A stretch of DNA of 64,000 nucleotides from Polaribacter butkevichii (GTDB taxonomy: Bacteria > Bacteroidota > Bacteroidia > Flavobacteriales > Flavobacteriaceae): the NCBI RefSeq assembly GCF_038024105.1, contig NZ_CP150661.1:3687501-3751500 (forward strand), in the 5' to 3' direction. The translations under genes and the position numbers were made by a program. Below are positions 1 through 64,000 of this stretch, piece after piece (position 1 is the first letter of the stretch; every line of letters starts with the position of its first letter). The notes beneath the pieces are model-generated. The model was not told where the DNA came from. It worked only from the letters and a program-made list of their open reading frames with translations, and did not search any database.

Positions 1-88
1 AAAATTTTTAATAGTACTTCTTATTCAATTTATATCGAATAGAATTTGTTGTGCTAAATTTTTAACTAACGTATTTAAATTATTTATC

Positions 89-1093
89 ATGAAAAAATTA
101 TTAATTATGGCTATGTGTATAGCTACAGGAGTAACATTTGCTCAAAATCCAAATGAATTTGCAATTCCAGGTGGTCAAACAGGAGTAATTGCAAAAACCT
201 CCGGAACACCTCTTGAGGCAATCAATAATGTGAATAACGGAGCACCTGCAACAGCTAATTGTGTGGTAGATCAAATAAATGTTCCAGCTGGTTTTATAAC
301 TACAGGAGTCAATCAAGTTGATATTCAACAAGTAGGTAACAGCAATCAAGCTAATGGTACGCAAAATGGAAACAGTAATATGTCTTTAATAAGACAAAAC
401 AATTCTAATTTTATACCAGGACAAGCAGGTAATTTAGCTTCTTCTTTTCAATCTGGTGATGCAAATGGATCGGACATTAAACAATTTGGAGACAATAACA
501 AAGGTCGTGTTTACCAAATAGGAGATGACAATTATGCTAAACAAGATGTAGGAAGCACTACAGCTATGCAATCAGAAGATAATATGGCTTATGCTAACCA
601 ACAAGGTAATGGCAATAAATCTTCTCAAAAACAACGTTTTGATAGTAATGAAGCAACAGTATTATCTTGGGGTAATGGAAACTCTGTAGTTCAAGACCAA
701 TCTAGTGGGCCAAATCATTCTAGCGGAAGTGTAGCTTTTGCAAATCAAATAGGAGACGGTAATGGTGCACAACAAAATCAAGTTGGGTCTAATAACTTTG
801 CATCTGCTTATCAAACAGGAGATAATAATGTTTCTGTAGAAACTCAAACAATGGTTGGAGATGATGCTGCAAACTTTAATTTATCTACTGTAAATCAGGT
901 AGGAGATAGCAATACATCATGTGTTACACAAGATGCAGACATGGCTATTAACTGTAGTTTAGTAAACCAAATTGGTGACCAAAACTCTGCTTTAGTAAAC
1001 CAAACTGCAGCAGTAGGAGGTAACAATAATGCTAACGTATTACAATTAGGTAATATGAATACAGCTCAAGTAACTCAATTTGGGCCAAATTAA
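89..1093 (+). CDS. csgA: Curlin-repeat major amyloid subunit (CsgA-like)
   Basis: Secreted subunit expected to polymerise into extracellular curli-type amyloid fibres. Residues 1-18 are a signal peptide ending TFA before QN. After a roughly 55-residue linker, residues ~70-334 carry degenerate curlin repeats of the form (Q/N)xGxxNxxxxxQ, for example QQVGNSNQANGTQNGNSN, NQIGDGN and NQVGDSN. At 334 residues it is about twice the length of E. coli CsgA and has many more repeat units, with Asn/Gln/Gly-rich composition. It heads the csg operon and is followed by a strong hairpin terminator, so it is probably the most abundant product. Calling it the major (CsgA) rather than minor subunit rests on length and first position. 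No clear TAnnTTTG promoter could be fixed in bases 1-88. Confidence 0.9.
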   Translation: MKKLLIMAMCIATGVTFAQNPNEFAIPGGQTGVIAKTSGTPLEAINNVNNGAPATANCVVDQINVPAGFITTGVNQVDIQQVGNSNQANGTQNGNSNMSLIRQNNSNFIPGQAGNLASSFQSGDANGSDIKQFGDNNKGRVYQIGDDNYAKQDVGSTTAMQSEDNMAYANQQGNGNKSSQKQRFDSNEATVLSWGNGNSVVQDQSSGPNHSSGSVAFANQIGDGNGAQQNQVGSNNFASAYQTGDNNVSVETQTMVGDDAANFNLSTVNQVGDSNTSCVTQDADMAINCSLVNQIGDQNSALVNQTAAVGGNNNANVLQLGNMNTAQVTQFGPN

Positions 1094-1101
1094 CATCTTT
1101 A

Positions 1102-1134
1102 AAAGGTGTGAGGAAACCCCTCACACCTTTTTTT
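1102..1134 (+). terminator. Intra-operon terminator or attenuator after the major curlin
   Basis: A perfect 12-bp stem (AAAGGTGTGAGG with CCTCACACCTTT), a 5-nt loop and a run of seven T lie between csgA and the csgB-like gene. As a partial terminator it would make the major subunit in excess over the assembly proteins. Confidence 0.88.
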
Positions 1135-1153
1135 AATTTTAAAAAATAAAAAG

Positions 1154-1588
1154 ATGGAATCAATAAAAAAAATATCAATTGTTTGTCTTTTCTTATTATC
1201 CTTTTTAGCAAGTGCACAAGATGAAAAATTACCTAGTTATTTTTCAGATCAATTGCAATTTGATAATTCACAATTACCAATTAGTACTATCAATAATTTT
1301 CAAATTAATTCTCAAGAAATGGTTAGCACCATTTCATTAAAACAAATTGGTAATGCAAATGTTACAAATATTGATGATCGATTTTCTAATGGAGATCACA
1401 GGGTATATCAAATAGGAAATGGAAATAATTATCAATTTTTAAATTACAATAGCAATCAGCCAATTAATTTAGGTGTTTTGCAATCTGGAAATGATAATTC
1501 ATTAGAAGTACAAGGAATAAATTCTGTGTTTCAAAATCTAAAAATAGTACAATTTGGAGGAGCTAAAATGAGTGTAATTAACTATTAG
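1154..1588 (+). CDS. csgB: Minor curlin-like protein (CsgB-like nucleator)
   Basis: A 144-residue secreted protein whose signal peptide ends SFLASAQ (about residue 21). Residues ~55-140 hold four or five curlin-type units, among them LKQIGNANVT, YQIGNGNNY, LQSGNDNS and VQFGGAKMS. Known CsgB proteins nucleate CsgA polymerisation at the cell surface. The short length, fewer repeats and position after the major subunit favour that role here, but a second fibre subunit is possible. It begins 20 nt after the T-tract of the upstream terminator, so its expression depends on read-through or a separate promoter. The csgE-like gene follows 14 nt downstream. Confidence 0.8.
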   Translation: MESIKKISIVCLFLLSFLASAQDEKLPSYFSDQLQFDNSQLPISTINNFQINSQEMVSTISLKQIGNANVTNIDDRFSNGDHRVYQIGNGNNYQFLNYNSNQPINLGVLQSGNDNSLEVQGINSVFQNLKIVQFGGAKMSVINY

Positions 1589-1602
1589 TTAAAGCTATTG
1601 AT

Positions 1603-2328
1603 ATGAAAAGTAAACTTTTAAATTTCTGTATTTTAAATGTTTTTTTTATGTCTTTTCTTTCTGCTCAAGAATTTGGTGATTATAAAGTTAAGGGAAGTAT
1701 TAATTTAACTAGAGGAGATGAATTTTTAACGTTAAGAGCTCAAGTGTTAAACGAAGAATCTTTTTTTATAGATGATCTTAACTATAATTTTGTTTTGCTA
1801 AAAAAAGGAGGTTTAGGCAATTTGTCTAAAAATAATCAATCTAACGATTTTTCATTAAAACCAAATGAGGAGAAACAATTATCTGTATTTCAAATCAACT
1901 TAAAAAAAGAGGAAGAATTAAAAGTTTATCTATTTGTAAAATACAAAGATAAATTAATAGACAGAGATACATTATTTCTGTTTTCTAATGAAAAAAAAAC
2001 AATTGCAAAAGAAGTAAATGAAGAGCAGTATTTAATTAAAGGAATTGTGATAGATGAAGCTATGACTAAAATTGGTAGAGATTTTCATGATTTTTTTTAT
2101 AAAGAATATCTAGTAACAGGTAAAAATTATCCTTTTATAATAAAGGTGGTAGAAAAACCAGCAATGGGCAGAAGTAGTATATTATCTGTAGAAGTTGATA
2201 GAAAAAAAATTCATGAATTTTTTGCAAGACCAGAAGAAGAATATTTAAAAAATAATGTTTTAATGGCTATGAGAAAACTAAGAGTTTATAGCCAACAAAG
2301 AAAAACTACTTTTTCTAATAAAATATAA
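1603..2328 (+). CDS. csgE: CsgE curli secretion adaptor with N-terminal CsgH-like domain
   Basis: Periplasmic curli assembly protein, signal peptide residues 1-21. Residues ~140-232 match the CsgE family: IKGIVIDEAMTKIGRDFHDF, then a hydrophobic strand, a VE(K)P...SSIxSVEVD segment, and a C-terminal F(F)xRP...A(M)RKLR region. CsgE caps the CsgG pore and delivers subunits. E. coli CsgE is ~129 residues; this protein is 241, because residues ~28-128 form an additional predicted beta-sandwich (LLKKGGLGNLSKNNQSNDFS, then a proline and INL strands). I read that part as similar to CsgH/CsgC, the periplasmic inhibitor of premature amyloid formation. The CsgE call is firm; the CsgH-like call is inference from the sequence pattern. 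Confidence 0.85.
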   Translation: MKSKLLNFCILNVFFMSFLSAQEFGDYKVKGSINLTRGDEFLTLRAQVLNEESFFIDDLNYNFVLLKKGGLGNLSKNNQSNDFSLKPNEEKQLSVFQINLKKEEELKVYLFVKYKDKLIDRDTLFLFSNEKKTIAKEVNEEQYLIKGIVIDEAMTKIGRDFHDFFYKEYLVTGKNYPFIIKVVEKPAMGRSSILSVEVDRKKIHEFFARPEEEYLKNNVLMAMRKLRVYSQQRKTTFSNKI

Positions 2329-2348
2329 AAACCTAAAAGCTATTGGTT

Positions 2349-2753
2349 ATGAAACAAAGATTATTATTTATTTTTATTTTAATATCGGGTTTTGTTTACT
2401 CACAAGATTTGGTATATACGCCTATAAGTCCGTTTTTTGGTGGTACCACATTTAATTATCAGCAAATTATGGCCTCTGCAGCCGCTCAAAATGATTTTAC
2501 TGAAGAAGAAGAGGTAAGGAGTGTTACAACAGATTTAGAAAACTTTACCAATAGTTTAAATAATAGATTATTGAGTTCGTTGTCTCAAAGTTTATTTCAG
2601 CAACAGTTAGGTGATACCAATTTAACCGTGGGAACTTACAATTTTGGAGATCTGGTAGTAGAAATAACACCAGGTACCAATGGTTTAAATGTTAGCATAC
2701 TTAATGTAACAACAGGCGAGCAAACCCAAATAACAATTCCTAACGGCAACTAA
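2349..2753 (+). CDS. csgF: CsgF curli assembly protein
   Basis: Secreted curli assembly factor that in E. coli binds the CsgG pore and anchors the nucleator at the surface. The signal peptide ends at GFVYSQ. The start of the mature protein carries the CsgF hallmark, a conserved N-terminal pore-binding segment (LVYTPISPFFGG, then NYQQIMASAAAQN). The C-terminal half is strand-rich and ends in an ITIPNGN tail. I chose the ATG at 2349 because the only earlier option is TTG two codons upstream. Seven nucleotides separate its stop from csgG. Confidence 0.87.
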   Translation: MKQRLLFIFILISGFVYSQDLVYTPISPFFGGTTFNYQQIMASAAAQNDFTEEEEVRSVTTDLENFTNSLNNRLLSSLSQSLFQQQLGDTNLTVGTYNFGDLVVEITPGTNGLNVSILNVTTGEQTQITIPNGN

Positions 2754-2760
2754 AATTATT

Positions 2761-4104
2761 ATGAGAAAAAAAGCTGTTGGTATAATTTATTTGGTAATAA
2801 TTAGTGTATTTATCAGTTGTGGGGCTTATTTTAATCAACCATTTACTCAAAAAAAAGCAAGAATAGGAGAAAATACATCGCCAGAATTTTTAGCGAAAAA
2901 ATTTCTTCCTGCAGAGAAAATTATTGTTGGTGTTTATAAGTTTAGAGATCAAACAGGGCAATACAAACCTGTGTTAAATGGATCTACATTTAGCACTGCT
3001 GTTACCCAAGGCGGTACCACAATATTATTAAAATCACTCGAAGAGTCTGGTTGGTTTAGACCAGTAGAAAGAGAAAATATTGGTAATCTTTTAAATGAAA
3101 GGCAAATTATTAGAAACACACGTCAAGAATATGCAAATGGTAAAAAGATAACAATGCCACCTTTGCTTTTTGCAGGTACAATTATAGAGGGAGGGGTTGT
3201 TTCTTACGATTCTAACATTATAACAGGGGGGTCTGGCTTACGGTATTTTGGTGCAGGTGTTTCTAATCAATACAGAGAAGATAGAATTACGGTTTACTTG
3301 CGGGTAGTATCTACCTCTACAGGAGAAATTTTAAAGAATGTATATGTTTCTAAAACTATTTTATCTCAGGGTATTTCTGCCAATTTATTTCGTTATGTAT
3401 CTTTAAGAAGATTGTTAGAAGTAGAAACTGGAGTAACTAAAAATGAACCAGCTCAATTAGCAGTAAAAGAAGCAATAGATAAAGCAGTTGATGTTTTAAT
3501 TGTAGAAGGTATTGTAGATGGTATTTGGGAACCTAAAGGAGGTGATACAGCAAAATACTATGTTAAAAAAGCATATTACAAAGAGCAATTAGAGTCTAGT
3601 AAAATTAAGCTTTATAATAGAAAACAAGAAGAAAGAAGAGGTAAGTTTGGGGTAGGTACAAGTATGGGAATGTCTAAAATTGTTGGCGATTATATAAATC
3701 CAACCTTTCAGTTTGGTTATGATTTTAAGTTTAAATATAGGTTAGACGATCCTAAGTTTAATTTTTGGGTAACTTTAGGTAAGTATGAGTTAGATAATAA
3801 AAGTACTTTTCATGAATCTTTTATAACATCTGCAATTAATTTTGAATACACTTTTTTGCCCTACGAGAAATTGACGCCATATATGTATGCTGGTATTGGT
3901 TCTATTTCTAGAAAGAATTTAGAAGATAGCTTCTTTAAATTTCAAGGAGGTTTGGGGCTAGAGTATTTACTTTCAAATAAAATTGGGCTTTTTGTAAACG
4001 GAGAATACAATATGCCGATAACCGATAATTTAGATAGGCAGATAGTAGGTAATAAAAACGATTTAGTTTGGCGTTTCGGAGCAGGTATTAATGTATATTT
4101 TTAA
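2761..4104 (+). CDS. csgG: CsgG curli export pore with C-terminal barrel-like extension
   Basis: Outer-membrane lipoprotein that forms the curlin secretion channel. The lipobox gives Cys20 (VFISC-G). Residues ~30-265 follow CsgG family order: FVGVYKFRDQTGQYK-type start (here VGVYKFRDQTGQYKP), ENIGNLLNERQIIR, LLFAGTIIEGGVVSYDSN, the GxGVSNQYREDRITVYLR segment and LVEGIVDGIW. E. coli CsgG is 277 residues. This protein continues to 447, with residues ~290-447 showing alternating amphipathic strands (FGVGTSMGMSK ... FRFGAGINVYF) and an aromatic C-terminal residue typical of an eight-strand outer-membrane barrel. Operon neighbours CsgE and CsgF support the call. Confidence 0.92.
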   Translation: MRKKAVGIIYLVIISVFISCGAYFNQPFTQKKARIGENTSPEFLAKKFLPAEKIIVGVYKFRDQTGQYKPVLNGSTFSTAVTQGGTTILLKSLEESGWFRPVERENIGNLLNERQIIRNTRQEYANGKKITMPPLLFAGTIIEGGVVSYDSNIITGGSGLRYFGAGVSNQYREDRITVYLRVVSTSTGEILKNVYVSKTILSQGISANLFRYVSLRRLLEVETGVTKNEPAQLAVKEAIDKAVDVLIVEGIVDGIWEPKGGDTAKYYVKKAYYKEQLESSKIKLYNRKQEERRGKFGVGTSMGMSKIVGDYINPTFQFGYDFKFKYRLDDPKFNFWVTLGKYELDNKSTFHESFITSAINFEYTFLPYEKLTPYMYAGIGSISRKNLEDSFFKFQGGLGLEYLLSNKIGLFVNGEYNMPITDNLDRQIVGNKNDLVWRFGAGINVYF

Positions 4105-4115
4105 GCAGAATTCAA

Positions 4116-5618
4116 ATGAAAAAAGTAATAAAAATACTACTAATTACACTCTTTTTTATAAGTTGTGGAGAAGACGGAACTATTGGGTTGGTAGCGTATG
4201 GTGATTTAAAAGGTAAAGTTGTGGCAAAAGATGGCTTTGTGCCTTTAGAAAATGTAAAAGTAATATTATCGCCTACAAATAATACGGTGTTTACAGATGT
4301 AGAAGGTAACTTTATCTTTCTGGGAGTAGAAGCTAAAGAATATTCTGTACAAGCGGCCAAAGAAGGTTATTTAGACCAGTATGAGGGCGTAACGGTAAGT
4401 AAAGATGTTGAGGTAAATGTTGTGTTAGAAATGGAAATTTCAACAGCTTTAAACAAACCTCCATCAAAACCAAATCTTATTGCGCCAGAAGATGGGGTAG
4501 AGGGTTTGTTAAATGAAGTTGAGTTTTCTTGGGGAGCTATTGATGTAGATGAAGACGAGCTAACATATACTATTGAAATTAGAAACGATTTTAATAATGA
4601 TGTAATCAGTATTACAGATATAAAAGAAAAATCGTACACCGTTTCTGGTTTAAAATATGGTGCAAAATATTTTTGGACTGTAGCTGTAACTGATGCTATA
4701 CATACAGAAGTTATAAGTAGTATTAGATCTTTTACAATACAAGAAGATCCTGCAAACCGGTATTTTTATGTTAAAAATGAAGGGGGGAATAATGTAATCT
4801 ATTCTTCTTCTTTTAACCCCGCTAATTTAGAGGTTTTTAATACGGTGCAATTAACCAATGCTGGTTTAAACTCTTGGAGACCTAGAAAAAATAATGTATC
4901 TAATTTAATAGCGTTTTTAAGAATAGATAATAATAAAGCGCATATTTATACAATGAAAACCAATGGAGATGCGGTTAAAAAAGTAACATCTACAATTCCT
5001 GTTGCAGGTTTTAATTTAAATGAAATGGATTTTGCTTGGTCAGCAGATGGTAATAAATTATTATATCCCTCTTTTGGTAGTTTGTATGCTATAAATAAAG
5101 ATGGTACTGGTTTGCAAAAAATATATGAAACCACAGATGGCAGCTTAATAACCGAATGTGATTGGAGTAGCGATGGAACTAAAATTGCCATAAAAACCAA
5201 TAATGCAAACGGTTATAATGGTGCTATTTTAATTTTAGATGTAAATGGAGTCGTTTTAAATACTGTAATTTCTAATGTTAAAGGCGCATTAGGTGGTTTA
5301 AATTTTTCTGCATCTGGTAATTTGTTATTATTTACAAGAGATATTTCTAACCATCAAGCAACAAGTTATAGGCAATTAGATACTAGAATATTTTTATATA
5401 ACTTTACAGATATGTCTTTTAAAGATGTTTCTGAAGGTGAAAAAAATAATGGAACTAATGATTTAGATGCTCGTTTTTCACCAAGCGAAGCAGATGTTAT
5501 TTTTGTAAATACATCTAATGACGGTATTTCTCAAAAAAATATTTCTAAAACTAACTTGTCAGGAAATATTGAAAGAGTGGTTTTGTTTGCAAACGCAACA
5601 ATGCCAGATTGGGAATAA
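4116..5618 (+). CDS. Lipoprotein with carboxypeptidase-regulatory, FnIII and TolB-like propeller domains
   Basis: Last gene of the curli operon, 11 nt after csgG. Lipobox Cys17 (FFISC-GED). Domains in order: residues ~28-108 carboxypeptidase-regulatory-like beta-sandwich (GDLKGKVVAKDGFVPLENV, DVEGNF, YLDQYEG); ~113-208 fibronectin-III-like (PSKPNLIAPEDG, LKYGAKYFWTVAV); ~215-500 TolB/WD40-like propeller with repeats such as FAWSADGNKLLYP, CDWSSDGTKIAIK and ARFSPSEADVIFV. No enzyme motif seen. The first two domain types commonly bind polymers or protein partners at the Bacteroidetes surface, so a role in holding or sensing fibres is a reasonable inference. Its function is not established. Confidence 0.8.
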   Translation: MKKVIKILLITLFFISCGEDGTIGLVAYGDLKGKVVAKDGFVPLENVKVILSPTNNTVFTDVEGNFIFLGVEAKEYSVQAAKEGYLDQYEGVTVSKDVEVNVVLEMEISTALNKPPSKPNLIAPEDGVEGLLNEVEFSWGAIDVDEDELTYTIEIRNDFNNDVISITDIKEKSYTVSGLKYGAKYFWTVAVTDAIHTEVISSIRSFTIQEDPANRYFYVKNEGGNNVIYSSSFNPANLEVFNTVQLTNAGLNSWRPRKNNVSNLIAFLRIDNNKAHIYTMKTNGDAVKKVTSTIPVAGFNLNEMDFAWSADGNKLLYPSFGSLYAINKDGTGLQKIYETTDGSLITECDWSSDGTKIAIKTNNANGYNGAILILDVNGVVLNTVISNVKGALGGLNFSASGNLLLFTRDISNHQATSYRQLDTRIFLYNFTDMSFKDVSEGEKNNGTNDLDARFSPSEADVIFVNTSNDGISQKNISKTNLSGNIERVVLFANATMPDWE

Positions 5619-5636
5619 TACTTAGTTTTAAATTTA

Positions 5637-5668
5637 AAAGCGAACGGTAAAAAACGTTCGCTTTTTTT
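5637..5668 (+). terminator. Rho-independent terminator of the curli operon
   Basis: A 10-bp perfect stem (AAAGCGAACG with CGTTCGCTTT) around an 8-nt loop, followed by T residues. Confidence 0.92.
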
Positions 5669-5691
5669 ATGGATATAAAGTTTAGAAAAAC

Positions 5692-5699
5692 TAAATTTG
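5692..5699 (+). promoter_or_regulatory. -7 element of the purM promoter
   Basis: TAAATTTG matches the Bacteroidetes TAnnTTTG consensus and lies 21 nt before the purM ATG. No convincing -33 TTTG partner was found. Confidence 0.55.
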
Positions 5700-5720
5700 C
5701 AGCAACTACAACACAACAAA

Positions 5721-6899
5721 ATGAGTCAAGAAGTTTCTAAAAGATACGCGCAAAGAGGGGTATCTGCATCAAAAGAAGATGTACACAATGCTATTAAGAA
5801 TATAGACAAAGGTTTGTTTCCGAAAGCATTTTGCAAAATTGTACCAGATTATTTAACCAATGATGATGATTATTGTCTAATAATGCATGCAGATGGAGCG
5901 GGTACAAAATCTTCTTTAGCGTATATGTATTGGAAAGAAACTGGCGATATTTCTGTTTGGAAGGGCATTGCGCAAGATGCTTTAATTATGAATATTGATG
6001 ATCTTTTATGTGTTGGAGCAACAGATAACATTATGTTGTCTTCTACTATTGGTAGAAATAAAAGTAAAATTCCAGGAGAAGTTTTATCAGCAATTATAAA
6101 CGGAACAGAAGAGTTAATCGAAGACTTAAAAGGTTTTGGAGTAACGATTCATTCAACCGGAGGAGAAACTGCAGATGTTGGCGATCTAGTACGAACTATT
6201 ATTGTAGATTCTACCGTAACAGCAAGAATGAAACGTACAGATGTTGTAGATAATGCAAACATAAAAGCAGGTGATGTAATTGTTGGCTTAGAGTCTTTTG
6301 GACAAGCAAGTTACGAAACTGAATATAATGGAGGTATGGGGTCTAACGGATTAACATCTGCAAGACACGATGTTTTTCATAAATATTTAGCAGAAAAATA
6401 CCCAGAAAGTTTTGATGCTGCTGTACCGGAAGATTTAGTGTACTCTGGTAATACAAAATTAACAGACAAGGTAGAAAATTCTCCTATAGATGCAGGTAAA
6501 TTGGTATTATCGCCAACAAGAACGTACGCGCCAATAATTAAAAAAATCTTATCAGAATTTAATTCTGATACTGTACACGGAATGATTCATTGTTCTGGTG
6601 GTGCACAAACAAAAATATTACACTTTGTAGATGAGTTACACATTGTAAAAGACAATATGTTTCCGATTCCGCCTTTATTTAAGTTGATACAAGAACAGTC
6701 TAAAACAGATTGGAAAGAAATGTACCAAGTATTTAACTGTGGCCATAGAATGGAAATTTATGTTTCTCCAGAAATTGCAGCAGATATTATTGCCATCTCA
6801 AAATCGTTTAACGTAGATGCTAAAATTGTAGGTAGGGTAGAAGCTTCAGCAACTAAAAAACTGACGATTACAAGTGAGTTTGGTGTCTTTGAATATTAA
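5721..6899 (+). CDS. purM: Phosphoribosylformylglycinamidine cyclo-ligase (AIR synthase), long Bacteroidetes form
   Basis: Cytosolic purine enzyme converting FGAM and ATP to AIR. The N-terminal motif YAQRGVSASKEDVHNAI, the ATP/substrate segment MHADGAGTKSS, and STGGETADVGDLVRTI identify the AIR synthase superfamily. The C-terminal half contains GMIHCSGGAQTK and FNCGHRMEIY. At 392 residues it is longer than E. coli PurM (345), as is usual in Flavobacteriia. The start is the ATG at 5721 (MSQEVSKRY); an in-frame TTG 24 nt earlier overlaps the -7 element and is rejected. It is monocistronic between two terminators. Confidence 0.92.
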   Translation: MSQEVSKRYAQRGVSASKEDVHNAIKNIDKGLFPKAFCKIVPDYLTNDDDYCLIMHADGAGTKSSLAYMYWKETGDISVWKGIAQDALIMNIDDLLCVGATDNIMLSSTIGRNKSKIPGEVLSAIINGTEELIEDLKGFGVTIHSTGGETADVGDLVRTIIVDSTVTARMKRTDVVDNANIKAGDVIVGLESFGQASYETEYNGGMGSNGLTSARHDVFHKYLAEKYPESFDAAVPEDLVYSGNTKLTDKVENSPIDAGKLVLSPTRTYAPIIKKILSEFNSDTVHGMIHCSGGAQTKILHFVDELHIVKDNMFPIPPLFKLIQEQSKTDWKEMYQVFNCGHRMEIYVSPEIAADIIAISKSFNVDAKIVGRVEASATKKLTITSEFGVFEY

Positions 6900-6923
6900 A
6901 AATGATCAAACCATAAGGATATA

Positions 6924-6965
6924 AAAAACTCCAAATACTTTTAAAAGTGTTTGGAGTTTTTTTGT
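6924..6965 (+). terminator. Terminator of purM
   Basis: Stem ACTCCAAATACTT with AAGTGTTTGGAGT (one G-T wobble) followed by an eight-T tract. It also lies downstream of the decayed parE on the opposite strand. Confidence 0.9.
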
Positions 6966-7057
6966 TTTCTAAGCATTTAAGTATGTCTTTTTAGCTTGAA
7001 AGTGATACTGTTAAAAGCACAAAAAAATATTTTTGTTAGCCATAGTTATTTTTTAAA

Positions 7058-7114
7058 TCAGAAAATATTTTTCAAATCTTGTTTGGCTAAATTGCTTAGT
7101 TTATAACCAGCCAT
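7058..7114 (-). pseudogene. Remnant of a ParE/RelE-type toxin gene (18 codons left)
   Basis: The minus-strand ATG at 7114 overlaps the antitoxin stop as TAATG, the usual coupling of a toxin gene to parD. It reads MAGYKLSNLAKQDLKNIF and then stops at TGA. That peptide looks like the first helix of ParE toxins (pattern Y-x-L-S/T-x-x-A-x-x-D-L-x-x-I). A full ParE needs about 95 codons. Only ~95 bases separate the stop from the purM terminator, and I found no further ParE-like peptide in them, so most of the gene has been deleted or replaced. Confidence 0.7.
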
Positions 7115-7347
7115 TAAATTAACGACTTAGATTCTGCTAATATTTGTTCTTTACTTAAATTCGTAAATCCGTTATTTTCAGCTTTTTCTAATTTAGCACT
7201 TATCCAGTCAATTTGTCTTTGCTGTTTTCTTGCTTGTCTAATTAAATCGTTTACAAGTTCGCTTTTGGAAGAATACTCTTTTGTGTCAACTTGACTTTTT
7301 AACCACTCATCATTAGGTTGAGTAAATGAAATACTTTGTATAGCCAT
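7114..7347 (-). CDS. parD: ParD-type antitoxin (ribbon-helix-helix)
   Basis: A 77-residue protein with the ParD/CC2985 layout: an N-terminal beta strand (QSISFTQPNDEWLKSQVDT), the RHH helices YSSKSELVNDLIRQARKQQ, and a charged C-terminal tail that normally wraps the toxin. ParD antitoxins bind their own promoter and neutralise the ParE toxin. The toxin gene immediately downstream is truncated, so this is now an orphan antitoxin, which could act as an anti-addiction factor or lone repressor. The ATG at 7347 fits the family N-terminus. Confidence 0.8.
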   Translation of the reverse strand: MAIQSISFTQPNDEWLKSQVDTKEYSSKSELVNDLIRQARKQQRQIDWISAKLEKAENNGFTNLSKEQILAESKSLI

Positions 7348-7624
7348 AATGTTTTGTTTGGAGATAATTTACACCAAAAGGGGCAATTTAGCAAGTTTGA
7401 AACAGCTTAATGATTATATGTAGGAATGATTTCAACAATAAGAGCAAGAAACTAACTTTAACAGCGGTTTCAAATAAACTGATAAAACTAACGTTTCTGT
7501 TTTATTAAAATAAAAAATAAAAGCTCCAAATAGGAATTGATAGTATTATGAGTCTGTAATAATAGTGCGTAAATTTATTGAAGAAAAGAGTTGTTTTTTA
7601 GGTCAGTTCTTTGTTTTCAAATCG

Positions 7625-8080
7625 TTATTTTAGTATATCCATATTATAAACATATTTAGCATCACTAAAATTTATATATAATTGATAATAGATGTTTCCG
7701 CTTTTGTAATATCTTTTCCAAAGTTTAAGACGACATTGACTTCCATCCTCATTTACACAAAATAGAGAATAAATATCCTCTCCATTTTCATTTGTTTTCT
7801 TGCCTTCATCTTCTGCAATGTCATAAATTTGGGTTTCTTTTGAGTATATTTTTATTCGTTCCTTATTTGTATCTAAAATAATCAAAACTTTAGCGTCTTT
7901 CCATTCAGACCATTCTTCCCACCTGTCATTTGAATCTGTATATTTATAAGCAATTTCTGTCGTTTTAAACTTAATTATATCTTGAGCTTGTAATTGACTT
8001 GTTAAAGTGATTAATCCCATAATTAATATTTTAATCAAACAACTTTTGTTTAATGTCAGTTTATTAAGTAATTTTCCCAT
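7625..8080 (-). CDS. Small secreted protein of unknown function
   Basis: A 151-residue protein with a signal peptide of about 33 residues (hydrophobic ILIMGLITLTS, then QLQAQ). The mature part is a compact mixed-charge domain with a WEEWSEWKD cluster, two cysteines in LFCVNEDGSQCRLKLW, and a strand-rich end (YYQLYINFSDAKYVYNMDI). The two cysteines flank an acidic turn and could form a disulfide. I do not recognise the family. It lies in the accessory stretch between the ParD orphan and the dCTP deaminase, with no obvious operon partner. Confidence 0.6.
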   Translation of the reverse strand: MGKLLNKLTLNKSCLIKILIMGLITLTSQLQAQDIIKFKTTEIAYKYTDSNDRWEEWSEWKDAKVLIILDTNKERIKIYSKETQIYDIAEDEGKKTNENGEDIYSLFCVNEDGSQCRLKLWKRYYKSGNIYYQLYINFSDAKYVYNMDILK

Positions 8081-8187
8081 TTTATTTAAATTTCTTTTAA
8101 TATTTGCTAAAGTGTTTTTATAAGATTAGTTGCGTGTTTTAAGTACTAAATTTAGCAAATAAATCACAGATAGAAAGTCTGCGAGGA

Positions 8188-8228
8188 CTTTCGTAAATAA
8201 GCTGAAAACCAGCAATTAATTTTACGCG
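8188..8228 (-). repeat. Direct repeat flanking the dCTP deaminase gene, 3' side
   Basis: Shares with 10296-10332, in the same orientation, the plus-strand core AAGCTxAAAAxxAGCAATT followed by TTTTA..C(A/G)CG. It begins 15 bp beyond the end of the deaminase gene. Next to it lies GGTGTTGGGCTGCG, a composition reminiscent of repeats that bracket single-gene cassettes in Flavobacteriia. Confidence 0.5.
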
Positions 8229-8242
8229 GTGTTGGGCTGCGT

Positions 8243-10228
8243 TTATTGTTTTAGAAAACTAATCAATTTATCTTCGTCTAAATTTTTGTCATTGATATAT
8301 TTATTTAATTCTTTTTTGAGTTCTTCACTTTTAACATTCTTTATTACTTTTGACCAATCTGTTTTAGAAAAATCCTTTGGTTCATTTTCAAGCATAATTT
8401 GAAGTTCATCTTTATATGCCATAAATGGTTCATATAATTTTGTATATGATTTACCGATTACTCCATTGAAAGAGATTAACTCCATTTGATATCTGTTATT
8501 TGTTAATATTTGAGGTCTTGAAATACCAGGATATGGATCAATATAATAAACTTTTTTAATGCCTAATTGAGATGCTTTCTTTGAGCATAGTTCACAAGGA
8601 CTAGCAGTTGTGAATAATATTCCACCTTTTAATCCTTGTCCACCATATTTACTAATTTGAAGCATTGCATTTTCCTCTGCGTGCAATGATTTTGTATGAA
8701 CTTGATTTTTTTCACCTTCAAAATGGTTATGTATGGTTTTGAAACAGAAAGAGCAATTCTTACCATTTAAGTCTTTGTTATTTATAGAAGTGTCTTTTCC
8801 ATTATAATAAGCTTTAATTGCATTTGGGAAATCGTAAGGTTCTTTATCTTTATATTTATAATCTACTTCGATATTAGATGTTTCTTTTCCTTGTTCGAAA
8901 TCACTATAATTGTTTGATTTGAATTTTTCAGAATTATAATCGTCAGCTGATCTTAAATTACAGGGAGTTTGTCCACTAGGGACATCATTCCATCCGATAG
9001 CTTTTACTGAATAATTTTCGTCTGTAACGACCGCACCAACTTGTCTAGATATACAACCAGAGTTTAATTTGGCCATAAATGCAAATTGCATGCACCTTTC
9101 ACTTGAAGAAGGAGTAATTATTCCAGGTTGTTGGATTAATGATATAAACTTTAAAATTTGTTCCTCTATCGTGAAAAATTGATTTTGATATTTGCCATCT
9201 TCTAAATCATCTTTTCTATTGTTAATTATATGTATATCACTTTTTTGAATACAATTATAAACATCTGGACTTGAAAAAACTCCCTTGCTATAATCACTTG
9301 TTTTATATTCTGTATGGTCAAGTTCAAGAATTTTTTTTGAAATCCTTTCTACCTCAGTGACGTCTTTGATTTTTTTTGATAATCTATGTTTAACTCTACT
9401 TAATGCTCTGTTGTTTGAATCTTTAGTTGCAATCATATGGAACCCAGCATACCTTTCCTTAAAGAACATGATTTCAAGTGAGTTTCTAAGTGAATCGATT
9501 ACAATTTTGGTTGGTTTTTGAGATAAATCATTATACTGTTTTTTAGCTTTTATTAATCGATTGGTTAATTCAGCTAAAGAATATATGTATTCAATACTTG
9601 TGTTTTTATTTGAGTTTAAGGGATCTCCACTTCTTCGGATATTACAACTTATATGATGCAATAATACAGTTCTTCTGTAGTATCCATGTTTTTCTAAAAT
9701 GCTAAATATCTTGTCAGATATTTTCCGAAAATCATTTCCGAAAAATAATTCATGAAGTTCTGCAAGTTGTTCTTTGGTTTTGATTTTATTAAATGCTTTT
9801 TTATGTTTAGCAATCTTTTTTACTGATTCTTCATTTTCTGTAAATTGAAATAACTCTTTTGAGAGTTCTAATATTGTCGACCTGTTATTTTCACCTTTGC
9901 TTTCTCTAAAATGATTTGAAAGTAGAGAAGCTATTTTTTTAGGTTCTGTTCCATAATAACTAAGAAGATAAAAAAGTAATAAATCTTTATATTTAATTAA
10001 TTCGAAATTTTGCCAATTATCATTATGATTGAGATAGTTTTTACAAATAGTTATTTTTTTTTGAAAAATATCGTTGTCAATTTCCTCAACATTTCTAATT
10101 CCTTTTTCTAGTTCTTTAAAATCATTTGCAAGTATATCTGAAACTTTGCTACACCCTGATCCTGTCCTTCCAGTTATACCAATTATAGTAAAACCTCTTC
10201 TTAATTTATATAATTCTGTTAATTCCAT
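8243..10228 (-). CDS. Anti-phage dCTP deaminase (DCD/AvcD family)
   Basis: A 661-residue two-domain protein. Residues 18-28 form a P-loop (GITGRTGSGCSK) of the kinase-like N-terminal domain. The C-terminal third is a deoxycytidylate-type deaminase: start helix RCMQFAFMAKLNSGCISRQV, catalytic HAE at 516-518, zinc ligands in SPCELC (Cys545, Cys548), plus an inserted CSFC...H cluster just before HAE. Known members of this family deplete dCTP/dCMP during phage infection and stop phage DNA synthesis. I start at the ATG at 10228 (MELTELYK); the longer reading to 10291 has no family-like sequence. In vibrios the partner AvcI is a small RNA next to the gene; I cannot identify one here. Direct repeats flank the gene. 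Confidence 0.88.
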   Translation of the reverse strand: MELTELYKLRRGFTIIGITGRTGSGCSKVSDILANDFKELEKGIRNVEEIDNDIFQKKITICKNYLNHNDNWQNFELIKYKDLLLFYLLSYYGTEPKKIASLLSNHFRESKGENNRSTILELSKELFQFTENEESVKKIAKHKKAFNKIKTKEQLAELHELFFGNDFRKISDKIFSILEKHGYYRRTVLLHHISCNIRRSGDPLNSNKNTSIEYIYSLAELTNRLIKAKKQYNDLSQKPTKIVIDSLRNSLEIMFFKERYAGFHMIATKDSNNRALSRVKHRLSKKIKDVTEVERISKKILELDHTEYKTSDYSKGVFSSPDVYNCIQKSDIHIINNRKDDLEDGKYQNQFFTIEEQILKFISLIQQPGIITPSSSERCMQFAFMAKLNSGCISRQVGAVVTDENYSVKAIGWNDVPSGQTPCNLRSADDYNSEKFKSNNYSDFEQGKETSNIEVDYKYKDKEPYDFPNAIKAYYNGKDTSINNKDLNGKNCSFCFKTIHNHFEGEKNQVHTKSLHAEENAMLQISKYGGQGLKGGILFTTASPCELCSKKASQLGIKKVYYIDPYPGISRPQILTNNRYQMELISFNGVIGKSYTKLYEPFMAYKDELQIMLENEPKDFSKTDWSKVIKNVKSEELKKELNKYINDKNLDEDKLISFLKQ

Positions 10229-10295
10229 AGTAATTTTTAATGCTGCCGAACGGTTTTGTGTTAAGGGAAATGGGAGTTTACAAAAATGCAAATAA

Positions 10296-10332
10296 CTTTG
10301 ATTAAGCTAAAAGTAGCAATTTTTTATACACG
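10296..10332 (-). repeat. Direct repeat flanking the dCTP deaminase gene, 5' side
   Basis: Partner of the repeat at 8188-8228. On the minus strand it reads CGTGTATAAAAAATTGCT and continues TTTTAGCTTA. It lies ~70 bp upstream of the deaminase start, in a leader that also holds CCGAACGGTTTTGTG-like sequence (minus-strand complement at about 10247-10265). Confidence 0.5.
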
Positions 10333-10373
10333 ATATTACCTGTAATTTTATTTATTTGTCATAATTAATTCGA

Positions 10374-11318
10374 CTAATTTTTTGAATGTACTTCTAACCA
10401 ATTTATTGCTTCTTCGTTTTTTAATTGAGCAGCCCTTTTTATATTCTCAAATGCCAGTTCACTTTCATCATTCTCATAATGTTGTTCACCTTTTTGTAGA
10501 TATGTCAAAGAAAGAACTGATTTTAAATCCTTGCTGTCAGGGTTGATTTTTTTTACTTGTTCATAACAGGCAAGAGCAGAATCATACTGTTCTTTGTCAG
10601 CATAGTGAATTCCAAGAGCTATCCAATCTTTTTCTGTTCGCCAATCAATAAGATTAAAGTCTTCCAAATCATTATGCGTTGGTAGTTTTTTCTTAATTGC
10701 ATTGCCCACTTTGTAATTTTCATGTCCCGACTTAGGTAAGTCGTCATTGTCTGTATCAATGAAAGACATGGTAAGATAAATGTTAATACTGCTCAAATTT
10801 TCAATTCTTTTTTCTTTGTCTGGAACTTCATAAATTGTTTCCTTCAAATTGAAATAATCGAAGTTGAACAATATTGCCTTTTTAATGTAATTTTTTGAAA
10901 CAGGAAGAATACTATCTGGCTTGAACATCCCTTTATAATCATTCTCCGCTAAAACTTTTCCGTAAGCAGAAATTATTTCTTGAGAAAAGGGAAAACAATA
11001 TAAGTCATCCAATTTCCATTTTAAAGGGAATTTAATATCATCGAAAGTTAACTTGGCAAGTAAAGTTGCTTTATTTTTATCCTTTTGCCTACCAAACATA
11101 TCTCTATTTTCGACTTCATCTAATGTTTTTAGCCAAAGTAAATGAAGATTTATTTCTTGTTTTCTTTTCCAATCGCCCGAAAAGTTAGCTTGTAATAAGT
11201 CTTCATCAAGTTTTTTCTTGATTTTTAAGTATGGGGTATTGCTTTCCTTTTTCCTCTTTATAGAATTGAATAAAAGTCTAGTGACTATTAAACCTCCAAT
11301 GATGTAAAGTATTGTCAT
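10374..11318 (-). CDS. Membrane-anchored TPR protein of unknown function
   Basis: A 314-residue protein with one N-terminal transmembrane anchor (ILYIIGGLIVTRLLF, residues ~3-17) and a basic stop-transfer KRKK. The middle is a globular domain with no recognised family. Residues ~230-310 are two to three tetratricopeptide repeats (WIALGIHYADKEQYDSALAC, LTYLQKGEQHYENDESELAF). It precedes the dCTP deaminase on the same strand, 145 nt away, with a repeat between, so co-transcription is uncertain. TPR domains mediate protein contacts, but there is no evidence linking this one to defence. Confidence 0.6.
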   Translation of the reverse strand: MTILYIIGGLIVTRLLFNSIKRKKESNTPYLKIKKKLDEDLLQANFSGDWKRKQEINLHLLWLKTLDEVENRDMFGRQKDKNKATLLAKLTFDDIKFPLKWKLDDLYCFPFSQEIISAYGKVLAENDYKGMFKPDSILPVSKNYIKKAILFNFDYFNLKETIYEVPDKEKRIENLSSINIYLTMSFIDTDNDDLPKSGHENYKVGNAIKKKLPTHNDLEDFNLIDWRTEKDWIALGIHYADKEQYDSALACYEQVKKINPDSKDLKSVLSLTYLQKGEQHYENDESELAFENIKRAAQLKNEEAINWLEVHSKN

Positions 11319-11721
11319 TAATTCTGTTGTTCTTTTAAAGCACTAATGTTCATTTAAATTCTGTTAACCCGAAATTACAGCTAACGCTTTGCACCAGAAT
11401 AAAAACTTTTCCTACCCTAATCCTAATTCGATATAAAAGTAAAACAAAACAAAAGATTAGGTTTACGGGTTTCCGTAGTTAGAGAAATTTGTTTTGAATA
11501 AGAGTCAAAAAACGGTCTAATTTAAAGGTGTTTCCTTTATTTCAGCAGCGTTAACCTTTTACATAAATAATCTAAAATCAACTTTAAAATGCTGATATTT
11601 AGTTATGTTATTTTACGCAACAATAATTTCGTAAAAATTAAATTATTTGTTAACTTTTGGGTGTTCATAAGTTTTTATACGTCTATTTTACAGTAAGTTA
11701 ACGTTTTTTTTATGAAACTTT
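11319..11721. other. Gene-free AT-rich stretch upstream of nrdJ
   Basis: About 400 bases without a supported gene. A 35-codon open frame at 11589-11696 (+) is hydrophobic and lacks family features. No B12 box or cobalamin-riboswitch-like GCCACTG element was found, although the downstream enzyme uses B12. The regulatory elements proper lie in 11722-11754. Confidence 0.5.
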
Positions 11722-11735
11722 ATGACTTTTGTCAT
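11722..11735 (+). promoter_or_regulatory. FNR/CRP-family-like palindrome upstream of nrdJ
   Basis: ATGACTTTTGTCAT is a perfect 5-bp inverted repeat with a 4-bp centre, the TGAC-N4-GTCA pattern seen for CRP/FNR-type regulators. It overlaps the position expected for the -33 element of the nrdJ promoter, so repression or activator replacement of -33 contacts are both possible. Confidence 0.45.
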
Positions 11736-11746
11736 CTTTTAGGTTG

Positions 11747-11754
11747 TATATTTG
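11747..11754 (+). promoter_or_regulatory. -7 element of the nrdJ promoter
   Basis: TATATTTG fits TAnnTTTG exactly and lies 48 nt before the nrdJ ATG. A TTTTG at 11727-11731 is only 15 nt upstream, short for a canonical -33 partner. Confidence 0.55.
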
Positions 11755-11802
11755 CGGGATATTTATTCGATAAAAATAATAATCTAATCGCTTTATACAA
11801 CA

Positions 11803-14352
11803 ATGAAATCCGCTACAATACTTACTCCCCAAAAAACATATTCAAGAGATGAGGCTTTAAAAGCTGCTCTCAACTATTTTAAAGGCGATGAATTAGCGGC
11901 AAGTGTGTGGCTAAATAAATATGCTTTAAAAGATTCTGCCGATAATATTTACGAAAGCACTCCAGATGAAATGCATCATAGAATTGCATCAGAAATTGCA
12001 AGAGTAGAAAAGAAGTATGCAAACCCATTAACCGAATCAGAAGTTTTTGAGGCTATAAAAGATTTTAAATATATTGTTCCTCAAGGAAGCCCAATGGCAG
12101 GAATTGGGAATCCTTTTCAAATAGCATCTTTGTCTAATTGTTTTGTAATTGGTAATAATGGTGAGTCAGATTCTTATGGTGGCATCATGAAAATAGACCA
12201 AGAACAAGTACAATTAATGAAACGTAGAGGTGGTGTTGGGCACGATTTGTCTCACATTCGTCCTAAAGGATCTCCTGTAAAAAATTCAGCTTTAACATCA
12301 ACAGGTATTGTTCCGTTTATGGAGCGTTACTCTAACTCAACAAGAGAAGTAGCGCAAGATGGTAGAAGAGGCGCGTTAATGTTGTCTGTTTCTATCAATC
12401 ACCCAGATGCAGAAGATTTTATAGATGCAAAATTAGAGCAAGGTAAAGTTACCGGTGCCAATGTTTCTGTAAGAATTGATGATGCGTTTATGAACGCTGT
12501 AAAAGGCGATGGAACGTACTTGCAAAAATACCCTACGTTTAGTGAAAACCCTGTGTATACCAAAGAAATAGAAGCTACTAAAATTTGGAAGAAAATTGTA
12601 CACAATGCATGGAAATCTGCAGAACCAGGAATTTTATTTTGGGATACCATTATTAACGAGTCTGTACCCGATTGCTATGCAGATTTAGGGTATAAAACGG
12701 TTTCTACAAACCCTTGTGGCGAGATTCCTTTATGTCCGTATGATTCTTGTCGTTTATTGGCGATAAACTTGTTTTCTTATGTAGAAAATCCGTTTACAAA
12801 AAAGGCTGAATTCAATTTTGAATTGTTTAAAAAACATATTGTAATAGCTCAAAGAATGATGGATGACATTATTGATTTAGAGTTAGAAAAAATAGACGGA
12901 ATTTTAGCAAAAATAGATGCCGACCCAGAAGAAGATGTTGTAAAAGCAACAGAAAGAAACTTGTGGTTAAACATTAAACAAAAAGCTTTTGAAGGTAGAA
13001 GAACCGGTATTGGTATTACTGCAGAAGGAGATATGTTGGCGGCTTTAGGTATTCGTTACGGAAGTGATGAAGGAAACACTTTTTCTACCGAAGTACATAA
13101 AGTTTTAGGTGTAGAAACCTACAGAGCTTCTGTAAATTTAGCAAAAGAAAGAGGGGCGTTTTCTATTTTTGATGCCGATAGAGAAAAAAACAATCCGTTT
13201 ATTTTAAGAATAAAAGAAGCAGATAGTAAACTGTATTATGAAATGTTAGAGCATGGGCGTAGAAATATTGCCTTGTTAACCATTGCGCCAACAGGTACTA
13301 CAAGTTTAATGACCCAAACATCATCTGGTATAGAGCCGGTGTTTATGCCTGTGTATAAGCGTAGAAAAAAGGTGAACCCAAATGATAAAGAGGCACGTAT
13401 AGATTTTGTAGATGAGGTTGGCGATTCTTGGGAAGAATATGTGGTTTTTCATCATCGTTTTAAACAATGGATGGATGTAAACAATATTGACTCTTCTAAG
13501 AATTTTACGCAAGAAGAAATAGACGAGTTGGTAAAACAATCGCCATATTATAAAGCTACTTCTAATGATATTGATTGGAATAGCAAGGTAGAAATGCAAG
13601 GTGCAATTCAAAAATGGGTAGATCATTCTATTAGTGTTACTGTTAATTTACCAAATGATGCTACCGAAGAATTAGTTGGAGAATTGTATTTAAAAGCTTG
13701 GGAAGTAGGTTGTAAAGGGGTAACGGTTTATAGAGACGGATCTCGTTCTGGAGTGTTAATTTCTGCGGATGATAAAAAAGATAGCAAAATAGCAGCAGCT
13801 AGTTTTTCTAAAAAACGACCTCAAACTTTAGAAGCAGATGTGGTTCGTTTTCAAAATCAAAAAGAAAAATGGATTGCTTTTGTTGGTTTGGTAGATAACA
13901 GACCTTATGAAATTTTTACAGGATTAACAGATGATGAAGACGGAATTTTAATTCCGCGTTGGGTAGATAAAGGATTGATTATTAAAAATAGAAACGAAGA
14001 CGGATCTTCTCGTTACGATTTTCAATATCAAAATAAAAGAGGTTACAAAACAACTATCGAAGGCTTGTCTCATAAGTTTAATCCAGAATTTTGGAACTAT
14101 GCAAAGTTAATTTCAGGAACCATCCGTCATGGAATGCCAATTGATAAAATTGTAGAATTGATACAGAGTTTACAGTTCGATTCTGAGTCTATTAGTTCTT
14201 GGAAAAACGGCGTGCAACGTGCTTTAAAACGTTATGTAGAAGATGGTACAGCGGTAAAAGGACATACGTGTGATAATTGTGATTCGACCAATTTAATTTA
14301 TCAAGAAGGTTGCTTAACGTGTAAAGATTGTGGTTCTTCTAAATGTGGATAG
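11803..14352 (+). CDS. nrdJ: Adenosylcobalamin-dependent (class II) ribonucleotide reductase
   Basis: Reduces ribonucleotides to deoxyribonucleotides using a B12-derived radical, independent of oxygen. The 849-residue chain carries SLSNCFV (Cys113, redox), the catalytic triad Asn303-Cys305-Glu307 in NPCGEIPL, an IAPTGTTS phosphate-binding segment, and a C-terminal Zn-type tail (CDNCD, CLTCKDCGSSKC). The region after ~residue 670 is a C-terminal extension typical of bacterial class II enzymes of this size. No small subunit lies nearby, as expected for class II. It is monocistronic, with a bidirectional terminator downstream and a candidate FNR-type box upstream. Confidence 0.94.
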   Translation: MKSATILTPQKTYSRDEALKAALNYFKGDELAASVWLNKYALKDSADNIYESTPDEMHHRIASEIARVEKKYANPLTESEVFEAIKDFKYIVPQGSPMAGIGNPFQIASLSNCFVIGNNGESDSYGGIMKIDQEQVQLMKRRGGVGHDLSHIRPKGSPVKNSALTSTGIVPFMERYSNSTREVAQDGRRGALMLSVSINHPDAEDFIDAKLEQGKVTGANVSVRIDDAFMNAVKGDGTYLQKYPTFSENPVYTKEIEATKIWKKIVHNAWKSAEPGILFWDTIINESVPDCYADLGYKTVSTNPCGEIPLCPYDSCRLLAINLFSYVENPFTKKAEFNFELFKKHIVIAQRMMDDIIDLELEKIDGILAKIDADPEEDVVKATERNLWLNIKQKAFEGRRTGIGITAEGDMLAALGIRYGSDEGNTFSTEVHKVLGVETYRASVNLAKERGAFSIFDADREKNNPFILRIKEADSKLYYEMLEHGRRNIALLTIAPTGTTSLMTQTSSGIEPVFMPVYKRRKKVNPNDKEARIDFVDEVGDSWEEYVVFHHRFKQWMDVNNIDSSKNFTQEEIDELVKQSPYYKATSNDIDWNSKVEMQGAIQKWVDHSISVTVNLPNDATEELVGELYLKAWEVGCKGVTVYRDGSRSGVLISADDKKDSKIAAASFSKKRPQTLEADVVRFQNQKEKWIAFVGLVDNRPYEIFTGLTDDEDGILIPRWVDKGLIIKNRNEDGSSRYDFQYQNKRGYKTTIEGLSHKFNPEFWNYAKLISGTIRHGMPIDKIVELIQSLQFDSESISSWKNGVQRALKRYVEDGTAVKGHTCDNCDSTNLIYQEGCLTCKDCGSSKCG

Positions 14353-14370
14353 AATTTTATATATGAAATA

Positions 14371-14407
14371 AAAAACGCCAAATGCTTTTTAAGTATTTGG
14401 CGTTTTT
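14371..14407. terminator. Bidirectional terminator between nrdJ and the ligase operon
   Basis: Stem AAAAACGCCAAATGCTT with AAGTATTTGGCGTTTTT, with A-run and T-run on the two sides, so it serves both converging transcripts. Confidence 0.9.
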
Positions 14408-14426
14408 ATTTTAACATATTTTAGTT

Positions 14427-15101
14427 TTATAACAAAGCAATCGCTTTTTGTAAATCTTCTTTTAACTGAAAATTCATGATGTTGTTTTTAGAAAATTTCT
14501 GATTTATTTCAATCTCGATTCCGATGTAATTTTCATTAAAACGCTTCCTTAAATACGTTGTAAATCCGTCTGATTTTCCGAGATAAGGATAATTAAAACG
14601 TACATGCCATTTCGGGTTTATCCTATGTAAAGCTTCTTTAAGTTGTAACGCAATTTTTTTTTCTTGTTGATTTGAGGAGTCGTATAAAAAACCAATATCA
14701 CAATGTCTTGCACTATCATTTAAAATAGGCGTAAACGAATGTATAGAAAGGTGTACAACAGTATTTTGGTTGGTAATAAGTGTTTCAATCTTATTTTCTA
14801 CAGCATTTCTATAAACGTTATAGTGTGTTTTAATGATGTCTTTTTTCTCTAAATCCGATAGTTTTTTTGTGAAGTCTGAAAACAAGTTTTTATGCCAAAT
14901 CGATCTGTTTAACTCTATGAACAATCTACTTGTTGTGCTGTAATTAGTGTAGTTTGCTAATGGTTTTAGCGTATTAAAAACATCTAAAGCACCTAAGTCA
15001 TAACCTCTATGTGTATTTAAAATTTCTTTATCATTAAATAGAAAATTAAACTTATCCGGAATTTCATTCCCACCGTGTTCGCAAGTGATTACCAATTTCA
15101 T
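14427..15101 (-). CDS. N-formylglutamate amidohydrolase-family hydrolase
   Basis: A 224-residue zinc-hydrolase-like protein of the FGase/HutG-like superfamily. It begins KLVITCEHGGNEIPD (metal-binding CEHGG), then HRGYDLGALD, a SRLFIELNRS segment, and LSIHSFTP with a second conserved His. The ending IGIEIEINQKF matches family ends. True HutG works in histidine degradation, but no hut genes are present here. The gene is third in a tight operon with GCS2-like and RimK-like ligases (2-nt gap), which points to hydrolysing an amide or peptide product of those ligases. That role is inference from context. Confidence 0.8.
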   Translation of the reverse strand: MKLVITCEHGGNEIPDKFNFLFNDKEILNTHRGYDLGALDVFNTLKPLANYTNYSTTSRLFIELNRSIWHKNLFSDFTKKLSDLEKKDIIKTHYNVYRNAVENKIETLITNQNTVVHLSIHSFTPILNDSARHCDIGFLYDSSNQQEKKIALQLKEALHRINPKWHVRFNYPYLGKSDGFTTYLRKRFNENYIGIEIEINQKFSKNNIMNFQLKEDLQKAIALL

Positions 15102-15103
15102 TC

Positions 15104-16336
15104 CTATTTATTTGGGATAAATAGCGTGTTGGTTTCTAAGCAATTTGCTAATTGCGTATAAACGTTTATAATGTTTTTATCCGAAGTATCAGCAGCAAGT
15201 GCATTTTCAATTCTTGTAGCGAGTGTTCCGTGTTCAAAAATTATCGTTAAAGCTTCTTGGTAGTTCTCGGAAATATTTTCTTTTACCAATTCAAAAAGGT
15301 GTTTCCAAAGCTCATTTACGGTGCAGTCATTAGAAAGATTAAAAAGAGATAAGTATTCTTTATTGCTGATTTTATAATTTTCACCTTCCTTAATAATTGG
15401 GTTTAAAATATTGAACAAATCTTGCTCGTTCCAGCTTTTTTGCACTTCTAAACTCGCTAATTTTCCGTTGACCAATTGTTTTAAAACTTCAATAATGAAC
15501 ACACAAATAGCAATATCTGCTTTTGGACATTCTTGTATGTCTACCAATCTAATTTCGATGGCATTTCTATCAAAACGGGCAATGGCACCTCTAGAGTTTA
15601 GAAAATGATGGTCTAAAATATTATTGGTATCGTGTTGTTTAATCTGTTTTTTAATAGGATCAAAGATGGTTTTATGATAAGCTGATTTAGAAAACACTTG
15701 CTCAGGAATTACCATTCCTGTCATTTCCGGAATCTCTTTTTGATTGGTTTTATAATACTCTAATCGGGTGTCTTTAAAATCAGTAAATTTACCTTCTAAA
15801 ATAGGCGAACTTGCACTTAAACCCGGAATTAATGGTAAAATAACACGAATGGCAGCATGTAGTTTTTCAAACTCAACATCATCATAAAAAGGTAAGTTAA
15901 TATGTGTGCTTTGTACATTAGACCAGCCGTGACCTTTGCAATTAAAAATTCTATTGTATAGTTCGTACACCTCACTATAACTGTGTTTCCATAGTTGTGT
16001 GTCTTGCAAAGGATTCATTAAAGGATGGCAAGCCGTTGGTAATAATTTAGTGTTTAACGGTTTTAAAATAGCATTAATTTCTAGAATGTTTTTATGAAAT
16101 TCTTCTGATAAGTTGGTGAGATCTGCTGTTGGTCCGTTTGTTTTTATTTCCACAACATGTGCAACCAATTCGTTGCTCCAGGCAATGGTTCCATTATCAA
16201 TATCAGAAGTAAGTGCTCCATTTTTTTTTGTCAATAAAACATCTACAATGGGCGCTACTTTAAAAGAGGTGTTATTAATCAACATGTATTCTAATTCGAT
16301 ACCAAAAACCTCAAACAATTTATATTTTGTTCCCAT
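15104..16336 (-). CDS. GCS2-family carboxylate-amine ligase (glutamate-cysteine ligase-like)
   Basis: A 410-residue member of the GCS2 (glutamine-synthetase-fold) amidoligases, which join a glutamate-like carboxylate to an amine using ATP. Visible motifs: FGIELEYML near the N-terminus (metal-binding Glu pair), GWSNVQSTHINLPF in the middle, and the C-terminal AIARFDRNAIEIRLVDIQEC segment. It is somewhat longer than YbdK-type enzymes (~370). The substrate is not deducible. A gap of only 1 nt from the rimK-like stop and of 2 nt to the hydrolase indicates translational coupling in one operon. Not necessarily a glutathione enzyme, since no glutathione synthetase is adjacent. Confidence 0.85.
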   Translation of the reverse strand: MGTKYKLFEVFGIELEYMLINNTSFKVAPIVDVLLTKKNGALTSDIDNGTIAWSNELVAHVVEIKTNGPTADLTNLSEEFHKNILEINAILKPLNTKLLPTACHPLMNPLQDTQLWKHSYSEVYELYNRIFNCKGHGWSNVQSTHINLPFYDDVEFEKLHAAIRVILPLIPGLSASSPILEGKFTDFKDTRLEYYKTNQKEIPEMTGMVIPEQVFSKSAYHKTIFDPIKKQIKQHDTNNILDHHFLNSRGAIARFDRNAIEIRLVDIQECPKADIAICVFIIEVLKQLVNGKLASLEVQKSWNEQDLFNILNPIIKEGENYKISNKEYLSLFNLSNDCTVNELWKHLFELVKENISENYQEALTIIFEHGTLATRIENALAADTSDKNIINVYTQLANCLETNTLFIPNK

Positions 16337-16337
16337 T

Positions 16338-17783
16338 TTATTCTAAACGTTTTTTTAATGCTGATAAAATTTCTGTGTAGACTAAATCGCCATAAAAGGC
16401 ATCTTCTACACCAAAATCTACATTTGGGTTGTCGTTAATTTCAATCACCATCGGTTTGTTGTTTACAACTTTAATGTCTATTCCGTACAATCCTTTTCCC
16501 ATAATTCTTGCCGATTTTAAAGCCATGTCTAAAACTTTTTTAGGCACTTTTTCTATCGGTAAACAATCTGCATCACCATCTTGCTCTTTTTTCTTTTTAG
16601 CATTCCAATTGTATATTTGCCAATGCCCTTTTGCCATGTAGTATTTACAAGCAAAAAAGGGTTTATCATCAATAATCCCAATTCTCCAATCGTAATCAGA
16701 AGGGCAAAACTCTTGTGCAATAATAAGGTCAGATTCTTTCAGCATTTCATTGACTAAAACGGCATATTCGCTTTCTGTTTTGGCTTTTTTTACACCAAAA
16801 GAAAAGGTAGAATCAGGTGCTTTTAATACACAAGGCAAACCAACTTTGTTAAGCACATCATCTATATTATCTCTATGCACAATAATTGTTTTTGGCGTTG
16901 CTATATTGGCATTGTTTAAAGCTTCTGCCATAAAAACCTTATTGCAGCACTTTAAAATAGCATCCGGATAATCAATAATAGCAATTCCTTCTTGTTGTGC
17001 CTTACGTGCAAATGCATACGCTTCGTTATTTACCTCTGTACTTTGACGAATAAATAAAGCGTCAAAAGACGATAATCTACTGAGGTCTTTTGGTTGAATA
17101 ATTTCTGCATAGATGTTCATCTTTTCAGCAATATCAACAAACTTTTTTAAGGCTTTCGCGTTGCTTGGTGGCGCAGGATCATTTGGGTCTACCAAAATAG
17201 CCAAATCAAAATCAGATGTAGCTAACTTAGGCGTGTCATATCGTTTTTTAGAAAAATATTGATTCGCAAATTCATAGACACATTCTAGGTGTTCGTTTGG
17301 TATTTCAGATTCAGAAATAGCTTCGATACTTTGAATGTTCCATTTGTTGTTAAAACTAAAATGAACACGTAAAAACGGAACTTGAAAGTGCTTATAAAAC
17401 AAGCTACTGAGTCCTTTGTATTTTTGCGCAACATTCTGACCAAAATAAATACTTAAAGTAAAGGATCTAGATTTGATGTTTTTTAAACTTTGCTGAATTT
17501 CATCATCAAACTCTTCTGAAACTATTTTTACAAGTTTCAATGTTTTTAAATCTACAATGTTTTTTACAGTAGGTATGGCTAAATGACCTCTTGCTTCTGC
17601 TAAAAGAGAAACATAGTATCCTTTAGATTGGTAACTGTAGTTTTTACAAAGGTTAAATATTCTAGCTTTTTTTATGGTAGAATATTTTGGATTGGTAAGA
17701 TATTCTTGTGAGGAAATTACGGTAATATTATCAATCGAAAAAAGCCATTTTTCAGGTTGATTGGCAACAATGTATTTGTTCAT
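16338..17783 (-). CDS. RimK-family ATP-grasp ligase with N-terminal RLAN-type domain
   Basis: First gene of the three-gene operon. Residues ~1-180 match the N-terminal extension found in long RimK relatives (SYQSKGYYVSLLAEARGHLA is diagnostic). Residues ~195-480 are RimK-like ATP-grasp: a pre-ATP-grasp domain (FDLAILVDPNDPAPPSN, LFIRQSTEVN), the ATP-binding VGLPCVLKAPDSTFSFGV loop, EFCPSDYDWRIGII, and the Mg-binding end YGIDIKVVNNKPMVIEINDN. RimK enzymes add glutamate or related amino acids to a protein or peptide. The target is unknown; the neighbouring GCS2 ligase and hydrolase suggest a small-molecule peptide pathway. Confidence 0.86.
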   Translation of the reverse strand: MNKYIVANQPEKWLFSIDNITVISSQEYLTNPKYSTIKKARIFNLCKNYSYQSKGYYVSLLAEARGHLAIPTVKNIVDLKTLKLVKIVSEEFDDEIQQSLKNIKSRSFTLSIYFGQNVAQKYKGLSSLFYKHFQVPFLRVHFSFNNKWNIQSIEAISESEIPNEHLECVYEFANQYFSKKRYDTPKLATSDFDLAILVDPNDPAPPSNAKALKKFVDIAEKMNIYAEIIQPKDLSRLSSFDALFIRQSTEVNNEAYAFARKAQQEGIAIIDYPDAILKCCNKVFMAEALNNANIATPKTIIVHRDNIDDVLNKVGLPCVLKAPDSTFSFGVKKAKTESEYAVLVNEMLKESDLIIAQEFCPSDYDWRIGIIDDKPFFACKYYMAKGHWQIYNWNAKKKKEQDGDADCLPIEKVPKKVLDMALKSARIMGKGLYGIDIKVVNNKPMVIEINDNPNVDFGVEDAFYGDLVYTEILSALKKRLE

Positions 17784-18422
17784 TTAAGAAGCATAATCGC
17801 GATATAAATTTTAAGTAAAATTATACTATTTTTTGATTCGAATTACAAAAGTTGAAAAATAAATTATGTTTTTTTAAAGATTTTTAGAGTTGCTGTTTTT
17901 AGGTTAAGTTTCTTTATAATAGTGGCTTAAGAATGTTGTGTCTTTTGATGTAATATTTTATTGAACACTCGTATTGATGGTTTTAGAAAAGAAAAAAGGT
18001 AGTCTTCAAAGTTTTTGTTTCAAAATTTTAGAATCTTAATCATTTGTAAGTTAGATTGCACCTGTAGCAATTTCAATTTGGCTAACAAATTTGTATTTAA
18101 AGGATATTAATTTACTGTAAAGAAATCCCTATCTGATAAGAAGAAAATAAACTTATTTATACTTTTAAAAGAGATAGCTTTGAAAATGGTAAGATGACGA
18201 ATCTTAAAATTGAGTTCGTTATTTTTTTGTTTTAGGGAGTTTTATGCTATTTGTAGGCTATTTTTTTTTGTGAGAAGGTAAATAGTTAAGAATTATAAAA
18301 GTAATAGTGTTTTTAAAGTGTTGTCTTGTAGTTTTTTATGGTGTTTTAGTTAAAAAACAGTACGGACTTTTAATTTTAACTTTAAAAAGTAAATATTGTG
18401 TAGGTAACAAAATAATATCTGT
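17784..18422. other. Gene-free AT-rich divergent intergenic region
   Basis: About 640 bases between the divergent rimK-like operon and the ACC-deaminase-like gene. Stops are frequent in all frames, and no RNA gene, long hairpin or repeat was recognised. It is long enough to hold promoters for both sides, but no TAnnTTTG could be assigned to the rimK side. Confidence 0.5.
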
Positions 18423-18430
18423 TATTTTTG
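18423..18430 (+). promoter_or_regulatory. -7 element upstream of the ACC-deaminase-like gene
   Basis: TATTTTTG fits TAnnTTTG and lies 19 nt before the TTG start at 18450. Its position supports that start, because no upstream in-frame codon would be transcribed. Possible -33 TTG at 18396, spacer 24. Confidence 0.5.
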
Positions 18431-18449
18431 TGCTAACAAATTCTTAACA

Positions 18450-19409
18450 TTGAGTAACACAAACAATACTTTTTTCGAGAGTGATTTTATCGCTCAAAAC
18501 CAACAAGTTTTTCTCCCAATCTTAGAAGAAAAAAAGATAGAACTCTTTATTAAAAGAGAAGATTTAATTCACCCTTTTGTTTCGGGTAATAAATTTAGAA
18601 AATTAAAATACAATTTAGAAGAAGCTAAAAAGCTTAAAAAGAAGGCAATACTTACATTTGGTGGAGCGTATTCTAATCATATTTTGGCAACTGCAGTTGC
18701 TGGTAAATTAGAAGGCTTAAAAACATTTGGAATTATTAGAGGCGAAGAGTTGGGTAAAAACCTAACGCAGACTTTAGAAGAAAACCCTACATTAAGAGAA
18801 GCTCATGAGCATGGCATGAAATTTCATTTTGTGTCTAGAGAATTATACAGACAAAAATCATCTTTTGGTTTCATTGAAAAAATGAAAAATAAATGGGGCG
18901 ATTTTTATTTAGTTCCAGAAGGAGGTACCAATTTTTTAGCCGTAAATGGTTGTGAAGAAATTTTAACAAAAGAAGATGCTACCTTCGATTATGTTTGTGC
19001 TGCTGTAGGAACAGGAGGAACATTAGCAGGATTGATAAAATCGTTAAAAAGACGTCAGAAAGTATTAGGTTTCCCTGCTTTAAAAGGAAATTTTTTATCC
19101 GAAGAAATAAAAAAATACACCATAAAAAATGATAGTTGGAAACTACAAAAAGGGTATCATTTTGGAGGGTATGCAAAACATACAGAAGAATTAATTACTT
19201 TTATCAACGATTTTACAGATAAAACAGGTATTTTGTTAGATCCTATTTATACCGGAAAAATGATGTTTGGTATTATCGATTTAATTAAAAAAGATACCTT
19301 CTCTGAGGGAACTAAAATTTTAGCAATTCATACAGGAGGAATTCAAGGAATTGCAGGTTTTAATCAGGTTTTAGAAAAGAAAAATGAGCAGATAATTAAA
19401 AGTGTATGA
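18450..19409 (+). CDS. PLP enzyme of the ACC deaminase / D-cysteine desulfhydrase family
   Basis: A 319-residue fold-type II PLP enzyme. The IKREDLIHPFVSGNKFRKLK segment holds the PLP lysine (NKFRKLKYN), followed by LTFGGAYSNH, the phosphate-binding AAVGTGGTLAGL, and IHTGGIQG at the C-terminus. These proteins deaminate 1-aminocyclopropane-1-carboxylate or release H2S from D-cysteine; the substrate cannot be chosen from sequence alone. The start is an unusual TTG (MSNTNNTF), chosen because the next ATG is well inside the catalytic domain and because of the -7 element position. The stop overlaps the start of the next gene by 4 bp (ATGA). Confidence 0.82.
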   Translation: MSNTNNTFFESDFIAQNQQVFLPILEEKKIELFIKREDLIHPFVSGNKFRKLKYNLEEAKKLKKKAILTFGGAYSNHILATAVAGKLEGLKTFGIIRGEELGKNLTQTLEENPTLREAHEHGMKFHFVSRELYRQKSSFGFIEKMKNKWGDFYLVPEGGTNFLAVNGCEEILTKEDATFDYVCAAVGTGGTLAGLIKSLKRRQKVLGFPALKGNFLSEEIKKYTIKNDSWKLQKGYHFGGYAKHTEELITFINDFTDKTGILLDPIYTGKMMFGIIDLIKKDTFSEGTKILAIHTGGIQGIAGFNQVLEKKNEQIIKSV

Positions 19410-20254
19410 AGTTAAGAGTTGTAGTGTTTTGTGTTAGTTTATTGGTGTTTGCAAGTTGTGGTTCTAGTAAAAAAGCGAGTAAGAGTAAAGGTGGTAAAAG
19501 TGCTGGCGTTGTTTTAAATGAGCCAAAACCAGTAAAATTACCTTCTGTAAATGAAAAAGAACTTACTAAAAAATTAATAAAGAAAAACTCAAATTTAAAC
19601 AAACAGACTTTAGATTATATTAGAAAATATGCACCTATTTCGGTAAAAGAAATGCATGAAAATAATATACCTGCTAGTATTACTTTAGCACAAGGAATTT
19701 TAGAATCTGGTAGAGGTAGAAGTGAATTAGCTTTAAAATCTAACAATCATTTTGGTATAAAATGTCATACACAATGGCAAGGAGAACGTGTATATCATGA
19801 TGATGATGAAAAAGGTGAGTGTTTTAGAAAATATCAATATGTAGAAACTTCTTATGATGATCATTCGGCATTTTTAACCCAAAGAAAACGATATGCTTTT
19901 TTGTTTAATTACAGGTCTAATGATTATAAAAGATGGGCAAGAGGTTTAAAAAAAGCAGGGTATGCAACGGATAAGAGATACCCAGATAAACTGATTAAAA
20001 TTATTGAAGATTATAAGTTACATGAGTTTGATAATGTAAAAAAGAAAGACTTTAAAGTAGATCCTAAAACGGAAGCAGTTTTAAAAGCAGCTGCAAACCC
20101 AAACAATACTGTTGTTAAGTATTACGAAGTAAAAAAAGGAGATACACTGTATTCTATTGCTAGAAAATTTAATACAACAGTTGCTGCTATAAAAGAAGTG
20201 AATGCTTTAAAAGATAATGTAATTTCTATAGGACAGCATTTACAGATAAAATAA
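19406..20254 (+). CDS. Peptidoglycan hydrolase lipoprotein: glucosaminidase domain plus LysM
   Basis: Cell-wall hydrolase. Lipobox Cys at residue 18 (VFASC-GSS), then a Lys/Ser-rich linker. Residues ~70-210 are a FlgJ/LytG-type endo-N-acetylglucosaminidase (PASITLAQGILESGRGRSEL with the catalytic Glu, NNHFGIKCH, FRKYQ, SYDDHSAFL). Residues ~235-282 are a LysM peptidoglycan-binding motif (YYEVKKGDTLYSIARKFNTT). It likely remodels septal or side-wall peptidoglycan from the outer or inner membrane face. Translationally coupled to the upstream PLP enzyme by a 4-bp overlap, with no evident metabolic link. Confidence 0.9.
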   Translation: MKLRVVVFCVSLLVFASCGSSKKASKSKGGKSAGVVLNEPKPVKLPSVNEKELTKKLIKKNSNLNKQTLDYIRKYAPISVKEMHENNIPASITLAQGILESGRGRSELALKSNNHFGIKCHTQWQGERVYHDDDEKGECFRKYQYVETSYDDHSAFLTQRKRYAFLFNYRSNDYKRWARGLKKAGYATDKRYPDKLIKIIEDYKLHEFDNVKKKDFKVDPKTEAVLKAAANPNNTVVKYYEVKKGDTLYSIARKFNTTVAAIKEVNALKDNVISIGQHLQIK

Positions 20255-20270
20255 AAAAAGTTTTTATAAA

Positions 20271-20308
20271 AAAATAACCTCGAGGAGAATCTTCGAGGTT
20301 ATTTTTTT
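20271..20308 (+). terminator. Rho-independent terminator
   Basis: Stem AATAACCTCGA with TCGAGGTTATT and a seven-T tract, after the glucosaminidase gene. Confidence 0.9.
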
Positions 20309-20400
20309 GCAATTTAGAAAAGGAAGAACGAATATGTAAATAATAATTGTTTGTATCTGTTTTTTAGTTAGTTTTAAGTTTTAAAATCGACAAACAGAGC

Positions 20401-21498
20401 ATGGGCAAATCTTTACTTTTTTTACCTGATATTTCTGGTTTTACAGAATTTGTTCAAACTACAGAAGTAGAACACAGTCAGCATGTAATTTCAGAATTAT
20501 TAGAAGTTTTAATAGCCGCTAATACAGAAGAGTTACAATTAGCAGAAATAGAAGGAGATGCTTTGTTTTTCTATAAAGAAAATGAGATTCCTTCTTTAGA
20601 AAGGTTGTTGGCTTTATCAGAACACATCTTTACGGCCTTTTATAGCCATTTAAAACTGTTAGAAAAAAACAGAATTTGTCCGTGTAATGCCTGTTCTACA
20701 GCCCCTAAATTACAGTTGAAAATTATTGCACATTGTGGCGAGTTACAATTTTTAACTGTTCAGAATAATAGAAAACCTTTTGGGAAACAAGTTATTGAAG
20801 CGCATCGACTCATGAAAAATTCTGTTGATAGCGACAATTATGTGTTGTTTAGCAAAGAATTGACAGATACGATTGGTTTGTCTGGCAATTATCAATCAAA
20901 ATTATATAATTTTAAACAAGGAAATGATCGTTATGATGGCAACCAATTAGATTATTTATATTCTATAATAGATAATCGTCATTTAAAATTAAAATCATTT
21001 CTTATTCCGAGTAAAGTTGTTTTTAACAAATCTCCGAGTTTTATTGTAGAAAAAGAGTTTCTTGTTGCGGCAGAAGAATTGTTAGAAGCGTTAACTAATT
21101 ACGCTTATAGAACACAATGGAAAGAGGAGGTTAATGAAATTAAGTATCATGTAAATGAAGTTACAAGGTTAGGATCGGAGCATGTTTGTGTTGTTAATCA
21201 AAAGCATTTAGATTTTGTGGTGGTTACAAAAGAAGTAAAACCTGGGCAATTGGTTTACGGAGAAATGACGGAGAGTCCAATTCCTGTAGATAAATTGTAT
21301 CAGTTTTATGTGATAACTCCATTAGATGCTGGAAAATGTAAATTAGTTTTAGAAACGTATTTAGAAGCAAAATCTCCGATTAAAAAGTTGGCTATTTTTT
21401 TAATAGTAAAAAAAGTATTCGAAAAAAATACAGCAAAAGGATTGGATAAATTATATGATTTCTTAAGTGCTAAGCGTGTGCAAAAACAAGTTAATTAA
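20401..21498 (+). CDS. DUF2652 protein with adenylate-cyclase-like N-terminus
   Basis: A 365-residue cytosolic protein. Residues ~1-175 match DUF2652, which resembles the class III nucleotide cyclase fold (FLPDISGFTEFV, IEGDALFFYK, LKIIAHCGE, GKQVIEAHRLMKN). The first Asp and the GDA position recall cyclase metal-binding sites, but catalytic activity is unproven. It has a CPCNAC cysteine cluster at ~95-100. Residues ~205-350 resemble an SRPBCC/polyketide-cyclase-like domain (EALTNYAYRTQWKEEVNEI). It stands alone between two terminators. Function unknown. Confidence 0.75.
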   Translation: MGKSLLFLPDISGFTEFVQTTEVEHSQHVISELLEVLIAANTEELQLAEIEGDALFFYKENEIPSLERLLALSEHIFTAFYSHLKLLEKNRICPCNACSTAPKLQLKIIAHCGELQFLTVQNNRKPFGKQVIEAHRLMKNSVDSDNYVLFSKELTDTIGLSGNYQSKLYNFKQGNDRYDGNQLDYLYSIIDNRHLKLKSFLIPSKVVFNKSPSFIVEKEFLVAAEELLEALTNYAYRTQWKEEVNEIKYHVNEVTRLGSEHVCVVNQKHLDFVVVTKEVKPGQLVYGEMTESPIPVDKLYQFYVITPLDAGKCKLVLETYLEAKSPIKKLAIFLIVKKVFEKNTAKGLDKLYDFLSAKRVQKQVN

Positions 21499-21516
21499 TC
21501 AAAAAAAAGAAAATAA

Positions 21517-21554
21517 AAAACAGCGATTTGTATTTAAATACAAATCGCTGTTTT
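21517..21554. terminator. Bidirectional terminator between DUF2652 gene and rluD
   Basis: A 38-bp palindrome with perfect arms AAAACAGCGATTTGTATTT and their complement, bordered by A and T runs, between convergent genes. Confidence 0.92.
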
Positions 21555-21577
21555 ATTTTATATAAGAACGAAGTATT

Positions 21578-22618
21578 CTAGTCTAATTCTACATCTTTAG
21601 AATTCTCAGAATACGTTCTCCATTTTTCTAAACACTCTGTAATATCATTGGGAACCTCTGAATTAAATTGCATAAATTCTCCCGTTTTAGGGTGTGTAAA
21701 TCCTAATGTTTTAGCATGTAGCGCTTGTCTAGGTAATACTTTAAAGCAGTTGTTTACAAATTGCTTGTATTTGGTAAACGTTGTTCCTTTTAAAATATCA
21801 TCTCCACCATAGCGCTCATCATTAAATAACGTATGCCCAATATGCTTAAAATGCGCTCTAATTTGATGAGTTCTACCCGTTTCTAATTTACATTGCACTA
21901 AAGTTACATAAGTTAAACGTTCTAAAACCTTATAATGTGTAACCGCGTGTTTACCAAAATCTCCATTAGGAAAAACAGCCATTTGCAAACGGTTTTTTAA
22001 ACTACGTCCAATATTTCCTTCAATTGTACCTTCATCTTCATCTATATTTCCCCAAACTAAAGCATAATATAAACGTTCTGTAGTTCTGTCAAAAAACTGT
22101 TTCGATAAATTAGCCATGGCAAATTCTGTTTTTGCTACTACTAATAATCCACTAGTATCTTTATCTATTCTATGCACCAAACCAGGTCTTTCGTTAGAAT
22201 TGGTTGGTAAATTTTCTATATGATGAATTAAACCATTCACCAAGGTTCCAGAATAATTTCCGTGTCCTGGATGCACCACCATTCCTGCTGGTTTGTTTAC
22301 TACAATAACAGTATCATCTTCATAAACAATATCTAAAGGAATATCTTCTGCAACTAATAAATTTTCTGCTGGTGGATATGCTAAAACAACTCTAACAACG
22401 TCGTTTGGTTTAACTTTATGATTCGATTTTACAACCACTTCATTTACCAAAATATTACCTGCTTTTGCAGCTTGCTGAATTTTATTTCTGGTAGCGTTTT
22501 CTACAAAGTTCATTAAAAATTTATCTACTCTTAAAGGTTCTTGACCTTCACTAGCTGTAAATCTGTGATGTTCGTATAAGTCGTCGTTTTCTTGATCTTG
22601 AGGTTGATTTTCTTGCAA
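21578..22618 (-). CDS. rluD: Ribosomal large subunit pseudouridine synthase (RluD type)
   Basis: RluA-family enzyme that isomerises uridines in 23S rRNA. Residues ~25-85 are an S4 RNA-binding domain (LRVDKFLMNFVENATRNKIQ). The catalytic motif is HRIDKDTSGLLVVAKT with the nucleophilic Asp. Further conserved parts are VVNKPAGMVVHPG and the ETGRTHQIRAH loop. At 346 residues it has normal RluD length with a short acidic N-terminal tail. It lies downstream of the PASTA gene on the same strand, separated by a heptanucleotide repeat tract. Confidence 0.9.
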   Translation of the reverse strand: MQENQPQDQENDDLYEHHRFTASEGQEPLRVDKFLMNFVENATRNKIQQAAKAGNILVNEVVVKSNHKVKPNDVVRVVLAYPPAENLLVAEDIPLDIVYEDDTVIVVNKPAGMVVHPGHGNYSGTLVNGLIHHIENLPTNSNERPGLVHRIDKDTSGLLVVAKTEFAMANLSKQFFDRTTERLYYALVWGNIDEDEGTIEGNIGRSLKNRLQMAVFPNGDFGKHAVTHYKVLERLTYVTLVQCKLETGRTHQIRAHFKHIGHTLFNDERYGGDDILKGTTFTKYKQFVNNCFKVLPRQALHAKTLGFTHPKTGEFMQFNSEVPNDITECLEKWRTYSENSKDVELD

Positions 22619-22689
22619 AATTTATTTTTTAAGTTTTAGGTGACATCCGTAAAGAATCTCAAACTTCAACTGTTTAATTTTTATTTTTG

Positions 22690-22739
22690 AATACTGAATA
22701 CTGAATACTGAATACTGAATACTGAATACTGAATACTGA
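22690..22739. repeat. Heptanucleotide tandem repeat, about seven ATACTGA units
   Basis: Seven uninterrupted copies of ATACTGA (period 7, about 50 bp) end one base before the PASTA gene stop codon, in the 122-bp gap upstream of rluD. Perfect short tandem repeats like this are prone to slipped-strand length change. Confidence 0.95.
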
Positions 22740-22740
22740 T

Positions 22741-23298
22741 TTAATTCCCGTTTCCATCACCTAAAACTAAATCTACAATAGAATTTAGCGGTAATTTATC
22801 TCCTTTGTTTAATATTTTTCCATTGTAACGCAATCCACGTACTACATCTTTACCAATATCTCTCACAGAAATAGGGTTTGTACCAATATTAAAACCGATT
22901 GATCTTAAATGAGAAATAGCTTGTCTTTTGGTTTTTCCGTTTAAATCTGGTATGGTAACATCTCTATATTTAGAAGGGTTTAACGTTAGATAAATTTTAC
23001 GTTTTTCTTTAACAAAATCTCCTGCTTCTGGCGATTGCTCAATAACAGATTTTTTAGGATAGTCTGGATTGTAACTAGCACTGTCTATAACAATAAAATC
23101 TAAATTAAGTTCTTTTAATTTGTTTTCTACATTCTCTAAAGACATTTTATGCAAATTAGGAACCTGAATTTTTTGATCGTGATTGGTAGAATACCCTAAC
23201 CAATATTTTAGAGCAAAAATAAAGATTAACAAACCTACAATGGCAATAGTTACTTGTATAAAGAAAGATTTACTTTTTATAAATTGAAAAACACTCAT
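22741..23298 (-). CDS. PASTA-domain membrane protein
   Basis: A 185-residue inner-membrane protein: a cytosolic N-terminal stub, one transmembrane segment (VTIAIVGLLIFIFALKYWLG, residues ~17-36), and two periplasmic PASTA domains (~46-110 IQVPNLHKMSLENVENKLKE; ~113-183 VTIPDLNGKTKRQAISHLRS). PASTA domains bind muropeptides or uncrosslinked peptidoglycan. No kinase domain is attached. The start at 23298 (MSVFQFIKS) is chosen over an upstream frame that begins in the promoter. Divergent from ddl, a cell-wall precursor gene, which fits a wall-related role. Confidence 0.85.
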   Translation of the reverse strand: MSVFQFIKSKSFFIQVTIAIVGLLIFIFALKYWLGYSTNHDQKIQVPNLHKMSLENVENKLKELNLDFIVIDSASYNPDYPKKSVIEQSPEAGDFVKEKRKIYLTLNPSKYRDVTIPDLNGKTKRQAISHLRSIGFNIGTNPISVRDIGKDVVRGLRYNGKILNKGDKLPLNSIVDLVLGDGNGN

Positions 23299-23318
23299 TT
23301 TTTGATTTTTAGAACGCA

Positions 23319-23326
23319 CAAAGATA
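23319..23326 (-). promoter_or_regulatory. -7 element of the PASTA gene promoter
   Basis: On the minus strand TATCTTTG, 21 nt before the ATG at 23298. Confidence 0.55.
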
Positions 23327-23339
23327 TAAAAACTAAACG

Positions 23340-23371
23340 TTGCTATTTCTATAATTATTTTGATAAATTTG
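23340..23371 (+). promoter_or_regulatory. ddl promoter
   Basis: TTG at 23340-23342, 21-nt spacer, TAAATTTG at 23364-23371. The ddl ATG is 20 nt downstream. It is back to back with the PASTA promoter. Confidence 0.6.
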
Positions 23372-23390
23372 TTTTATTATTTTATAATCC

Positions 23391-24365
23391 ATGAAAAAGA
23401 ACATTGCCATTGTTATGGGTGGTTATTCATCCGAAGTTAATATTTCGCTTACCAGCGGAAATGTAGTGTACAACCATTTAAACAAACAGAAATACAGTCC
23501 TTATCGAATTCATATTTTAAAAGAGAAATGGGTTGCTTTAGATGCTGCTAATAATGAGTATCCTATTAATAGAGACGATTTTTCTTTTATGTTAGGTGAT
23601 CAAAAAATAACTTTCGATTGTGTTTTTAATGCAATTCATGGTGCGCCCGGAGAAAACGGAACTTTATTAGCCTATTTTAAGCTGATCAATTTAAAACATA
23701 CTTCGGCACCTTTTTACCAAATGGCCTTAACTTTTAATAAAAGAGATACGTTAAGTGTGGTAAAAGAATATGGCATTAAAACAGCTGTGTCTGTGTATTT
23801 AAATAAAGGAGATGTTGTAGATGTAGATGCTATAATTAGTAAAGTTGGTTTGCCTTGTTTTGTAAAGCCCAATAATGCAGGTTCTAGTTACGGTATTTCT
23901 AAAGCGCATACAAAAGCAGAAATGTTGCCTGCTTTAGAAAAAGCGTATCAAGAAGATTCAGAAATTTTAATTGAATCTTTTTTAGACGGACCCGAAGTTT
24001 CTGTGGGTGTCATTCAATATAAAGGAGCAATTAAAGTGTTGCCAATTACAGAAATAGTAACAGAAAATGATTTCTTTGATTACGAAGCTAAATATGAAGG
24101 AAAATCACAAGAGATAACTCCAGCAAGAATATCAGAAAGTGCAAAAATAAAAGTAGAAGAAATTGCTAAAAAAGTATATGCAATTTTAAATATGTCTGGT
24201 TTTTCACGTTCAGAATATATTTTGGTAAATGGAGAACCACATTTCTTAGAAATGAATACAGTACCAGGTTTAACAGAAAATAGTATTTTACCACAACAAG
24301 CACAAGTAGCAGGAATATCATTAGAAGAACTATTTGATAACGCTATAGAATCGGCATTAAAATAG
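23391..24365 (+). CDS. ddl: D-alanine--D-alanine ligase
   Basis: ATP-grasp ligase making D-Ala-D-Ala for peptidoglycan in the cytosol. The N-terminus KKNIAIVMGGYSSEVNISL is the Ddl substrate-binding start. Further motifs are FNAIHGAPGENG, CFVKPNNAGSSYGISKA (ATP-binding loop), and FLEMNTVPGLTENSILPQQA with the Mg ligands and omega-loop end. The length of 324 is normal for Flavobacteriia. It has its own promoter, divergent from the PASTA gene. The usual downstream neighbour coaD is displaced by a 119-codon insertion gene. Confidence 0.94.
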   Translation: MKKNIAIVMGGYSSEVNISLTSGNVVYNHLNKQKYSPYRIHILKEKWVALDAANNEYPINRDDFSFMLGDQKITFDCVFNAIHGAPGENGTLLAYFKLINLKHTSAPFYQMALTFNKRDTLSVVKEYGIKTAVSVYLNKGDVVDVDAIISKVGLPCFVKPNNAGSSYGISKAHTKAEMLPALEKAYQEDSEILIESFLDGPEVSVGVIQYKGAIKVLPITEIVTENDFFDYEAKYEGKSQEITPARISESAKIKVEEIAKKVYAILNMSGFSRSEYILVNGEPHFLEMNTVPGLTENSILPQQAQVAGISLEELFDNAIESALK

Positions 24366-24366
24366 C

Positions 24367-24405
24367 GTTTTTAGAGACAAGATGTTTTTGAACCATGAAA
24401 CAAGA
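24367..24405 (+). repeat. Left nested inverted-repeat arms around the four-helix-bundle gene
   Basis: Outer arm GTTTTTAGAGACA (24367-24379) and inner arm CATGAAACAAGA (24394-24405). They pair in order with the right arms at 24888-24909 (inner arms match 11 of 12). Confidence 0.5.
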
Positions 24406-24487
24406 TGATGATCACTGTTGTGGATTTGAGTCAGGATGTTTTAACAGTAAGAGACAAAAATATTTATAACGTTAAAATAAGAAAGCT

Positions 24488-24847
24488 ATGAAAAGACATA
24501 ATTTTAAAAAGTTACAAATTTGGCAAGAGGCAATAGAATTAGTTACTTTAAATTATAAATTCACTTCAACATTGCCAGATTACGAGAGGTTTGGTTTGAT
24601 TAGTCAATTAAATAGATGTGCTGTTTCTATTCCTTCAAATATATCTGAAGGGACAAGTAAAAGAACAAATAAACATTTTGTTACTTTTTTAGAGCATAGT
24701 TTAGGTTCTGCTTTTGAATGGGAAACTCAACTTATAATATGTAATAATTTAAACTTTATTTCTAATGAAACTTTTATCGATTTTGAAAAAAGAATCCAAA
24801 AATTACAACAAAAAATATCAAATTTCATAGATTCGTTAGACAAGTGA
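24488..24847 (+). CDS. Four-helix-bundle protein (23S rRNA intervening-sequence type)
   Basis: A 119-residue basic helical protein of the S23/IVP family: FKKLQIWQEAIELV, LISQLNRCAVSIPSNISEG and the ending LQQKISNFIDSL are characteristic. Relatives are encoded within 23S rRNA intervening sequences or next to diversity-generating retroelements (Avd), and they form pentameric barrels that bind nucleic acid. Here no rRNA or reverse transcriptase is near. The gene interrupts the ddl-coaD pair and is bracketed by inverted repeats, which suggests a mobile or recently inserted single-gene unit. Its role is unknown. Confidence 0.85.
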   Translation: MKRHNFKKLQIWQEAIELVTLNYKFTSTLPDYERFGLISQLNRCAVSIPSNISEGTSKRTNKHFVTFLEHSLGSAFEWETQLIICNNLNFISNETFIDFEKRIQKLQQKISNFIDSLDK

Positions 24848-24887
24848 TACTATTTTAAGATAAGAATTTTAAAGTATACATTGTCAG

Positions 24888-24909
24888 TCGTGTTTCATGT
24901 GTCTAAAAC
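24888..24909 (+). repeat. Right nested inverted-repeat arms around the four-helix-bundle gene
   Basis: Inner arm TCGTGTTTCATG (24888-24899), then the outer arm GTGTCTAAAAC, complementary in nested order to 24367-24405. Confidence 0.5.
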
Positions 24910-24933
24910 ATCAAAAAAATCAAATTCAATAGA

Positions 24934-25389
24934 ATGAAAAGAGCAATTTTTCCAGGATCATTTGATCCAATCACATTAGGTCATTATGATATTATAGAGC
25001 GCGGTGTCAAATTGTTCGATGAACTTATTATTGCCATTGGTATCAATGCCGATAAAAAATACATGTTTTCTTTAGAGGAACGTAAAAAGTTTATTGAAGA
25101 CTGTTTTGCGCACGAACCAAAAATTAAAGTAGTAACCTACGAAGGGTTAACGGTAGATTTTTGCCAAAAAAACAATGTAGATTTTATTTTTAGAGGCTTA
25201 AGAAACCCCGCAGATTTCGAATTCGAAAAAGCAATTGCCCACACCAATAGAGATTTAGCACCTATAGAAACAGTATTTTTACTTACGGCAGCAAGTACAT
25301 CTTATATATCATCATCTATTGTTAGAGATGTAATTAGAAACAATGGAGATTATACAAAATTAGTACCCAAACCGGTAAGAGTTAAATAA
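24934..25389 (+). CDS. coaD: Phosphopantetheine adenylyltransferase
   Basis: Penultimate step of coenzyme A synthesis: adenylylation of 4'-phosphopantetheine in the cytosol. The 151-residue protein has the nucleotidyltransferase start AIFPGSFDPITLGHYDII (the T/HxxH-like GHYD site), a FIFRGLRNPADFEFE loop and the STSYISSSIVRDV C-terminal motif. The length is typical. A lipoprotein peptidase gene follows 2 nt later, indicating co-transcription without functional link. Confidence 0.95.
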   Translation: MKRAIFPGSFDPITLGHYDIIERGVKLFDELIIAIGINADKKYMFSLEERKKFIEDCFAHEPKIKVVTYEGLTVDFCQKNNVDFIFRGLRNPADFEFEKAIAHTNRDLAPIETVFLLTAASTSYISSSIVRDVIRNNGDYTKLVPKPVRVK

Positions 25390-25391
25390 AT

Positions 25392-27149
25392 ATGCGTTAT
25401 TATTTTAAAGAAGTACTGTTGTCGGCTGTTTTATTATTGATGATTTCTTGTGATAATTCATCAAAAGCACCTAAAAATTTTACAACACTTTTTGAAACAT
25501 CAAACGGAACCGAAACTCCAGAATACAAAGATGTAATTTCTTATTACAAAGATTTAGCAGAAGAGTATGCAGCCATTTCATTATTTTCTTTCGGAGAAAC
25601 AGATTCGGGCAAGCCGTTGCATTTGGTGGTTTATAGTAACGAGGGTGTTTTTAATGTGGATGAAATTAAGCACTTACCAAAAAATAGGGTTTTAATTAAC
25701 AACGGAATTCATCCCGGAGAATCAGACGGAATTGATGCTTCTATGTTGTTGCTTAGAGATCTTGTACAGAACGATTCGTTAAAAGAAAAGTATAAAAACA
25801 CCATTATTTGTGTCATTCCTGTGTATAATATTGGTGGTTCTTTAAATAGAAATTCAGCCACGAGAGCAAATCAAAACGGACCAAAATCATATGGTTTTAG
25901 AGGAAATGCTAGAAACTACGATTTAAATAGAGATTTTATCAAACAAGACTCAAAAAATGCGGCAGCTTTTGCTGATATTTTTCATACTGTAAATCCTGAT
26001 GTTTTTATTGATAATCACGTAAGTAACGGTGCCGATTATCAATATGCCATTACTCATTTATTTACACAACACAATAAATTAGGCGGTAATTTAGGGACTT
26101 TTATAGAAGAGAATATGCGTCCGAGTTTAGAGAAATCACTAGAAAATAAAGGCATTGCAATTACGCCTTATGTAAATGTTTGGGGTACAACTCCAAAAGA
26201 AGGTTGGTCTCAGTTTTTCGACTCACCAAGATATTCTACAGGCTACACAACCTTATTTAACACCTTAGGTTTAATGGTAGAAACACACATGTTAAAACCG
26301 TATAAAACAAGAGTAGCACAAACGTATCAATTGCTGTTTTCTGCTTTAGACTTTACAGAAAAAAATGGCGTAAAAATTAAAGAATTAAGAGCAAATGCTG
26401 TGGATGAGGTATTGGCACAAGAAACATATCCGATAGTTTTTAAGGTTGATGCAAAAAATTCTACAGAATTACAATTTAAAGGATACGAAGGCGAATATAT
26501 AGATAGTAAGGTAACCACAGGGCAACGCTTGTTTTACGATAAATCAAAACCGTATACCGAGCCTGTAAAATATTACAATAATTTTGTAGCCACAAAGACT
26601 GTAAAAATTCCAAAAGCGTATGTTTTACAACAAGGTTGGCATAAAGTGTTAGAACGATTAAAAAATAATAATATTAAATTTTCACGTTTTAAAAACGATA
26701 CGGTAATTGCTGTGGAAGTAAATCATATAGATAATTTTGAAACGAGTAAAACAGCTTACGAAGGGCATTATTTACATGCTAATACTTCGGTAAAAGCATC
26801 CACACAGAATTTTAAATTTAGAAAAGGAGATGTATATATTGATACCCATCAAAAGGGTGTTCGTTATTTGTTAGAAACCTTAGAGGCAGCAGCAACAGAT
26901 TCTTTTTTTAATTGGAATTTTTTTGATACCATTTTACAACAAAAAGAAGGCTATTCTGCCTATGTTTTCGAAGATATTGCAGAAGACTTTTTAGCTCAGA
27001 ATCCAACCATAAAAAAAGAGTTTTTAGAAAAACTAAAGACAGATACAGCGTTTGCTAATAACGCAAAAGCACAACTGAATTTTGTTTACAAACAATCACC
27101 TCATTACGAATTAGCACACTTACGTTTGCCTATTTTTAAAATATTTTAA
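25392..27149 (+). CDS. M14-family zinc carboxypeptidase lipoprotein
   Basis: Exported metallopeptidase, lipobox Cys20 (LLMISC-DNS). Residues ~45-340 are M14: zinc ligands in GIHPGESDG, substrate-binding YDLNRDF, third zinc His in DNHVSN, and the likely catalytic Glu in MVETHML. The remaining ~240 residues form a C-terminal region with strands that is common in Bacteroidetes M14 proteins. Likely trims peptides in the periplasm or at the surface for nutrition. Coupled to coaD (2-nt gap) and followed by the lactonase gene 3 nt later. Confidence 0.85.
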   Translation: MRYYFKEVLLSAVLLLMISCDNSSKAPKNFTTLFETSNGTETPEYKDVISYYKDLAEEYAAISLFSFGETDSGKPLHLVVYSNEGVFNVDEIKHLPKNRVLINNGIHPGESDGIDASMLLLRDLVQNDSLKEKYKNTIICVIPVYNIGGSLNRNSATRANQNGPKSYGFRGNARNYDLNRDFIKQDSKNAAAFADIFHTVNPDVFIDNHVSNGADYQYAITHLFTQHNKLGGNLGTFIEENMRPSLEKSLENKGIAITPYVNVWGTTPKEGWSQFFDSPRYSTGYTTLFNTLGLMVETHMLKPYKTRVAQTYQLLFSALDFTEKNGVKIKELRANAVDEVLAQETYPIVFKVDAKNSTELQFKGYEGEYIDSKVTTGQRLFYDKSKPYTEPVKYYNNFVATKTVKIPKAYVLQQGWHKVLERLKNNNIKFSRFKNDTVIAVEVNHIDNFETSKTAYEGHYLHANTSVKASTQNFKFRKGDVYIDTHQKGVRYLLETLEAAATDSFFNWNFFDTILQQKEGYSAYVFEDIAEDFLAQNPTIKKEFLEKLKTDTAFANNAKAQLNFVYKQSPHYELAHLRLPIFKIF

Positions 27150-27152
27150 TTT

Positions 27153-28274
27153 ATGAAATTGTTATCGCTGTTTTTAGTATCAATATTTTTATTCGGATGT
27201 AAATCTGAAACAGGTAAAAAAGCATCCCTAAAAAATGAGACTATGGAGACTACTTTTTATGTAGGTACGTATACCAAAAAAGATTCTAAAGGAATTTATA
27301 AATATCAAATTTCTGAAGAAGGAAAATTAACAAGAATAGGCTTGGTTGCAGAAACTATAAACCCTACTTTTTTAGTGAAATCTAAAGATAAAAAAACACT
27401 TTTTTCTGTTGGTGAAACAGATGCAAACGGCATTGGGTATGTAAAGTCTTTTAAAATAACAAAAGATGCTTTGCAACTTATCAGTAATGAAAAAAGTGGT
27501 GGTTCTGGACCTTGTTTTGTGGCTGTAAATGATGATAATTATGTAGTAACTGCAAATTACAGAAGCGGAAGCGTAGGTTTGTTAAAAGCAGATGCTTCTG
27601 GTAAATTATCTACATTATTAGATGTGCAACAACATGTTGGTAAAGGTACCACAGAAAGACAAAAAGGACCTCATGCACATTCAGCTTGGTTTCATCCAGC
27701 TAAAAAAGAAGTGATTTCTGTAGATTTAGGAACCAACGAATTGTTGTTTTCTACAATTGATACACACACAAATCAACTAGTTGCTACGGCTCAAAAATCT
27801 TTAAAAATGGAAGACGGAGCAGGACCAAGACATTTAACCTTTCATCCAAATAATAAATGGATTTACGTATTAAATGAGTTAGACAATACGGTTTCTTTGG
27901 TAAAAGAAAAAGACGGAAAATATTTTGTAGATTTTTCAATTGCTACTTTACCATCAGACTTTACAGCGTTTAGCAAGGCAGCAGATATTCATATAACCAA
28001 AGACGGAAAATTTTTATATGCTTCTAACCGCGGACACGAATCTATTGTGATGTATGCCGTTAATTCAGAAAACGGAACTTTAAAAACAATTGGTTACGAG
28101 CCTGTTTTAGGGAAACATCCTCGTAATTTTTCACTGTCTCCAGATGAACAGTTTTTATTAGTTGCTAATCAAGATACAGATAATATTGTTTCTTTTAAAA
28201 GAGATGCTACAACGGGTACATTAACTTTTGTTAGTGAAGTTGCTGCGCCAATGCCAGTTTGTATTTTGTTTTAG
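27153..28274 (+). CDS. Lactonase-family beta-propeller lipoprotein (6-phosphogluconolactonase-like)
   Basis: A 373-residue exported seven-bladed propeller of the YbhE/Pgl-like lactonase family. Lipobox Cys16 (IFLFGC-KSE). Characteristic parts: FYVGTYTKKDSKGIYKY, GGSGPCFVAVN, KGPHAHSAWFHP, GAGPRHLTFHPN, YASNRGHESIVMY and GKHPRNFSLSPDEQF. Cytosolic relatives hydrolyse 6-phosphogluconolactone; an exported lipoprotein more likely acts on another lactone or sugar, so the specific reaction is uncertain. It ends the coaD operon. Confidence 0.82.
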   Translation: MKLLSLFLVSIFLFGCKSETGKKASLKNETMETTFYVGTYTKKDSKGIYKYQISEEGKLTRIGLVAETINPTFLVKSKDKKTLFSVGETDANGIGYVKSFKITKDALQLISNEKSGGSGPCFVAVNDDNYVVTANYRSGSVGLLKADASGKLSTLLDVQQHVGKGTTERQKGPHAHSAWFHPAKKEVISVDLGTNELLFSTIDTHTNQLVATAQKSLKMEDGAGPRHLTFHPNNKWIYVLNELDNTVSLVKEKDGKYFVDFSIATLPSDFTAFSKAADIHITKDGKFLYASNRGHESIVMYAVNSENGTLKTIGYEPVLGKHPRNFSLSPDEQFLLVANQDTDNIVSFKRDATTGTLTFVSEVAAPMPVCILF

Positions 28275-28318
28275 GTTTTTAATATTTACAATTACTTTAA
28301 TTTCAAATCCAATGCAAT

Positions 28319-28347
28319 GCTAGTACGAGCGTCTCGCTCGTACTAGC
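28319..28347. repeat. Perfect palindromic element
   Basis: Arms GCTAGTACGAGCG and CGCTCGTACTAGC with a TCT loop. There is no T tract, and the composition is more GC-rich than its surroundings, so it is more like a dispersed REP-type element than a terminator. Confidence 0.8.
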
Positions 28348-28450
28348 GGATGTTTATAAATGGGTTGACTATTTAAATTGGATTCATTTTTATAACACAA
28401 AACCTATGTTTACGATGGATCTATGGAATCAAATTTTTTAAAGAGTTATC

Positions 28451-28471
28451 CGTTCGAGCGGAGTCGAGAAC
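28451..28471. repeat. Short quasi-palindrome of REP type
   Basis: CGTTCGAGCGGAGTCGAGAAC resembles the GC-rich CGACTCCGCTCGAAC sequence that recurs between Bacteroidetes genes. Recurrence elsewhere in this genome was not testable. Confidence 0.35.
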
Positions 28472-28545
28472 AATTGGATATTTAACGAAGTAGAAAATTA
28501 TTTTATTCGTAACTTGTAGTCTGTAAAATCAATTTTAAAAAACAC

Positions 28546-30234
28546 ATGCTTTTAATTTTAGTTAATTGGATTTATATTTTCATTTCCTCCTTAAGCTTTG
28601 GGTTTTTATTAAAAAAACTATTTAAAATTGAGAATCAAAACTTTACCATTCACCATATTTTAGGACTATTTTCCATAACATTATTTAGTTGGGTGTATGC
28701 TTTTTTCTTTGCTTTAGATCTTGTTTTTTACGGCTTCATGGCTAGTGTAACAATGGCAGTAATTTGGTTGTTAAAAAAAGACGTTAAAGTACATCTCATT
28801 CAGTTTAAAAAATGTTGGCTTTTATTTAGTAACACTTATAAATTGTGTATTATTTTTATTAGTGTTGCTGCGTTGGCAATGTCGTCGGTTACGCCTGCTA
28901 TTTTTGATAATGAGAGTTATTATATACAAACCATAAAATGGTTAAATGAATACGGATTTGTTAAAGGATTGGGAAATTTACATATCTTTTTTGCACAAAC
29001 CTCTAGTTGGCATATTTTACAAGCGGCATTTTCTTTTCCGTTTTTAGAAACCTCTTTTAATGATTTAAACGGTTACTTTTTAGTTCTTTTTTCTTTTCTC
29101 TGCTTTCAACAATTACATCATTTTAAAACAAGTAAAAAAATAAACCAATTGTATATAGGTAGCGTCTTAATAAGTCTGCCTTTTCTTATTTTTTTTATCA
29201 ATGCACCTTCACCAGATTTATCGGTATTTTTAATAAGTCAGTTGTTATTTTTCCTTTTTATAAAGCATTATAAAGCCATAGACTTTTCTAGTTTTAGTAT
29301 TGTGCTATTGCTCACAATTTTTTTGTGTGTCATAAAAATCACCACTTGTGTTTTGGTGTTGTTGCCTTTAATTTTAGTTGTTAAGCATTTTAAAACATTA
29401 AAACCGAATCTAGTAAAACCCATTCTTTTCTCTGTTTTTGTACTGTTTTTATTTTTGATTAAAAATGTAATTCTTACAGGTTATTTATTATATCCGTTAG
29501 AAAATTTTGATGTTTTAAATGTAGATTGGAAAGTGCCTAAAGAATTGATTCATTTGTTTAAAGTGGGTACGTATAGTGCTGCTTTTGATTATCAAGAATT
29601 AGAAAACCTTTCTACATATCAATTGTTTATTGCTTGGGTTACCTCTTTTAAATTTAATGGAATAATCAATATTATTTTTACAACTTTATTACTCTCTTTT
29701 CCTTTTTTATGGTTTCTAAAAAGTAAAGAAAAATCCGTTTTTATCTTGTACATAATTGGAGTTTTACATTTTGTATTGGCGTGGATTTTTTCTCCTCAAT
29801 ACCGATTTTTCTTTTTTTATATGTTGTTTTTTTCCATGCAAATTTGCGTTTGGTTTTTTAAAAAAGAAAAAATAATTGTGTTATTTACCTATATAAGTTT
29901 ATTGCTAAGTTTGGTCCCTTTTTTAACCGAATTAAAATTGAGCAACTACACCACCATAAAAAAAACGAATACCAAAACCAGTATTTTAAAGCTTAAAAAT
30001 ATTGTACAACCAAATGTAAATTCGAGCATGAGTTTAGAATATAACCAACATATAGAAGGTGCTTTTGCTTATAATTCTCCCACAAAAGATAGTTTTTTCT
30101 GGACGGTAGGGATTGTGCCTTTACCTGCGGTTAATGCAAAACAAGTGGCCTTTATTAAAAAATATTATAAAATTGTTCCGGCTTTAAGAACTGCGGATGT
30201 TGAAGATGGTTTTAAGAGTATGCACGTTAAATAG
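28546..30234 (+). CDS. Polytopic membrane protein, GT-C-like (LIC_10190-type)
   Basis: A 562-residue integral membrane protein with about 11-12 hydrophobic helices and a short soluble C-terminus (~475-562). The first large loop contains FDNESYYIQTIKWLNEYG, followed by GLGNLHIFFAQTSSWHILQA. Acidic residues in such a loop recall GT-C glycosyltransferases that use lipid-linked sugars. I believe it belongs to the LIC_10190 family of unknown function. It stands alone, with a repeat-bearing 270-bp upstream gap and no sugar-nucleotide genes nearby, so the substrate is unknown. Confidence 0.65.
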   Translation: MLLILVNWIYIFISSLSFGFLLKKLFKIENQNFTIHHILGLFSITLFSWVYAFFFALDLVFYGFMASVTMAVIWLLKKDVKVHLIQFKKCWLLFSNTYKLCIIFISVAALAMSSVTPAIFDNESYYIQTIKWLNEYGFVKGLGNLHIFFAQTSSWHILQAAFSFPFLETSFNDLNGYFLVLFSFLCFQQLHHFKTSKKINQLYIGSVLISLPFLIFFINAPSPDLSVFLISQLLFFLFIKHYKAIDFSSFSIVLLLTIFLCVIKITTCVLVLLPLILVVKHFKTLKPNLVKPILFSVFVLFLFLIKNVILTGYLLYPLENFDVLNVDWKVPKELIHLFKVGTYSAAFDYQELENLSTYQLFIAWVTSFKFNGIINIIFTTLLLSFPFLWFLKSKEKSVFILYIIGVLHFVLAWIFSPQYRFFFFYMLFFSMQICVWFFKKEKIIVLFTYISLLLSLVPFLTELKLSNYTTIKKTNTKTSILKLKNIVQPNVNSSMSLEYNQHIEGAFAYNSPTKDSFFWTVGIVPLPAVNAKQVAFIKKYYKIVPALRTADVEDGFKSMHVK

Positions 30235-30425
30235 TTGTTGTTCTTCAATTGAAGAATCTATTTTTTGTTTTTTAGATAAGGAGTAGAGCAACTTAGATGT
30301 TTAAAATGGTTTTCTTAGTTGTAAAGCTTGTATTAATGATATAGGAAAACGTGTTTAAAGTTTTTTTTGTGGGGTTTTTGAGGGGGGAGTATTTTAATTT
30401 AACGGAATATTATTTTAGGGATGAA

Positions 30426-32393
30426 TCAAAATAATTCTACTATACCTATTTTTTTTAAGTAATTATAAGTACCATCATAAAAAATTTTAGGTCTTGTATG
30501 GTCTATTTCCGAACCTTCAGGTATAAAAATTATCATACCTTGTCTTCCTCTAGTTAATAAAACTCTATAAGTATTTTTAAGATAATTTTTACTTACTTCT
30601 TGTTTTATGTTTTGCCATTTTGTTCCTTTAAAATTTTGGTATTTCCATTCGTTATTATCAATATGAAAATTAGCTCCCCAAATTAAACAAGTCCTATCTA
30701 TTTCTAAACCTTGTATATCAAATTCTGTAGCTATATCTTCTAAGAAATAGGAAGACCTAATATCATCGTTTGAGTTTAAAAACCAATAAGGAGCAGATAT
30801 TTCATTTTTAACATCAAACCCTAAAGCTTTAAGTCTTCTGGCTCCAGAAGATGCTATTAAACCAGTTCTTTCTGTCCCTTTACTTTCTTCTCTTAGCCAT
30901 TTTTTAGCTACTCTTATATCTCGTGTAATGTAAATAGGGAAATCATTTTTAATGTCTGAATATAGTTTTTTTGTTGTTTCTAAATTTAATTCCAATAGTT
31001 CGTGAACAAATTCGGATACTTTTTCTGACCTAAAAGAGCGCACTGAAACCGCTAAATGTAAATCCGTTTCAGAAATTCCATTTCTATTCAACCACTTTCT
31101 TTGAGTTTCAGATTTTATATAATTAGGACTATTGACAATAGAATTTGAAAAATGAATCTCCCAGTCGTTGTAGTTTTTTTGAAAAGCACTAACCCATTCC
31201 TCAAGACCTGCTTCTCCTGTGTTTATTTCTTGTCCTCCACCAATTAAACATATAATTGTACACCAATCTTTATGACGATTCATAACATCAATCAAAAATT
31301 CTGGTTCAGACATATCAAAATCTTCAATACCTTTCTTTCTTTTCATAAATGAACTAACTTGCTTATTAGTCCATGCTCTTTGAGCTTCATCAAATACTAC
31401 AACTCTTTCGGTAGGCTTAACATTATACTTTATATATTCATCCCTAAAATGATGAATGTTTTGAATAAAAGTACTTGTTTTTCTTTTAGCTTCATCTTTA
31501 GTAACTCGTTGACCACTTTCTGCAGCTGTTAAAACAAAGTCTCTAGCTAAAGCTTCTCTTAAAACATCTACCAATGGACCATTTCCTGAAAGAAAAACTG
31601 CATGTTCATCCTCATTTGCGAGCATTCTTTCATTTGCAATACTTAAGCCTGCCAATGTTTTTCCTGCTCCTGGTACTCCTGTAATAAAACAAATTGATTT
31701 TTTATTATTTAGCTTTGAATTATCTATGACTTCATTTATATAATTAGAAGTTTTGTTTAGATTTATTTTTTCTGAATCATGGCGAGATATCTCCTCAACC
31801 TTGTGTCCTTTGTATAGTGCTTGAGCTGCCTCAACTATTGTTGGTGTAGGCTTATATATTGAATTCTCCCAAATTTCAATATTTATTTCATCCCTCGGAT
31901 ACTGAGTAAATTTCTCAATTATTTCTCTGATTCCAGATTTGTTACATTTTGCAACTTGATAATGTTCTATTACTTTTTCTGTATTAGTTGAACACCATTC
32001 AGCATTTGTTGCAATTAGTACTGGAATTAATTTAACAAAATGACTGCCTTCATGGAAATTTTTTAAATCTAAACAATAGTCTATTACTTGTAATTCTGCA
32101 TGTTTACCATATGTATTATCACCGACCTTAAATTCGACTACAAAAACACAATCATCAACAATTATTATGTTGTCAACACGTTTTCCCATTCTAGGAATTT
32201 GAAATTCAAAATAAATTGAACCTCTAATTCCAGTTAACTCACTCTTAAGAATTTCAATCTGTTTAACCCAAGCATTTTTTTGTAAATCCTCTAACGAACG
32301 ATTACTATGGTTTAAGCTTAATTGGCCTAAAACTGAATTTGAATCTTCAGTTAAAAACTCTGAAATTGTATTACTGTAGTATGCTCTTTTCAT
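30426..32393 (-). CDS. PD-(D/E)xK nuclease fused to DUF2075 helicase-like ATPase
   Basis: A 655-residue protein. Residues ~55-135 have a restriction-nuclease-like core: Glu63, Asp74 (KRVDNIII) and Glu87-x-Lys89 (VVEFK). Residues ~230-655 are a DUF2075/Schlafen-group-3-like P-loop domain: Walker A GVPGAGKT (239-246), Walker B VVVFDEAQ (331-338), an Arg/Gln-rich middle (SVRSFRSE) and the motif VI-like VLLTRGRQGM near the C-terminus. Such fusions are expected to process or cleave DNA or RNA with ATP. Its start codon directly follows the stop of a controller-type XRE gene (TAAATG), so the two form one operon. A defence role is inference; no methyltransferase is present. Confidence 0.82.
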   Translation of the reverse strand: MKRAYYSNTISEFLTEDSNSVLGQLSLNHSNRSLEDLQKNAWVKQIEILKSELTGIRGSIYFEFQIPRMGKRVDNIIIVDDCVFVVEFKVGDNTYGKHAELQVIDYCLDLKNFHEGSHFVKLIPVLIATNAEWCSTNTEKVIEHYQVAKCNKSGIREIIEKFTQYPRDEINIEIWENSIYKPTPTIVEAAQALYKGHKVEEISRHDSEKINLNKTSNYINEVIDNSKLNNKKSICFITGVPGAGKTLAGLSIANERMLANEDEHAVFLSGNGPLVDVLREALARDFVLTAAESGQRVTKDEAKRKTSTFIQNIHHFRDEYIKYNVKPTERVVVFDEAQRAWTNKQVSSFMKRKKGIEDFDMSEPEFLIDVMNRHKDWCTIICLIGGGQEINTGEAGLEEWVSAFQKNYNDWEIHFSNSIVNSPNYIKSETQRKWLNRNGISETDLHLAVSVRSFRSEKVSEFVHELLELNLETTKKLYSDIKNDFPIYITRDIRVAKKWLREESKGTERTGLIASSGARRLKALGFDVKNEISAPYWFLNSNDDIRSSYFLEDIATEFDIQGLEIDRTCLIWGANFHIDNNEWKYQNFKGTKWQNIKQEVSKNYLKNTYRVLLTRGRQGMIIFIPEGSEIDHTRPKIFYDGTYNYLKKIGIVELF

Positions 32394-32663
32394 TTAACTA
32401 TCAGTTTTAAGTTGATAATCATTAAAACTTAGTTTTGAATTTTGATTTTTAAAGTTTAATAAATCTGAAATCTCCATTTCAAAAACTTTTGAAAATACAG
32501 CAATATTGGTTAGAGATATATTTCTTTCGCCTCTTTCAATCATACCAATATAAGTTCTATGAAATCCTGTTTTGAAAGAAAGTTTTTCTTGACTTAGTTT
32601 GTTTTCGAGTCTTAACTCTCTAATTCTTATTCCAAATTCTTTTAAAAGAAATTTATTTACCAT
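32394..32663 (-). CDS. XRE-family controller-type regulator
   Basis: An 89-residue single-domain helix-turn-helix protein. Residues ~8-68 form the XRE fold (FGIRIRELRLENKLSQEKL, FHRTYIGMIERGERNISL), strongly resembling C-proteins that time expression of restriction enzymes (their recognition helix region is often HRTYISxIERGxRNxSL). I start at the ATG at 32663; an in-frame TTG one codon earlier is unlikely. It is the first gene of a two-gene operon with the nuclease-helicase, and two palindromic operators lie directly upstream, fitting autoregulation. Confidence 0.88.
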   Translation of the reverse strand: MVNKFLLKEFGIRIRELRLENKLSQEKLSFKTGFHRTYIGMIERGERNISLTNIAVFSKVFEMEISDLLNFKNQNSKLSFNDYQLKTDS

Positions 32664-32674
32664 CAATCTAAACT

Positions 32675-32712
32675 ATACATATTGTATGCGTTAATCAACA
32701 TACAATATGTAT
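32675..32712. promoter_or_regulatory. Paired operators ATACA-N3-TGTAT in a perfect inverted arrangement
   Basis: Two palindromes, ATACATATTGTAT (32675-32687) and ATACAATATGTAT (32700-32712), centres 25 bp apart. The 14-bp segments 32675-32688 and 32699-32712 are exact reverse complements. They lie between the divergent XRE and orphan genes and overlap both promoter regions, as expected for a controller protein acting on itself. A further TGTAT half-site is at 32718-32722. Confidence 0.82.
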
Positions 32713-32719
32713 CATTTTG

Positions 32720-32727
32720 TATCTTTG
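32720..32727 (+). promoter_or_regulatory. -7 element of the orphan gene facing the XRE operon
   Basis: TATCTTTG, 15 nt before the ATG at 32743. The -33 position falls inside the right-hand operator. Confidence 0.55.
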
Positions 32728-32742
32728 AAAAAATATTTAAAC

Positions 32743-33174
32743 ATGAAAAAATATGCTAGAGTAACTAATTTTAACGGGAAAGGAATGAATGAAGGTTATT
32801 GTTTCAATGATGGAGAATATTATTGCGAAACCGAAGAACAAGCTAAATTCTATATTGAGGGTTTAGGATTAGATTGGAAAGAAGAGCTATTAACCTTTAA
32901 TACAAAGGACGAGTGGTTTTATTGGACAGATTGGTATGACCAGGAAGCTGATATTTATTATGATATTAATGGTTGTGAAATAAATAATAAAAAAGATACA
33001 TTATTTGCTATCTACAAGAAAGGTGTTCATTTAGGTAATGAATTAGGTGAAAACAAAAACGATGCAATTAGAAAATATCTAATTGCATCGTTGTATGAAA
33101 TTTTTTTAAAAGATTTAGAATTTGTTTCTTTATACTCCGCTAAAAAAGCAGTTAAAAGAACTCATTTTTTATAG
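32743..33174 (+). CDS. Small orphan protein divergent from the XRE-nuclease operon
   Basis: A 143-residue soluble protein, no signal peptide or membrane segment. It is rich in Tyr, Trp and acidic residues (GYCFNDGEYYCETEEQAKFY, WFYWTDWYDQEAD), with a basic C-terminus (SAKKAVKRTHFL). I recognise no family. The start at 32743 follows a good -7 element; the longer reading to 32707 begins in the operator. It shares its control region with the XRE operon, so it could be co-regulated (accessory or inhibitor) or merely adjacent. A perfect hairpin lies within its coding sequence. Its stop is 13 bp from that of the converging sulP gene. Confidence 0.6.
   Translation: MKKYARVTNFNGKGMNEGYCFNDGEYYCETEEQAKFYIEGLGLDWKEELLTFNTKDEWFYWTDWYDQEADIYYDINGCEINNKKDTLFAIYKKGVHLGNELGENKNDAIRKYLIASLYEIFLKDLEFVSLYSAKKAVKRTHFL
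33060..33090 (+). other. Perfect hairpin inside the orphan gene, followed by a T run
   Basis: CGATGCAATTAG and CTAATTGCATCG form a 12-bp stem with a 7-nt loop. A T7 run follows about 11 nt later. It is within codons of the gene at 32743-33174. Confidence 0.6.
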
Positions 33175-33187
33175 AAATTATTTCCCA

Positions 33188-35080
33188 TTAAAACTTATAC
33201 TCACCTAAAGGTTTAGGAAAATCTTCTGGGTTTGCAGCTAAGTGATAACGAGGATCATCGATATCTTCTATAATGATTTCCTGAAATATTGGGCTCGATT
33301 TAAACAATAACAATTTACAATCTTCACTCAAGTGTTTTAAGGTGATTTTTTTGTTGGCTGCTTGGTACTTTTCAACCAAATTAAAAATAGCTTCTATGGC
33401 AGAATGATCTGTAACACGTGCTTCTACAAAATCTATTTCTACAACATCTGGGTCGTTTTTAATATCGAACTTTTCATTAAATTCGGTAATACTTCCAAAG
33501 AATAAAGGACCCCAAATTTCGTAAATTTTTGTTCCGTCTGCTTTAAAACGTTTTCTAGCTCTAATTTTCTTAGCACTTGTCCAAGCAAAAGATAAAGCAG
33601 AAATAATAACCCCTACAAATACGGCAATGGCCAAATCAAAGAAAACTGTTACTGCAGAAACAATGATTAATACAAAAGCATCTGCCATTGGTATTTTCTT
33701 TAAAATTCTAAAACTAGACCAAGCAAAAGTTTCAATCACCATCATAAACATTACACCAACAAGCGCTGCAATGGGCACTTGCTCTATATATTTATCTGCA
33801 AATAAAATAAAAGTTAATAGTGTTAATGCCATCATTACGCCCGATAAACGTCCACGTCCGCCAGCATTGATATTAATTACGGTTTGTCCAATCATACCAC
33901 AACCACCAGTTCCACCAAAGGCACCACTTACAATGTTTCCTGCACCTTGCGCAATACACTCTTTGTTTCCGTTACCTCTAGATTCTGTTAATTCATCCAC
34001 TAAATTCATGGTCATTAACGTTTCTATTAAACCAACCGATGCTGCTAAAAAGGCATAAGGAGCAATAAACTTTAAGGTATCTAAATTAAAAGGAAGGTTG
34101 CTCCACAATTCTAAAACATTTAAATTCTTAGAAAGTTCTGCAATTCCATTTAAACCAGCGCCACCACCATCTCTAATAAAATCGCCAACATTAATAGAAC
34201 CCAATCCGCTAAAAATAGAAATTAGAGTAACGATTAAAATGGCTGTTAATGCAGCAGGTATTTTTGTAGTTAATTTAGGCAATCCCCAAACAATTAGCAT
34301 GGTTAATAATACCAAACCAATCATTATATATAAGGTTTTTCCTTGCATAGTTGTTTTTACAACACCGCTATCTTTTACTGAATAAAAACCCTCATCGGAA
34401 GCATTAAAAACAACTTTTTTAGTTTTTGCATCAAATACTTGTCCGTCAGACACAAAAAATACTTCTTGGTTGGTGGCTTTGTTTTTTATTGATTTTCCAT
34501 CAATAGTAAATAAAACGGTACCAGACATTATATCTTTTACTTGGTTGTTAGATACATTATAGACCAATTCTTTCGATTCGGTTTTACGCATATTTTGTCC
34601 GAAGAAATCTTTTTTGTTTTCTTTAAACATGCCTAATTGTGCCATAAAAATAACAATGGCCAAACCATTTACAAAGCCCATCATTACAGGATGTGGAATT
34701 AAACGTACAAATTTTCCTAACTTAAAAACACCTGCAAATATTTGTATAATTCCCATTAATACTACGGCAGCTAAAAGATAAAAGTAGCCCATATTTTCTA
34801 CAGGATTGTCAAATAACAAGCCTTTTGCGTGTCCTTCTTGTATCATATGCACAAAAATAACAGCAACAGCACCTGCAGCACCAGAGATTAATCCGGGTCT
34901 TCCACCAAAACTAGCAGAAATAATTCCTACCACAAAAGCACCAAATAAAGCTACAATAGGACTTATTTGTGCCACAAAAGCAAAAGCGACAACTTCTGGT
35001 ATCATTGCTAGGGAAACGGTTATTCCTGCAAGGACATCATCTTTTGCATTTGGTAAAATTTTTCTAATAAACTCAGTCAT
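33188..35080 (-). CDS. SulP-family anion transporter with STAS domain and a soluble insertion
   Basis: A 630-residue inner-membrane transporter of the SLC26/SulP group (sulfate or bicarbonate). The family start LPNAKDDVLAGITVSLAMIP is intact, with FGGRPGLISGAAGA and GAFGGTGGCGMIGQT in the core. The C-terminal ~130 residues are a STAS domain (VVEIDFVEARVTDHSAIEAI). Unusually, ~105 soluble residues (from about 155 to 260, FVSDGQVFDAKTKKVVFNAS and similar strands) interrupt the membrane domain after FMAQLGMF. The start at 35080 (MTEFIRK) is preferred over 35107 because of the promoter. Confidence 0.88.
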   Translation of the reverse strand: MTEFIRKILPNAKDDVLAGITVSLAMIPEVVAFAFVAQISPIVALFGAFVVGIISASFGGRPGLISGAAGAVAVIFVHMIQEGHAKGLLFDNPVENMGYFYLLAAVVLMGIIQIFAGVFKLGKFVRLIPHPVMMGFVNGLAIVIFMAQLGMFKENKKDFFGQNMRKTESKELVYNVSNNQVKDIMSGTVLFTIDGKSIKNKATNQEVFFVSDGQVFDAKTKKVVFNASDEGFYSVKDSGVVKTTMQGKTLYIMIGLVLLTMLIVWGLPKLTTKIPAALTAILIVTLISIFSGLGSINVGDFIRDGGGAGLNGIAELSKNLNVLELWSNLPFNLDTLKFIAPYAFLAASVGLIETLMTMNLVDELTESRGNGNKECIAQGAGNIVSGAFGGTGGCGMIGQTVININAGGRGRLSGVMMALTLLTFILFADKYIEQVPIAALVGVMFMMVIETFAWSSFRILKKIPMADAFVLIIVSAVTVFFDLAIAVFVGVIISALSFAWTSAKKIRARKRFKADGTKIYEIWGPLFFGSITEFNEKFDIKNDPDVVEIDFVEARVTDHSAIEAIFNLVEKYQAANKKITLKHLSEDCKLLLFKSSPIFQEIIIEDIDDPRYHLAANPEDFPKPLGEYKF

Positions 35081-35104
35081 AATTGGTTGATTTTTTCGAG
35101 TCGG

Positions 35105-35112
35105 CAAAGATA
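35105..35112 (-). promoter_or_regulatory. -7 element of the sulP promoter
   Basis: Minus-strand TATCTTTG, 25 nt before the ATG at 35080. Confidence 0.55.
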
Positions 35113-35130
35113 GAAGGTTTTTTTAAAAAA

Positions 35131-35727
35131 CTATCCTTCTTTGTAAGTATCGTACACTAATTGAATATTTGCATAAGAATTTGCCAGTGCCTCTTTGGTT
35201 TTAGCTTCGTTTTTAAAGGTAACTTGGGTTATTCCTTCTTCTAATTGAGGTGTTAATTCTTTTTGATCATCCGAAGACATTAAAAACCAATAGGTTTGTT
35301 TTAGCTTTATTCCTTTATGAAAATAAATATGGTAGGTGGTTACTAAAGGTTTTATAAGGTGTAAGTTAGAAATGCCACACTCTTCTTCTACCTCTCTAAT
35401 AGCGGCTGTTTTTATGGTTTCTCCTTTTTCTACCCAACCTTTTGGTAGGTCCCAAACGCCATTTCTAAAAATAAATAGAATTTCTTTTTTGGGGTTTAGC
35501 ACCAATCCGCCTGCGGCGGGAATTACCTTCATATTACTTAAAAAAGATTTCCAATCATTCTCTAAGTCAGTGCTATATAAATTAATGCCTTTTAGCTCTT
35601 TGTTGTTTATTTTATGAATGATATCATCAAAAAGAACATTCTTAAAGTTGTAAACAGGAAAAATATTTTCTTTTTTTGAAGAAGAAGTGATAATTATTGG
35701 CGTATCATTTACAAAAACTTTATACAT
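35131..35727 (-). CDS. NUDIX hydrolase
   Basis: A 199-residue cytosolic pyrophosphohydrolase. The Nudix box is complete: GWVEKGETIKTAAIREVEEE followed by CGI, giving the Gx5Ex7REUxEExGU pattern. The N-terminal ~65 residues (MYKVFVNDTPIIITSS...) are an extra domain usual in flavobacterial members beside pyrE. The start at 35727 is set by this conserved MYKVFVND beginning; the longer reading enters pyrE. The substrate is not predictable. Divergent from pyrE with start codons 7 bp apart. Confidence 0.88.
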   Translation of the reverse strand: MYKVFVNDTPIIITSSSKKENIFPVYNFKNVLFDDIIHKINNKELKGINLYSTDLENDWKSFLSNMKVIPAAGGLVLNPKKEILFIFRNGVWDLPKGWVEKGETIKTAAIREVEEECGISNLHLIKPLVTTYHIYFHKGIKLKQTYWFLMSSDDQKELTPQLEEGITQVTFKNEAKTKEALANSYANIQLVYDTYKEG

Positions 35728-35730
35728 TTG
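35723..35730 (+). promoter_or_regulatory. -7 element of pyrE, overlapping the NUDIX start codon
   Basis: TACATTTG ends 5 nt before the pyrE ATG, with TTG 23 nt upstream (35697-35699). The expected transcription start would be at or next to the ATG, implying a leaderless message. Confidence 0.5.
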
Positions 35731-35734
35731 CGAT

Positions 35735-36376
35735 ATGATTTTAAACAAAGATACGGCAAAAAAAACAGCTGAACTTTTATTGCAAATAAAAGCAATAAAG
35801 TTAAGCCCCAATGACCCTTTTAATTGGGCATCAGGTTGGAAATCTCCAATATATTGTGATAACAGAATAACGCTATCTTATCCTCCAGTTCGTGTTTTTT
35901 TAAAAGAAGAAATTGCAAAAATTGTAGAGTTACAATATGGTAAACCAGATGTAATTGCTGGTGTTGCTACCGGTGCAATTGCAATTGGAGTTTTAGTGGC
36001 TCAAGAATTAGGAGTTCCTTTTATTTATGTAAGGCCAGAGCCAAAAAAACATGGTAGAAAGAACCAAATTGAAGGGCATTTAGAAAGAGGGCAAAATGTT
36101 GTAGTTATTGAAGATTTAATAAGTACAGGTAACAGTAGCTTAAATGCGGTAGATGCTTTAAAAGAAGCAGGTGCTGTTGTAAAAGGTATGGTGGCTATTT
36201 TTTCTTACGGATTTGATGTAGCAACTAAGAATTTTGAAGAAAAAAATGTAGGGTTAACTACGTTAAGTAGTTACGAAAACTTGTTAGAACAAGCTTTAGA
36301 TAGTAATTATATTACTGATAAGGAGTTGATTACGTTAAACGATTGGAGAAAAAGTCCGAGTACCTGGAAACAATAA
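35735..36376 (+). CDS. pyrE: Orotate phosphoribosyltransferase
   Basis: Makes OMP from orotate and PRPP in pyrimidine synthesis. The 213-residue protein has FNWASGWKSPIYCDNR near the N-terminus, AIGVLVAQELGVPFIYVRPE, KKHGRKNQIEG (the flexible catalytic loop) and the PRPP-binding motif VVVIEDLISTGNSS. The start is the ATG at 35735 (MILNKDTAKK), matching family length; upstream in-frame sequence lies in the NUDIX gene. It is followed by an SRPBCC gene after 10 nt. Confidence 0.93.
   Translation: MILNKDTAKKTAELLLQIKAIKLSPNDPFNWASGWKSPIYCDNRITLSYPPVRVFLKEEIAKIVELQYGKPDVIAGVATGAIAIGVLVAQELGVPFIYVRPEPKKHGRKNQIEGHLERGQNVVVIEDLISTGNSSLNAVDALKEAGAVVKGMVAIFSYGFDVATKNFEEKNVGLTTLSSYENLLEQALDSNYITDKELITLNDWRKSPSTWKQ
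35746..35753 (-). promoter_or_regulatory. -7 element of the NUDIX gene, inside pyrE codons
   Basis: Minus-strand TATCTTTG, 18 nt before the NUDIX ATG, lying in pyrE codons 4-7. The two promoters therefore overlap the opposite coding regions. Confidence 0.5.
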
Positions 36377-36386
36377 AATAAAAAAG

Positions 36387-36776
36387 ATGAATATTAACGG
36401 AAATACAGTAACCATAGATAAATCTGCCGAAGAAGTATTTACTTTTTTTACAAATTTGAAGAATTTTAAAGAAATAATGCCAGAGAACATTCAAAAGTTT
36501 GAGGTAGATGGAGATTCTTTTATATTTGGATTACCGGGGATGCCAGAAATTAGATTGGTGTTAAAAGAAAAAACAGAATTTTCTAACATTACTTTAGGGG
36601 CAGCAAGTAGTAAATTACCTTTTACATTGTCTGCGGATATTAATGAGTTGTCAGAAAATAAAACGGAAGTATCTTTAAAATTTGATGGTGAGTTTAATGC
36701 TATGATGGCAATGATGATAAAAAAACCATTGACTAAATTTGTAGATACCCTTACAGAAAATATCGGAAAGCTTTAA
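36387..36776 (+). CDS. SRPBCC-family small protein
   Basis: A 129-residue START/Bet v1-like protein (NTVTIDKSAEEVFTFFTNLK, FMPENIQKFEV-like here IMPENIQKFEVD, ending MMIKKPLTKFVDTLTENIGK). The fold binds hydrophobic ligands; the ligand is unknown. It follows pyrE by 10 nt and is probably co-transcribed, an arrangement that looks conserved in related genomes from memory. Its last 4 bases overlap the end of birA on the other strand. Confidence 0.78.
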   Translation: MNINGNTVTIDKSAEEVFTFFTNLKNFKEIMPENIQKFEVDGDSFIFGLPGMPEIRLVLKEKTEFSNITLGAASSKLPFTLSADINELSENKTEVSLKFDGEFNAMMAMMIKKPLTKFVDTLTENIGKL

Positions 36777-37504
36777 AGAAAAGAAACTTCTTTAATTCCG
36801 AATTCTAGGATGCGATCATCTTCTAATTGAATTTGTAGTTTTCCGTGATACGAAATTCCGAAAATAATACCCATAAAAATTTCGCCCTTACTATTTTTAA
36901 ACATAGTAGGGGTGTTTTTTTTGTATAAAACGTTGAGGTATCGCTCTTCTAAAAAATCAAATTCTTGCCTTTCTAATAATTTTATATTTTTTTGAAATGC
37001 AACCAAAATAGTATTTAGTAAACGATCTAAATTGTATTCTAAACCGGTTTCTAATTTTAAAGATGTGGCGTTAGTTAGGTGCTCCGGAAAAATTTCTTGA
37101 TTCACATTTAGGCCAATTCCTATAAAAGAATTCTTAATTTTATCTCCAGAAAAAGTATTTTCTATTAAAATTCCACAAATTTTATGGGTTGCTGACAGAA
37201 TGTCGTTTGGCCATTTTATAGCAATTTTAGCTAAATTTTTAGTCAATAAAACATCATAAATAGCCAAGGAAATAGCAAAATTTAAATATTTTTTTTGAAA
37301 TACTTTTAAATCTTTAAAAGAGATAAAAGTGCTGAACGTTAGGTTTTTATAAGGTTCAGATACCCATTTACTTTGTTGCTGACCCCTTCCGTTGGTTTGG
37401 TTTATGGCAACAACAGTAGTAAAATTCTCTAAGGGAGAATTTTGAGATAAATCCTTTAAAAAAGAATTTGTAGAATCGGTGGCACTAAGTTTGATTATTT
37501 TCAA
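36773..37504 (-). CDS. birA: Biotin--[acetyl-CoA-carboxylase] ligase
   Basis: Attaches biotin to the carboxyl-carrier protein. The 243-residue protein has the ligase domain only, with no N-terminal DNA-binding domain: SATDSTNSFLKDL, the biotinyl-AMP loop TNGRGQQQSKWVSE, IKWPNDIL, and IGIGLNVNQ. The C-terminal ~50 residues form the small SH3-like domain. Lacking the helix-turn-helix, it is not expected to be a repressor. Converges with the SRPBCC gene with a 4-bp overlap of stop regions. Confidence 0.92.
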   Translation of the reverse strand: MKIIKLSATDSTNSFLKDLSQNSPLENFTTVVAINQTNGRGQQQSKWVSEPYKNLTFSTFISFKDLKVFQKKYLNFAISLAIYDVLLTKNLAKIAIKWPNDILSATHKICGILIENTFSGDKIKNSFIGIGLNVNQEIFPEHLTNATSLKLETGLEYNLDRLLNTILVAFQKNIKLLERQEFDFLEERYLNVLYKKNTPTMFKNSKGEIFMGIIFGISYHGKLQIQLEDDRILEFGIKEVSFL

Positions 37505-37561
37505 GTGTTAAATAAAGTGTAAACAACTGTAATAATACATAAAATACTCGCAAAAAAATAA

Positions 37562-37569
37562 TAACTTTG
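37562..37569 (+). promoter_or_regulatory. -7 element of the rsfS-ftsH operon
   Basis: TAACTTTG fits TAnnTTTG, 22 nt before the rsfS ATG. Confidence 0.5.
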
Positions 37570-37591
37570 CGTTAAATATAGAAAAAAGTTA

Positions 37592-37960
37592 ATGACAAAA
37601 AAACAAGTAAGTGCAGATGATTTAATTGCTTTAATTATTAAAGGGATTGATGAAGTTAAAGGGGAAGATATTCAATTATTAGACTTACGAGATATAGAGA
37701 ATACTGTATGCGATTATTTTATAATTTGCTCTGGTAACTCAAATACACAAGTAAATGCAATTGCTGGTTCTATTCAGAAAATAGTGAGCAAAGAGCTTAA
37801 AGACAAACCTTGGCACATAGAAGGACAAACAAACTCTGAGTGGGTTTTAATGGATTATGTAAACGTTGCTGTTCATATTTTTCAAAAACACATTAGAGAG
37901 TATTATGATATAGAAAGTCTTTGGGGTGATGCAAAAATAACAGAGATAAAATCAGTTTAA
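37592..37960 (+). CDS. rsfS: Ribosome silencing factor
   Basis: A 122-residue RsfS/Iojap protein that binds uL14 on the 50S subunit and blocks subunit joining in starvation. Signature segments: IEDIQLLDLRDIEN-like (here GEDIQLLDLRDIENTVCDYF), IICSGNSNTQVNAIA, and the C-terminal EWVLMDYVNVAVHIF. Normal length. It heads an operon with ftsH 20 nt downstream. Confidence 0.94.
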   Translation: MTKKQVSADDLIALIIKGIDEVKGEDIQLLDLRDIENTVCDYFIICSGNSNTQVNAIAGSIQKIVSKELKDKPWHIEGQTNSEWVLMDYVNVAVHIFQKHIREYYDIESLWGDAKITEIKSV

Positions 37961-37980
37961 TTTTTTTATTTTTTAAGTAA

Positions 37981-39951
37981 ATGAGTGATTTAAAGAAAGA
38001 TAGTAATTCGAATATGCCTAAATTTAAGTTTAATGCGTATTGGATATATGGTGCAATATTTGTTATAATAATGGCCTTTCAGTTTTTTAGTAGCGGAGAT
38101 TTAGCTACTAAAAGCATTTCAAAAAATGAGTTTAATGAGATTTTAAAAGAGAACGATATTTCTAAAATTGTTGTTTTAAATAACAATATCGCTCAAATTT
38201 ATATCAAAAAAGAGGCTCAAAAGAAAGAGCGATACAGAAAGACAATTAATTCTGCTTTTTATACACAAGGATCGTCTTTTTATGATTATAATTTTGGTGA
38301 TTTACAAAATTTTGAAAATAATATAGAAAAATCAAGACAAGAAAATGGTTTAGATTTTGATATAAAAAACGAGAATAAAACAAGTATTTTTGATACTATT
38401 TTAGGCTTTTTACCATTCATTATATTAATAGGAGTTTGGTTGTTTTTTATGAAAAGAATGTCTGGTGGCGCTGGTGGATCTGGTGGTGGCGGTCAAATTT
38501 TTAGCATCGGAAAATCGAAAGCTAAATTATTTGATAAAGACACTAAAGTAAAAACTACGTTTGCAAATGTAGCAGGTTTAGAAGGAGCTAAAGAAGAGGT
38601 ACAGGAAATTGTAGACTTCTTAAAAAACCCAGAAAAATATACCTCTTTAGGAGGTAAAATACCAAAAGGAGCTTTATTAGTAGGCCCTCCGGGAACAGGA
38701 AAAACATTATTGGCTAAAGCCGTTGCTGGTGAAGCAGATGTTCCTTTTTTCTCTTTATCTGGTTCAGATTTTGTTGAAATGTTTGTAGGTGTAGGTGCTT
38801 CTCGTGTAAGAGATTTGTTTAAGCAAGCAGCTCAAAAATCGCCTTCTATTATTTTTATTGATGAAATTGATGCTATTGGTAGAGCGCGTGGTAAAAACAG
38901 TATGACGGGTGGTAATGATGAGCGTGAAAATACGTTGAATCAATTACTAACAGAAATGGATGGTTTTGGTACCGATGTAAATGTTATTGTATTAGCAGCA
39001 ACCAATAGAGCAGATGTTTTAGATAGTGCGTTAATGCGTGCAGGTCGTTTTGATAGACAAATTTATGTAGACTTACCTAATATCAACGAAAGAAAAGAAA
39101 TTTTTGAAGTTCATATTAAACCATTAAAATTAGCAGAAGATGTTAAAATTGGTTTCTTAGCACAACAAACGCCTGGTTTTTCTGGAGCAGATATTGCTAA
39201 TATGTGTAATGAAGCTGCCTTAATTGCTGCCAGAAATGGTAAAAAAGCAGTACATCATCAAGATTTCTTAGATGCTGTAGATAGAATTGTAGGAGGTTTA
39301 GAAAAGAAAAACAAAGTAATTACGCCAAGTGAGAAAAAAGTAATTGCTTTTCATGAAGCAGGGCACGCAACCATTAGTTGGATGTTAGAACACGCTGCTC
39401 CATTGGTAAAAGTAACGATTGTTCCAAGAGGTCAATCTTTAGGAGCTGCTTGGTATTTGCCAGCAGAAAGAATGATTGTGCAAACAGAGCAAATGTTAGA
39501 TGAAATGTGTGCTACCATGGGAGGTAGAGCTGCAGAAAAAGTAATGTTTGATAAGATTTCTACAGGAGCTTTAAGTGATTTAGAAAAAGTAACCAAACAA
39601 GCAAGAGCTATGGTTACCGTTTATGGATTAAATGAAGAGTTAGGGAATATTACCTATTATGATTCTTCTGGTAACGATGGTTTTGTAAAACCTTATAGTG
39701 AGGATACTGCAAAGAGCATCGACAAAGAAATTTCTAAAATGATTGAAGCGCAATACGAAAGAGCGATTCAAATATTAGGGGATAATAGAGATAAGTTAAC
39801 CACTTTGGCTGAATTATTATTAGAAAAAGAAGTAATCTTTAAAAATGATTTAGAAAAGATATTTGGAAAAAGACCTTTTGATGATGTTCAAGCTGAAATA
39901 ATTGAAGAAAAGAAAGATGTTACTTCTGTAGAGCCTACTACTGAAAAATAA
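37981..39951 (+). CDS. ftsH: ATP-dependent zinc metalloprotease FtsH
   Basis: Membrane-bound AAA+ protease for quality control. Two transmembrane helices (~residues 20-37 and ~138-156) enclose a periplasmic domain. There follow Walker A GPPGTGKT, Walker [12 protein letters not shown], the second region of homology [20 protein letters not shown], and the zinc site HEAGH. It has a Gly-rich linker ([11 protein letters not shown]) between the second helix and the AAA domain. The ending is acidic. Usual flavobacterial length of 656. Confidence 0.96.
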
Positions 39952-40080
39952 ATATCTTTAATCAAAAAGAATTCGTTGTTGTAATACTTCGGTGTTTCTG
40001 TTGTGATTAATTACTTTGAAAACAAGTATTTTAAAATACAGATTTTTGATTTTGATCTTAATTTCAAAATAAAATGAATT

Positions 40081-40105
40081 ATCCTCGAAGCGATGCCTCG
40101 AGGAT
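40081..40105. repeat. Hairpin in the ftsH-LUD gap
   Basis: ATCCTCGA and TCGAGGAT pair around AGCGATGCC, with no T tract. It could be an mRNA-stability hairpin or a dispersed palindrome. Confidence 0.5.
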
Positions 40106-40132
40106 AGTTGGTTTAAATAAAATATTTATTAA

Positions 40133-40717
40133 ATGAATTTTTTTAAAAAGTTATTCAATATACCGGTTACGGAAGATAAGGAAATCCAAAAACAAGAAGT
40201 AGATCTTTCTTTGGACGACTTGTTCGTGCATAATTTTGTAGAAAAAGGAGGTAAGTTTTTATATTGTTTAAAGGAATCTGAAGTTATAGATAACTTAAAA
40301 AACATTTTAAAAGAGAATAATTGGAAACAATTAACGCTTTTAGATAATGAACTAGCTTCTTTTTTTAATAAAGAAGATGTAACAATATATAAAAATTTTA
40401 ATTCAGAGATTCCTGTTTTCTTAAATTGCGAACATTTAATAGCAGATAATGGCGATATTTTATTTTCTTCAAGACAGTTAAAAAGTACAAAGTTATCTGA
40501 AATGCCACAAAACTTTATTGTTTACGCAACTACAAGTCAGTTGGTTAAAGATATGGGGCAAGGGTTAACAGGTATTAAAATACATCACAAGGGGAATTTA
40601 CCCACAAATATTTCTGCTGTAAAAAATTATAAGATCAATAAAAGTGATGATAATTTCTTAAACTACGGTAACAGTAACTCAAAAAACTTATATTTGCTGC
40701 TATTAGAAGATTTATAA
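40133..40717 (+). CDS. LUD-domain protein (LutC/YkgG-like)
   Basis: A 194-residue soluble protein related to the LutC-type part of lactate-utilisation proteins (LLNCEHLIADNGDILFSSRQ region and a C-terminal YLLLLEDL). No LutA or LutB partners are nearby, so lactate use is not implied. In this window it sits between ftsH and cdsA, an order I recall from related Flavobacteriia. Its stop is separated from cdsA by 1 nt. Exact function unknown. Confidence 0.7.
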   Translation: MNFFKKLFNIPVTEDKEIQKQEVDLSLDDLFVHNFVEKGGKFLYCLKESEVIDNLKNILKENNWKQLTLLDNELASFFNKEDVTIYKNFNSEIPVFLNCEHLIADNGDILFSSRQLKSTKLSEMPQNFIVYATTSQLVKDMGQGLTGIKIHHKGNLPTNISAVKNYKINKSDDNFLNYGNSNSKNLYLLLLEDL

Positions 40718-40718
40718 T

Positions 40719-41513
40719 ATGAGTAACCTTTTAAGAAGGAGTCTTTCAGGCATAATTTACGTTTTAATTTTTTTATCAGCGATTCTTTTTTCGAAAGAAT
40801 CGTATGTCATTTTAACTGCTATATTTGGTTTATTATGTGTTTGGGAGTTTTCTAAACTAATTAAATTTAAAGGTTTTATTGGGTATATTTTCTTTTGTTT
40901 AACATTGTTTTTAATGTTAAAAAGACCAGAAAGCTATGCTGTTGTTTTTGTTTTAGGAATTACAATACTTTCGTCTTTATCTCTTATTTATAATTTATTT
41001 ACAAAAAAAGAAATCTCTTTTACAGATGAGAGATCTAAATTAGGTTTGTTAATAAGGTATGCCATATTTTCTATGGTTTTTTTAATTCTTTTGCCTATTC
41101 ATAAAGGAGTTTATAACCCACAGTTAATCATAGCCATTCTTGTTATGATTTGGGTAAATGATAGCTTTGCTTTCTTAGTGGGTAAAAATTTTGGAAAAAG
41201 AAAGTTATTTGTTTCCGTTTCACCTAAAAAAACACAAGAAGGGTTTTTAGGCGGTTTGGTTTTTTCGCTAATTGCGGCTTTTATTATTAGTAAATTTTGT
41301 TTAGATTTTACGTTAGTAAATTGGTTAGTAATTTCAGTGATAGTAAGTGTAATTGGTACTATTGGAGATTTAGTAGAATCTAAATTTAAAAGACATGCCA
41401 ATATAAAAGATAGTGGTACTATTATGCCTGGTCATGGTGGTATTTTAGATAGATTAGATAGTTTGTTGTTTGCAGCACCATTTGTATATTTGTATATTAA
41501 TTTTATAATTTAA
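40719..41513 (+). CDS. cdsA: Phosphatidate cytidylyltransferase
   Basis: Makes CDP-diacylglycerol from phosphatidate and CTP in the inner membrane. The 264-residue protein has about seven hydrophobic helices and the CDP-DAG synthase signature near the C-terminus: ESKFKRHANIKDSGTIMPGH, then GGILDRLDS. Also WVNDSFAFLVGKNFGK. Immediately followed by psd (2 nt), giving consecutive enzymes of phospholipid synthesis. Confidence 0.93.
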   Translation: MSNLLRRSLSGIIYVLIFLSAILFSKESYVILTAIFGLLCVWEFSKLIKFKGFIGYIFFCLTLFLMLKRPESYAVVFVLGITILSSLSLIYNLFTKKEISFTDERSKLGLLIRYAIFSMVFLILLPIHKGVYNPQLIIAILVMIWVNDSFAFLVGKNFGKRKLFVSVSPKKTQEGFLGGLVFSLIAAFIISKFCLDFTLVNWLVISVIVSVIGTIGDLVESKFKRHANIKDSGTIMPGHGGILDRLDSLLFAAPFVYLYINFII

Positions 41514-41515
41514 GT

Positions 41516-42172
41516 ATGATTCGTTTTCACAAAGAGGGATATAAAATAATTGTTATTACGTTTATAATATCAATTGTAGGTATTTTACTAGCAGACTATT
41601 TTTTAGAGATAGCGTGGTTGGTTAAAGCTATTCAGATTTTAATTATTGCTTTTTTAGTTATTGTGCTACAATTTTTTAGAAATCCTAAAAGAGTGGCTCC
41701 ATTAAATGAAAATGTTTTAGTGGCACCTGTTGATGGTAAGGTTGTTGTTATAGAAGAAGTAGAAGAGCCAGAGTACTTTAAAGGAAAAAGATTACAAGTA
41801 TCTATTTTTATGTCTCCAATTAATGTACATGTTACAAGGTATGCTATGAGTGGAATAGTAAAATATAGTAAATATCATCCAGGAAAATATTTAGTTGCAT
41901 GGCATCCAAAGGCATCTACTGAAAATGAAAGGACTACAGTTGTTGTTAATAATGCAGCTTTTGGAGACGTTTTATACAGACAAATAGCAGGAGCACTCGC
42001 TAAAAGAATTGTTAACTATGCAAAAGTAGGTGATACCGCAGTACAAGGTGCTGATGCAGGCTTTATTAAATTTGGATCTAGAGTAGACCTTTTTCTTCCG
42101 TTAGGTACAAAGTTAAATGTTGCTTTAGGAGACAAGGTTAAGGGTGGAGTACAGGTAATAGCAGAAAAATAG
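41516..42172 (+). CDS. psd: Phosphatidylserine decarboxylase
   Basis: Makes phosphatidylethanolamine. A 218-residue short-type Psd with two N-terminal membrane helices, VAPVDGKVVVIEEV, MSPINVHVTRYAMSG, and the self-cleavage site FGSRVD (the pyruvoyl group would form at the Ser of GFIKFGS). In an operon with cdsA and the acyl-CoA-binding gene. Confidence 0.94.
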   Translation: MIRFHKEGYKIIVITFIISIVGILLADYFLEIAWLVKAIQILIIAFLVIVLQFFRNPKRVAPLNENVLVAPVDGKVVVIEEVEEPEYFKGKRLQVSIFMSPINVHVTRYAMSGIVKYSKYHPGKYLVAWHPKASTENERTTVVVNNAAFGDVLYRQIAGALAKRIVNYAKVGDTAVQGADAGFIKFGSRVDLFLPLGTKLNVALGDKVKGGVQVIAEK

Positions 42173-42176
42173 TTAT

Positions 42177-42443
42177 ATGGAATCTGATTTAGACAAAGAG
42201 TTTAATGAAGCTTTCTATAAAATTTCTAAATTAGGAAAAGCCATTGCTCCGGATATTAAGTTAAAGTTTTATGCGTACAATAAGCAGGCAAACTTTGGAA
42301 ATAAATTTTCTTTTAATGATGAGCATAATGTTGTAAATGCTTTTAAGCTAAATGCTTGGATGCAATTAAACGGAATGAAATCTGATGAAGCAAAAAAAGA
42401 ATATATAGAATTAGCAAAAGTAGTTTTAAATAATAATAAATAA
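42177..42443 (+). CDS. Acyl-CoA-binding protein
   Basis: An 88-residue four-helix ACBP: FNEAFYKISKLGKAIAPDIK, the LKFYAYNKQANFGN segment corresponding to the YKQATxG motif, and LNAWMQLNGMKSDEAKKEYI. It binds long-chain acyl-CoA and buffers it for lipid synthesis, consistent with its place after cdsA and psd (4-nt gap). Confidence 0.92.
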   Translation: MESDLDKEFNEAFYKISKLGKAIAPDIKLKFYAYNKQANFGNKFSFNDEHNVVNAFKLNAWMQLNGMKSDEAKKEYIELAKVVLNNNK

Positions 42444-42450
42444 AGACGTC

Positions 42451-43080
42451 ATGAAAAAAGTAGTAATTTTATCATTATTAATGGTTATAGCATTTAACTT
42501 TTCTTCTTGTAAATCAGAAAAAAAATCTGAACAGAAAACAGAAGATAAAATTGAAACTAAAAAAAGTACAGCAGCTTTTTCTTTAGAGAAAGCGCAAAAC
42601 GAAATTAACTTTGTTGCTTATAAGACTACAGACAAAGTGCCTGTTGGTGGTCAGTTTAAAAAAGTGGATATTATTTCAGGCGGAGAAGGAAACTCTATTA
42701 AAGAAGCTATTAATAATACTGAGTTTTCAATTCCTGTAAGCAGTGTTTTTACAAAAGATACAAGTAGAGATTTTAAAATTAAAAAATTCTTTTTTGGTAT
42801 TATGGAGAACACCAAATTACTTTCTGGGAAGTTATTGTTAACAGATGATACTAATGGTGTAGCAGAAATTAAAATGAATGGAGTTACAGAAAAAGTAGCT
42901 TTTACATATACTATTACTGGTAATGTTTTTAATTTAACAGGTACCATGGATATTACAAAATGGAATGCAGGTGCTGCTTTAGCTTCTTTAAATACAGCTT
43001 GTTTAGATTTGCATAAAGGTGCAGATGGGGTTTCTAAAACATGGAGTGAGGTTGCTTTAAATATTACATCTACTTTCTAA
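42451..43080 (+). CDS. YceI-family lipoprotein
   Basis: A 209-residue exported lipocalin-like protein with lipobox Cys20 (FNFSSC-KSE) and a Lys/Glu-rich linker. Residues ~45-205 are a YceI-like barrel (VGGQFKKVDIISGGEG, VAFTYTITGNVFNLTGTMDI, WNAGAALASLN). YceI relatives bind isoprenoid or polyprenyl lipids. Last gene of the phospholipid operon, 7 nt after the ACBP gene. Confidence 0.85.
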   Translation: MKKVVILSLLMVIAFNFSSCKSEKKSEQKTEDKIETKKSTAAFSLEKAQNEINFVAYKTTDKVPVGGQFKKVDIISGGEGNSIKEAINNTEFSIPVSSVFTKDTSRDFKIKKFFFGIMENTKLLSGKLLLTDDTNGVAEIKMNGVTEKVAFTYTITGNVFNLTGTMDITKWNAGAALASLNTACLDLHKGADGVSKTWSEVALNITSTF

Positions 43081-43086
43081 GAAGTA

Positions 43087-43962
43087 TTATAAATTATCTA
43101 ACGCTTTTTTAAGTGTTTTAAATCGAAAAGAATATCCGTTCTTTTCGATTTTTTTTGCCGAAACTTTACTGCCTTCTAAAAGAATATTGGCCATTTCACC
43201 GAATAACAGTTTTAAGATAAATGCAGGGACACCAATACCTAAATAAGGTTTTTTAATGCTTTTGGCCAATTCTTTAGAAAAAGTGATACTTGTGTGATGT
43301 TCTGGTGCAACAGTATTAAAAATTCCTGTAAAGTTCTCTTCTACGGCTTTGATATAAATTAAACATAAATCTTCTATATGAATCCAAGGTAAAAATTGTT
43401 TACCAGAACCTAAAGGAGCTATAATAGGTGTTTTCATTTTTTCTAAAGCACCTCCTTTTTTAGATAAAACTATGCCTGTTCTTAAAATAGTTACCGGAAT
43501 GTCTTTTTTAGAAAATTGATGGGCTGCATTTTCCCATTTTTGGCAAACATCACCTAAAAAGTCTGTACCTACGTTATCTGTTTCTTCAAAAGTAATTTGC
43601 TTAGTAATGGCTCCGTAATAGCCAACACCAGAGGCCGAAATAAATCCCTTTAAATGAACATTTAGAGCAGTTATTTTATTAAAAAGTAAATTAGCCGTTT
43701 TAACTCGGCTATCAATAATTACTTGCTTTCTTTCTTCTGTCCAGCGTTTATCTGCAATTCCTGCACCCGCCAAATGAATAATATAATCGGTATCTATGAG
43801 TGCTTTTTCATCAATATAATTGGCAGAAACATCCCATTTAAATTCGTTTTTGTTTTGTGGGTTTCTACTAAGAATTACTACTTCATGCTTTTTAGCAATC
43901 AGCATTTCTGTTAGTCTTGTTCCTACAAGTCCTGTTCCTCCGGTAATTAATATTCTTGACAT
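43087..43962 (-). CDS. TIGR01777-family NAD(P)-dependent epimerase
   Basis: A 291-residue short-chain-dehydrogenase-like protein (YfcH type): Rossmann start ILITGGTGLVGTRL, IIHLAGAGIADKRW, SASGVGYYG with the catalytic Tyr region, and FLPWIHIEDLC. The C-terminus contains the DUF1731-like ALDNL end. The substrate is unknown; relatives act in lipid or cell-division-linked reactions. Converges on yceI with a 6-nt gap. Confidence 0.86.
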   Translation of the reverse strand: MSRILITGGTGLVGTRLTEMLIAKKHEVVILSRNPQNKNEFKWDVSANYIDEKALIDTDYIIHLAGAGIADKRWTEERKQVIIDSRVKTANLLFNKITALNVHLKGFISASGVGYYGAITKQITFEETDNVGTDFLGDVCQKWENAAHQFSKKDIPVTILRTGIVLSKKGGALEKMKTPIIAPLGSGKQFLPWIHIEDLCLIYIKAVEENFTGIFNTVAPEHHTSITFSKELAKSIKKPYLGIGVPAFILKLLFGEMANILLEGSKVSAKKIEKNGYSFRFKTLKKALDNL

Positions 43963-44086
43963 AAAGTAAAGATACTTAAATTTTGTTGAATCTTTTTAGT
44001 GTTTTATAAAACAAACTTATAGCCAGATATATTAAACTAATGTTAATCCTTTTTTAGACGTTGCTTAAAAGCGTATTTTTATAGTG

Positions 44087-45211
44087 ATGAAAAATAACAA
44101 AAAAAGAAAAGGTTTTGTTTTTAAAACCTATGAAGCAGAAAATCAATCTCCTTTCGAAAAACTATTCGAGATTTTTAAGGAATTGATTACCTATACTTCT
44201 GGCGATTTTGATGAAGCCATTGATTGGTTACGTTCTTTAGATAAAGAGTATAAATTAACGGATGAGAATTATACCATTGATGATTTTATTGAAGATTTAA
44301 AGAAGAAAGGATATATAAAAGAAGAAATAAAAGGTGATGGAACCGGAGGAACAAAAATTACTCCGAAAACAGAACGTGCCATTAGACAGCAAGCATTAAA
44401 ACATATTTTTGGTAACATAAAAAGAAGTGGTTCTGGAAATCATAAAAGTAAATCTCCCGGAATTGGAGATGAACATACAGGAGACTTTAGAAATTATCAA
44501 TTTGGAGATTCGTTAGACAAAGTATCAATGACAGAAAGCATTAGAAATGCTCAAATAAATAACGGAATTGATAATTTTAATTTAACCGAAAATGATTTGG
44601 TGGTAGAAGAAACGCTGCATAAAAGTCAAATGAGCACTGTTTTAATGATAGACATTAGTCATTCTATGATTTTGTATGGCGAAGACAGAATTACACCTGC
44701 AAAAAAAGTTGCCATGGCGTTGGCAGAATTAATAACTACGCGTTACCCAAAAGACACGTTAGATATTATTGTTTTTGGTAATGACGCTTGGGCTATTAAA
44801 ATTAAAGATTTACCGTATTTACAAGTAGGTCCTTATCATACCAACACAGTAGCAGGTTTGCAATTGGCAATGGATTTACTCCGAAGAAAAAGAAATACCA
44901 ACAAACAAATTTTTATGATTACCGATGGTAAACCTAGTTGCTTGCGTTTACCAGATGGTCAATATTATAAAAATAGTAATGGCTTAGATAAGTATATTGT
45001 AAACAAATGTTATGCAATGGCACAACAAGCCCGTAAATTACATATTCCTATTACCACTTTTATGATTGCACAAGACCCGTATTTAATGCAATTTGTAAGA
45101 GCGTTTACACAAGCCAATCAAGGAAAAGCATTTTATACAGGGTTAAAAGGTTTGGGAGAAATGATTTTTGAAGATTACGAAACAAATAGAAAAAAGAGAA
45201 TTAAAGGTTAA
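44087..45211 (+). CDS. vWA-domain protein (ChlD/CoxE-like partner)
   Basis: A 374-residue soluble protein. The N-terminal ~160 residues are charged and helical (FEIFKELITYTSGDFDEAID). Residues ~175-370 are a von Willebrand A domain with a full MIDAS: DISHSM, then the Thr in GPYHTNTVAG and Asp in MITDGKPS. I start at the ATG at 44087 rather than the GTG one codon earlier. It precedes a MoxR/ChlI-like ATPase, the usual ATPase-vWA chaperone arrangement, probably acting on metal insertion or protein assembly. Client unknown. Confidence 0.85.
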   Translation: MKNNKKRKGFVFKTYEAENQSPFEKLFEIFKELITYTSGDFDEAIDWLRSLDKEYKLTDENYTIDDFIEDLKKKGYIKEEIKGDGTGGTKITPKTERAIRQQALKHIFGNIKRSGSGNHKSKSPGIGDEHTGDFRNYQFGDSLDKVSMTESIRNAQINNGIDNFNLTENDLVVEETLHKSQMSTVLMIDISHSMILYGEDRITPAKKVAMALAELITTRYPKDTLDIIVFGNDAWAIKIKDLPYLQVGPYHTNTVAGLQLAMDLLRRKRNTNKQIFMITDGKPSCLRLPDGQYYKNSNGLDKYIVNKCYAMAQQARKLHIPITTFMIAQDPYLMQFVRAFTQANQGKAFYTGLKGLGEMIFEDYETNRKKRIKG

Positions 45212-45292
45212 AAAAGAAACTAGAATAAAGATAAAAGAAGATGAGTGCTATCTCTTTTCTTGTATCTTTTTTCTTGCATCTAAAACAAAAAC

Positions 45293-46759
45293 ATGAATTT
45301 AGAAAATATAAAAACATTAGGAGAATTAATAAAGTCTGGTTACAAATCTAGATCTATTAAAGACGAGTTACGAGAAAACCTTATTCGTAAAATAATGAGT
45401 AAAGAAACCGTTTTTAAGGGAGTTCATGGCTACGAGAATACCGTAATTCCAGAATTAGAGCGTGCTATTTTAAGTAAGCATAATATTAATTTATTAGGAT
45501 TAAGAGGACAGGCAAAAACACGTTTGGCTAGATTAATGGTAAATTTATTAGACGAATATATTCCTGTAGTAGAAGGTTCTGAAATTAATGATGATCCTTT
45601 AAACCCTATTTCTCGGTTTGCCGTTGAGTTGATTAAAGAAAAAGGAGACGCTACACCTATTTATTGGTTGCACAGAGATGAACGTTTTGCAGAAAAATTG
45701 GCTACGCCAGATGTAACTGTGGCAGATATTATTGGTGATGTAGATCCAATAAAAGCGGCAAATCTAAAATTGTCTTATGCAGATGACAGAGTAATTCATT
45801 ACGGAATGATTCCACGAGCAAACAGGTGTATTTTTGTAATTAATGAGTTGCCAGATTTACAAGCTAGGATTCAAGTTGCCTTGTTTAATATTTTACAAGA
45901 AGGCGATATTCAAATTAGAGGTTTTAAATTAAGATTGCCTTTAGATATGCAATTTGTGTTTACGGCAAACCCAGAAGATTATACCAATAGAGGGAGTATT
46001 GTTACGCCTTTAAAAGATAGAATTGGCTCGCAAATTTTAACGCATTATCCAGCAGATATAAAAACCGCAAAAGCGATTACACAACAAGAAGCGAATAATA
46101 CAAGTTCTCAAAAAGAGTTTATTACAGTACCAGAACTAGCTAAAGATTTGTTAGAACAAATTGTGTTTGAAGCAAGGGAAAGTGAATATGTAGACGCTAA
46201 AAGTGGGGTAAGTGCACGTTTAAGTATTTCTGCTTTTGAGAATTTATTAAGTACAGCAGAAAGAAGAGCCTTGTTTTCTGGTGATGAAAAAACAATGGTT
46301 CGTTTAAATGATTTTGACGGAATTATACCCGCTATTACAGGTAAGGTAGAGTTGGTGTACGAAGGTGAACAAGAAGGTGCACATGTAGTTGCAGAAACCT
46401 TAATTAAAAATGCTGTTAAAACGTTGTTTCCAAACTACTTTCCTGAGATTAAAAAATTAGAAAAGCAAGATGCTGAAACTCCGTATGATGACATTATTTC
46501 TTGGTTTTTTAATGCTGATGAAGATTTTGAATTGTTAGATGATTTTACAGAAGAACAGTACAAAGCAGAATTAGATAAAGTGAAGCCTTTAGATGCTTTT
46601 GTTAAAGAATACCAACCAAACTTAAATGAAGCGGATACTTATTTTATGAAAGAATTTGTATTATGGGCGTTGGTTGAATTTAAAAAATTAAGCAAATATA
46701 GATTTGCAGAAGGCACACAATTTAAAGATCCTTATGGTAATTTTATAAGTGGTTTATAA
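45293..46759 (+). CDS. AAA+ ATPase of the MoxR / Mg-chelatase-I-like group
   Basis: A 488-residue ATPase. Walker A variant GLRGQAKTRLARL at ~residues 64-76 (GxxGxAKT), Walker B CIFVINELPDLQ, arginine-finger-like sensor PLKDRIGSQILTHYP, and a C-terminal helical lid. The preceding gene is its vWA partner (82-nt gap of AT-rich quasi-palindromic sequence). Such pairs work as chaperones for complex maturation. No chlorophyll or cobalt-chelatase genes lie nearby, so a Mg-chelatase role is not supported. Confidence 0.88.
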   Translation: MNLENIKTLGELIKSGYKSRSIKDELRENLIRKIMSKETVFKGVHGYENTVIPELERAILSKHNINLLGLRGQAKTRLARLMVNLLDEYIPVVEGSEINDDPLNPISRFAVELIKEKGDATPIYWLHRDERFAEKLATPDVTVADIIGDVDPIKAANLKLSYADDRVIHYGMIPRANRCIFVINELPDLQARIQVALFNILQEGDIQIRGFKLRLPLDMQFVFTANPEDYTNRGSIVTPLKDRIGSQILTHYPADIKTAKAITQQEANNTSSQKEFITVPELAKDLLEQIVFEARESEYVDAKSGVSARLSISAFENLLSTAERRALFSGDEKTMVRLNDFDGIIPAITGKVELVYEGEQEGAHVVAETLIKNAVKTLFPNYFPEIKKLEKQDAETPYDDIISWFFNADEDFELLDDFTEEQYKAELDKVKPLDAFVKEYQPNLNEADTYFMKEFVLWALVEFKKLSKYRFAEGTQFKDPYGNFISGL

Positions 46760-46763
46760 GCAA

Positions 46764-47339
46764 TTATCGATTGCTACGAGATTTAATATTAAGATTACAA
46801 AACCGAATTATTTCTATAATTCGGTTTTTTCTTGTAGTTTCTCTTTTGGCTTGTTGTAACCAATACAGATATCCTTTTCTGTAACTAGGTGCAAAGTTTT
46901 TAAAATTAGTAAAAGCATTTTTATTAGCATCAAACTCAATTTGTAAATCTTCAGGAATAATTCCCTTTTCAACATCATCTAAAGCAGTCCAAGAGCCATT
47001 TTGTTTCGCAATTTCAATAATTTCTAAACCCTTTGGATGCATTAAATCATCAGCCATTAAATTTTTAATATGCTTTTTATTTACAGCACTCCAAACACTT
47101 TTAGGTTTTCTTTGGCAGAAATATTGTTTGCGTTTTCCATCTCCCAAACTTTTAACGGTAGCATCTATCCAGCCAAAACATAGGGCAACCTTTACAGCCT
47201 CTTCCCAACGCATCGATTCTTTTTTATGATCTACTTTATAAAAAATAAGATGTATTCCGTTAGAAGAATCATGATTTTTAGACAGCCAATTACGCCATTC
47301 TATATCATTTTTAAAGTAAAATTCTTCTATTGCAAACAT
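46764..47339 (-). CDS. YdeI/OmpD-associated family protein
   Basis: A 191-residue soluble protein: WRNWLSKNHDSSNGIHLIFY, EAVKVALCFGWIDATVKSL, FCQRKPKSVWSAVNKKHI, and the C-terminal YLYWLQQAKRETTRKNRI region. The family is linked by annotation to peptide or bacteriocin resistance, with little mechanistic knowledge. The start at 47339 (MFAIEEF) is an ATG; the upstream in-frame TTG is rejected. Its 3' end converges on the AAA+ gene, 4 nt apart. Confidence 0.85.
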   Translation of the reverse strand: MFAIEEFYFKNDIEWRNWLSKNHDSSNGIHLIFYKVDHKKESMRWEEAVKVALCFGWIDATVKSLGDGKRKQYFCQRKPKSVWSAVNKKHIKNLMADDLMHPKGLEIIEIAKQNGSWTALDDVEKGIIPEDLQIEFDANKNAFTNFKNFAPSYRKGYLYWLQQAKRETTRKNRIIEIIRFCNLNIKSRSNR

Positions 47340-47378
47340 AGGTAACAAACAGCAGTACTAATAAAACAAGCGTAAATA

Positions 47379-48074
47379 TTATTTGCTTTTAATTTTGTTT
47401 AGATACTCTTGAAAGCGTTTTCCGTAATCAGAATTTTTTACATTTTCAGATAAAGAGTTGTTAACAGTATCTAACATTTGTAAACTAGCATCATACATTT
47501 CTGTTAAAGCAATATAAGGAGCCACTTCTGTGTTTGCATTGTTAATTGCAAAGTTAGTGGTAAATAAAACTCTTCTTTTTGTTAGTTTTTGATAGTCTTT
47601 TTCTAGTTGTTTCACTAAAGCTTCGTCATTTTCTTTTTTTGCGTTAAAATCTTTTTGAATAAATTCTAAACGCTGGTTTTGAAACTGTCTTTTAATTTTA
47701 TTGTATTTATCTAAAATTTCTTGGTTTTTTGAGCCTGAAATTTCTGGGTTAAATCCAAATTGTTCTACGTTGTCGTTAATTGTAATGTTTCCTTTTTCAC
47801 CAAAAAATAGAATTCTTTTGTTTGTTGTATTTCCATCAAAAGTTAAATAATACAATACTGGCGATTCTACGTTGTCCGTTAAAGTAAATTGATCACTTCC
47901 TAATAAGTTTACAGAGTCTACAGAAACTAAAAGGGTGTCTTTCATTTTCTGAAGGTATAAAGTTCCTTTTTTAAGACCTTTAATTTGCCCTTTTACAATC
48001 ATGTTTCCTTCTTTCTTAGAAGAACAAGCTACTATTAAAATAGATAGGACTAAAAGTGTAATTATTTTCTTCAT
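47379..48074 (-). CDS. DUF4369 lipoprotein
   Basis: A 231-residue exported protein with lipobox Cys17 (LIVAC-SSK). Residues ~25-115 match DUF4369 (NMIVKGQIKGLKKGTLYLQK, SVDSVNLLGSDQFTLTDN, FFGEKGNITI), a beta domain often fused to thioredoxin in Bacteroidetes. Here the thioredoxin part is absent and replaced by a helical, charged segment (~125-230). The start is the ATG at 48074. Role unknown. Downstream of the DUF819 gene by 40 nt. Confidence 0.8.
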   Translation of the reverse strand: MKKIITLLVLSILIVACSSKKEGNMIVKGQIKGLKKGTLYLQKMKDTLLVSVDSVNLLGSDQFTLTDNVESPVLYYLTFDGNTTNKRILFFGEKGNITINDNVEQFGFNPEISGSKNQEILDKYNKIKRQFQNQRLEFIQKDFNAKKENDEALVKQLEKDYQKLTKRRVLFTTNFAINNANTEVAPYIALTEMYDASLQMLDTVNNSLSENVKNSDYGKRFQEYLNKIKSK

Positions 48075-48114
48075 AAATTTAATATTTTCCGTCTGCAAAT
48101 ATGCTTATTTTTAT

Positions 48115-49422
48115 TTAAAGTGTAGCTGATAATTCCATTAAAATGGTACATAAAATGGCGCCAATTGTTCCTATAGCGTAACCAAATACCGCCAATAAAA
48201 CACCAACAGTTGCTAATGAAGGGTGAAATGCTTGCGCTACAATAGGAGCAGAGGCTGCACCACCAACATTTGCTTGACTACCTACGGCTAAAAAGAAGTA
48301 AGGAGCTTTTATTAGTTTGGCAACTAAAATTAATAAACCAGCGTGTATAGACATCCAAACCAAACCAATAGCAATTAAGCCTACGTTGTCAAAAATCATT
48401 GCTAAATCCATTTTCATACCAATAGTGGCAACCAAAATGTAAATAAAAACACTTCCAATTTTACTAGCTCCTGCACCTTCGTAATTTTTAGCTTTTGTAA
48501 AAGATAAGATAATGGCAATAATTGTAGAAATACTAATCAACCAAAAGAAACCAGAGCCTAAAAAAGTGAAAATATTTCTCCATGTTTCCGATTCTATTCC
48601 TGCAACTAAATGGCTAAAAAAAGAACTTAAATATCCCGATGCAAAATGACCAAAACCAACAGTAGTAAAAGCTATGGCTAGAATAATCATTAAGTCTGTA
48701 ACAGATGGGTTTCTTTTTACCTTTTGAGCAAAGTTAGAAACTTTTTCTTTTAACTCTTCTATGGCAGAAGTATCTGCACCAAGCCATTTATCAATTTTAT
48801 CTTTTTTACCAATACCTATTAATAAAACAGCCATCCAAATATTGGCAACAACAATATCAACAAACACCATTCCTCCATATTTTGCAGGGTTGTATTTGTA
48901 AATTTCTAACATGGCCGTTTGGTTTGCTCCACCACCTATCCAACTTCCTGCAAGTGTAGATAGACCACGCCAAACAGCATCAAAATCTGCGCCACCAACT
49001 GTTTCTGGAGAGAAAGCAGAAATTAATAAAATAGCCAAGGGCCCACCAATTATAATGCCTACGGTTCCTGTAAAAAACATAATTAATGCCTTAGAGCCTA
49101 AGTTAAAAATTGCTTTTAAATCGATACTTAACGTCATTAAAACTAAAGCAGCAGGCAATAAAAAACGACTAGAAATATAATATAATTGAGATTTTCCTTT
49201 AATAACCTCGCCTGCGGTGTTTAAAGTTTCCCATTCTGGGGATATAATGCCAGATGTGGTAAAAATAGCCGGAATAAAATACGCCATAAATAAACCAGGT
49301 ACAATCTTGTAGAACTTGTACCAAAAACCACTTGTTTTGCTTTCTGTGTAAAAAACAAAACCGAGTGATAGCATTAAGATTCCAAAAACGATTGCATCAT
49401 TTGTAAAAATAGGGGTTGTCAT
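48115..49422 (-). CDS. DUF819-family membrane transporter-like protein
   Basis: A 435-residue integral membrane protein with about 11 helices. Conserved DUF819 features: GSWIGGGANQTAMLEIY, VGSQANVGGAASAPIVAQAF and the ending AIGTIGAILCTILM. The internal symmetry suggests a secondary transporter. Substrate unknown. DUF2490 is encoded 3 nt upstream on the same strand, so the two are co-transcribed. Confidence 0.87.
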   Translation of the reverse strand: MTTPIFTNDAIVFGILMLSLGFVFYTESKTSGFWYKFYKIVPGLFMAYFIPAIFTTSGIISPEWETLNTAGEVIKGKSQLYYISSRFLLPAALVLMTLSIDLKAIFNLGSKALIMFFTGTVGIIIGGPLAILLISAFSPETVGGADFDAVWRGLSTLAGSWIGGGANQTAMLEIYKYNPAKYGGMVFVDIVVANIWMAVLLIGIGKKDKIDKWLGADTSAIEELKEKVSNFAQKVKRNPSVTDLMIILAIAFTTVGFGHFASGYLSSFFSHLVAGIESETWRNIFTFLGSGFFWLISISTIIAIILSFTKAKNYEGAGASKIGSVFIYILVATIGMKMDLAMIFDNVGLIAIGLVWMSIHAGLLILVAKLIKAPYFFLAVGSQANVGGAASAPIVAQAFHPSLATVGVLLAVFGYAIGTIGAILCTILMELSATL

Positions 49423-49425
49423 ATT

Positions 49426-50103
49426 TTATATGTTTTTTTTAGTAAAGTCTGTGTTTAAAATAACACCTAATTGCATTCTATGTAGGCTGCTGTTTGTAAA
49501 TTTTGTGTAAAAATAACCTAATTTTAGTTTTAAATTTTCACTTAATTTTTTAAGCATGCCAAAACCAGTTCTGTTTTGACCATATGCTTTTGAAACAAAC
49601 TTTATAAAAAGATCATTAAAAGTATATATTTCATAATTTTTAGAAATAGGGTAGTTTAAAAATAAACCGTACCGTATTCTATGCGTTACCTCATTTTTAA
49701 AGTTTTTTCTTTTAAATCTTTGCGCCAAACGTATGCGGTGTTTTACCTGAATATCTCTCCAATTATTTTTGATGTTTAAATCTTGATAAAACCGATATTC
49801 ATATAAATTAGGAGAAGTAGTCTTATAGGAAGTGTCTGTTATAGAATATACGCCACCCGCTGTAACATTAATTTTATCATTAAAAGTAAAATTGATACCT
49901 AATCTATAAATTTCTTGTTGATATTCGCTAGCCAGTTCATAATATCTAAAATGGGCATTTGTTTTAAGTTTTATTTTTTTAGAAATTTTATATGTGCCAT
50001 TATACATGTACCAAGTTCCTAGTTTATTTTCTTCGGATGGTGTTTGAGCGTAAAATTTGAAGCCTATAATTAATAAACAAAATAGAATTATATTTTTAGT
50101 CAT
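49426..50103 (-). CDS. DUF2490 outer-membrane-type protein
   Basis: A 225-residue exported protein, signal peptide residues 1-19 (FKFYAQTPSEE). It has the family layout: GTWYMYNGTYKISKKIKLKT, HFRYYELASEYQQEIYRLGI, and paired strands to the end, consistent with a small barrel. Function unknown. First gene of the DUF2490-DUF819-DUF4369 group. Confidence 0.8.
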   Translation of the reverse strand: MTKNIILFCLLIIGFKFYAQTPSEENKLGTWYMYNGTYKISKKIKLKTNAHFRYYELASEYQQEIYRLGINFTFNDKINVTAGGVYSITDTSYKTTSPNLYEYRFYQDLNIKNNWRDIQVKHRIRLAQRFKRKNFKNEVTHRIRYGLFLNYPISKNYEIYTFNDLFIKFVSKAYGQNRTGFGMLKKLSENLKLKLGYFYTKFTNSSLHRMQLGVILNTDFTKKNI

Positions 50104-50261
50104 AAATTATTTAGAGAAAATAGTTTTTTTGCATTTAACTTTAAGAAGAAGGCAATATACAAAATAGAAAATGCTCCGTAAAAAATGAGCGTTTATTTTT
50201 ATTAATTAGATGTGTTAAGTGTTCTTTTAAAAGATAGGTTACTTTGTTTTTTGTATCAACA

Positions 50262-50432
50262 TTAATTATTGTCTTCTTTCTTTTTAGGTTCTCTTTTTGC
50301 ATTTTTAAGAGCTTGCATAAGCATCCATTCTATTTGTCCGTTTGTAGAACGAAATTCATCTGCAGCCCACTTTTCAATAGCTTTAATCATGTCTTCATTA
50401 ACTCGCAACGCGAATGCCTTTTTTTTAGCCAT
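50262..50432 (-). CDS. Small Arc-type ribbon-helix-helix protein
   Basis: A 56-residue gene that is easily missed. It reads MAKKKAFALRVNEDMIKAIE, then KWAADEFRSTNGQIEWMLMQ and a lysine-rich tail. This is the Arc/MetJ-like fold: strand AFALRVNE, then two helices with the RSTNGQIEWML pattern. Its ATG lies 1 nt after the stop of the hydrolase gene, so it ends a five-gene operon. Likely DNA-binding; the target is unknown, and autoregulation of the operon is possible. Confidence 0.82.
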   Translation of the reverse strand: MAKKKAFALRVNEDMIKAIEKWAADEFRSTNGQIEWMLMQALKNAKREPKKKEDNN

Positions 50433-50433
50433 G

Positions 50434-51354
50434 TTACTTTTTTATAAATAAAACGATTGTTTTAATTAATTGTTCTGATATTGGGTATTCTGATGAATAA
50501 TACGATTTTAGATTGTCTTCTTCTTTTTGGATGTCTTTTAAAACATGATTCATATTTTTTATAATAACCAATTTAGAATTTAAGTTTGCAGTATGCAAAG
50601 CTTCAGCATCTTCAATTTGTACTTGTAAATCCTTGTTACCATTAATAATTAAACTCGGAATTTTTAATTCTTTTATTTTTTCTAAAGGATTTATTTGCAT
50701 CCAAGAATATAAAAAATCTTGATTTTGTTTTGCAAATACACTCATTAAAAATGGATTTACAACTTCTATTTTTCCTTTTATTCTTAAAGTATCAAACTGT
50801 TTTTTAGCAGCAATACCTAAGGTGGCATTATTCTTTGATATCTGTTTTATTATGGTTTTATCAATGGTTTCTCCTGCGCCTGCAATAGAAATATATTTGT
50901 CAATATTTTTAGCAGCCATCATTGCAATTAAAGAACCTTGACTATGACCTATTAAAATAATTTTAGAAAAATGTTTGTCATTTTTAAAATGAGAGATTAC
51001 CTTTTCTATATCAAGTGAAAAATCTACAATTTTGGTGCCTTTTAAAAAAGCGGTGTTGTTTTTAGTAGCAGTTCTTTTATCATAACTAAAAAAAGCAATT
51101 TCTTCTTTGTTGATGGCATCTCTAAATTGTTTAATATAATTGGCTTTAATTATTGGAAATTGATTTCCGTTTCTATCTACATTACCAGATCCATGCACCC
51201 AAATAATTAATGGAACCTTTGTATTTGTATAGGTTAAGGTTCCTGGAAGTTCTATGGCTTCATTTTTTATCACTATTTCTTCAGATTTTATCTGAGCAAT
51301 AGAAATAAAGGTTCCAAAAAATGTAATTATTAAATAGGTGCTAAAACGAATCAT
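50434..51354 (-). CDS. Alpha/beta hydrolase, exported
   Basis: A 306-residue serine hydrolase with a signal peptide (ending FGTFISIAQ, about residue 20). Nucleophile elbow GHSQGS, oxyanion VHGSGNVDRNG, acid in NGNKDLQVQ and His in KNMNHVLKD. Resembles dienelactone-hydrolase/acyl-peptidase-like enzymes; the substrate is unknown. Its start overlaps the stop of the upstream membrane-protein gene by 4 bp. Confidence 0.85.
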   Translation of the reverse strand: MIRFSTYLIITFFGTFISIAQIKSEEIVIKNEAIELPGTLTYTNTKVPLIIWVHGSGNVDRNGNQFPIIKANYIKQFRDAINKEEIAFFSYDKRTATKNNTAFLKGTKIVDFSLDIEKVISHFKNDKHFSKIILIGHSQGSLIAMMAAKNIDKYISIAGAGETIDKTIIKQISKNNATLGIAAKKQFDTLRIKGKIEVVNPFLMSVFAKQNQDFLYSWMQINPLEKIKELKIPSLIINGNKDLQVQIEDAEALHTANLNSKLVIIKNMNHVLKDIQKEEDNLKSYYSSEYPISEQLIKTIVLFIKK

Positions 51355-51851
51355 GTTAATTTATTTTTATAAGTTTCTAAAACTCTTGTAGCTTCTTCTT
51401 TTTTTTGTGTACCAATTAATAATTTCTCTCCATTTTTAAGAATTAATTGAATGCCAATATTACCAGAAACATTTATCGCTTTGTCTTTTCCTTTATTAAA
51501 GAAAAATCCTCTTCTTATTCCCCAACCACCAAATTCAGTTATCGGTTGATATTTTCTTACATAAGCTTTAGAAATTTCACGCCAAGGAATCATTTTTACT
51601 GAAAAGTGAAACGGAAAAAATTGGTAATGAATTCCTTTTTCATCAATTCTTGTGGTTAGTTTAAAGAAGAATATTGTGGTAACTGAAACCAAAATAACTG
51701 CAATTGTAATTACAAATCCTTGGGTGGTTAGTGTAGTGTTTTTTTGTAAGTATTTCTTCAGCATCATTGCTATAGGGGCAATTGAACTAATAACTAACAA
51801 GATAATCAACCAAGTTTGTCTAAAACGTTGTTCTTCTTTAAAAATTTTCAT
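51351..51851 (-). CDS. Two-TM membrane protein with PH-like domain
   Basis: A 166-residue protein with two transmembrane helices (~13-32 and ~44-64), then a strand-rich domain (RIDEKGIHYQFFPFH, MIPWREISKAYVRKYQPITE, GGWGIRRGFF, GIQLILKNGEKLLIGTQK) typical of bacterial PH-like membrane proteins. Probably a DUF6141-type protein. Function unknown; operon with SPFH, DUF4177, hydrolase and Arc genes. Confidence 0.7.
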   Translation of the reverse strand: MKIFKEEQRFRQTWLIILLVISSIAPIAMMLKKYLQKNTTLTTQGFVITIAVILVSVTTIFFFKLTTRIDEKGIHYQFFPFHFSVKMIPWREISKAYVRKYQPITEFGGWGIRRGFFFNKGKDKAINVSGNIGIQLILKNGEKLLIGTQKKEEATRVLETYKNKLT

Positions 51852-51853
51852 TT

Positions 51854-52021
51854 TTATCTGTTTTTATCTTTTTCTAAAAGCGCATAAACACCTCCATTTA
51901 CATTGGAGTATACGTTAATTACGCGCCAACCTTGTTTAGCATGAGCGTTAATTGCGTCCTCAAAATTATTTTGGCTATTAGACCAACTTACTTTTTGTTT
52001 TAAAAATTTATATTCTTTCAT
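51854..52021 (-). CDS. Small DUF4177-like protein
   Basis: A 55-residue protein: MKEYKFLKQKVSWSNSQNNF, then INAHAKQGWRVINVYSN and GVYALLEKDKNR. The GWRVINV pattern with a preceding helix is characteristic of DUF4177. The start is the ATG at 52021; the upstream extension is unlike the family. Followed 2 nt later by the membrane-protein gene. Function unknown. Confidence 0.78.
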   Translation of the reverse strand: MKEYKFLKQKVSWSNSQNNFEDAINAHAKQGWRVINVYSNVNGGVYALLEKDKNR

Positions 52022-52124
52022 GTATTTTATTTTTTGTTTTTGAGCTTTTGACCTGCAAAAGCACAAAGATTTAGAGTAAAAAAAGTTGTGAAGTTGTTGT
52101 TTTTTTAGCTTTACGAACTACTAA

Positions 52125-52985
52125 TTAATGACTTAAAGTTCCTGCGTTAACAACAGGAGAAGCTTCTTTATCACCGCATAAAATAACCAATAAATTACTT
52201 ACCATTGCAGCCTTACGTTCTTCATCTAACTCAACAATTTGTTTTTTATTTAATTCATTTAAAGCCATTTCTACCATTTCTACAGCACCTTGTACAATTT
52301 TATGTCTTGCAGCAACAATTGCGGTAGCTTGTTGTCTTTTTAACATGGCAGAAGCAATTTCTTGCGCATAGGCCAAATATCCAATTCGTGCTTCTAAAAC
52401 CTCTATTCCTGCAATAGATAAACGCTCGTCTATTTCTTTTTCTAAAGCTTCCGAAACTTCATTTACACTAGATCTCAAAGTAATATCTTCATCAGAACCT
52501 TCGTCAGCAAAATTGTCATAAGGATACATACTTGCTAATTTTCTAACGGCAGCATCGGTTTGTACACGTACAAAGTTTTCGTAATTATCAACATCAAAAG
52601 CTGCTTTATAAGTGTCTGTAACTCTCCAAACCAAAATTGTAGAAATCATGATTGGGTTCCCTAATTTATCATTCACTTTTAAACGTTCACTATCAAAATT
52701 ACTAGCTCTTAATGAAATTGTTTTTTTTCTAAATAGTGGATTTGCCCAATACAAACCGTTGTCTTTTATAGTACCCACATATTTACCAAATAATAAAATT
52801 ACTTTAGAGGTGTTCGGGTTAACCAAGAGAAATCCGAAAAAGCCAATAAAACCAAGCAAAGAAACCAATAAAAATAGAATTGTTTTATTGATTGCAGTTA
52901 AGGCAATTCCTCCAAAAAATAATAATATAACGATTAATAACATTAAATAACCGTTTGCGGGTTTAATAATTTTTTCTTCTTTCAT
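52125..52985 (-). CDS. SPFH/band-7 domain membrane protein
   Basis: A 286-residue stomatin/prohibitin-like protein with two N-terminal transmembrane segments (LMLLIVILLFFGGIAL, FLLVSLLGFIGFFGFLL). The SPFH domain spans ~65-250 (VILLFGKYVGTIKDNGLYWA, VWRVTDTYKAAFDVDNYENF, ALEKEIDERLSIAGIEVLEA, EIASAMLKRQQATAIVAARH). Such proteins form membrane microdomain rings. First gene of the five-gene operon ending in Arc, with its own promoter divergent from the S1/P1 nuclease. Confidence 0.9.
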   Translation of the reverse strand: MKEEKIIKPANGYLMLLIVILLFFGGIALTAINKTILFLLVSLLGFIGFFGFLLVNPNTSKVILLFGKYVGTIKDNGLYWANPLFRKKTISLRASNFDSERLKVNDKLGNPIMISTILVWRVTDTYKAAFDVDNYENFVRVQTDAAVRKLASMYPYDNFADEGSDEDITLRSSVNEVSEALEKEIDERLSIAGIEVLEARIGYLAYAQEIASAMLKRQQATAIVAARHKIVQGAVEMVEMALNELNKKQIVELDEERKAAMVSNLLVILCGDKEASPVVNAGTLSH

Positions 52986-53019
52986 GAGTTTTATTTATTA
53001 TGATATTAAAATGATATCA

Positions 53020-53052
53020 CAAAGATATACTATATTTTTTGTTATTTCCAAA
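53020..53052 (-). promoter_or_regulatory. Promoter of the SPFH operon
   Basis: Minus strand: TTTG (53052-53049), 21-nt spacer, TATCTTTG (53027-53020). One of the best matches to the Bacteroidetes consensus here. Confidence 0.65.
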
Positions 53053-53053
53053 A

Positions 53054-53080
53054 TTGGTGATGATTATTTTTATAAATTTG
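53054..53080 (+). promoter_or_regulatory. Promoter of the S1/P1 nuclease gene
   Basis: TTG at 53054-53056, 16-nt spacer, TAAATTTG at 53073-53080. The -33 boxes of the two divergent promoters share the palindrome CCAAAATTGG (53048-53057). Confidence 0.55.
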
Positions 53081-53106
53081 TAGCAACTTAATTTTAAAAG
53101 CATAAG

Positions 53107-53886
53107 ATGAATATTAAAATATTTTTAATGATATCGTTATTTTTTTTCTCAAAACCTTCAACAGAAGAAACGGTATTTTGGGGCCCAACAGGTCATAGAA
53201 CTACAGGTAAAATTGCAGAAAAACATTTAACAAACAAAGCCAAAAGAAAAATAGATAAACTCTTAAAAGGGCAAAGTTTAGCCTTTGTAGCTACGTTTGG
53301 TGATGAGATAAAATCAGATAAAAAATACAACGAATTTTATTCTTGGCATTATGTAAATATGGATTTGGATGAAAAGTATGCAAATGCAGAAAAAAATCCT
53401 AAAGGAGATTTAGTTACAGGAATTCAAAAATGCATTCAAGTTTTAAAAGATGAGAATAGCGCAGAAGAAGATAAAGTGTTTTACTTAAAAATGTTGGTGC
53501 ATTTAGTGGGAGATTTACATCAGCCATTGCATATTGGGCAAAGAGAAGATAAAGGAGGAAACGGTATACAGGTTCAGTGGTTTGGTAATGGTACTAATTT
53601 ACACACTGTTTGGGATTCTAAAATGATTGAAGAATGGAATATGAGTTATATAGAATTGGCTAATAATGCAGAAGATTTATCAAAAAAAGAAATTAAAGCT
53701 ATTGAAAAAGGAACGCTTGTAGACTGGGTAGATGAAGTTCATGAAACTACAAAAGAAGTGTACAATTCTGTAAAAGTTGGTGAAAATTTAAAATATAGAT
53801 ATTCTTATGATTATTTTGGAACTGTAAGAACTCAGTTGCAAAAAGGAGGAATTCGTTTGGCTAAAATTTTAAACGATATTTTCTAA
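53107..53886 (+). CDS. S1/P1-type nuclease, exported
   Basis: A 259-residue zinc-dependent nuclease for single-stranded DNA and RNA. Hydrophobic N-terminus (IKIFLMISLFFFS). Zinc-site features: WGPTGHRTTG, FYSWHYVNMD, MLVHLVGDLHQPLHIGQRED and NLHTVWDSKMIE. In other members the Trp of WGxxGH is near the mature N-terminus; here it is residue 25. Likely scavenges extracellular nucleic acid for phosphate and nucleosides. Confidence 0.93.
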   Translation: MNIKIFLMISLFFFSKPSTEETVFWGPTGHRTTGKIAEKHLTNKAKRKIDKLLKGQSLAFVATFGDEIKSDKKYNEFYSWHYVNMDLDEKYANAEKNPKGDLVTGIQKCIQVLKDENSAEEDKVFYLKMLVHLVGDLHQPLHIGQREDKGGNGIQVQWFGNGTNLHTVWDSKMIEEWNMSYIELANNAEDLSKKEIKAIEKGTLVDWVDEVHETTKEVYNSVKVGENLKYRYSYDYFGTVRTQLQKGGIRLAKILNDIF

Positions 53887-53910
53887 TAAAAAGCTTATTT
53901 ACTTATAATT

Positions 53911-53946
53911 AAAGGCCTCATAAATTTATTTTTATGAGGCTTTTTT
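53911..53946 (+). terminator. Terminator of the nuclease gene
   Basis: Stem GCCTCATAAA with TTTATGAGGC, followed by six T. Confidence 0.9.
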
Positions 53947-54001
53947 GTTAATGATTCGTTAATTGTTTTTTAGTAAGAATTCTTCTTTGTAGCTTTATGG
54001 T

Positions 54002-54508
54002 ATGGTAAAAAAATGTTTTTATTCCTTCTTGTTTTTAGGTCTTTTGTTTTCTTGTAAAGACAAAGAAGTAAAAGAGGTTTCGCAGAAAGTAACCTCTGTT
54101 AAGTCTTACACTTATAATGAATTAAAACCTTTGTTAGAAAAAAATGATGGTAAAACTTACGTTGTTAATTTCTGGGCAACTTGGTGTGCACCATGTGTAA
54201 AAGAATTGCCTGCTTTTGAAAAATTAAACCAAGAATATGCAACTAAAAATGTAGAAGTTATTTTGGTAAGTTTAGATTTTCCGAAACAAATAGATAAAAG
54301 ATTAATACCTTTTATCAATAAAAATAATTTGCAATCTAAAGTGGTTTTGTTAAATGATGTAAATGAAGATGTTTGGATAAAAGCAATAGATACTACTTGG
54401 TCTGGTGCTTTGCCTGCAACCTTAATTTATAATGCAAAAAGTAGAAAGTTTTACGAAGAATCTTTTGATTATGAAAAATTAGAAACCGAGTTGCAATCCG
54501 TTTTATAA
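54002..54508 (+). CDS. TlpA-like thioredoxin-fold lipoprotein
   Basis: A 168-residue exported disulfide protein. Lipobox Cys17 (GLLFSC-KDK), then the thioredoxin domain with active site NFWATWCAPCVKELP and the cis-Pro region ALPATLIY. Likely reduces periplasmic or surface disulfides, or serves cytochrome maturation. Paired with a second thioredoxin-fold gene 18 nt downstream. Confidence 0.9.
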   Translation: MVKKCFYSFLFLGLLFSCKDKEVKEVSQKVTSVKSYTYNELKPLLEKNDGKTYVVNFWATWCAPCVKELPAFEKLNQEYATKNVEVILVSLDFPKQIDKRLIPFINKNNLQSKVVLLNDVNEDVWIKAIDTTWSGALPATLIYNAKSRKFYEESFDYEKLETELQSVL

Positions 54509-54526
54509 ATTTAAAATAAAAACCTT

Positions 54527-55132
54527 ATGAAATTTACAAGATCAATTTTAATATTACTAGTAGTTGTTGTGGCAAGTGCTTTTACGGTAAAAAATAATGG
54601 AGGTTACCAAGTAGGAGATACCGTGGCTGATTTTAGTTTGAAAAATATTGATAATAAAATGGTTTCTTTATCTGATTATAAAGATGCAAAAGGGTTTGTT
54701 ATTATTTTTACCTGTAATCATTGTCCGTATTCTATTGCAAATGAAGATAGAATTATTGCCTTAGATAAAAAATATAAAAAATTGGGATATCCTGTAATAG
54801 CTATAAACCCTAATGATCCGAAGGCATCTAAAGGAGATAGTTTTGAGGATATGCAGGTTAGAGCTAAAGAAAAAGGATTTACGTTTCCTTATTTGTATGA
54901 TGAAGGTCAGAAAGTATATCCAAAGTTTGGTGCAACTAAAACTCCACACGTATTTATTGTGAGTAAGCCTGCTATGAAAGTTGAATATATTGGAGCTATA
55001 GATAATAGCTCTAGAGATGAAGATGCTGTAACAGAAAAATATGTAGAAAATGTGATTGATGCTTTGTTAGCAGGTAAAAAACCATCAAAAACAACAACAA
55101 GAGCAATAGGTTGTTCTATAAAAGTATTATAA
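54527..55132 (+). CDS. Thioredoxin-family (AhpC/TSA-like) exported protein
   Basis: A 201-residue protein with an N-terminal signal (ILILLVVVVASAFTVKN). Redoxin domain: VGDTVADFSLKNID, active site TCNHCPYS (CxxCP), AINPNDPKASKGDS, KTPHVFIVSK. The C-terminal RAIGCSIK adds a third cysteine that could form a resolving disulfide. Homologues are annotated as thioredoxin-family proteins of unknown substrate. Operon with the TlpA-like gene. Confidence 0.88.
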   Translation: MKFTRSILILLVVVVASAFTVKNNGGYQVGDTVADFSLKNIDNKMVSLSDYKDAKGFVIIFTCNHCPYSIANEDRIIALDKKYKKLGYPVIAINPNDPKASKGDSFEDMQVRAKEKGFTFPYLYDEGQKVYPKFGATKTPHVFIVSKPAMKVEYIGAIDNSSRDEDAVTEKYVENVIDALLAGKKPSKTTTRAIGCSIKVL

Positions 55133-55180
55133 CGATAAATGATTTAGATAATTAATTGAACTTTTTTCTCTAAAGACCTA

Positions 55181-55206
55181 AAAACCCAAGTGAAAACTTG
55201 GGTTTT
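55181..55206 (+). terminator. Rho-independent terminator
   Basis: Stem AAAACCCAAG with CTTGGGTTTT, loop TGAAAA, with A and T runs on both sides; can also serve the converging helicase gene. Confidence 0.88.
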
Positions 55207-55250
55207 TTGATGGTGTATCTTTTAATATGTTCAATAAGGTATTTTAAAAT

Positions 55251-56486
55251 TTAATACCAACGTTTTTTATTCTTTTTAGAAGCTTCAGATTTTCTTCCTT
55301 TACTGTGTTTGCTAACCGTATTTGGTTGTTTTTTTCTATGTTTTGGTGGAGCAATTGGGTAAGGATGTTCTGCGATTACCTTAATTGGTTTTTCAATTAA
55401 AGTTTCAATTAATTTAATGTATGCATTTTCATCCGGAGAACAAAAAGAGAAAGCTATTCCAGATTTTCCTGCTCTACCTGTTCTTCCAATTCTATGAATG
55501 TAGGTTTCTGGTATGTTAGGGATATCAAAATTAATAATAGCATCTACATTTGTAATGTCAATTCCACGTGCGGCAACATCAGTAGCTATTAAAATATTTG
55601 CTTTTTTATTTTTAAAATCTTCAATAGCTTTATTTCTAATTGCTTGGGTTTTATCACCATGAATACTGGTAACTTTATATCCGTTTTTAAGTAAAGATTC
55701 TTCTAGTTTGTCAACACCAAATTTTGTACGTCTAAAAATGATTATTTTCCCATTGATGGTATTTCTCAACAAGTGTAAACATAAATCGGTCTTGTTCTTT
55801 TTGGGAAGATAATATAATAACTGTCCAATGTTTTTTGCTGTTGTTTCCTCTGGGTTTATTTCTACTTTAACAGGGCTTTTTAGAATCCTTTTTGCTAATT
55901 CGTCTATTTTTTCTGGAATTGTAGCAGAGAAAAGCAAGGTCTGTTTTTTCTTAGGACATAAAGCTTCTATTTTTTTAATATCAGCAATAAACCCCATATC
56001 TAACATTAAATCTGCTTCATCTAGTACAAAGATTTCAATAGCGCTTAAGTCTATGTTTCCTTGCATTTGAAGATCAATTAATCTTCCAGGAGTTGCTACT
56101 AAAACATCTACACCATTTGCTAATATTTCTTTTTGAGGCTCTAAAGAGACTCCTCCAAAAACAGCTGTGGTTGTTAAATCTGTGTATTTTCCATAGCTTA
56201 CAAAGTTTTCTAGTATTTGTATGGCTAACTCACGAGTTGGCGTAATAATTAAAGATTTTATTTTCTTGTCTTTTATATCTTCCTCTTCTTTTTCTAACAA
56301 AAGTTGAAGAATAGGTAATGCAAAAGCTGCTGTTTTACCAGTACCTGTTTGTGCAGAAACAATTATATTTTTTTTAGCTAAAACTAATGGAATTGCTTTT
56401 TCTTGTACTTTGGTTGGTGTGTGAAAGCGCTCTTCAGCAACTGCTTTTAAAATAGATTTATGTAAAGGTAATTCAGAAAACTGCAT
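55251..56486 (-). CDS. DEAD-box RNA helicase (RhlE-like)
   Basis: A 411-residue ATP-dependent RNA helicase. Q motif (RFHTPTKVQEKAIPLVL), motif I AQTGTGKT, Ia TPTRELAIQ, II VLDEADLMLD, III FSATIP, V ATDVAARGIDI, VI YIHRIGRTGRAG. The basic C-terminal tail (HRKKQPNTVSKHSKGRKSEA) is typical of RhlE-type helicases acting on ribosomes or degradosome. Has its own -7 element. Confidence 0.93.
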   Translation of the reverse strand: MQFSELPLHKSILKAVAEERFHTPTKVQEKAIPLVLAKKNIIVSAQTGTGKTAAFALPILQLLLEKEEEDIKDKKIKSLIITPTRELAIQILENFVSYGKYTDLTTTAVFGGVSLEPQKEILANGVDVLVATPGRLIDLQMQGNIDLSAIEIFVLDEADLMLDMGFIADIKKIEALCPKKKQTLLFSATIPEKIDELAKRILKSPVKVEINPEETTAKNIGQLLYYLPKKNKTDLCLHLLRNTINGKIIIFRRTKFGVDKLEESLLKNGYKVTSIHGDKTQAIRNKAIEDFKNKKANILIATDVAARGIDITNVDAIINFDIPNIPETYIHRIGRTGRAGKSGIAFSFCSPDENAYIKLIETLIEKPIKVIAEHPYPIAPPKHRKKQPNTVSKHSKGRKSEASKKNKKRWY

Positions 56487-56502
56487 TGATATATTTTTAA
56501 TG

Positions 56503-56510
56503 CAAAGATA
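56503..56510 (-). promoter_or_regulatory. -7 element of the DEAD-box helicase gene
   Basis: Minus-strand TATCTTTG, 16 nt before the ATG at 56486. Confidence 0.55.
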
Positions 56511-56664
56511 GTTTAATTGTATCTATAGTTTTTGATGAATTTAGTGTTTTAAAATGGAGAATGTTTTCACTAAAATAGTTAATGAAAGTTCGGTAAGAAG
56601 AGTAAAAATATTTCTTATTATTTTTTTTAAAGTAATAAGAAATATTTTTAAGTTTTAATAAAAC

Positions 56665-57306
56665 CTATAATCGTTGTTCAATCCAAGTTTTAAAACTGTA
56701 AAAGTTTTGTGGTGCTACACCGTGTCCAACAGGGTATTCTGAGTACTCATTATTAAAACCTAAATTATCTAAAAAAGGCTTGCTTTTTCTAGCCCATTCT
56801 ATAGGTAAAACTTGGTCTACCGTTCCGTGAGAACAGTAATAATTGGTTTTAATATCTTTAGAAATAGTAGTTGGTAATAATTCTGTATTAATATAACCGC
56901 TTAAAGCAATTACATTTTGTACTTTATTAGGATAAAAGAAGCTTAAAGAATAACTTAATATAGCACCTTGACTAAAACCTAATAAAAAAGTTTTATTTGG
57001 GTTTGTGTTGTATTTTGCCTTTATTTGGTCAATAAAAAGAGCAATTTTATCAATAGATTCTTTAGCTTGTTCTAGGTCTGAGAATTTACCATTTATTTCA
57101 TCAAAATTTATAGCATACCATGCGTAGCCCCCAGCAGCCATAGCGTAAGGAGCTTGTGCACTAATTATTAGTAAAGTATCTGGTAATTCTTCTGCAAAAG
57201 AAAATAAATCTTGTTCGTTACTTCCGTATCCATGTAGTAAAACCAGTAAAGGTGGGTTTTCTGTAGGTGTTTTTGGTTGTCTTACCAGATAATGTAAATC
57301 ACTCAT
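56665..57306 (-). CDS. Phospholipase/carboxylesterase-type alpha/beta hydrolase
   Basis: A 213-residue cytosolic esterase. LLVLLHGYGSNEQDLFSFAE, nucleophile elbow FLLGFSQGAILS, an Asp in HGTVDQVLP and a His in YPVGHGVAPQN complete the triad. Resembles YpfH/acyl-protein-thioesterase-like enzymes. No signal peptide. First of a run of minus-strand genes; its substrate is unknown. Confidence 0.9.
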   Translation of the reverse strand: MSDLHYLVRQPKTPTENPPLLVLLHGYGSNEQDLFSFAEELPDTLLIISAQAPYAMAAGGYAWYAINFDEINGKFSDLEQAKESIDKIALFIDQIKAKYNTNPNKTFLLGFSQGAILSYSLSFFYPNKVQNVIALSGYINTELLPTTISKDIKTNYYCSHGTVDQVLPIEWARKSKPFLDNLGFNNEYSEYPVGHGVAPQNFYSFKTWIEQRL

Positions 57307-57332
57307 TTTGTATACTATATTTTTTATTTTGA

Positions 57333-57659
57333 TTATATATTTTTAAACCATTCTTGAAACTGATCTCCAACTACAGGAATGCTTTTTTCTTCTCCTTTAA
57401 CAGCTCCAATAAGTGAAATAACCCATAAAACTAATAAAAGAATACCAACAATAGAACCCGCTGTCATTCCAACAAATTTATAAATAATCCATCCATTTAA
57501 AAGTTGAATTAAATTTAAGCCAATCATTTGTTTGATGTAAAAACTAGCAAAAGAATTCTTTTTACTGTTGTTCATAAAAAAAGCAATGATTAGTCCAATA
57601 ATCCATAAGTGACTTATGATTGCCATTGTTTTTCCTTCGTTTACTGTTTGATTTTCCAT
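57333..57659 (-). CDS. Small three-TM membrane protein (DUF4870/Tic20-like)
   Basis: A 108-residue protein with three hydrophobic helices (MAIISHLWIIGLIIAFFMN, FYIKQMIGLNLIQLLNGWII, GSIVGILLLVLWVISLIGAV). The layout, with a conserved HL..IIG start and an amphipathic end (GDQFQEWFKN), resembles DUF4870-type proteins. Function unknown. It follows the dihydroorotase-like gene by 5 nt. Confidence 0.62.
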   Translation of the reverse strand: MENQTVNEGKTMAIISHLWIIGLIIAFFMNNSKKNSFASFYIKQMIGLNLIQLLNGWIIYKFVGMTAGSIVGILLLVLWVISLIGAVKGEEKSIPVVGDQFQEWFKNI

Positions 57660-57664
57660 AGTTT

Positions 57665-58918
57665 TTAATTTAGTATTAATTGATTGTTAGCGTATATTCC
57701 GTATGCTTTTCCTTTTAACTTCTTATCTAGAAATGCACTGTTTTTAGATATTGATAAAATATCATCCTTTGTAAATGTATAGTTACTTTCTGGGTTAAAT
57801 AAAGTAATTTCTGCTTTGTTGTTTTCTTTTATAGAATGATGCTCTAACCCAAAAATAGTTCTAGGTTTTTGTGTGATGTTTTCTATAAAATCTTCTAAAC
57901 CTAAAACCGAATTGATGGCTCCAAAAGCACTTTCTAAACCAATAGTTCCGTCTTTAGCTTCACTAAATTCTAGTTTTTTATGTTCGATGTCTATTGGGTT
58001 GTGGTCAGAAGTAATAATGTCTATAACTCCAGATTTAATTCCTTTTTGTAAGCTTTTTACGTCAGCTTTGGTTCTTAAAGGAGGGTTTACCTTATAGTTA
58101 CTGTCAAAACCATGTAATTCATCGTCAGACAAGGTTAAATGATGTGCAGAAACACTACAGGTAACTTGCAATCCTTTCTTTTTTGCAGCTGCAATTAGTT
58201 CTACAGATTTTGTTGTAGAAATTGTTGGAATATGTAGTTTTCCACCTGTATATTCTAATAAAAACAAATCTCTAGCAATTTGTATGTGTTCTGCTAAAGC
58301 AGGACTCCCTTTTAGTCCTAATTTTGTGCTATTAATACCTTCATTAGCAATACCTTCTCCAGCAATAGAATTGTTTTTGGGAAAGCTAAAAACTAATCCG
58401 TTAAAATTTTGCGCGTACAAAAGTGCAATTTTCATCAAATTATCATTTGCCACTGGTTGGTTGTAATCGGCAAAGGCAATGGCGCCAGATTGTTGCATGT
58501 CGTATAATTCAGCCATGTCTATCCCTTCGCTATTTTGAGTTAAAGCAGCAATAGGGTATAGGTTGGTAGCAAATCCAGCTGCCTTGTGTATTAAAAATTC
58601 AACAGCTGCCTTGTTGTCTATTACGGGATTAGAGTTGGCATTTACTGCCACTGCTGTAAAGCCGCTTTTTGCAGCAACATTTAATCCGTTTTTAATGTTT
58701 TCTCTTTCTTCAAAACCGGGTTCTCCAAAAGAAACACTCGTATCAAACCATCCGCAAGAAACATGTAAATTATCTAGTGTTACCACTTTATAATTGTTGT
58801 TTTCTATAGAATCCTCTATTTTTTCAATGATTCCGTTGGTAATTAAAATGTCTTTTTTTTGTTGATGATATGGGCTTGAAGAGTCTATAATCGTTGCCGA
58901 TTTTAAAAGCGTAGTCAT
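57665..58918 (-). CDS. Dihydroorotase-like protein lacking the HxH metal motif
   Basis: A 417-residue amidohydrolase-fold protein closest to PyrC class I/PyrC'-type proteins. Matching parts: the CGWFDTSVSFGEPGFEERE region (canonical DPHVHLREPG), TCSVSAHHLTLSDDEL, NPPLRTKADVKSLQKGI, and DIITSDHNPID. At the first metal site, where active enzymes have His-x-His, this protein has Asp-Thr-Ser-Val-Ser-Phe. It is therefore likely an inactive paralogue or scaffold, as PyrC' is for aspartate transcarbamoylase. The start overlaps the batA-like stop by 4 bp. Confidence 0.85.
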   Translation of the reverse strand: MTTLLKSATIIDSSSPYHQQKKDILITNGIIEKIEDSIENNNYKVVTLDNLHVSCGWFDTSVSFGEPGFEERENIKNGLNVAAKSGFTAVAVNANSNPVIDNKAAVEFLIHKAAGFATNLYPIAALTQNSEGIDMAELYDMQQSGAIAFADYNQPVANDNLMKIALLYAQNFNGLVFSFPKNNSIAGEGIANEGINSTKLGLKGSPALAEHIQIARDLFLLEYTGGKLHIPTISTTKSVELIAAAKKKGLQVTCSVSAHHLTLSDDELHGFDSNYKVNPPLRTKADVKSLQKGIKSGVIDIITSDHNPIDIEHKKLEFSEAKDGTIGLESAFGAINSVLGLEDFIENITQKPRTIFGLEHHSIKENNKAEITLFNPESNYTFTKDDILSISKNSAFLDKKLKGKAYGIYANNQLILN

Positions 58919-60864
58919 GGTTTATAGAATTTTAAAATCAAAATTTCTAAAAGCAAAGATACAATTGCCAACGATAAAAACCATTTCCAAAGCCAATGAA
59001 CTTCATTTTTTTTGTTGATTTTTTTAAAAACATCTGCAATTGAATTAGAAATAGTAATGTTTTTGTTTGTTTTTTGTAGCTCACTTACATCCATAAAATT
59101 TAGTAAGCTTTCTTCTTTTGGGTAATTAAAGGCTAATTTTTGAATGGTATCGACACCTTTTACGATGCTATAAAAACCAGATTTTAAAGGTTGCTCTTTG
59201 GTAGTAATGCGTACTTTATTTTGAAATTTTTGTTGCAATGGAATAAAAGAATTTTTGGTATTAGCAACTTTTAAAACTTTGTCTTTTTCGATAGCTGTTT
59301 CAATGTCAATTTTGTTTTCTGTAGCAATTCTATAGAATAATTTTGGATGCCTAAAACTCCATTTTCCAAAGTTATAAAATACCGGAACTATGAGTGGAGA
59401 ATTTATAAAATTGCTGTTTTTTTTATCCAGAGAACTTGCAATCCAATAGAGGTTATTTTTGTTATTTGTAATTTGAGAAATAAACGGAATATTATTTTCA
59501 AAAGAAATTATTGTACTTCTATTTTTTGATGAAATGCTAAAGTAATTTTGAACCGTTGGATTTTGAAAATTGGTTACTTTTTTAGAAAACACATTCTTAA
59601 AAATGGGGTGTTTATAATTGATGTTTGTAATCTTTAAAGTGTCTGTTTTTTTAGAGGTAATTTTTCCTGAATTTAACTTTTGAAGCAAAGAATTATAAGA
59701 GTCAATATTCAAATTTTGATTTGGAATAATAACAACACTTCCTCCGTTTTTAGAAAATTCTATGATTTTTTTTGATAAAATTTCAGTAAAATTTTCTACT
59801 TCATTTAGTACAATTAATTGCTGTTTTAAAATGGAATTATAGTTGATGTTTTGTACCGTGGTTTGTGTGAGGTTAAATTCGTTTTTAGTATAAATTTTAG
59901 AAAGAAAATCTGCCTGTTTTCCTATCGATAAAACATTGATTTTTTGATCGTTTTTAAAGGTGAAATAAAAGGTGTTGTCAAACGAAAAAGCATCACTAAA
60001 AGTAATCACTATTTTTCCGCTAAATTCTTCCTGATTTTGAATTTTAAATTCAATGTTTTTTTGAGAGTCTTTTTCGAAAGAGGAGGTAAGTTTGCTAATT
60101 AGTTTTTTGTTGTTGTAAATAGCAATCGGAATATTTTCTTGTGCTTCACCTTGGTTTTTTACAAGAACATTTAAAGTAAAATTTGTTGCATTTGTATTGT
60201 TGATAAAAACACTATCAATAGAAATGTTGTTTTTTACAGAAGAAGTTAGTTTTATGGCCGAAAAAGAGGGTGTTACATTTGTAAACTCGTTTTTATAAGT
60301 ATTCTGAAAATCAGATATTAATATTGTTTTATTTAAAGCTTTTGTTTTGTTTTTTGTGTTGTTGCCAAATTTTAGTAAAATGGTAGGTAAATCTACTTTT
60401 TTTGAAGTTTCTTTTGTTTCTAGCAAGACTTTTTTTAGTGTTGTCTTGGTAATTTTATCATAGAAATTAGAATTTGTCTGTAGCGAATATACGTCTTTTT
60501 CTGAAACATTTTCAATAATTTCTTGCGCAGCTATTTGTAGTAAATTTCCTTTTTCTCCTTTAGTATTTGTACTTAAAGAATTGTCTAAATAAATAAAATT
60601 ATGTTGATTTTGGTTTGCTGTTTTATTGCTAAAATAAGGTTGTGAAAAAGCAAAAATTATAGCAGTAAATAAAAGCATTCTTGTAGCTAAAATTAACCAC
60701 TTTTTTATACGAGAACTTTTACGTGTTTGCTGTACTATTTTTTGTAAAAAAGCAACGTTACTAAAAGGTGTTTTTACAAATTTTTGTAGTTGAAAAAGAT
60801 GCACTATAATAGGGATAATTAACAGTGCTAAAAAGTATAATATTTCCGGATTTTTAAATTGCAT
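58915..60864 (-). CDS. BatA-domain membrane protein with vWA-like region
   Basis: A 649-residue membrane protein. Residues 1-~90 match the aerotolerance-regulator N-terminal domain (QFKNPEILYFLALLIIPIIV, then a second helix at ~60-78). The large periplasmic or cytosolic middle contains strand-rich repeats and a vWA-like DxSxS variant (YLDNSLSTN). It has one C-terminal helix (WFLSLAIVSLLLEILILKFY). Typical of Bacteroidetes BatA-domain proteins that sit apart from the batABCD operon. Translationally coupled to the dihydroorotase-like gene. Confidence 0.87.
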   Translation of the reverse strand: MQFKNPEILYFLALLIIPIIVHLFQLQKFVKTPFSNVAFLQKIVQQTRKSSRIKKWLILATRMLLFTAIIFAFSQPYFSNKTANQNQHNFIYLDNSLSTNTKGEKGNLLQIAAQEIIENVSEKDVYSLQTNSNFYDKITKTTLKKVLLETKETSKKVDLPTILLKFGNNTKNKTKALNKTILISDFQNTYKNEFTNVTPSFSAIKLTSSVKNNISIDSVFINNTNATNFTLNVLVKNQGEAQENIPIAIYNNKKLISKLTSSFEKDSQKNIEFKIQNQEEFSGKIVITFSDAFSFDNTFYFTFKNDQKINVLSIGKQADFLSKIYTKNEFNLTQTTVQNINYNSILKQQLIVLNEVENFTEILSKKIIEFSKNGGSVVIIPNQNLNIDSYNSLLQKLNSGKITSKKTDTLKITNINYKHPIFKNVFSKKVTNFQNPTVQNYFSISSKNRSTIISFENNIPFISQITNNKNNLYWIASSLDKKNSNFINSPLIVPVFYNFGKWSFRHPKLFYRIATENKIDIETAIEKDKVLKVANTKNSFIPLQQKFQNKVRITTKEQPLKSGFYSIVKGVDTIQKLAFNYPKEESLLNFMDVSELQKTNKNITISNSIADVFKKINKKNEVHWLWKWFLSLAIVSLLLEILILKFYKP

Positions 60865-60885
60865 TTATGGTATTTCTATGTGATT

Positions 60886-60893
60886 CAAAAATA
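60886..60893 (-). promoter_or_regulatory. -7 element of the BatA operon
   Basis: Minus-strand TATTTTTG, 21 nt before the ATG at 60864. Confidence 0.5.
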
Positions 60894-61061
60894 GTTGATT
60901 TTATTATTTTTTTTTGAGAGGTGAAGATAATCTTTTGAAATTAAAATATCATTTATCAATCTAAATAGAGAATACGAACATCTGCGGAAAGCATAAAAAA
61001 AACATTTTTAAAGCGAACTAATTTGTTGTTATTGTATCTTTTTTTGTGTTCAAAATTGAGG

Positions 61062-61826
61062 TTAAAATTTTTCAAAAACACCTAAACCAAACAAAGCAAA
61101 ATCATATTTTACAGGATCGTTTTTGTCTAATTTTCTTAAATTTTTATCCAATTCAGAAAGTGCTTTCCAATCGTTTTGTTTCCTTAAAAGTAGTTTTAAT
61201 TTACGTGCAACATTGCCAGAATGTACATCTAAAGGGCAAGATAAATTTGCAGATTTATGTGTTTTCCAAAGGCCAAAATCGACTCCTTTATTATCATCTC
61301 TAACCATCCAACGTAAGAACATATTTATTCTTTTTGCAGCCGAATTTTTTAGCGGATCAGAAATGTGTTTTTGTGTTCTTTGTTGATGGTTAACTTCAAA
61401 AAAAACGTCTTTTAAATGATGAATTGCGTTCTTATAATCGGTTTCTTTTTTATTTACTAATAAAACATTTTCTAATCCTTTATGGTAGGTGTAAATGTGT
61501 TTTAAAGACCTAACAAATTGTTGTAGGTCGATTGCATTAAAAGTTCTGTGTACAAAACCGTCAAGAGATGATAAATCGCTTTCTTGATGATTCATTACAA
61601 AATCAAAAGGAGCGTTATCAAAAAGATTCATCATTTTTGTAGCGTTCCTGATAATCATGGTTCTGTTACCCCAAGAAATGGTTGCAGCTAAAAAAGCAGC
61701 AATTTCAATATCTTCTTTTTTAGAAAATAAATGTGGTATTTGTATCGGATCAGACTCAATAAACTTTGGGTTGTTGTATAGAATTACTTTTTCATCTAAA
61801 AACTCTTTTAGTTCTTTTTGAGTCAT
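61062..61826 (-). CDS. TIGR02757-family protein (DUF2400)
   Basis: A 254-residue conserved protein: NNPKFIESDPIQIPHLFSKK, EIAAFLAATISWGNRTMIIR, GFVHRTFNAID, RINMFLRWMVRDD, and the C-terminal CPLDVHSGNVARKL and YDFALFGLGVFEKF. A common Bacteroidetes protein of unknown function, possibly related to HhH DNA-glycosylases by its end motif. It follows the ABC-ATPase gene by 5 nt. Confidence 0.88.
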   Translation of the reverse strand: MTQKELKEFLDEKVILYNNPKFIESDPIQIPHLFSKKEDIEIAAFLAATISWGNRTMIIRNATKMMNLFDNAPFDFVMNHQESDLSSLDGFVHRTFNAIDLQQFVRSLKHIYTYHKGLENVLLVNKKETDYKNAIHHLKDVFFEVNHQQRTQKHISDPLKNSAAKRINMFLRWMVRDDNKGVDFGLWKTHKSANLSCPLDVHSGNVARKLKLLLRKQNDWKALSELDKNLRKLDKNDPVKYDFALFGLGVFEKF

Positions 61827-61831
61827 AAAAA

Positions 61832-62500
61832 TTAGTTTTTTTCTACTATTTTACCATCAATCATGGTTAGTTTTCTATCTGCCATATTGGCTAATTCTTC
61901 GTTATGAGTAATAATTACGAAGGTTTGTCCAAATTCATCACGTAGTTTAAAAAATAGCTCATGTAAATTCTTTGCAGACTCACTATCTAAATTACCACTA
62001 GGTTCATCAGCTAAAATAACAGAAGGATTGTTAATTAAGGCTCTAGCAACCGCAACTCTTTGTTGTTCTCCTCCAGAAAGTTCGTTGGGTTTATGGCTTA
62101 TTCTATGAGATAAACCTAAGAAATTTAAAATTTCGTTTGCTCTTTTTTCTGTTTCTTGTTTCGTTTTTTTAGCAATAAATGCAGGTATACAAACGTTTTC
62201 TAAAGCGGTAAACTCTGGTAGTAATTGATGAAATTGAAAAATAAAACCAATATGCTTGTTTCTAAACGAAGAGAGCTCTTTGTCTGCTAAGTTTTTAAGT
62301 GAAACATTGTTTAATTTTAGTTCGAAATTTTCGTTCTTTTTAGGTTTGTCTAAAGTACCTAAAATTTGGAGTAAGGTAGTTTTTCCTGCTCCAGATGGAC
62401 CAACAATAGCTACAATTTCTCCTTTTTTTATGTGTAAATCTACTCCTTTTAAAACTTCTACATCCCCATAATATTTGTGAATGTTTTTACCTATTATCAT
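61832..62500 (-). CDS. LolD-like ABC transporter ATPase
   Basis: A 222-residue ATPase with Walker [19 protein letters not shown]-loop [13 protein letters not shown], signature [15 protein letters not shown], Walker [14 protein letters not shown] and switch His in VIITHNEEL. It groups with LolD/MacB-type ATPases for lipoprotein release or efflux. The partner permease is not in this window, so the subtype is uncertain. Confidence 0.9.
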
Positions 62501-62602
62501 ACTTAAAAACTTTGTAACGAATGTATAAAAAAGAAATCAGAAAAATATACAACTGAATTTTAAATCTAAACCAATTAAATTGTTTCTTCTGTAGGGTTTC
62601 AA

Positions 62603-62662
62603 AACCTTGTAGGTCTAGAAAGTGAGCAAAAAACACCTACAAGGTTAGAAAAACCTTGCAGG
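62603..62662. repeat. Intergenic repeat with three copies of AACCTTGNAGG
   Basis: AACCTTGTAGGT (62603-62614), its exact complement ACCTACAAGGTT (62635-62646), and a third copy AACCTTGCAGG (62652-62662). It lies between the ABC-ATPase and DUF5916 genes. A candidate for a dispersed family seen in Flavobacteriia. Confidence 0.65.
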
Positions 62663-62678
62663 AGGAGTAGGTTTGAAT

Positions 62679-64000
62679 TTATAAAATATTTTTCAATTTA
62701 TTATAATCGATAAAATATACAAGTCTTACAGAAAAGGTATGTCTTTGAGATTGATCGAATAGGTTGTCTAAATTTTTACTAAAATTTAAATCTGCATTGG
62801 TGTCTTCATTAAAAATAGAATTTCTGTAAAAAGCAATTAATTGACTACCAGGAGCAAACTGCCAAATGTAATTTAAGTCTAAATTCCAACTATTAAAGTT
62901 TACGTTGTCTCCCGTATATGTGGTGTTTGGGTTTAAATTTCCTTCAGAATTTAGGTTGTGATATCCTGTGTAATTTACAGCACCCCAATAATGTCTAAAA
63001 CTTAATGATAATGAAGATTTTGTACTAAAACTGTATTTACCAGCAATAGTGTTGGTATAGTTTTTTCGATCTCTCATTCCGAAAATAATGGTTGTGTTTT
63101 CTTCATCTACATAACCTTGATCGTTGTTTGTTTTGTTATAACTTAATTTATATTGTAAAGAAAATTGATTGGTAAAACGGTAACGAGGAGCCACACTAAA
63201 TCCGTAGGCTAGTTTTGGGTTTTCGCTATACCCCGTGTAATAGATATCTGCATTTAATTCTAATTTCTTTTGTGAGTTGGTAGAGATCCAGCCATTGATG
63301 TTTTTTCGTTCTGGTTGTAAAAAATAAATTCCACTTGTAGTACCTTGTCTAGGTTCAAAGAAGTCTTTTTCTTGGGTGCCATAATTTAGATTCCCTCCAA
63401 AAGTAAAACGCTTTCTTGTTTGGGCTTCAAACCTAGCACTCGCATTATAACCTGTATAGATACCAGAAAAATGCTGAAAATTAAGGTTATTGTAATAATA
63501 AAAATTATACCAATTATAGTTTTTAGTGGGTTGTAAAGTTCTCCAACCAGCACTTCCGTATATTGTTTGTTCATTATTACTAAATAGAATTCCTAAGTCG
63601 TTTGGGTTAAAATCTTTGTTTTCAAAATTGTAACCGAGTTCCCAATTCCAATGTCCAGAATTATATCCAAAGCTATTATCAAAAGTATAGCCAGTGTTAG
63701 GGTTATTAATATCATCAGTAATATTACTCATTTTTACAGATCCATCTGCATTGTATTTACTATCTTTTGTTTCTATATGCCAATCTAGGGCAGTAACATT
63801 GGCGTCTCTAAAGCGTCCATCTCTAGTAACATTTGTATTGATTAATGTTACCGTAGAATTCTGATTAAACTGTTGGTCTAAAACTAAAATATTATAATTT
63901 GTAAAAGGGGCTATTACTTCTTTTCTAGTGTCTCCTGTAGTATTGTTTTTTATGGTTGCTTCTGTTTTTTCTGTAATTGCATTAAAGAAACCTATTCCTA
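62679..64000 (-). CDS. DUF5916 outer-membrane-type protein (C-terminal part)
   Basis: The reading frame is open from the window edge, so the N-terminus is missing. The visible ~440 residues are from the C-terminal beta-rich part of the DUF5916 family, whose full proteins (~800 residues) often begin with a family-9 carbohydrate-binding-like domain. Visible features: VTRDGRFRDANVTALDWHIE near the edge, NSFGYNSGHWNWELGYNF, many aromatic strand pairs, and YIWQFAPGSQLIAFYRNS. The end lacks a strict aromatic terminal residue. An outer-membrane barrel is likely, function unknown. Confidence 0.8.
   Translation of the reverse strand, partial: GIGFFNAITEKTEATIKNNTTGDTRKEVIAPFTNYNILVLDQQFNQNSTVTLINTNVTRDGRFRDANVTALDWHIETKDSKYNADGSVKMSNITDDINNPNTGYTFDNSFGYNSGHWNWELGYNFENKDFNPNDLGILFSNNEQTIYGSAGWRTLQPTKNYNWYNFYYYNNLNFQHFSGIYTGYNASARFEAQTRKRFTFGGNLNYGTQEKDFFEPRQGTTSGIYFLQPERKNINGWISTNSQKKLELNADIYYTGYSENPKLAYGFSVAPRYRFTNQFSLQYKLSYNKTNNDQGYVDEENTTIIFGMRDRKNYTNTIAGKYSFSTKSSLSLSFRHYWGAVNYTGYHNLNSEGNLNPNTTYTGDNVNFNSWNLDLNYIWQFAPGSQLIAFYRNSIFNEDTNADLNFSKNLDNLFDQSQRHTFSVRLVYFIDYNKLKNIL

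What the first reader, a model, noticed from the sequence alone, without database searches (positions are those of the whole stretch)
30426..33174. Candidate defence module: controller XRE + PD-(D/E)xK-DUF2075 nuclease-helicase with twin operators
The XRE protein resembles restriction-modification C-proteins and its stop abuts the start of a 655-residue protein joining a nuclease-like site (Asp74, Glu87-x-Lys89) to a DUF2075/Schlafen-group-3-like ATPase. No methyltransferase is present, so self-protection would need a different basis. Two ATACA-N3-TGTAT palindromes and a divergent orphan gene share the control region. The combination with its timing circuitry resembles a restriction system but matches no named system I can place.
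Basis: partly seen in the sequence, partly recalled or inferred. Interest (0 to 1): 0.75.

Follow-up and report, generated by a model that had tools for sequence, protein, structure and literature searches.

The report
Restriction-type switch driving a nuclease-helicase
A marine bacterium carries a DNA-cutting helicase placed under the kind of genetic timer that normally controls restriction enzymes, and in related bacteria the same timer sits in front of quite different DNA-cutting enzymes, often without the usual protective enzyme beside it.

Summary
The 655-aa protein is PADLOC's candidate defence family PDC-S41 (948 bits). D74/E87/K89 and Q102/Y106 are invariant in 41 of 41 aligned proteins; the AlphaFold model (pLDDT 82.8) shows the PD-(D/E)xK core order and a UvrD/Schlafen-like helicase. 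The XRE is a restriction-modification controller (C) protein: best PDB matches C.BclI, C.AhdI, C.Esp1396I. New here: the same C protein, twin operators and promoter stand before different effectors. In a regulator-first census (14 of 299 family genomes) these were PDC-S41 in 4, a 156-aa nuclease-like protein in 6, McrBC-like pairs in 2, an EcoO109I-type enzyme in 1, an unidentified gene in 1. Effectors alternate at the same chromosomal sites; the window copy lies in a genus-level defence hotspot. The module works like a C-controlled restriction unit with no linked methyltransferase. Anti-phage activity, target and self-protection are untested. Against: 62 of 81 PDC-S41 loci show no XRE, their neighbours show no evident defence enrichment, and one 156-aa locus does have an adjacent methyltransferase. 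The divergent orphan is a variable companion.

The parts
30426..32393 (-). PDC-S41 nuclease-helicase gene, 655 aa
   Evidence: PF09848 1.9e-81; PDC-S41 948 bits over aa 1-654
31794..32393 (-). N-terminal RecB/NERD-like PD-(D/E)xK nuclease part (aa 1-200): D74, E87-x-K89, Q102-x3-Y106
   Evidence: invariant in 41 of 41, kept in 8 of 8 distant relatives (five of the eight are near-copies), core order H-E-E-E-H-E in the model, weak NERD hits in 6 of 26 members, not the window's
30519..31700 (-). SF1-type helicase part (aa 232-625), Walker A GVPGAGKT, Walker B DEAQ
32394..32663 (-). XRE controller (C) protein, 89 aa; its stop abuts the start of PDC-S41
   Evidence: Control_protein 70 bits; C.BclI 9.9e-18, C.AhdI 1.8e-17
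32700..32712 (-). distal operator OL, next to the -33 element of the C promoter
32675..32687 (-). proximal operator OR, between the -33 and -7 elements (expected repression site)
32696..32698 (-). -33 element TTG of the C-PDC-S41 promoter
   Evidence: Bacteroidota promoter consensus recalled
32668..32675 (-). -7 element TAGTTTAG, 20 bp from the TTG and 4 nt before the start codon (mRNA predicted nearly leaderless)
32720..32727 (+). -7 element TATCTTTG of a divergent promoter 7 bp from OL; such an element lies at 7-8 bp in 10 of 21 loci, the window included
32743..33174 (+). divergent small gene (143 aa), variable companion; halves 1-77 and about 80-143 occur separately elsewhere
   Evidence: no Pfam, PADLOC or NCBIfam hit, best PHROG E 1.1
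33188..35107 (-). SulP-type transporter, border of the variable site (context, not part)
   Evidence: matched in 52 of 58 genus genomes
28546..30234 (+). 562-aa membrane protein, other border of the variable site (context, not part)
   Evidence: same border in L180-L183

Best explanation
A C-protein-controlled restriction-type module with no linked methyltransferase. The XRE protein is an R-M controller: its dimers bind two sites (OL beside the -33 element, OR between -33 and -7), so that low levels would activate and high levels would repress the promoter of a nearly leaderless C/PDC-S41 mRNA; after the module enters a new cell the nuclease would appear late and stay low. The product joins a RecB/NERD-like PD-(D/E)xK nuclease to a UvrD/Schlafen-like SF1 helicase and most likely attacks invading DNA by its state (ends, single strands, replication intermediates, or modification) rather than by an unmethylated site, so that no partner methyltransferase is needed. 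The control cassette is reused: different effectors (PDC-S41, a 156-aa nuclease-like protein, McrBC-like pairs, an EcoO109I-type enzyme) stand behind it. Supported by computation: C-protein kinship, operator and promoter conservation, the pattern of effector exchange, catalytic motif, helicase fold. Inferred: activation/repression, delay, nuclease activity, target, phage defence.
Against: 62 of 81 PDC-S41 loci showed no XRE directly upstream (four of these, L033, L037, L049, L076, begin too close to a contig end to tell), so the effector does not need the regulator. Neighbours of the XRE-less copies show no evident defence enrichment (106 near genes match 47 PADLOC families; 78 genes over 3 kb away match 41; numbers of matching proteins not available). 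One 156-aa locus (L105) has a D12 methyltransferase directly beside the cassette, so not every member of the set lacks a partner. No phage or nuclease test. The separate fold of the N-terminal domain was submitted but had not finished, so the nuclease fold rests on one full-length model and motifs. Activation by OL is inferred from other C proteins. Most forks of the XRE tree are weakly supported.
Confidence: 0.6

Rival explanations
1. Phage-triggered abortive-infection effector with a simple autorepressor: XRE keeps the operon off and infection relieves it; the nuclease-helicase destroys host and phage DNA.
For: PF09848 is listed among Abi families in PMC10121019 (passage); [quoted passage not shown] The XRE also has weaker hits to phage repressors and to an antitoxin model.
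Against: Best XRE matches are C proteins of R-M systems, not antitoxins; two sites flanking the -33 element fit OL/OR; the same cassette drives type II and McrBC-like genes.
Confidence: 0.2
2. Modification-dependent (type IV-like) restriction: PDC-S41 attacks modified phage DNA, which explains the missing methyltransferase.
For: McrBC-like pairs occupy the same slot, and PLD-ResIII-DUF3427 type IV enzymes occupy the same chromosomal site in relatives.
Against: No modified-base reading domain was recognised in PDC-S41; the nuclease and helicase parts account for most of the protein.
Confidence: 0.2
3. Housekeeping DNA-repair nuclease-helicase (Dna2/AddAB-like, recalled) that happens to have an XRE gene in front.
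For: UvrD-like fold; many copies stand alone among ordinary genes.
Against: Patchy: 6 of 58 genus genomes (5 nearly full length); found in records labelled Bacteroidota, Campylobacterota, Acinetobacter and Neisseria, the last three at 57-67% identity; stands in the place of restriction enzymes behind one regulator; lies in a defence hotspot.
Confidence: 0.07

Closest known systems
PADLOC candidate PDC-S41
   Same: Full-length match, 948 bits, profile 1-653 of 657
   Different: As I recall its name, a single-gene candidate; here it is the second gene of a C-controlled operon. No held paper has the term PDC-S41
C proteins of type II R-M (C.BclI, C.AhdI, C.Esp1396I; C.Csp231I/C.EcoO109I class)
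   Same: Small HTH, gene directly upstream of the nuclease, two operator sites overlapping the promoter, an EcoO109I-type enzyme among the partners
   Different: Operator ATAC-N5-GTAT with a 12-bp spacer; about 4 bp is typical, 18 bp in Csp231I and 25 bp in EcoO109I (PMC4321490 passages). No linked methyltransferase. A C-family gene outside type II is already known for a type I locus of Mycoplasma gallisepticum (PMC12707154 passage)
Hachiman (HamA-HamB)
   Same: Nuclease coupled to a helicase, no methyltransferase (PMC12278908 passages)
   Different: Two proteins, helicase likened to Hel308/SF2; here one chain with an SF1/Schlafen-type helicase, and no Hachiman family in the list
Schlafen group 3 / SLFN11
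   Same: Helicase domain family PF09848 and fold
   Different: Nuclease part is RecB/NERD-like instead of the Schlafen core (Schlafen core recalled)
RptR
   Same: A small regulator with a conserved site controlling restriction loci in many genomes (PMC12255303 abstract and passages)
   Different: RptR is a repressor of type I R-M islands with a TAGCTA site; here a C-type protein with exchanged effectors

Membership tests
R-M controller (C) proteins | small XRE-type HTH most similar to characterised C proteins | tested here: met
R-M controller (C) proteins | gene immediately upstream of, and co-directional with, the nuclease gene | tested here: met
   TAA-ATG abut
R-M controller (C) proteins | two dimer sites overlapping its own promoter | tested here: met
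   (sequence only, no binding test)
R-M controller (C) proteins | classical GACT/AGTC C-box | tested here: not met
   window sites are ATAC-N5-GTAT. Not universal: C.Csp231I also differs (PMC4321490 passages); the sister lineage has the classical form exactly in 4 of 8 loci
R-M controller (C) proteins | activates at low and represses at high dose | not testable with these tools
   needs reporter assay
Type II R-M system | cognate methyltransferase linked to the nuclease | tested here: not met
   no PF02086, PF00145 or PF01555 match over cut-off in the genome; the 8 PF02384 matches lie outside the window; other methyltransferase families were not tested
PADLOC PDC-S41 | full-length match to the family model | tested here: met
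PADLOC PDC-S41 | anti-phage activity | not testable with these tools
   no experiment; the term PDC-S41 is in no held paper
PD-(D/E)xK nuclease superfamily | catalytic D...E-x-K on an alpha-beta-beta-beta-alpha-beta core | tested here: met
   (motif and order of elements in a model); no Pfam nuclease model reached cut-off (NERD 6 of 26, best 0.0097)
PD-(D/E)xK nuclease superfamily | structural match of the domain to a solved nuclease | tested here: inconclusive
   full-length comparison was filled by helicases; N-terminal fold not finished
Hachiman | match to Hachiman models | tested here: not met
   one search lists no Hachiman family at E up to 10 (HMMER filters drop most matches above 0.1)
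Gabija | GajA plus GajB | tested here: not met
   one search lists no GajA/GajB (same limit)

The most novel reading that the evidence does not exclude
One C-protein control cassette (C gene, OL-12 bp-OR, TTG-N20-TAGTTTxG promoter) has been freed from the R-M setting and serves as an interchangeable expression platform for DNA-attacking effectors that mostly have no linked methyltransferase (PDC-S41 nuclease-helicase, 156-aa nuclease, McrBC), which replace one another behind it at fixed chromosomal sites. C-type timing would then be a general device for installing toxic DNA-targeting immunity in new hosts, not only a way to let methylation come first.
Probability: 0.5. Interest if true: 0.75.

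Novelty: new variant of a known kind. Interest (0 to 1): 0.62.

Why it matters
C proteins are explained as devices that delay the nuclease until the methyltransferase has protected the host (PMC12707154 and PMC3850674 passages). Here the same device controls nucleases that mostly have no linked methyltransferase, so either delay and dosage control matter for another reason, or self-recognition works differently. The regulator also serves as a search tool: its operator leads to effectors that defence-island searches could miss, since many PDC-S41 genes lie among ordinary genes. The C-operator-effector unit makes PDC-S41 testable in its natural expression context.

Tried and rejected
Operator in IMG/VR: 0 exact matches. 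PDC-S41 relatives in viral contigs: 9, at 29-54% identity; XRE relatives there: 26, at most 58%. Plasmids: 4 records; phages: 1. In what was searched these modules are mainly chromosomal.

Divergent orphan as antitoxin or immunity gene: not supported. Its halves occur separately; the C-terminal half also sits at the SulP site with other genes (L154, L159, L167); other small genes take its place in L009 and L115, L004 shows only a 60-aa ORF and L005 none.

'No methyltransferase in the genome': rejected as too strong; PF02384 gives 8 matches. 'The 156-aa effector never has a methyltransferase': rejected; L105 has a D12 enzyme beside it, and L104/L109 lie in a locus with a shortened C5 gene.

Defence-island enrichment of XRE-less PDC-S41: not seen (47 and 41 families matched, 25 listed each, protein counts not available).

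Common origin of the nuclease part and the 156-aa effector: no profile similarity (only 3 sequences on one side, a weak test).

PDB sequence search with PDC-S41: no meaningful hit. Structural comparison listed helicases, mostly for aa 181-655, and no nuclease for the N-terminus; inconclusive, because one domain filled the list.

Papers: PDC-S41 0 papers; DUF2075+phage+defen 0; searches on Schlafen and PADLOC terms, on C proteins with type IV or methyltransferase-free partners and on SLFN-g3 or NERD terms gave no report of this arrangement in the titles and abstract starts listed, nor in the passages seen of PMC12707154, PMC11090510, PMC4321490, PMC6237814, PMC3850674, PMC3874152, PMC12255303 (also outline and abstract), PMC10121019 and PMC12278908. 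In PMC13092281 the four terms asked for had 0 occurrences. No paper was read whole. Sorokin et al. 2009 on C-protein sites is not held and may list similar operators. The preprint that I recall as the source of the PDC names is not held.
Full report
What is there. The window holds a compact two-gene operon on the minus strand: an 89-aa XRE gene (32394-32663) whose stop directly abuts the ATG of a 655-aa gene (30426-32393). Upstream lie two 13-bp palindromic sites, 32675-32687 and 32700-32712, inverted copies 12 bp apart. The pair occurs once in the 4.08-Mb genome. A divergent small gene begins most probably at 32743, since the earlier ATG at 32707 lies in the operator and just ahead of a TATCTTTG -7 element.

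The regulator is an R-M controller protein. Its profile (A1, 10 sequences) matches C.BclI (9.9e-18), C.AhdI (1.8e-17) and the C.Esp1396I group (5.8e-11) ahead of the other PDB chains listed, and PADLOC's Control_protein model (70 bits). In more distant genomes (9 of 395 phylum genomes; 4 of 395 order genomes, E at most 1e-22, the window's own counted in both) ten further loci were fetched and read: in seven (L140, L142-L147; XRE identity 44-57%) the XRE precedes a gene that I read as a type II enzyme with a convergent methyltransferase; L141 lies between methyltransferases; L148 has McrBC-like genes; L149 has no effector and no recognisable operator. These readings come from the sequences printed, not from family scans. 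In L111 the partner is a type II EcoO109I enzyme by Pfam (1.6e-33).

Operator and promoter. In 21 of 21 loci with the window-type C protein both sites are present at the same spacing, the distal site is followed by a TTG, and the proximal site lies between it and a TAGTTTxG-like element; the script scored the 20-bp spacing in 20 of 21 (in L115 it picked another -7, but TAGTTTAG is at the common position), with the start codon about 4 nt on (2-6 by the script's count, L115 aside). L004's distal site has one change. This fits the Bacteroidota promoter (recalled) and a nearly leaderless mRNA. Classical C proteins activate from the distal site and repress from the proximal one (PMC12707154 and PMC4321490 passages); that this one does so is inference. 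Site spacing is about 4 bp in classical systems, 18 in Csp231I and 25 in EcoO109I; here it is 12. A second, separate C lineage upstream of PDC-S41 (L056, L057, L060, L061, L064, L066, L074, L080; a starred clade) carries C-box-like sites, exactly GACTATAGTC in L061, L064, L066 and L074 and variants in the other four; two of its members scanned hit PADLOC Control_protein at 71-80 bits, as did L080. This suggests that PDC-S41 came under C-type control more than once.

Exchange of effectors. Searching from the regulator, 14 of 299 family genomes have it. Their downstream genes are PDC-S41 in 4, a 156-aa protein with an E-x-K motif in 6 (no Pfam hit above cut-off), McrB/McrC-like pairs in 2 (AAA_5 with the MN(T/S)ADRS motif, recalled as McrB's; the McrC part by reading only, with no family hit), an EcoO109I-type enzyme in 1, and an unidentified 199-aa gene beside methyltransferases in 1. 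Searching from the operator gives 14 of 397, one per genome; one genome not in the first set (G377) has the 156-aa type. On a tree of 21 regulators (11 PDC-S41, 7 of the 156-aa type, 3 McrBC-like; PDC-S41 is over-represented because searched for it) the effector label changes 8 times, against 8.6 in shuffles, 83 of 200 shuffles being as low; support is low for most forks. The effectors alternate at the same chromosomal place: beside or near polA PDC-S41 (L002, L003, L005, L009, L010, and L007 without XRE), the 156-aa type (L102, L103) and McrBC-like (L108); between ygiQ and polA L009/L010 against L102/L103; beside one gene that I read as dnaE-like PDC-S41 (L112) against McrBC-like (L107).

Methyltransferases. 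In the window's genome no match over cut-off was found for PF02086, PF00145 or PF01555, but PF02384 has 8 matches elsewhere. Three genomes with the 156-aa effector (G049, G209, G377) likewise lack the first three families but have PF02384 matches. On the other side, L105 (G054), a 156-aa locus, has a D12 methyltransferase directly beside the cassette. So most of these modules have no linked partner of the families tested, but the genomes are not free of DNA methyltransferases.

Results against the reading. 62 of 81 PDC-S41 loci showed no upstream XRE, four of them too close to a contig end to tell. Nearest neighbours of these copies (106 proteins) and genes over 3 kb away (78 proteins) matched 47 and 41 PADLOC families, with one or two proteins per family listed: no evident enrichment. 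No functional datum exists. The divergent orphan is not a constant part: its first half recurs in PDC-S41 and 156-aa loci (L003, L006, L055, L102, L103), its second half in L002, L010 and with other cargo.

Verdict. The find works like a C-controlled restriction unit and contains a C-type regulator by the sequence features tested except the classical C-box, but it is not a type II R-M system because no methyltransferase is linked. The effector is a known candidate family. The part for which the searches named in Tried and rejected gave no report is the reuse of one C cassette for several nucleases, mostly without a linked methyltransferase, including a Schlafen-type nuclease-helicase.

Noticed in passing
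window 33188-35107 and L180-L197: The 3' side of the SulP gene is a variable site in the genus, holding different restriction and defence genes in close relatives.
   Followed up: partly
L002-L007, L009, L010, L055, L108; also L181, L182, L188, L193: A 128-133-aa NUDIX (MutT-like, by reading) gene lies convergent to PDC-S41 and also beside McrBC-like and PLD-ResIII-DUF3427 type IV genes; none was seen beside the window copy.
   Followed up: partly
L104, L109: The C/156-aa cassette sits in what reads as a Sau3AI-like R-M locus whose C5 methyltransferase frame is cut short; inverted repeats of about 110 bp flank the cassette (81% and 68% identity).
   Followed up: partly
L105, L146: Direct repeats of 88 bp (92%) and 156 bp (92%) flank the C-effector cassette, perhaps traces of how it moves.
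   Followed up: partly
L105, L106, L107, L109: A 79-aa convergent small gene follows the effector in both 156-aa and McrBC-like loci.
   Followed up: no
L060, L061, L064, L066, L074: A small gene related (32-51%) to one found in L005, L010 and L108 lies upstream of the second C lineage.
   Followed up: no
L149: A window-type XRE with neither effector nor recognisable operator, possibly a relic.
   Followed up: no
L101 (G306): A fragmented PDC-S41 remnant in a same-genus genome.
   Followed up: no
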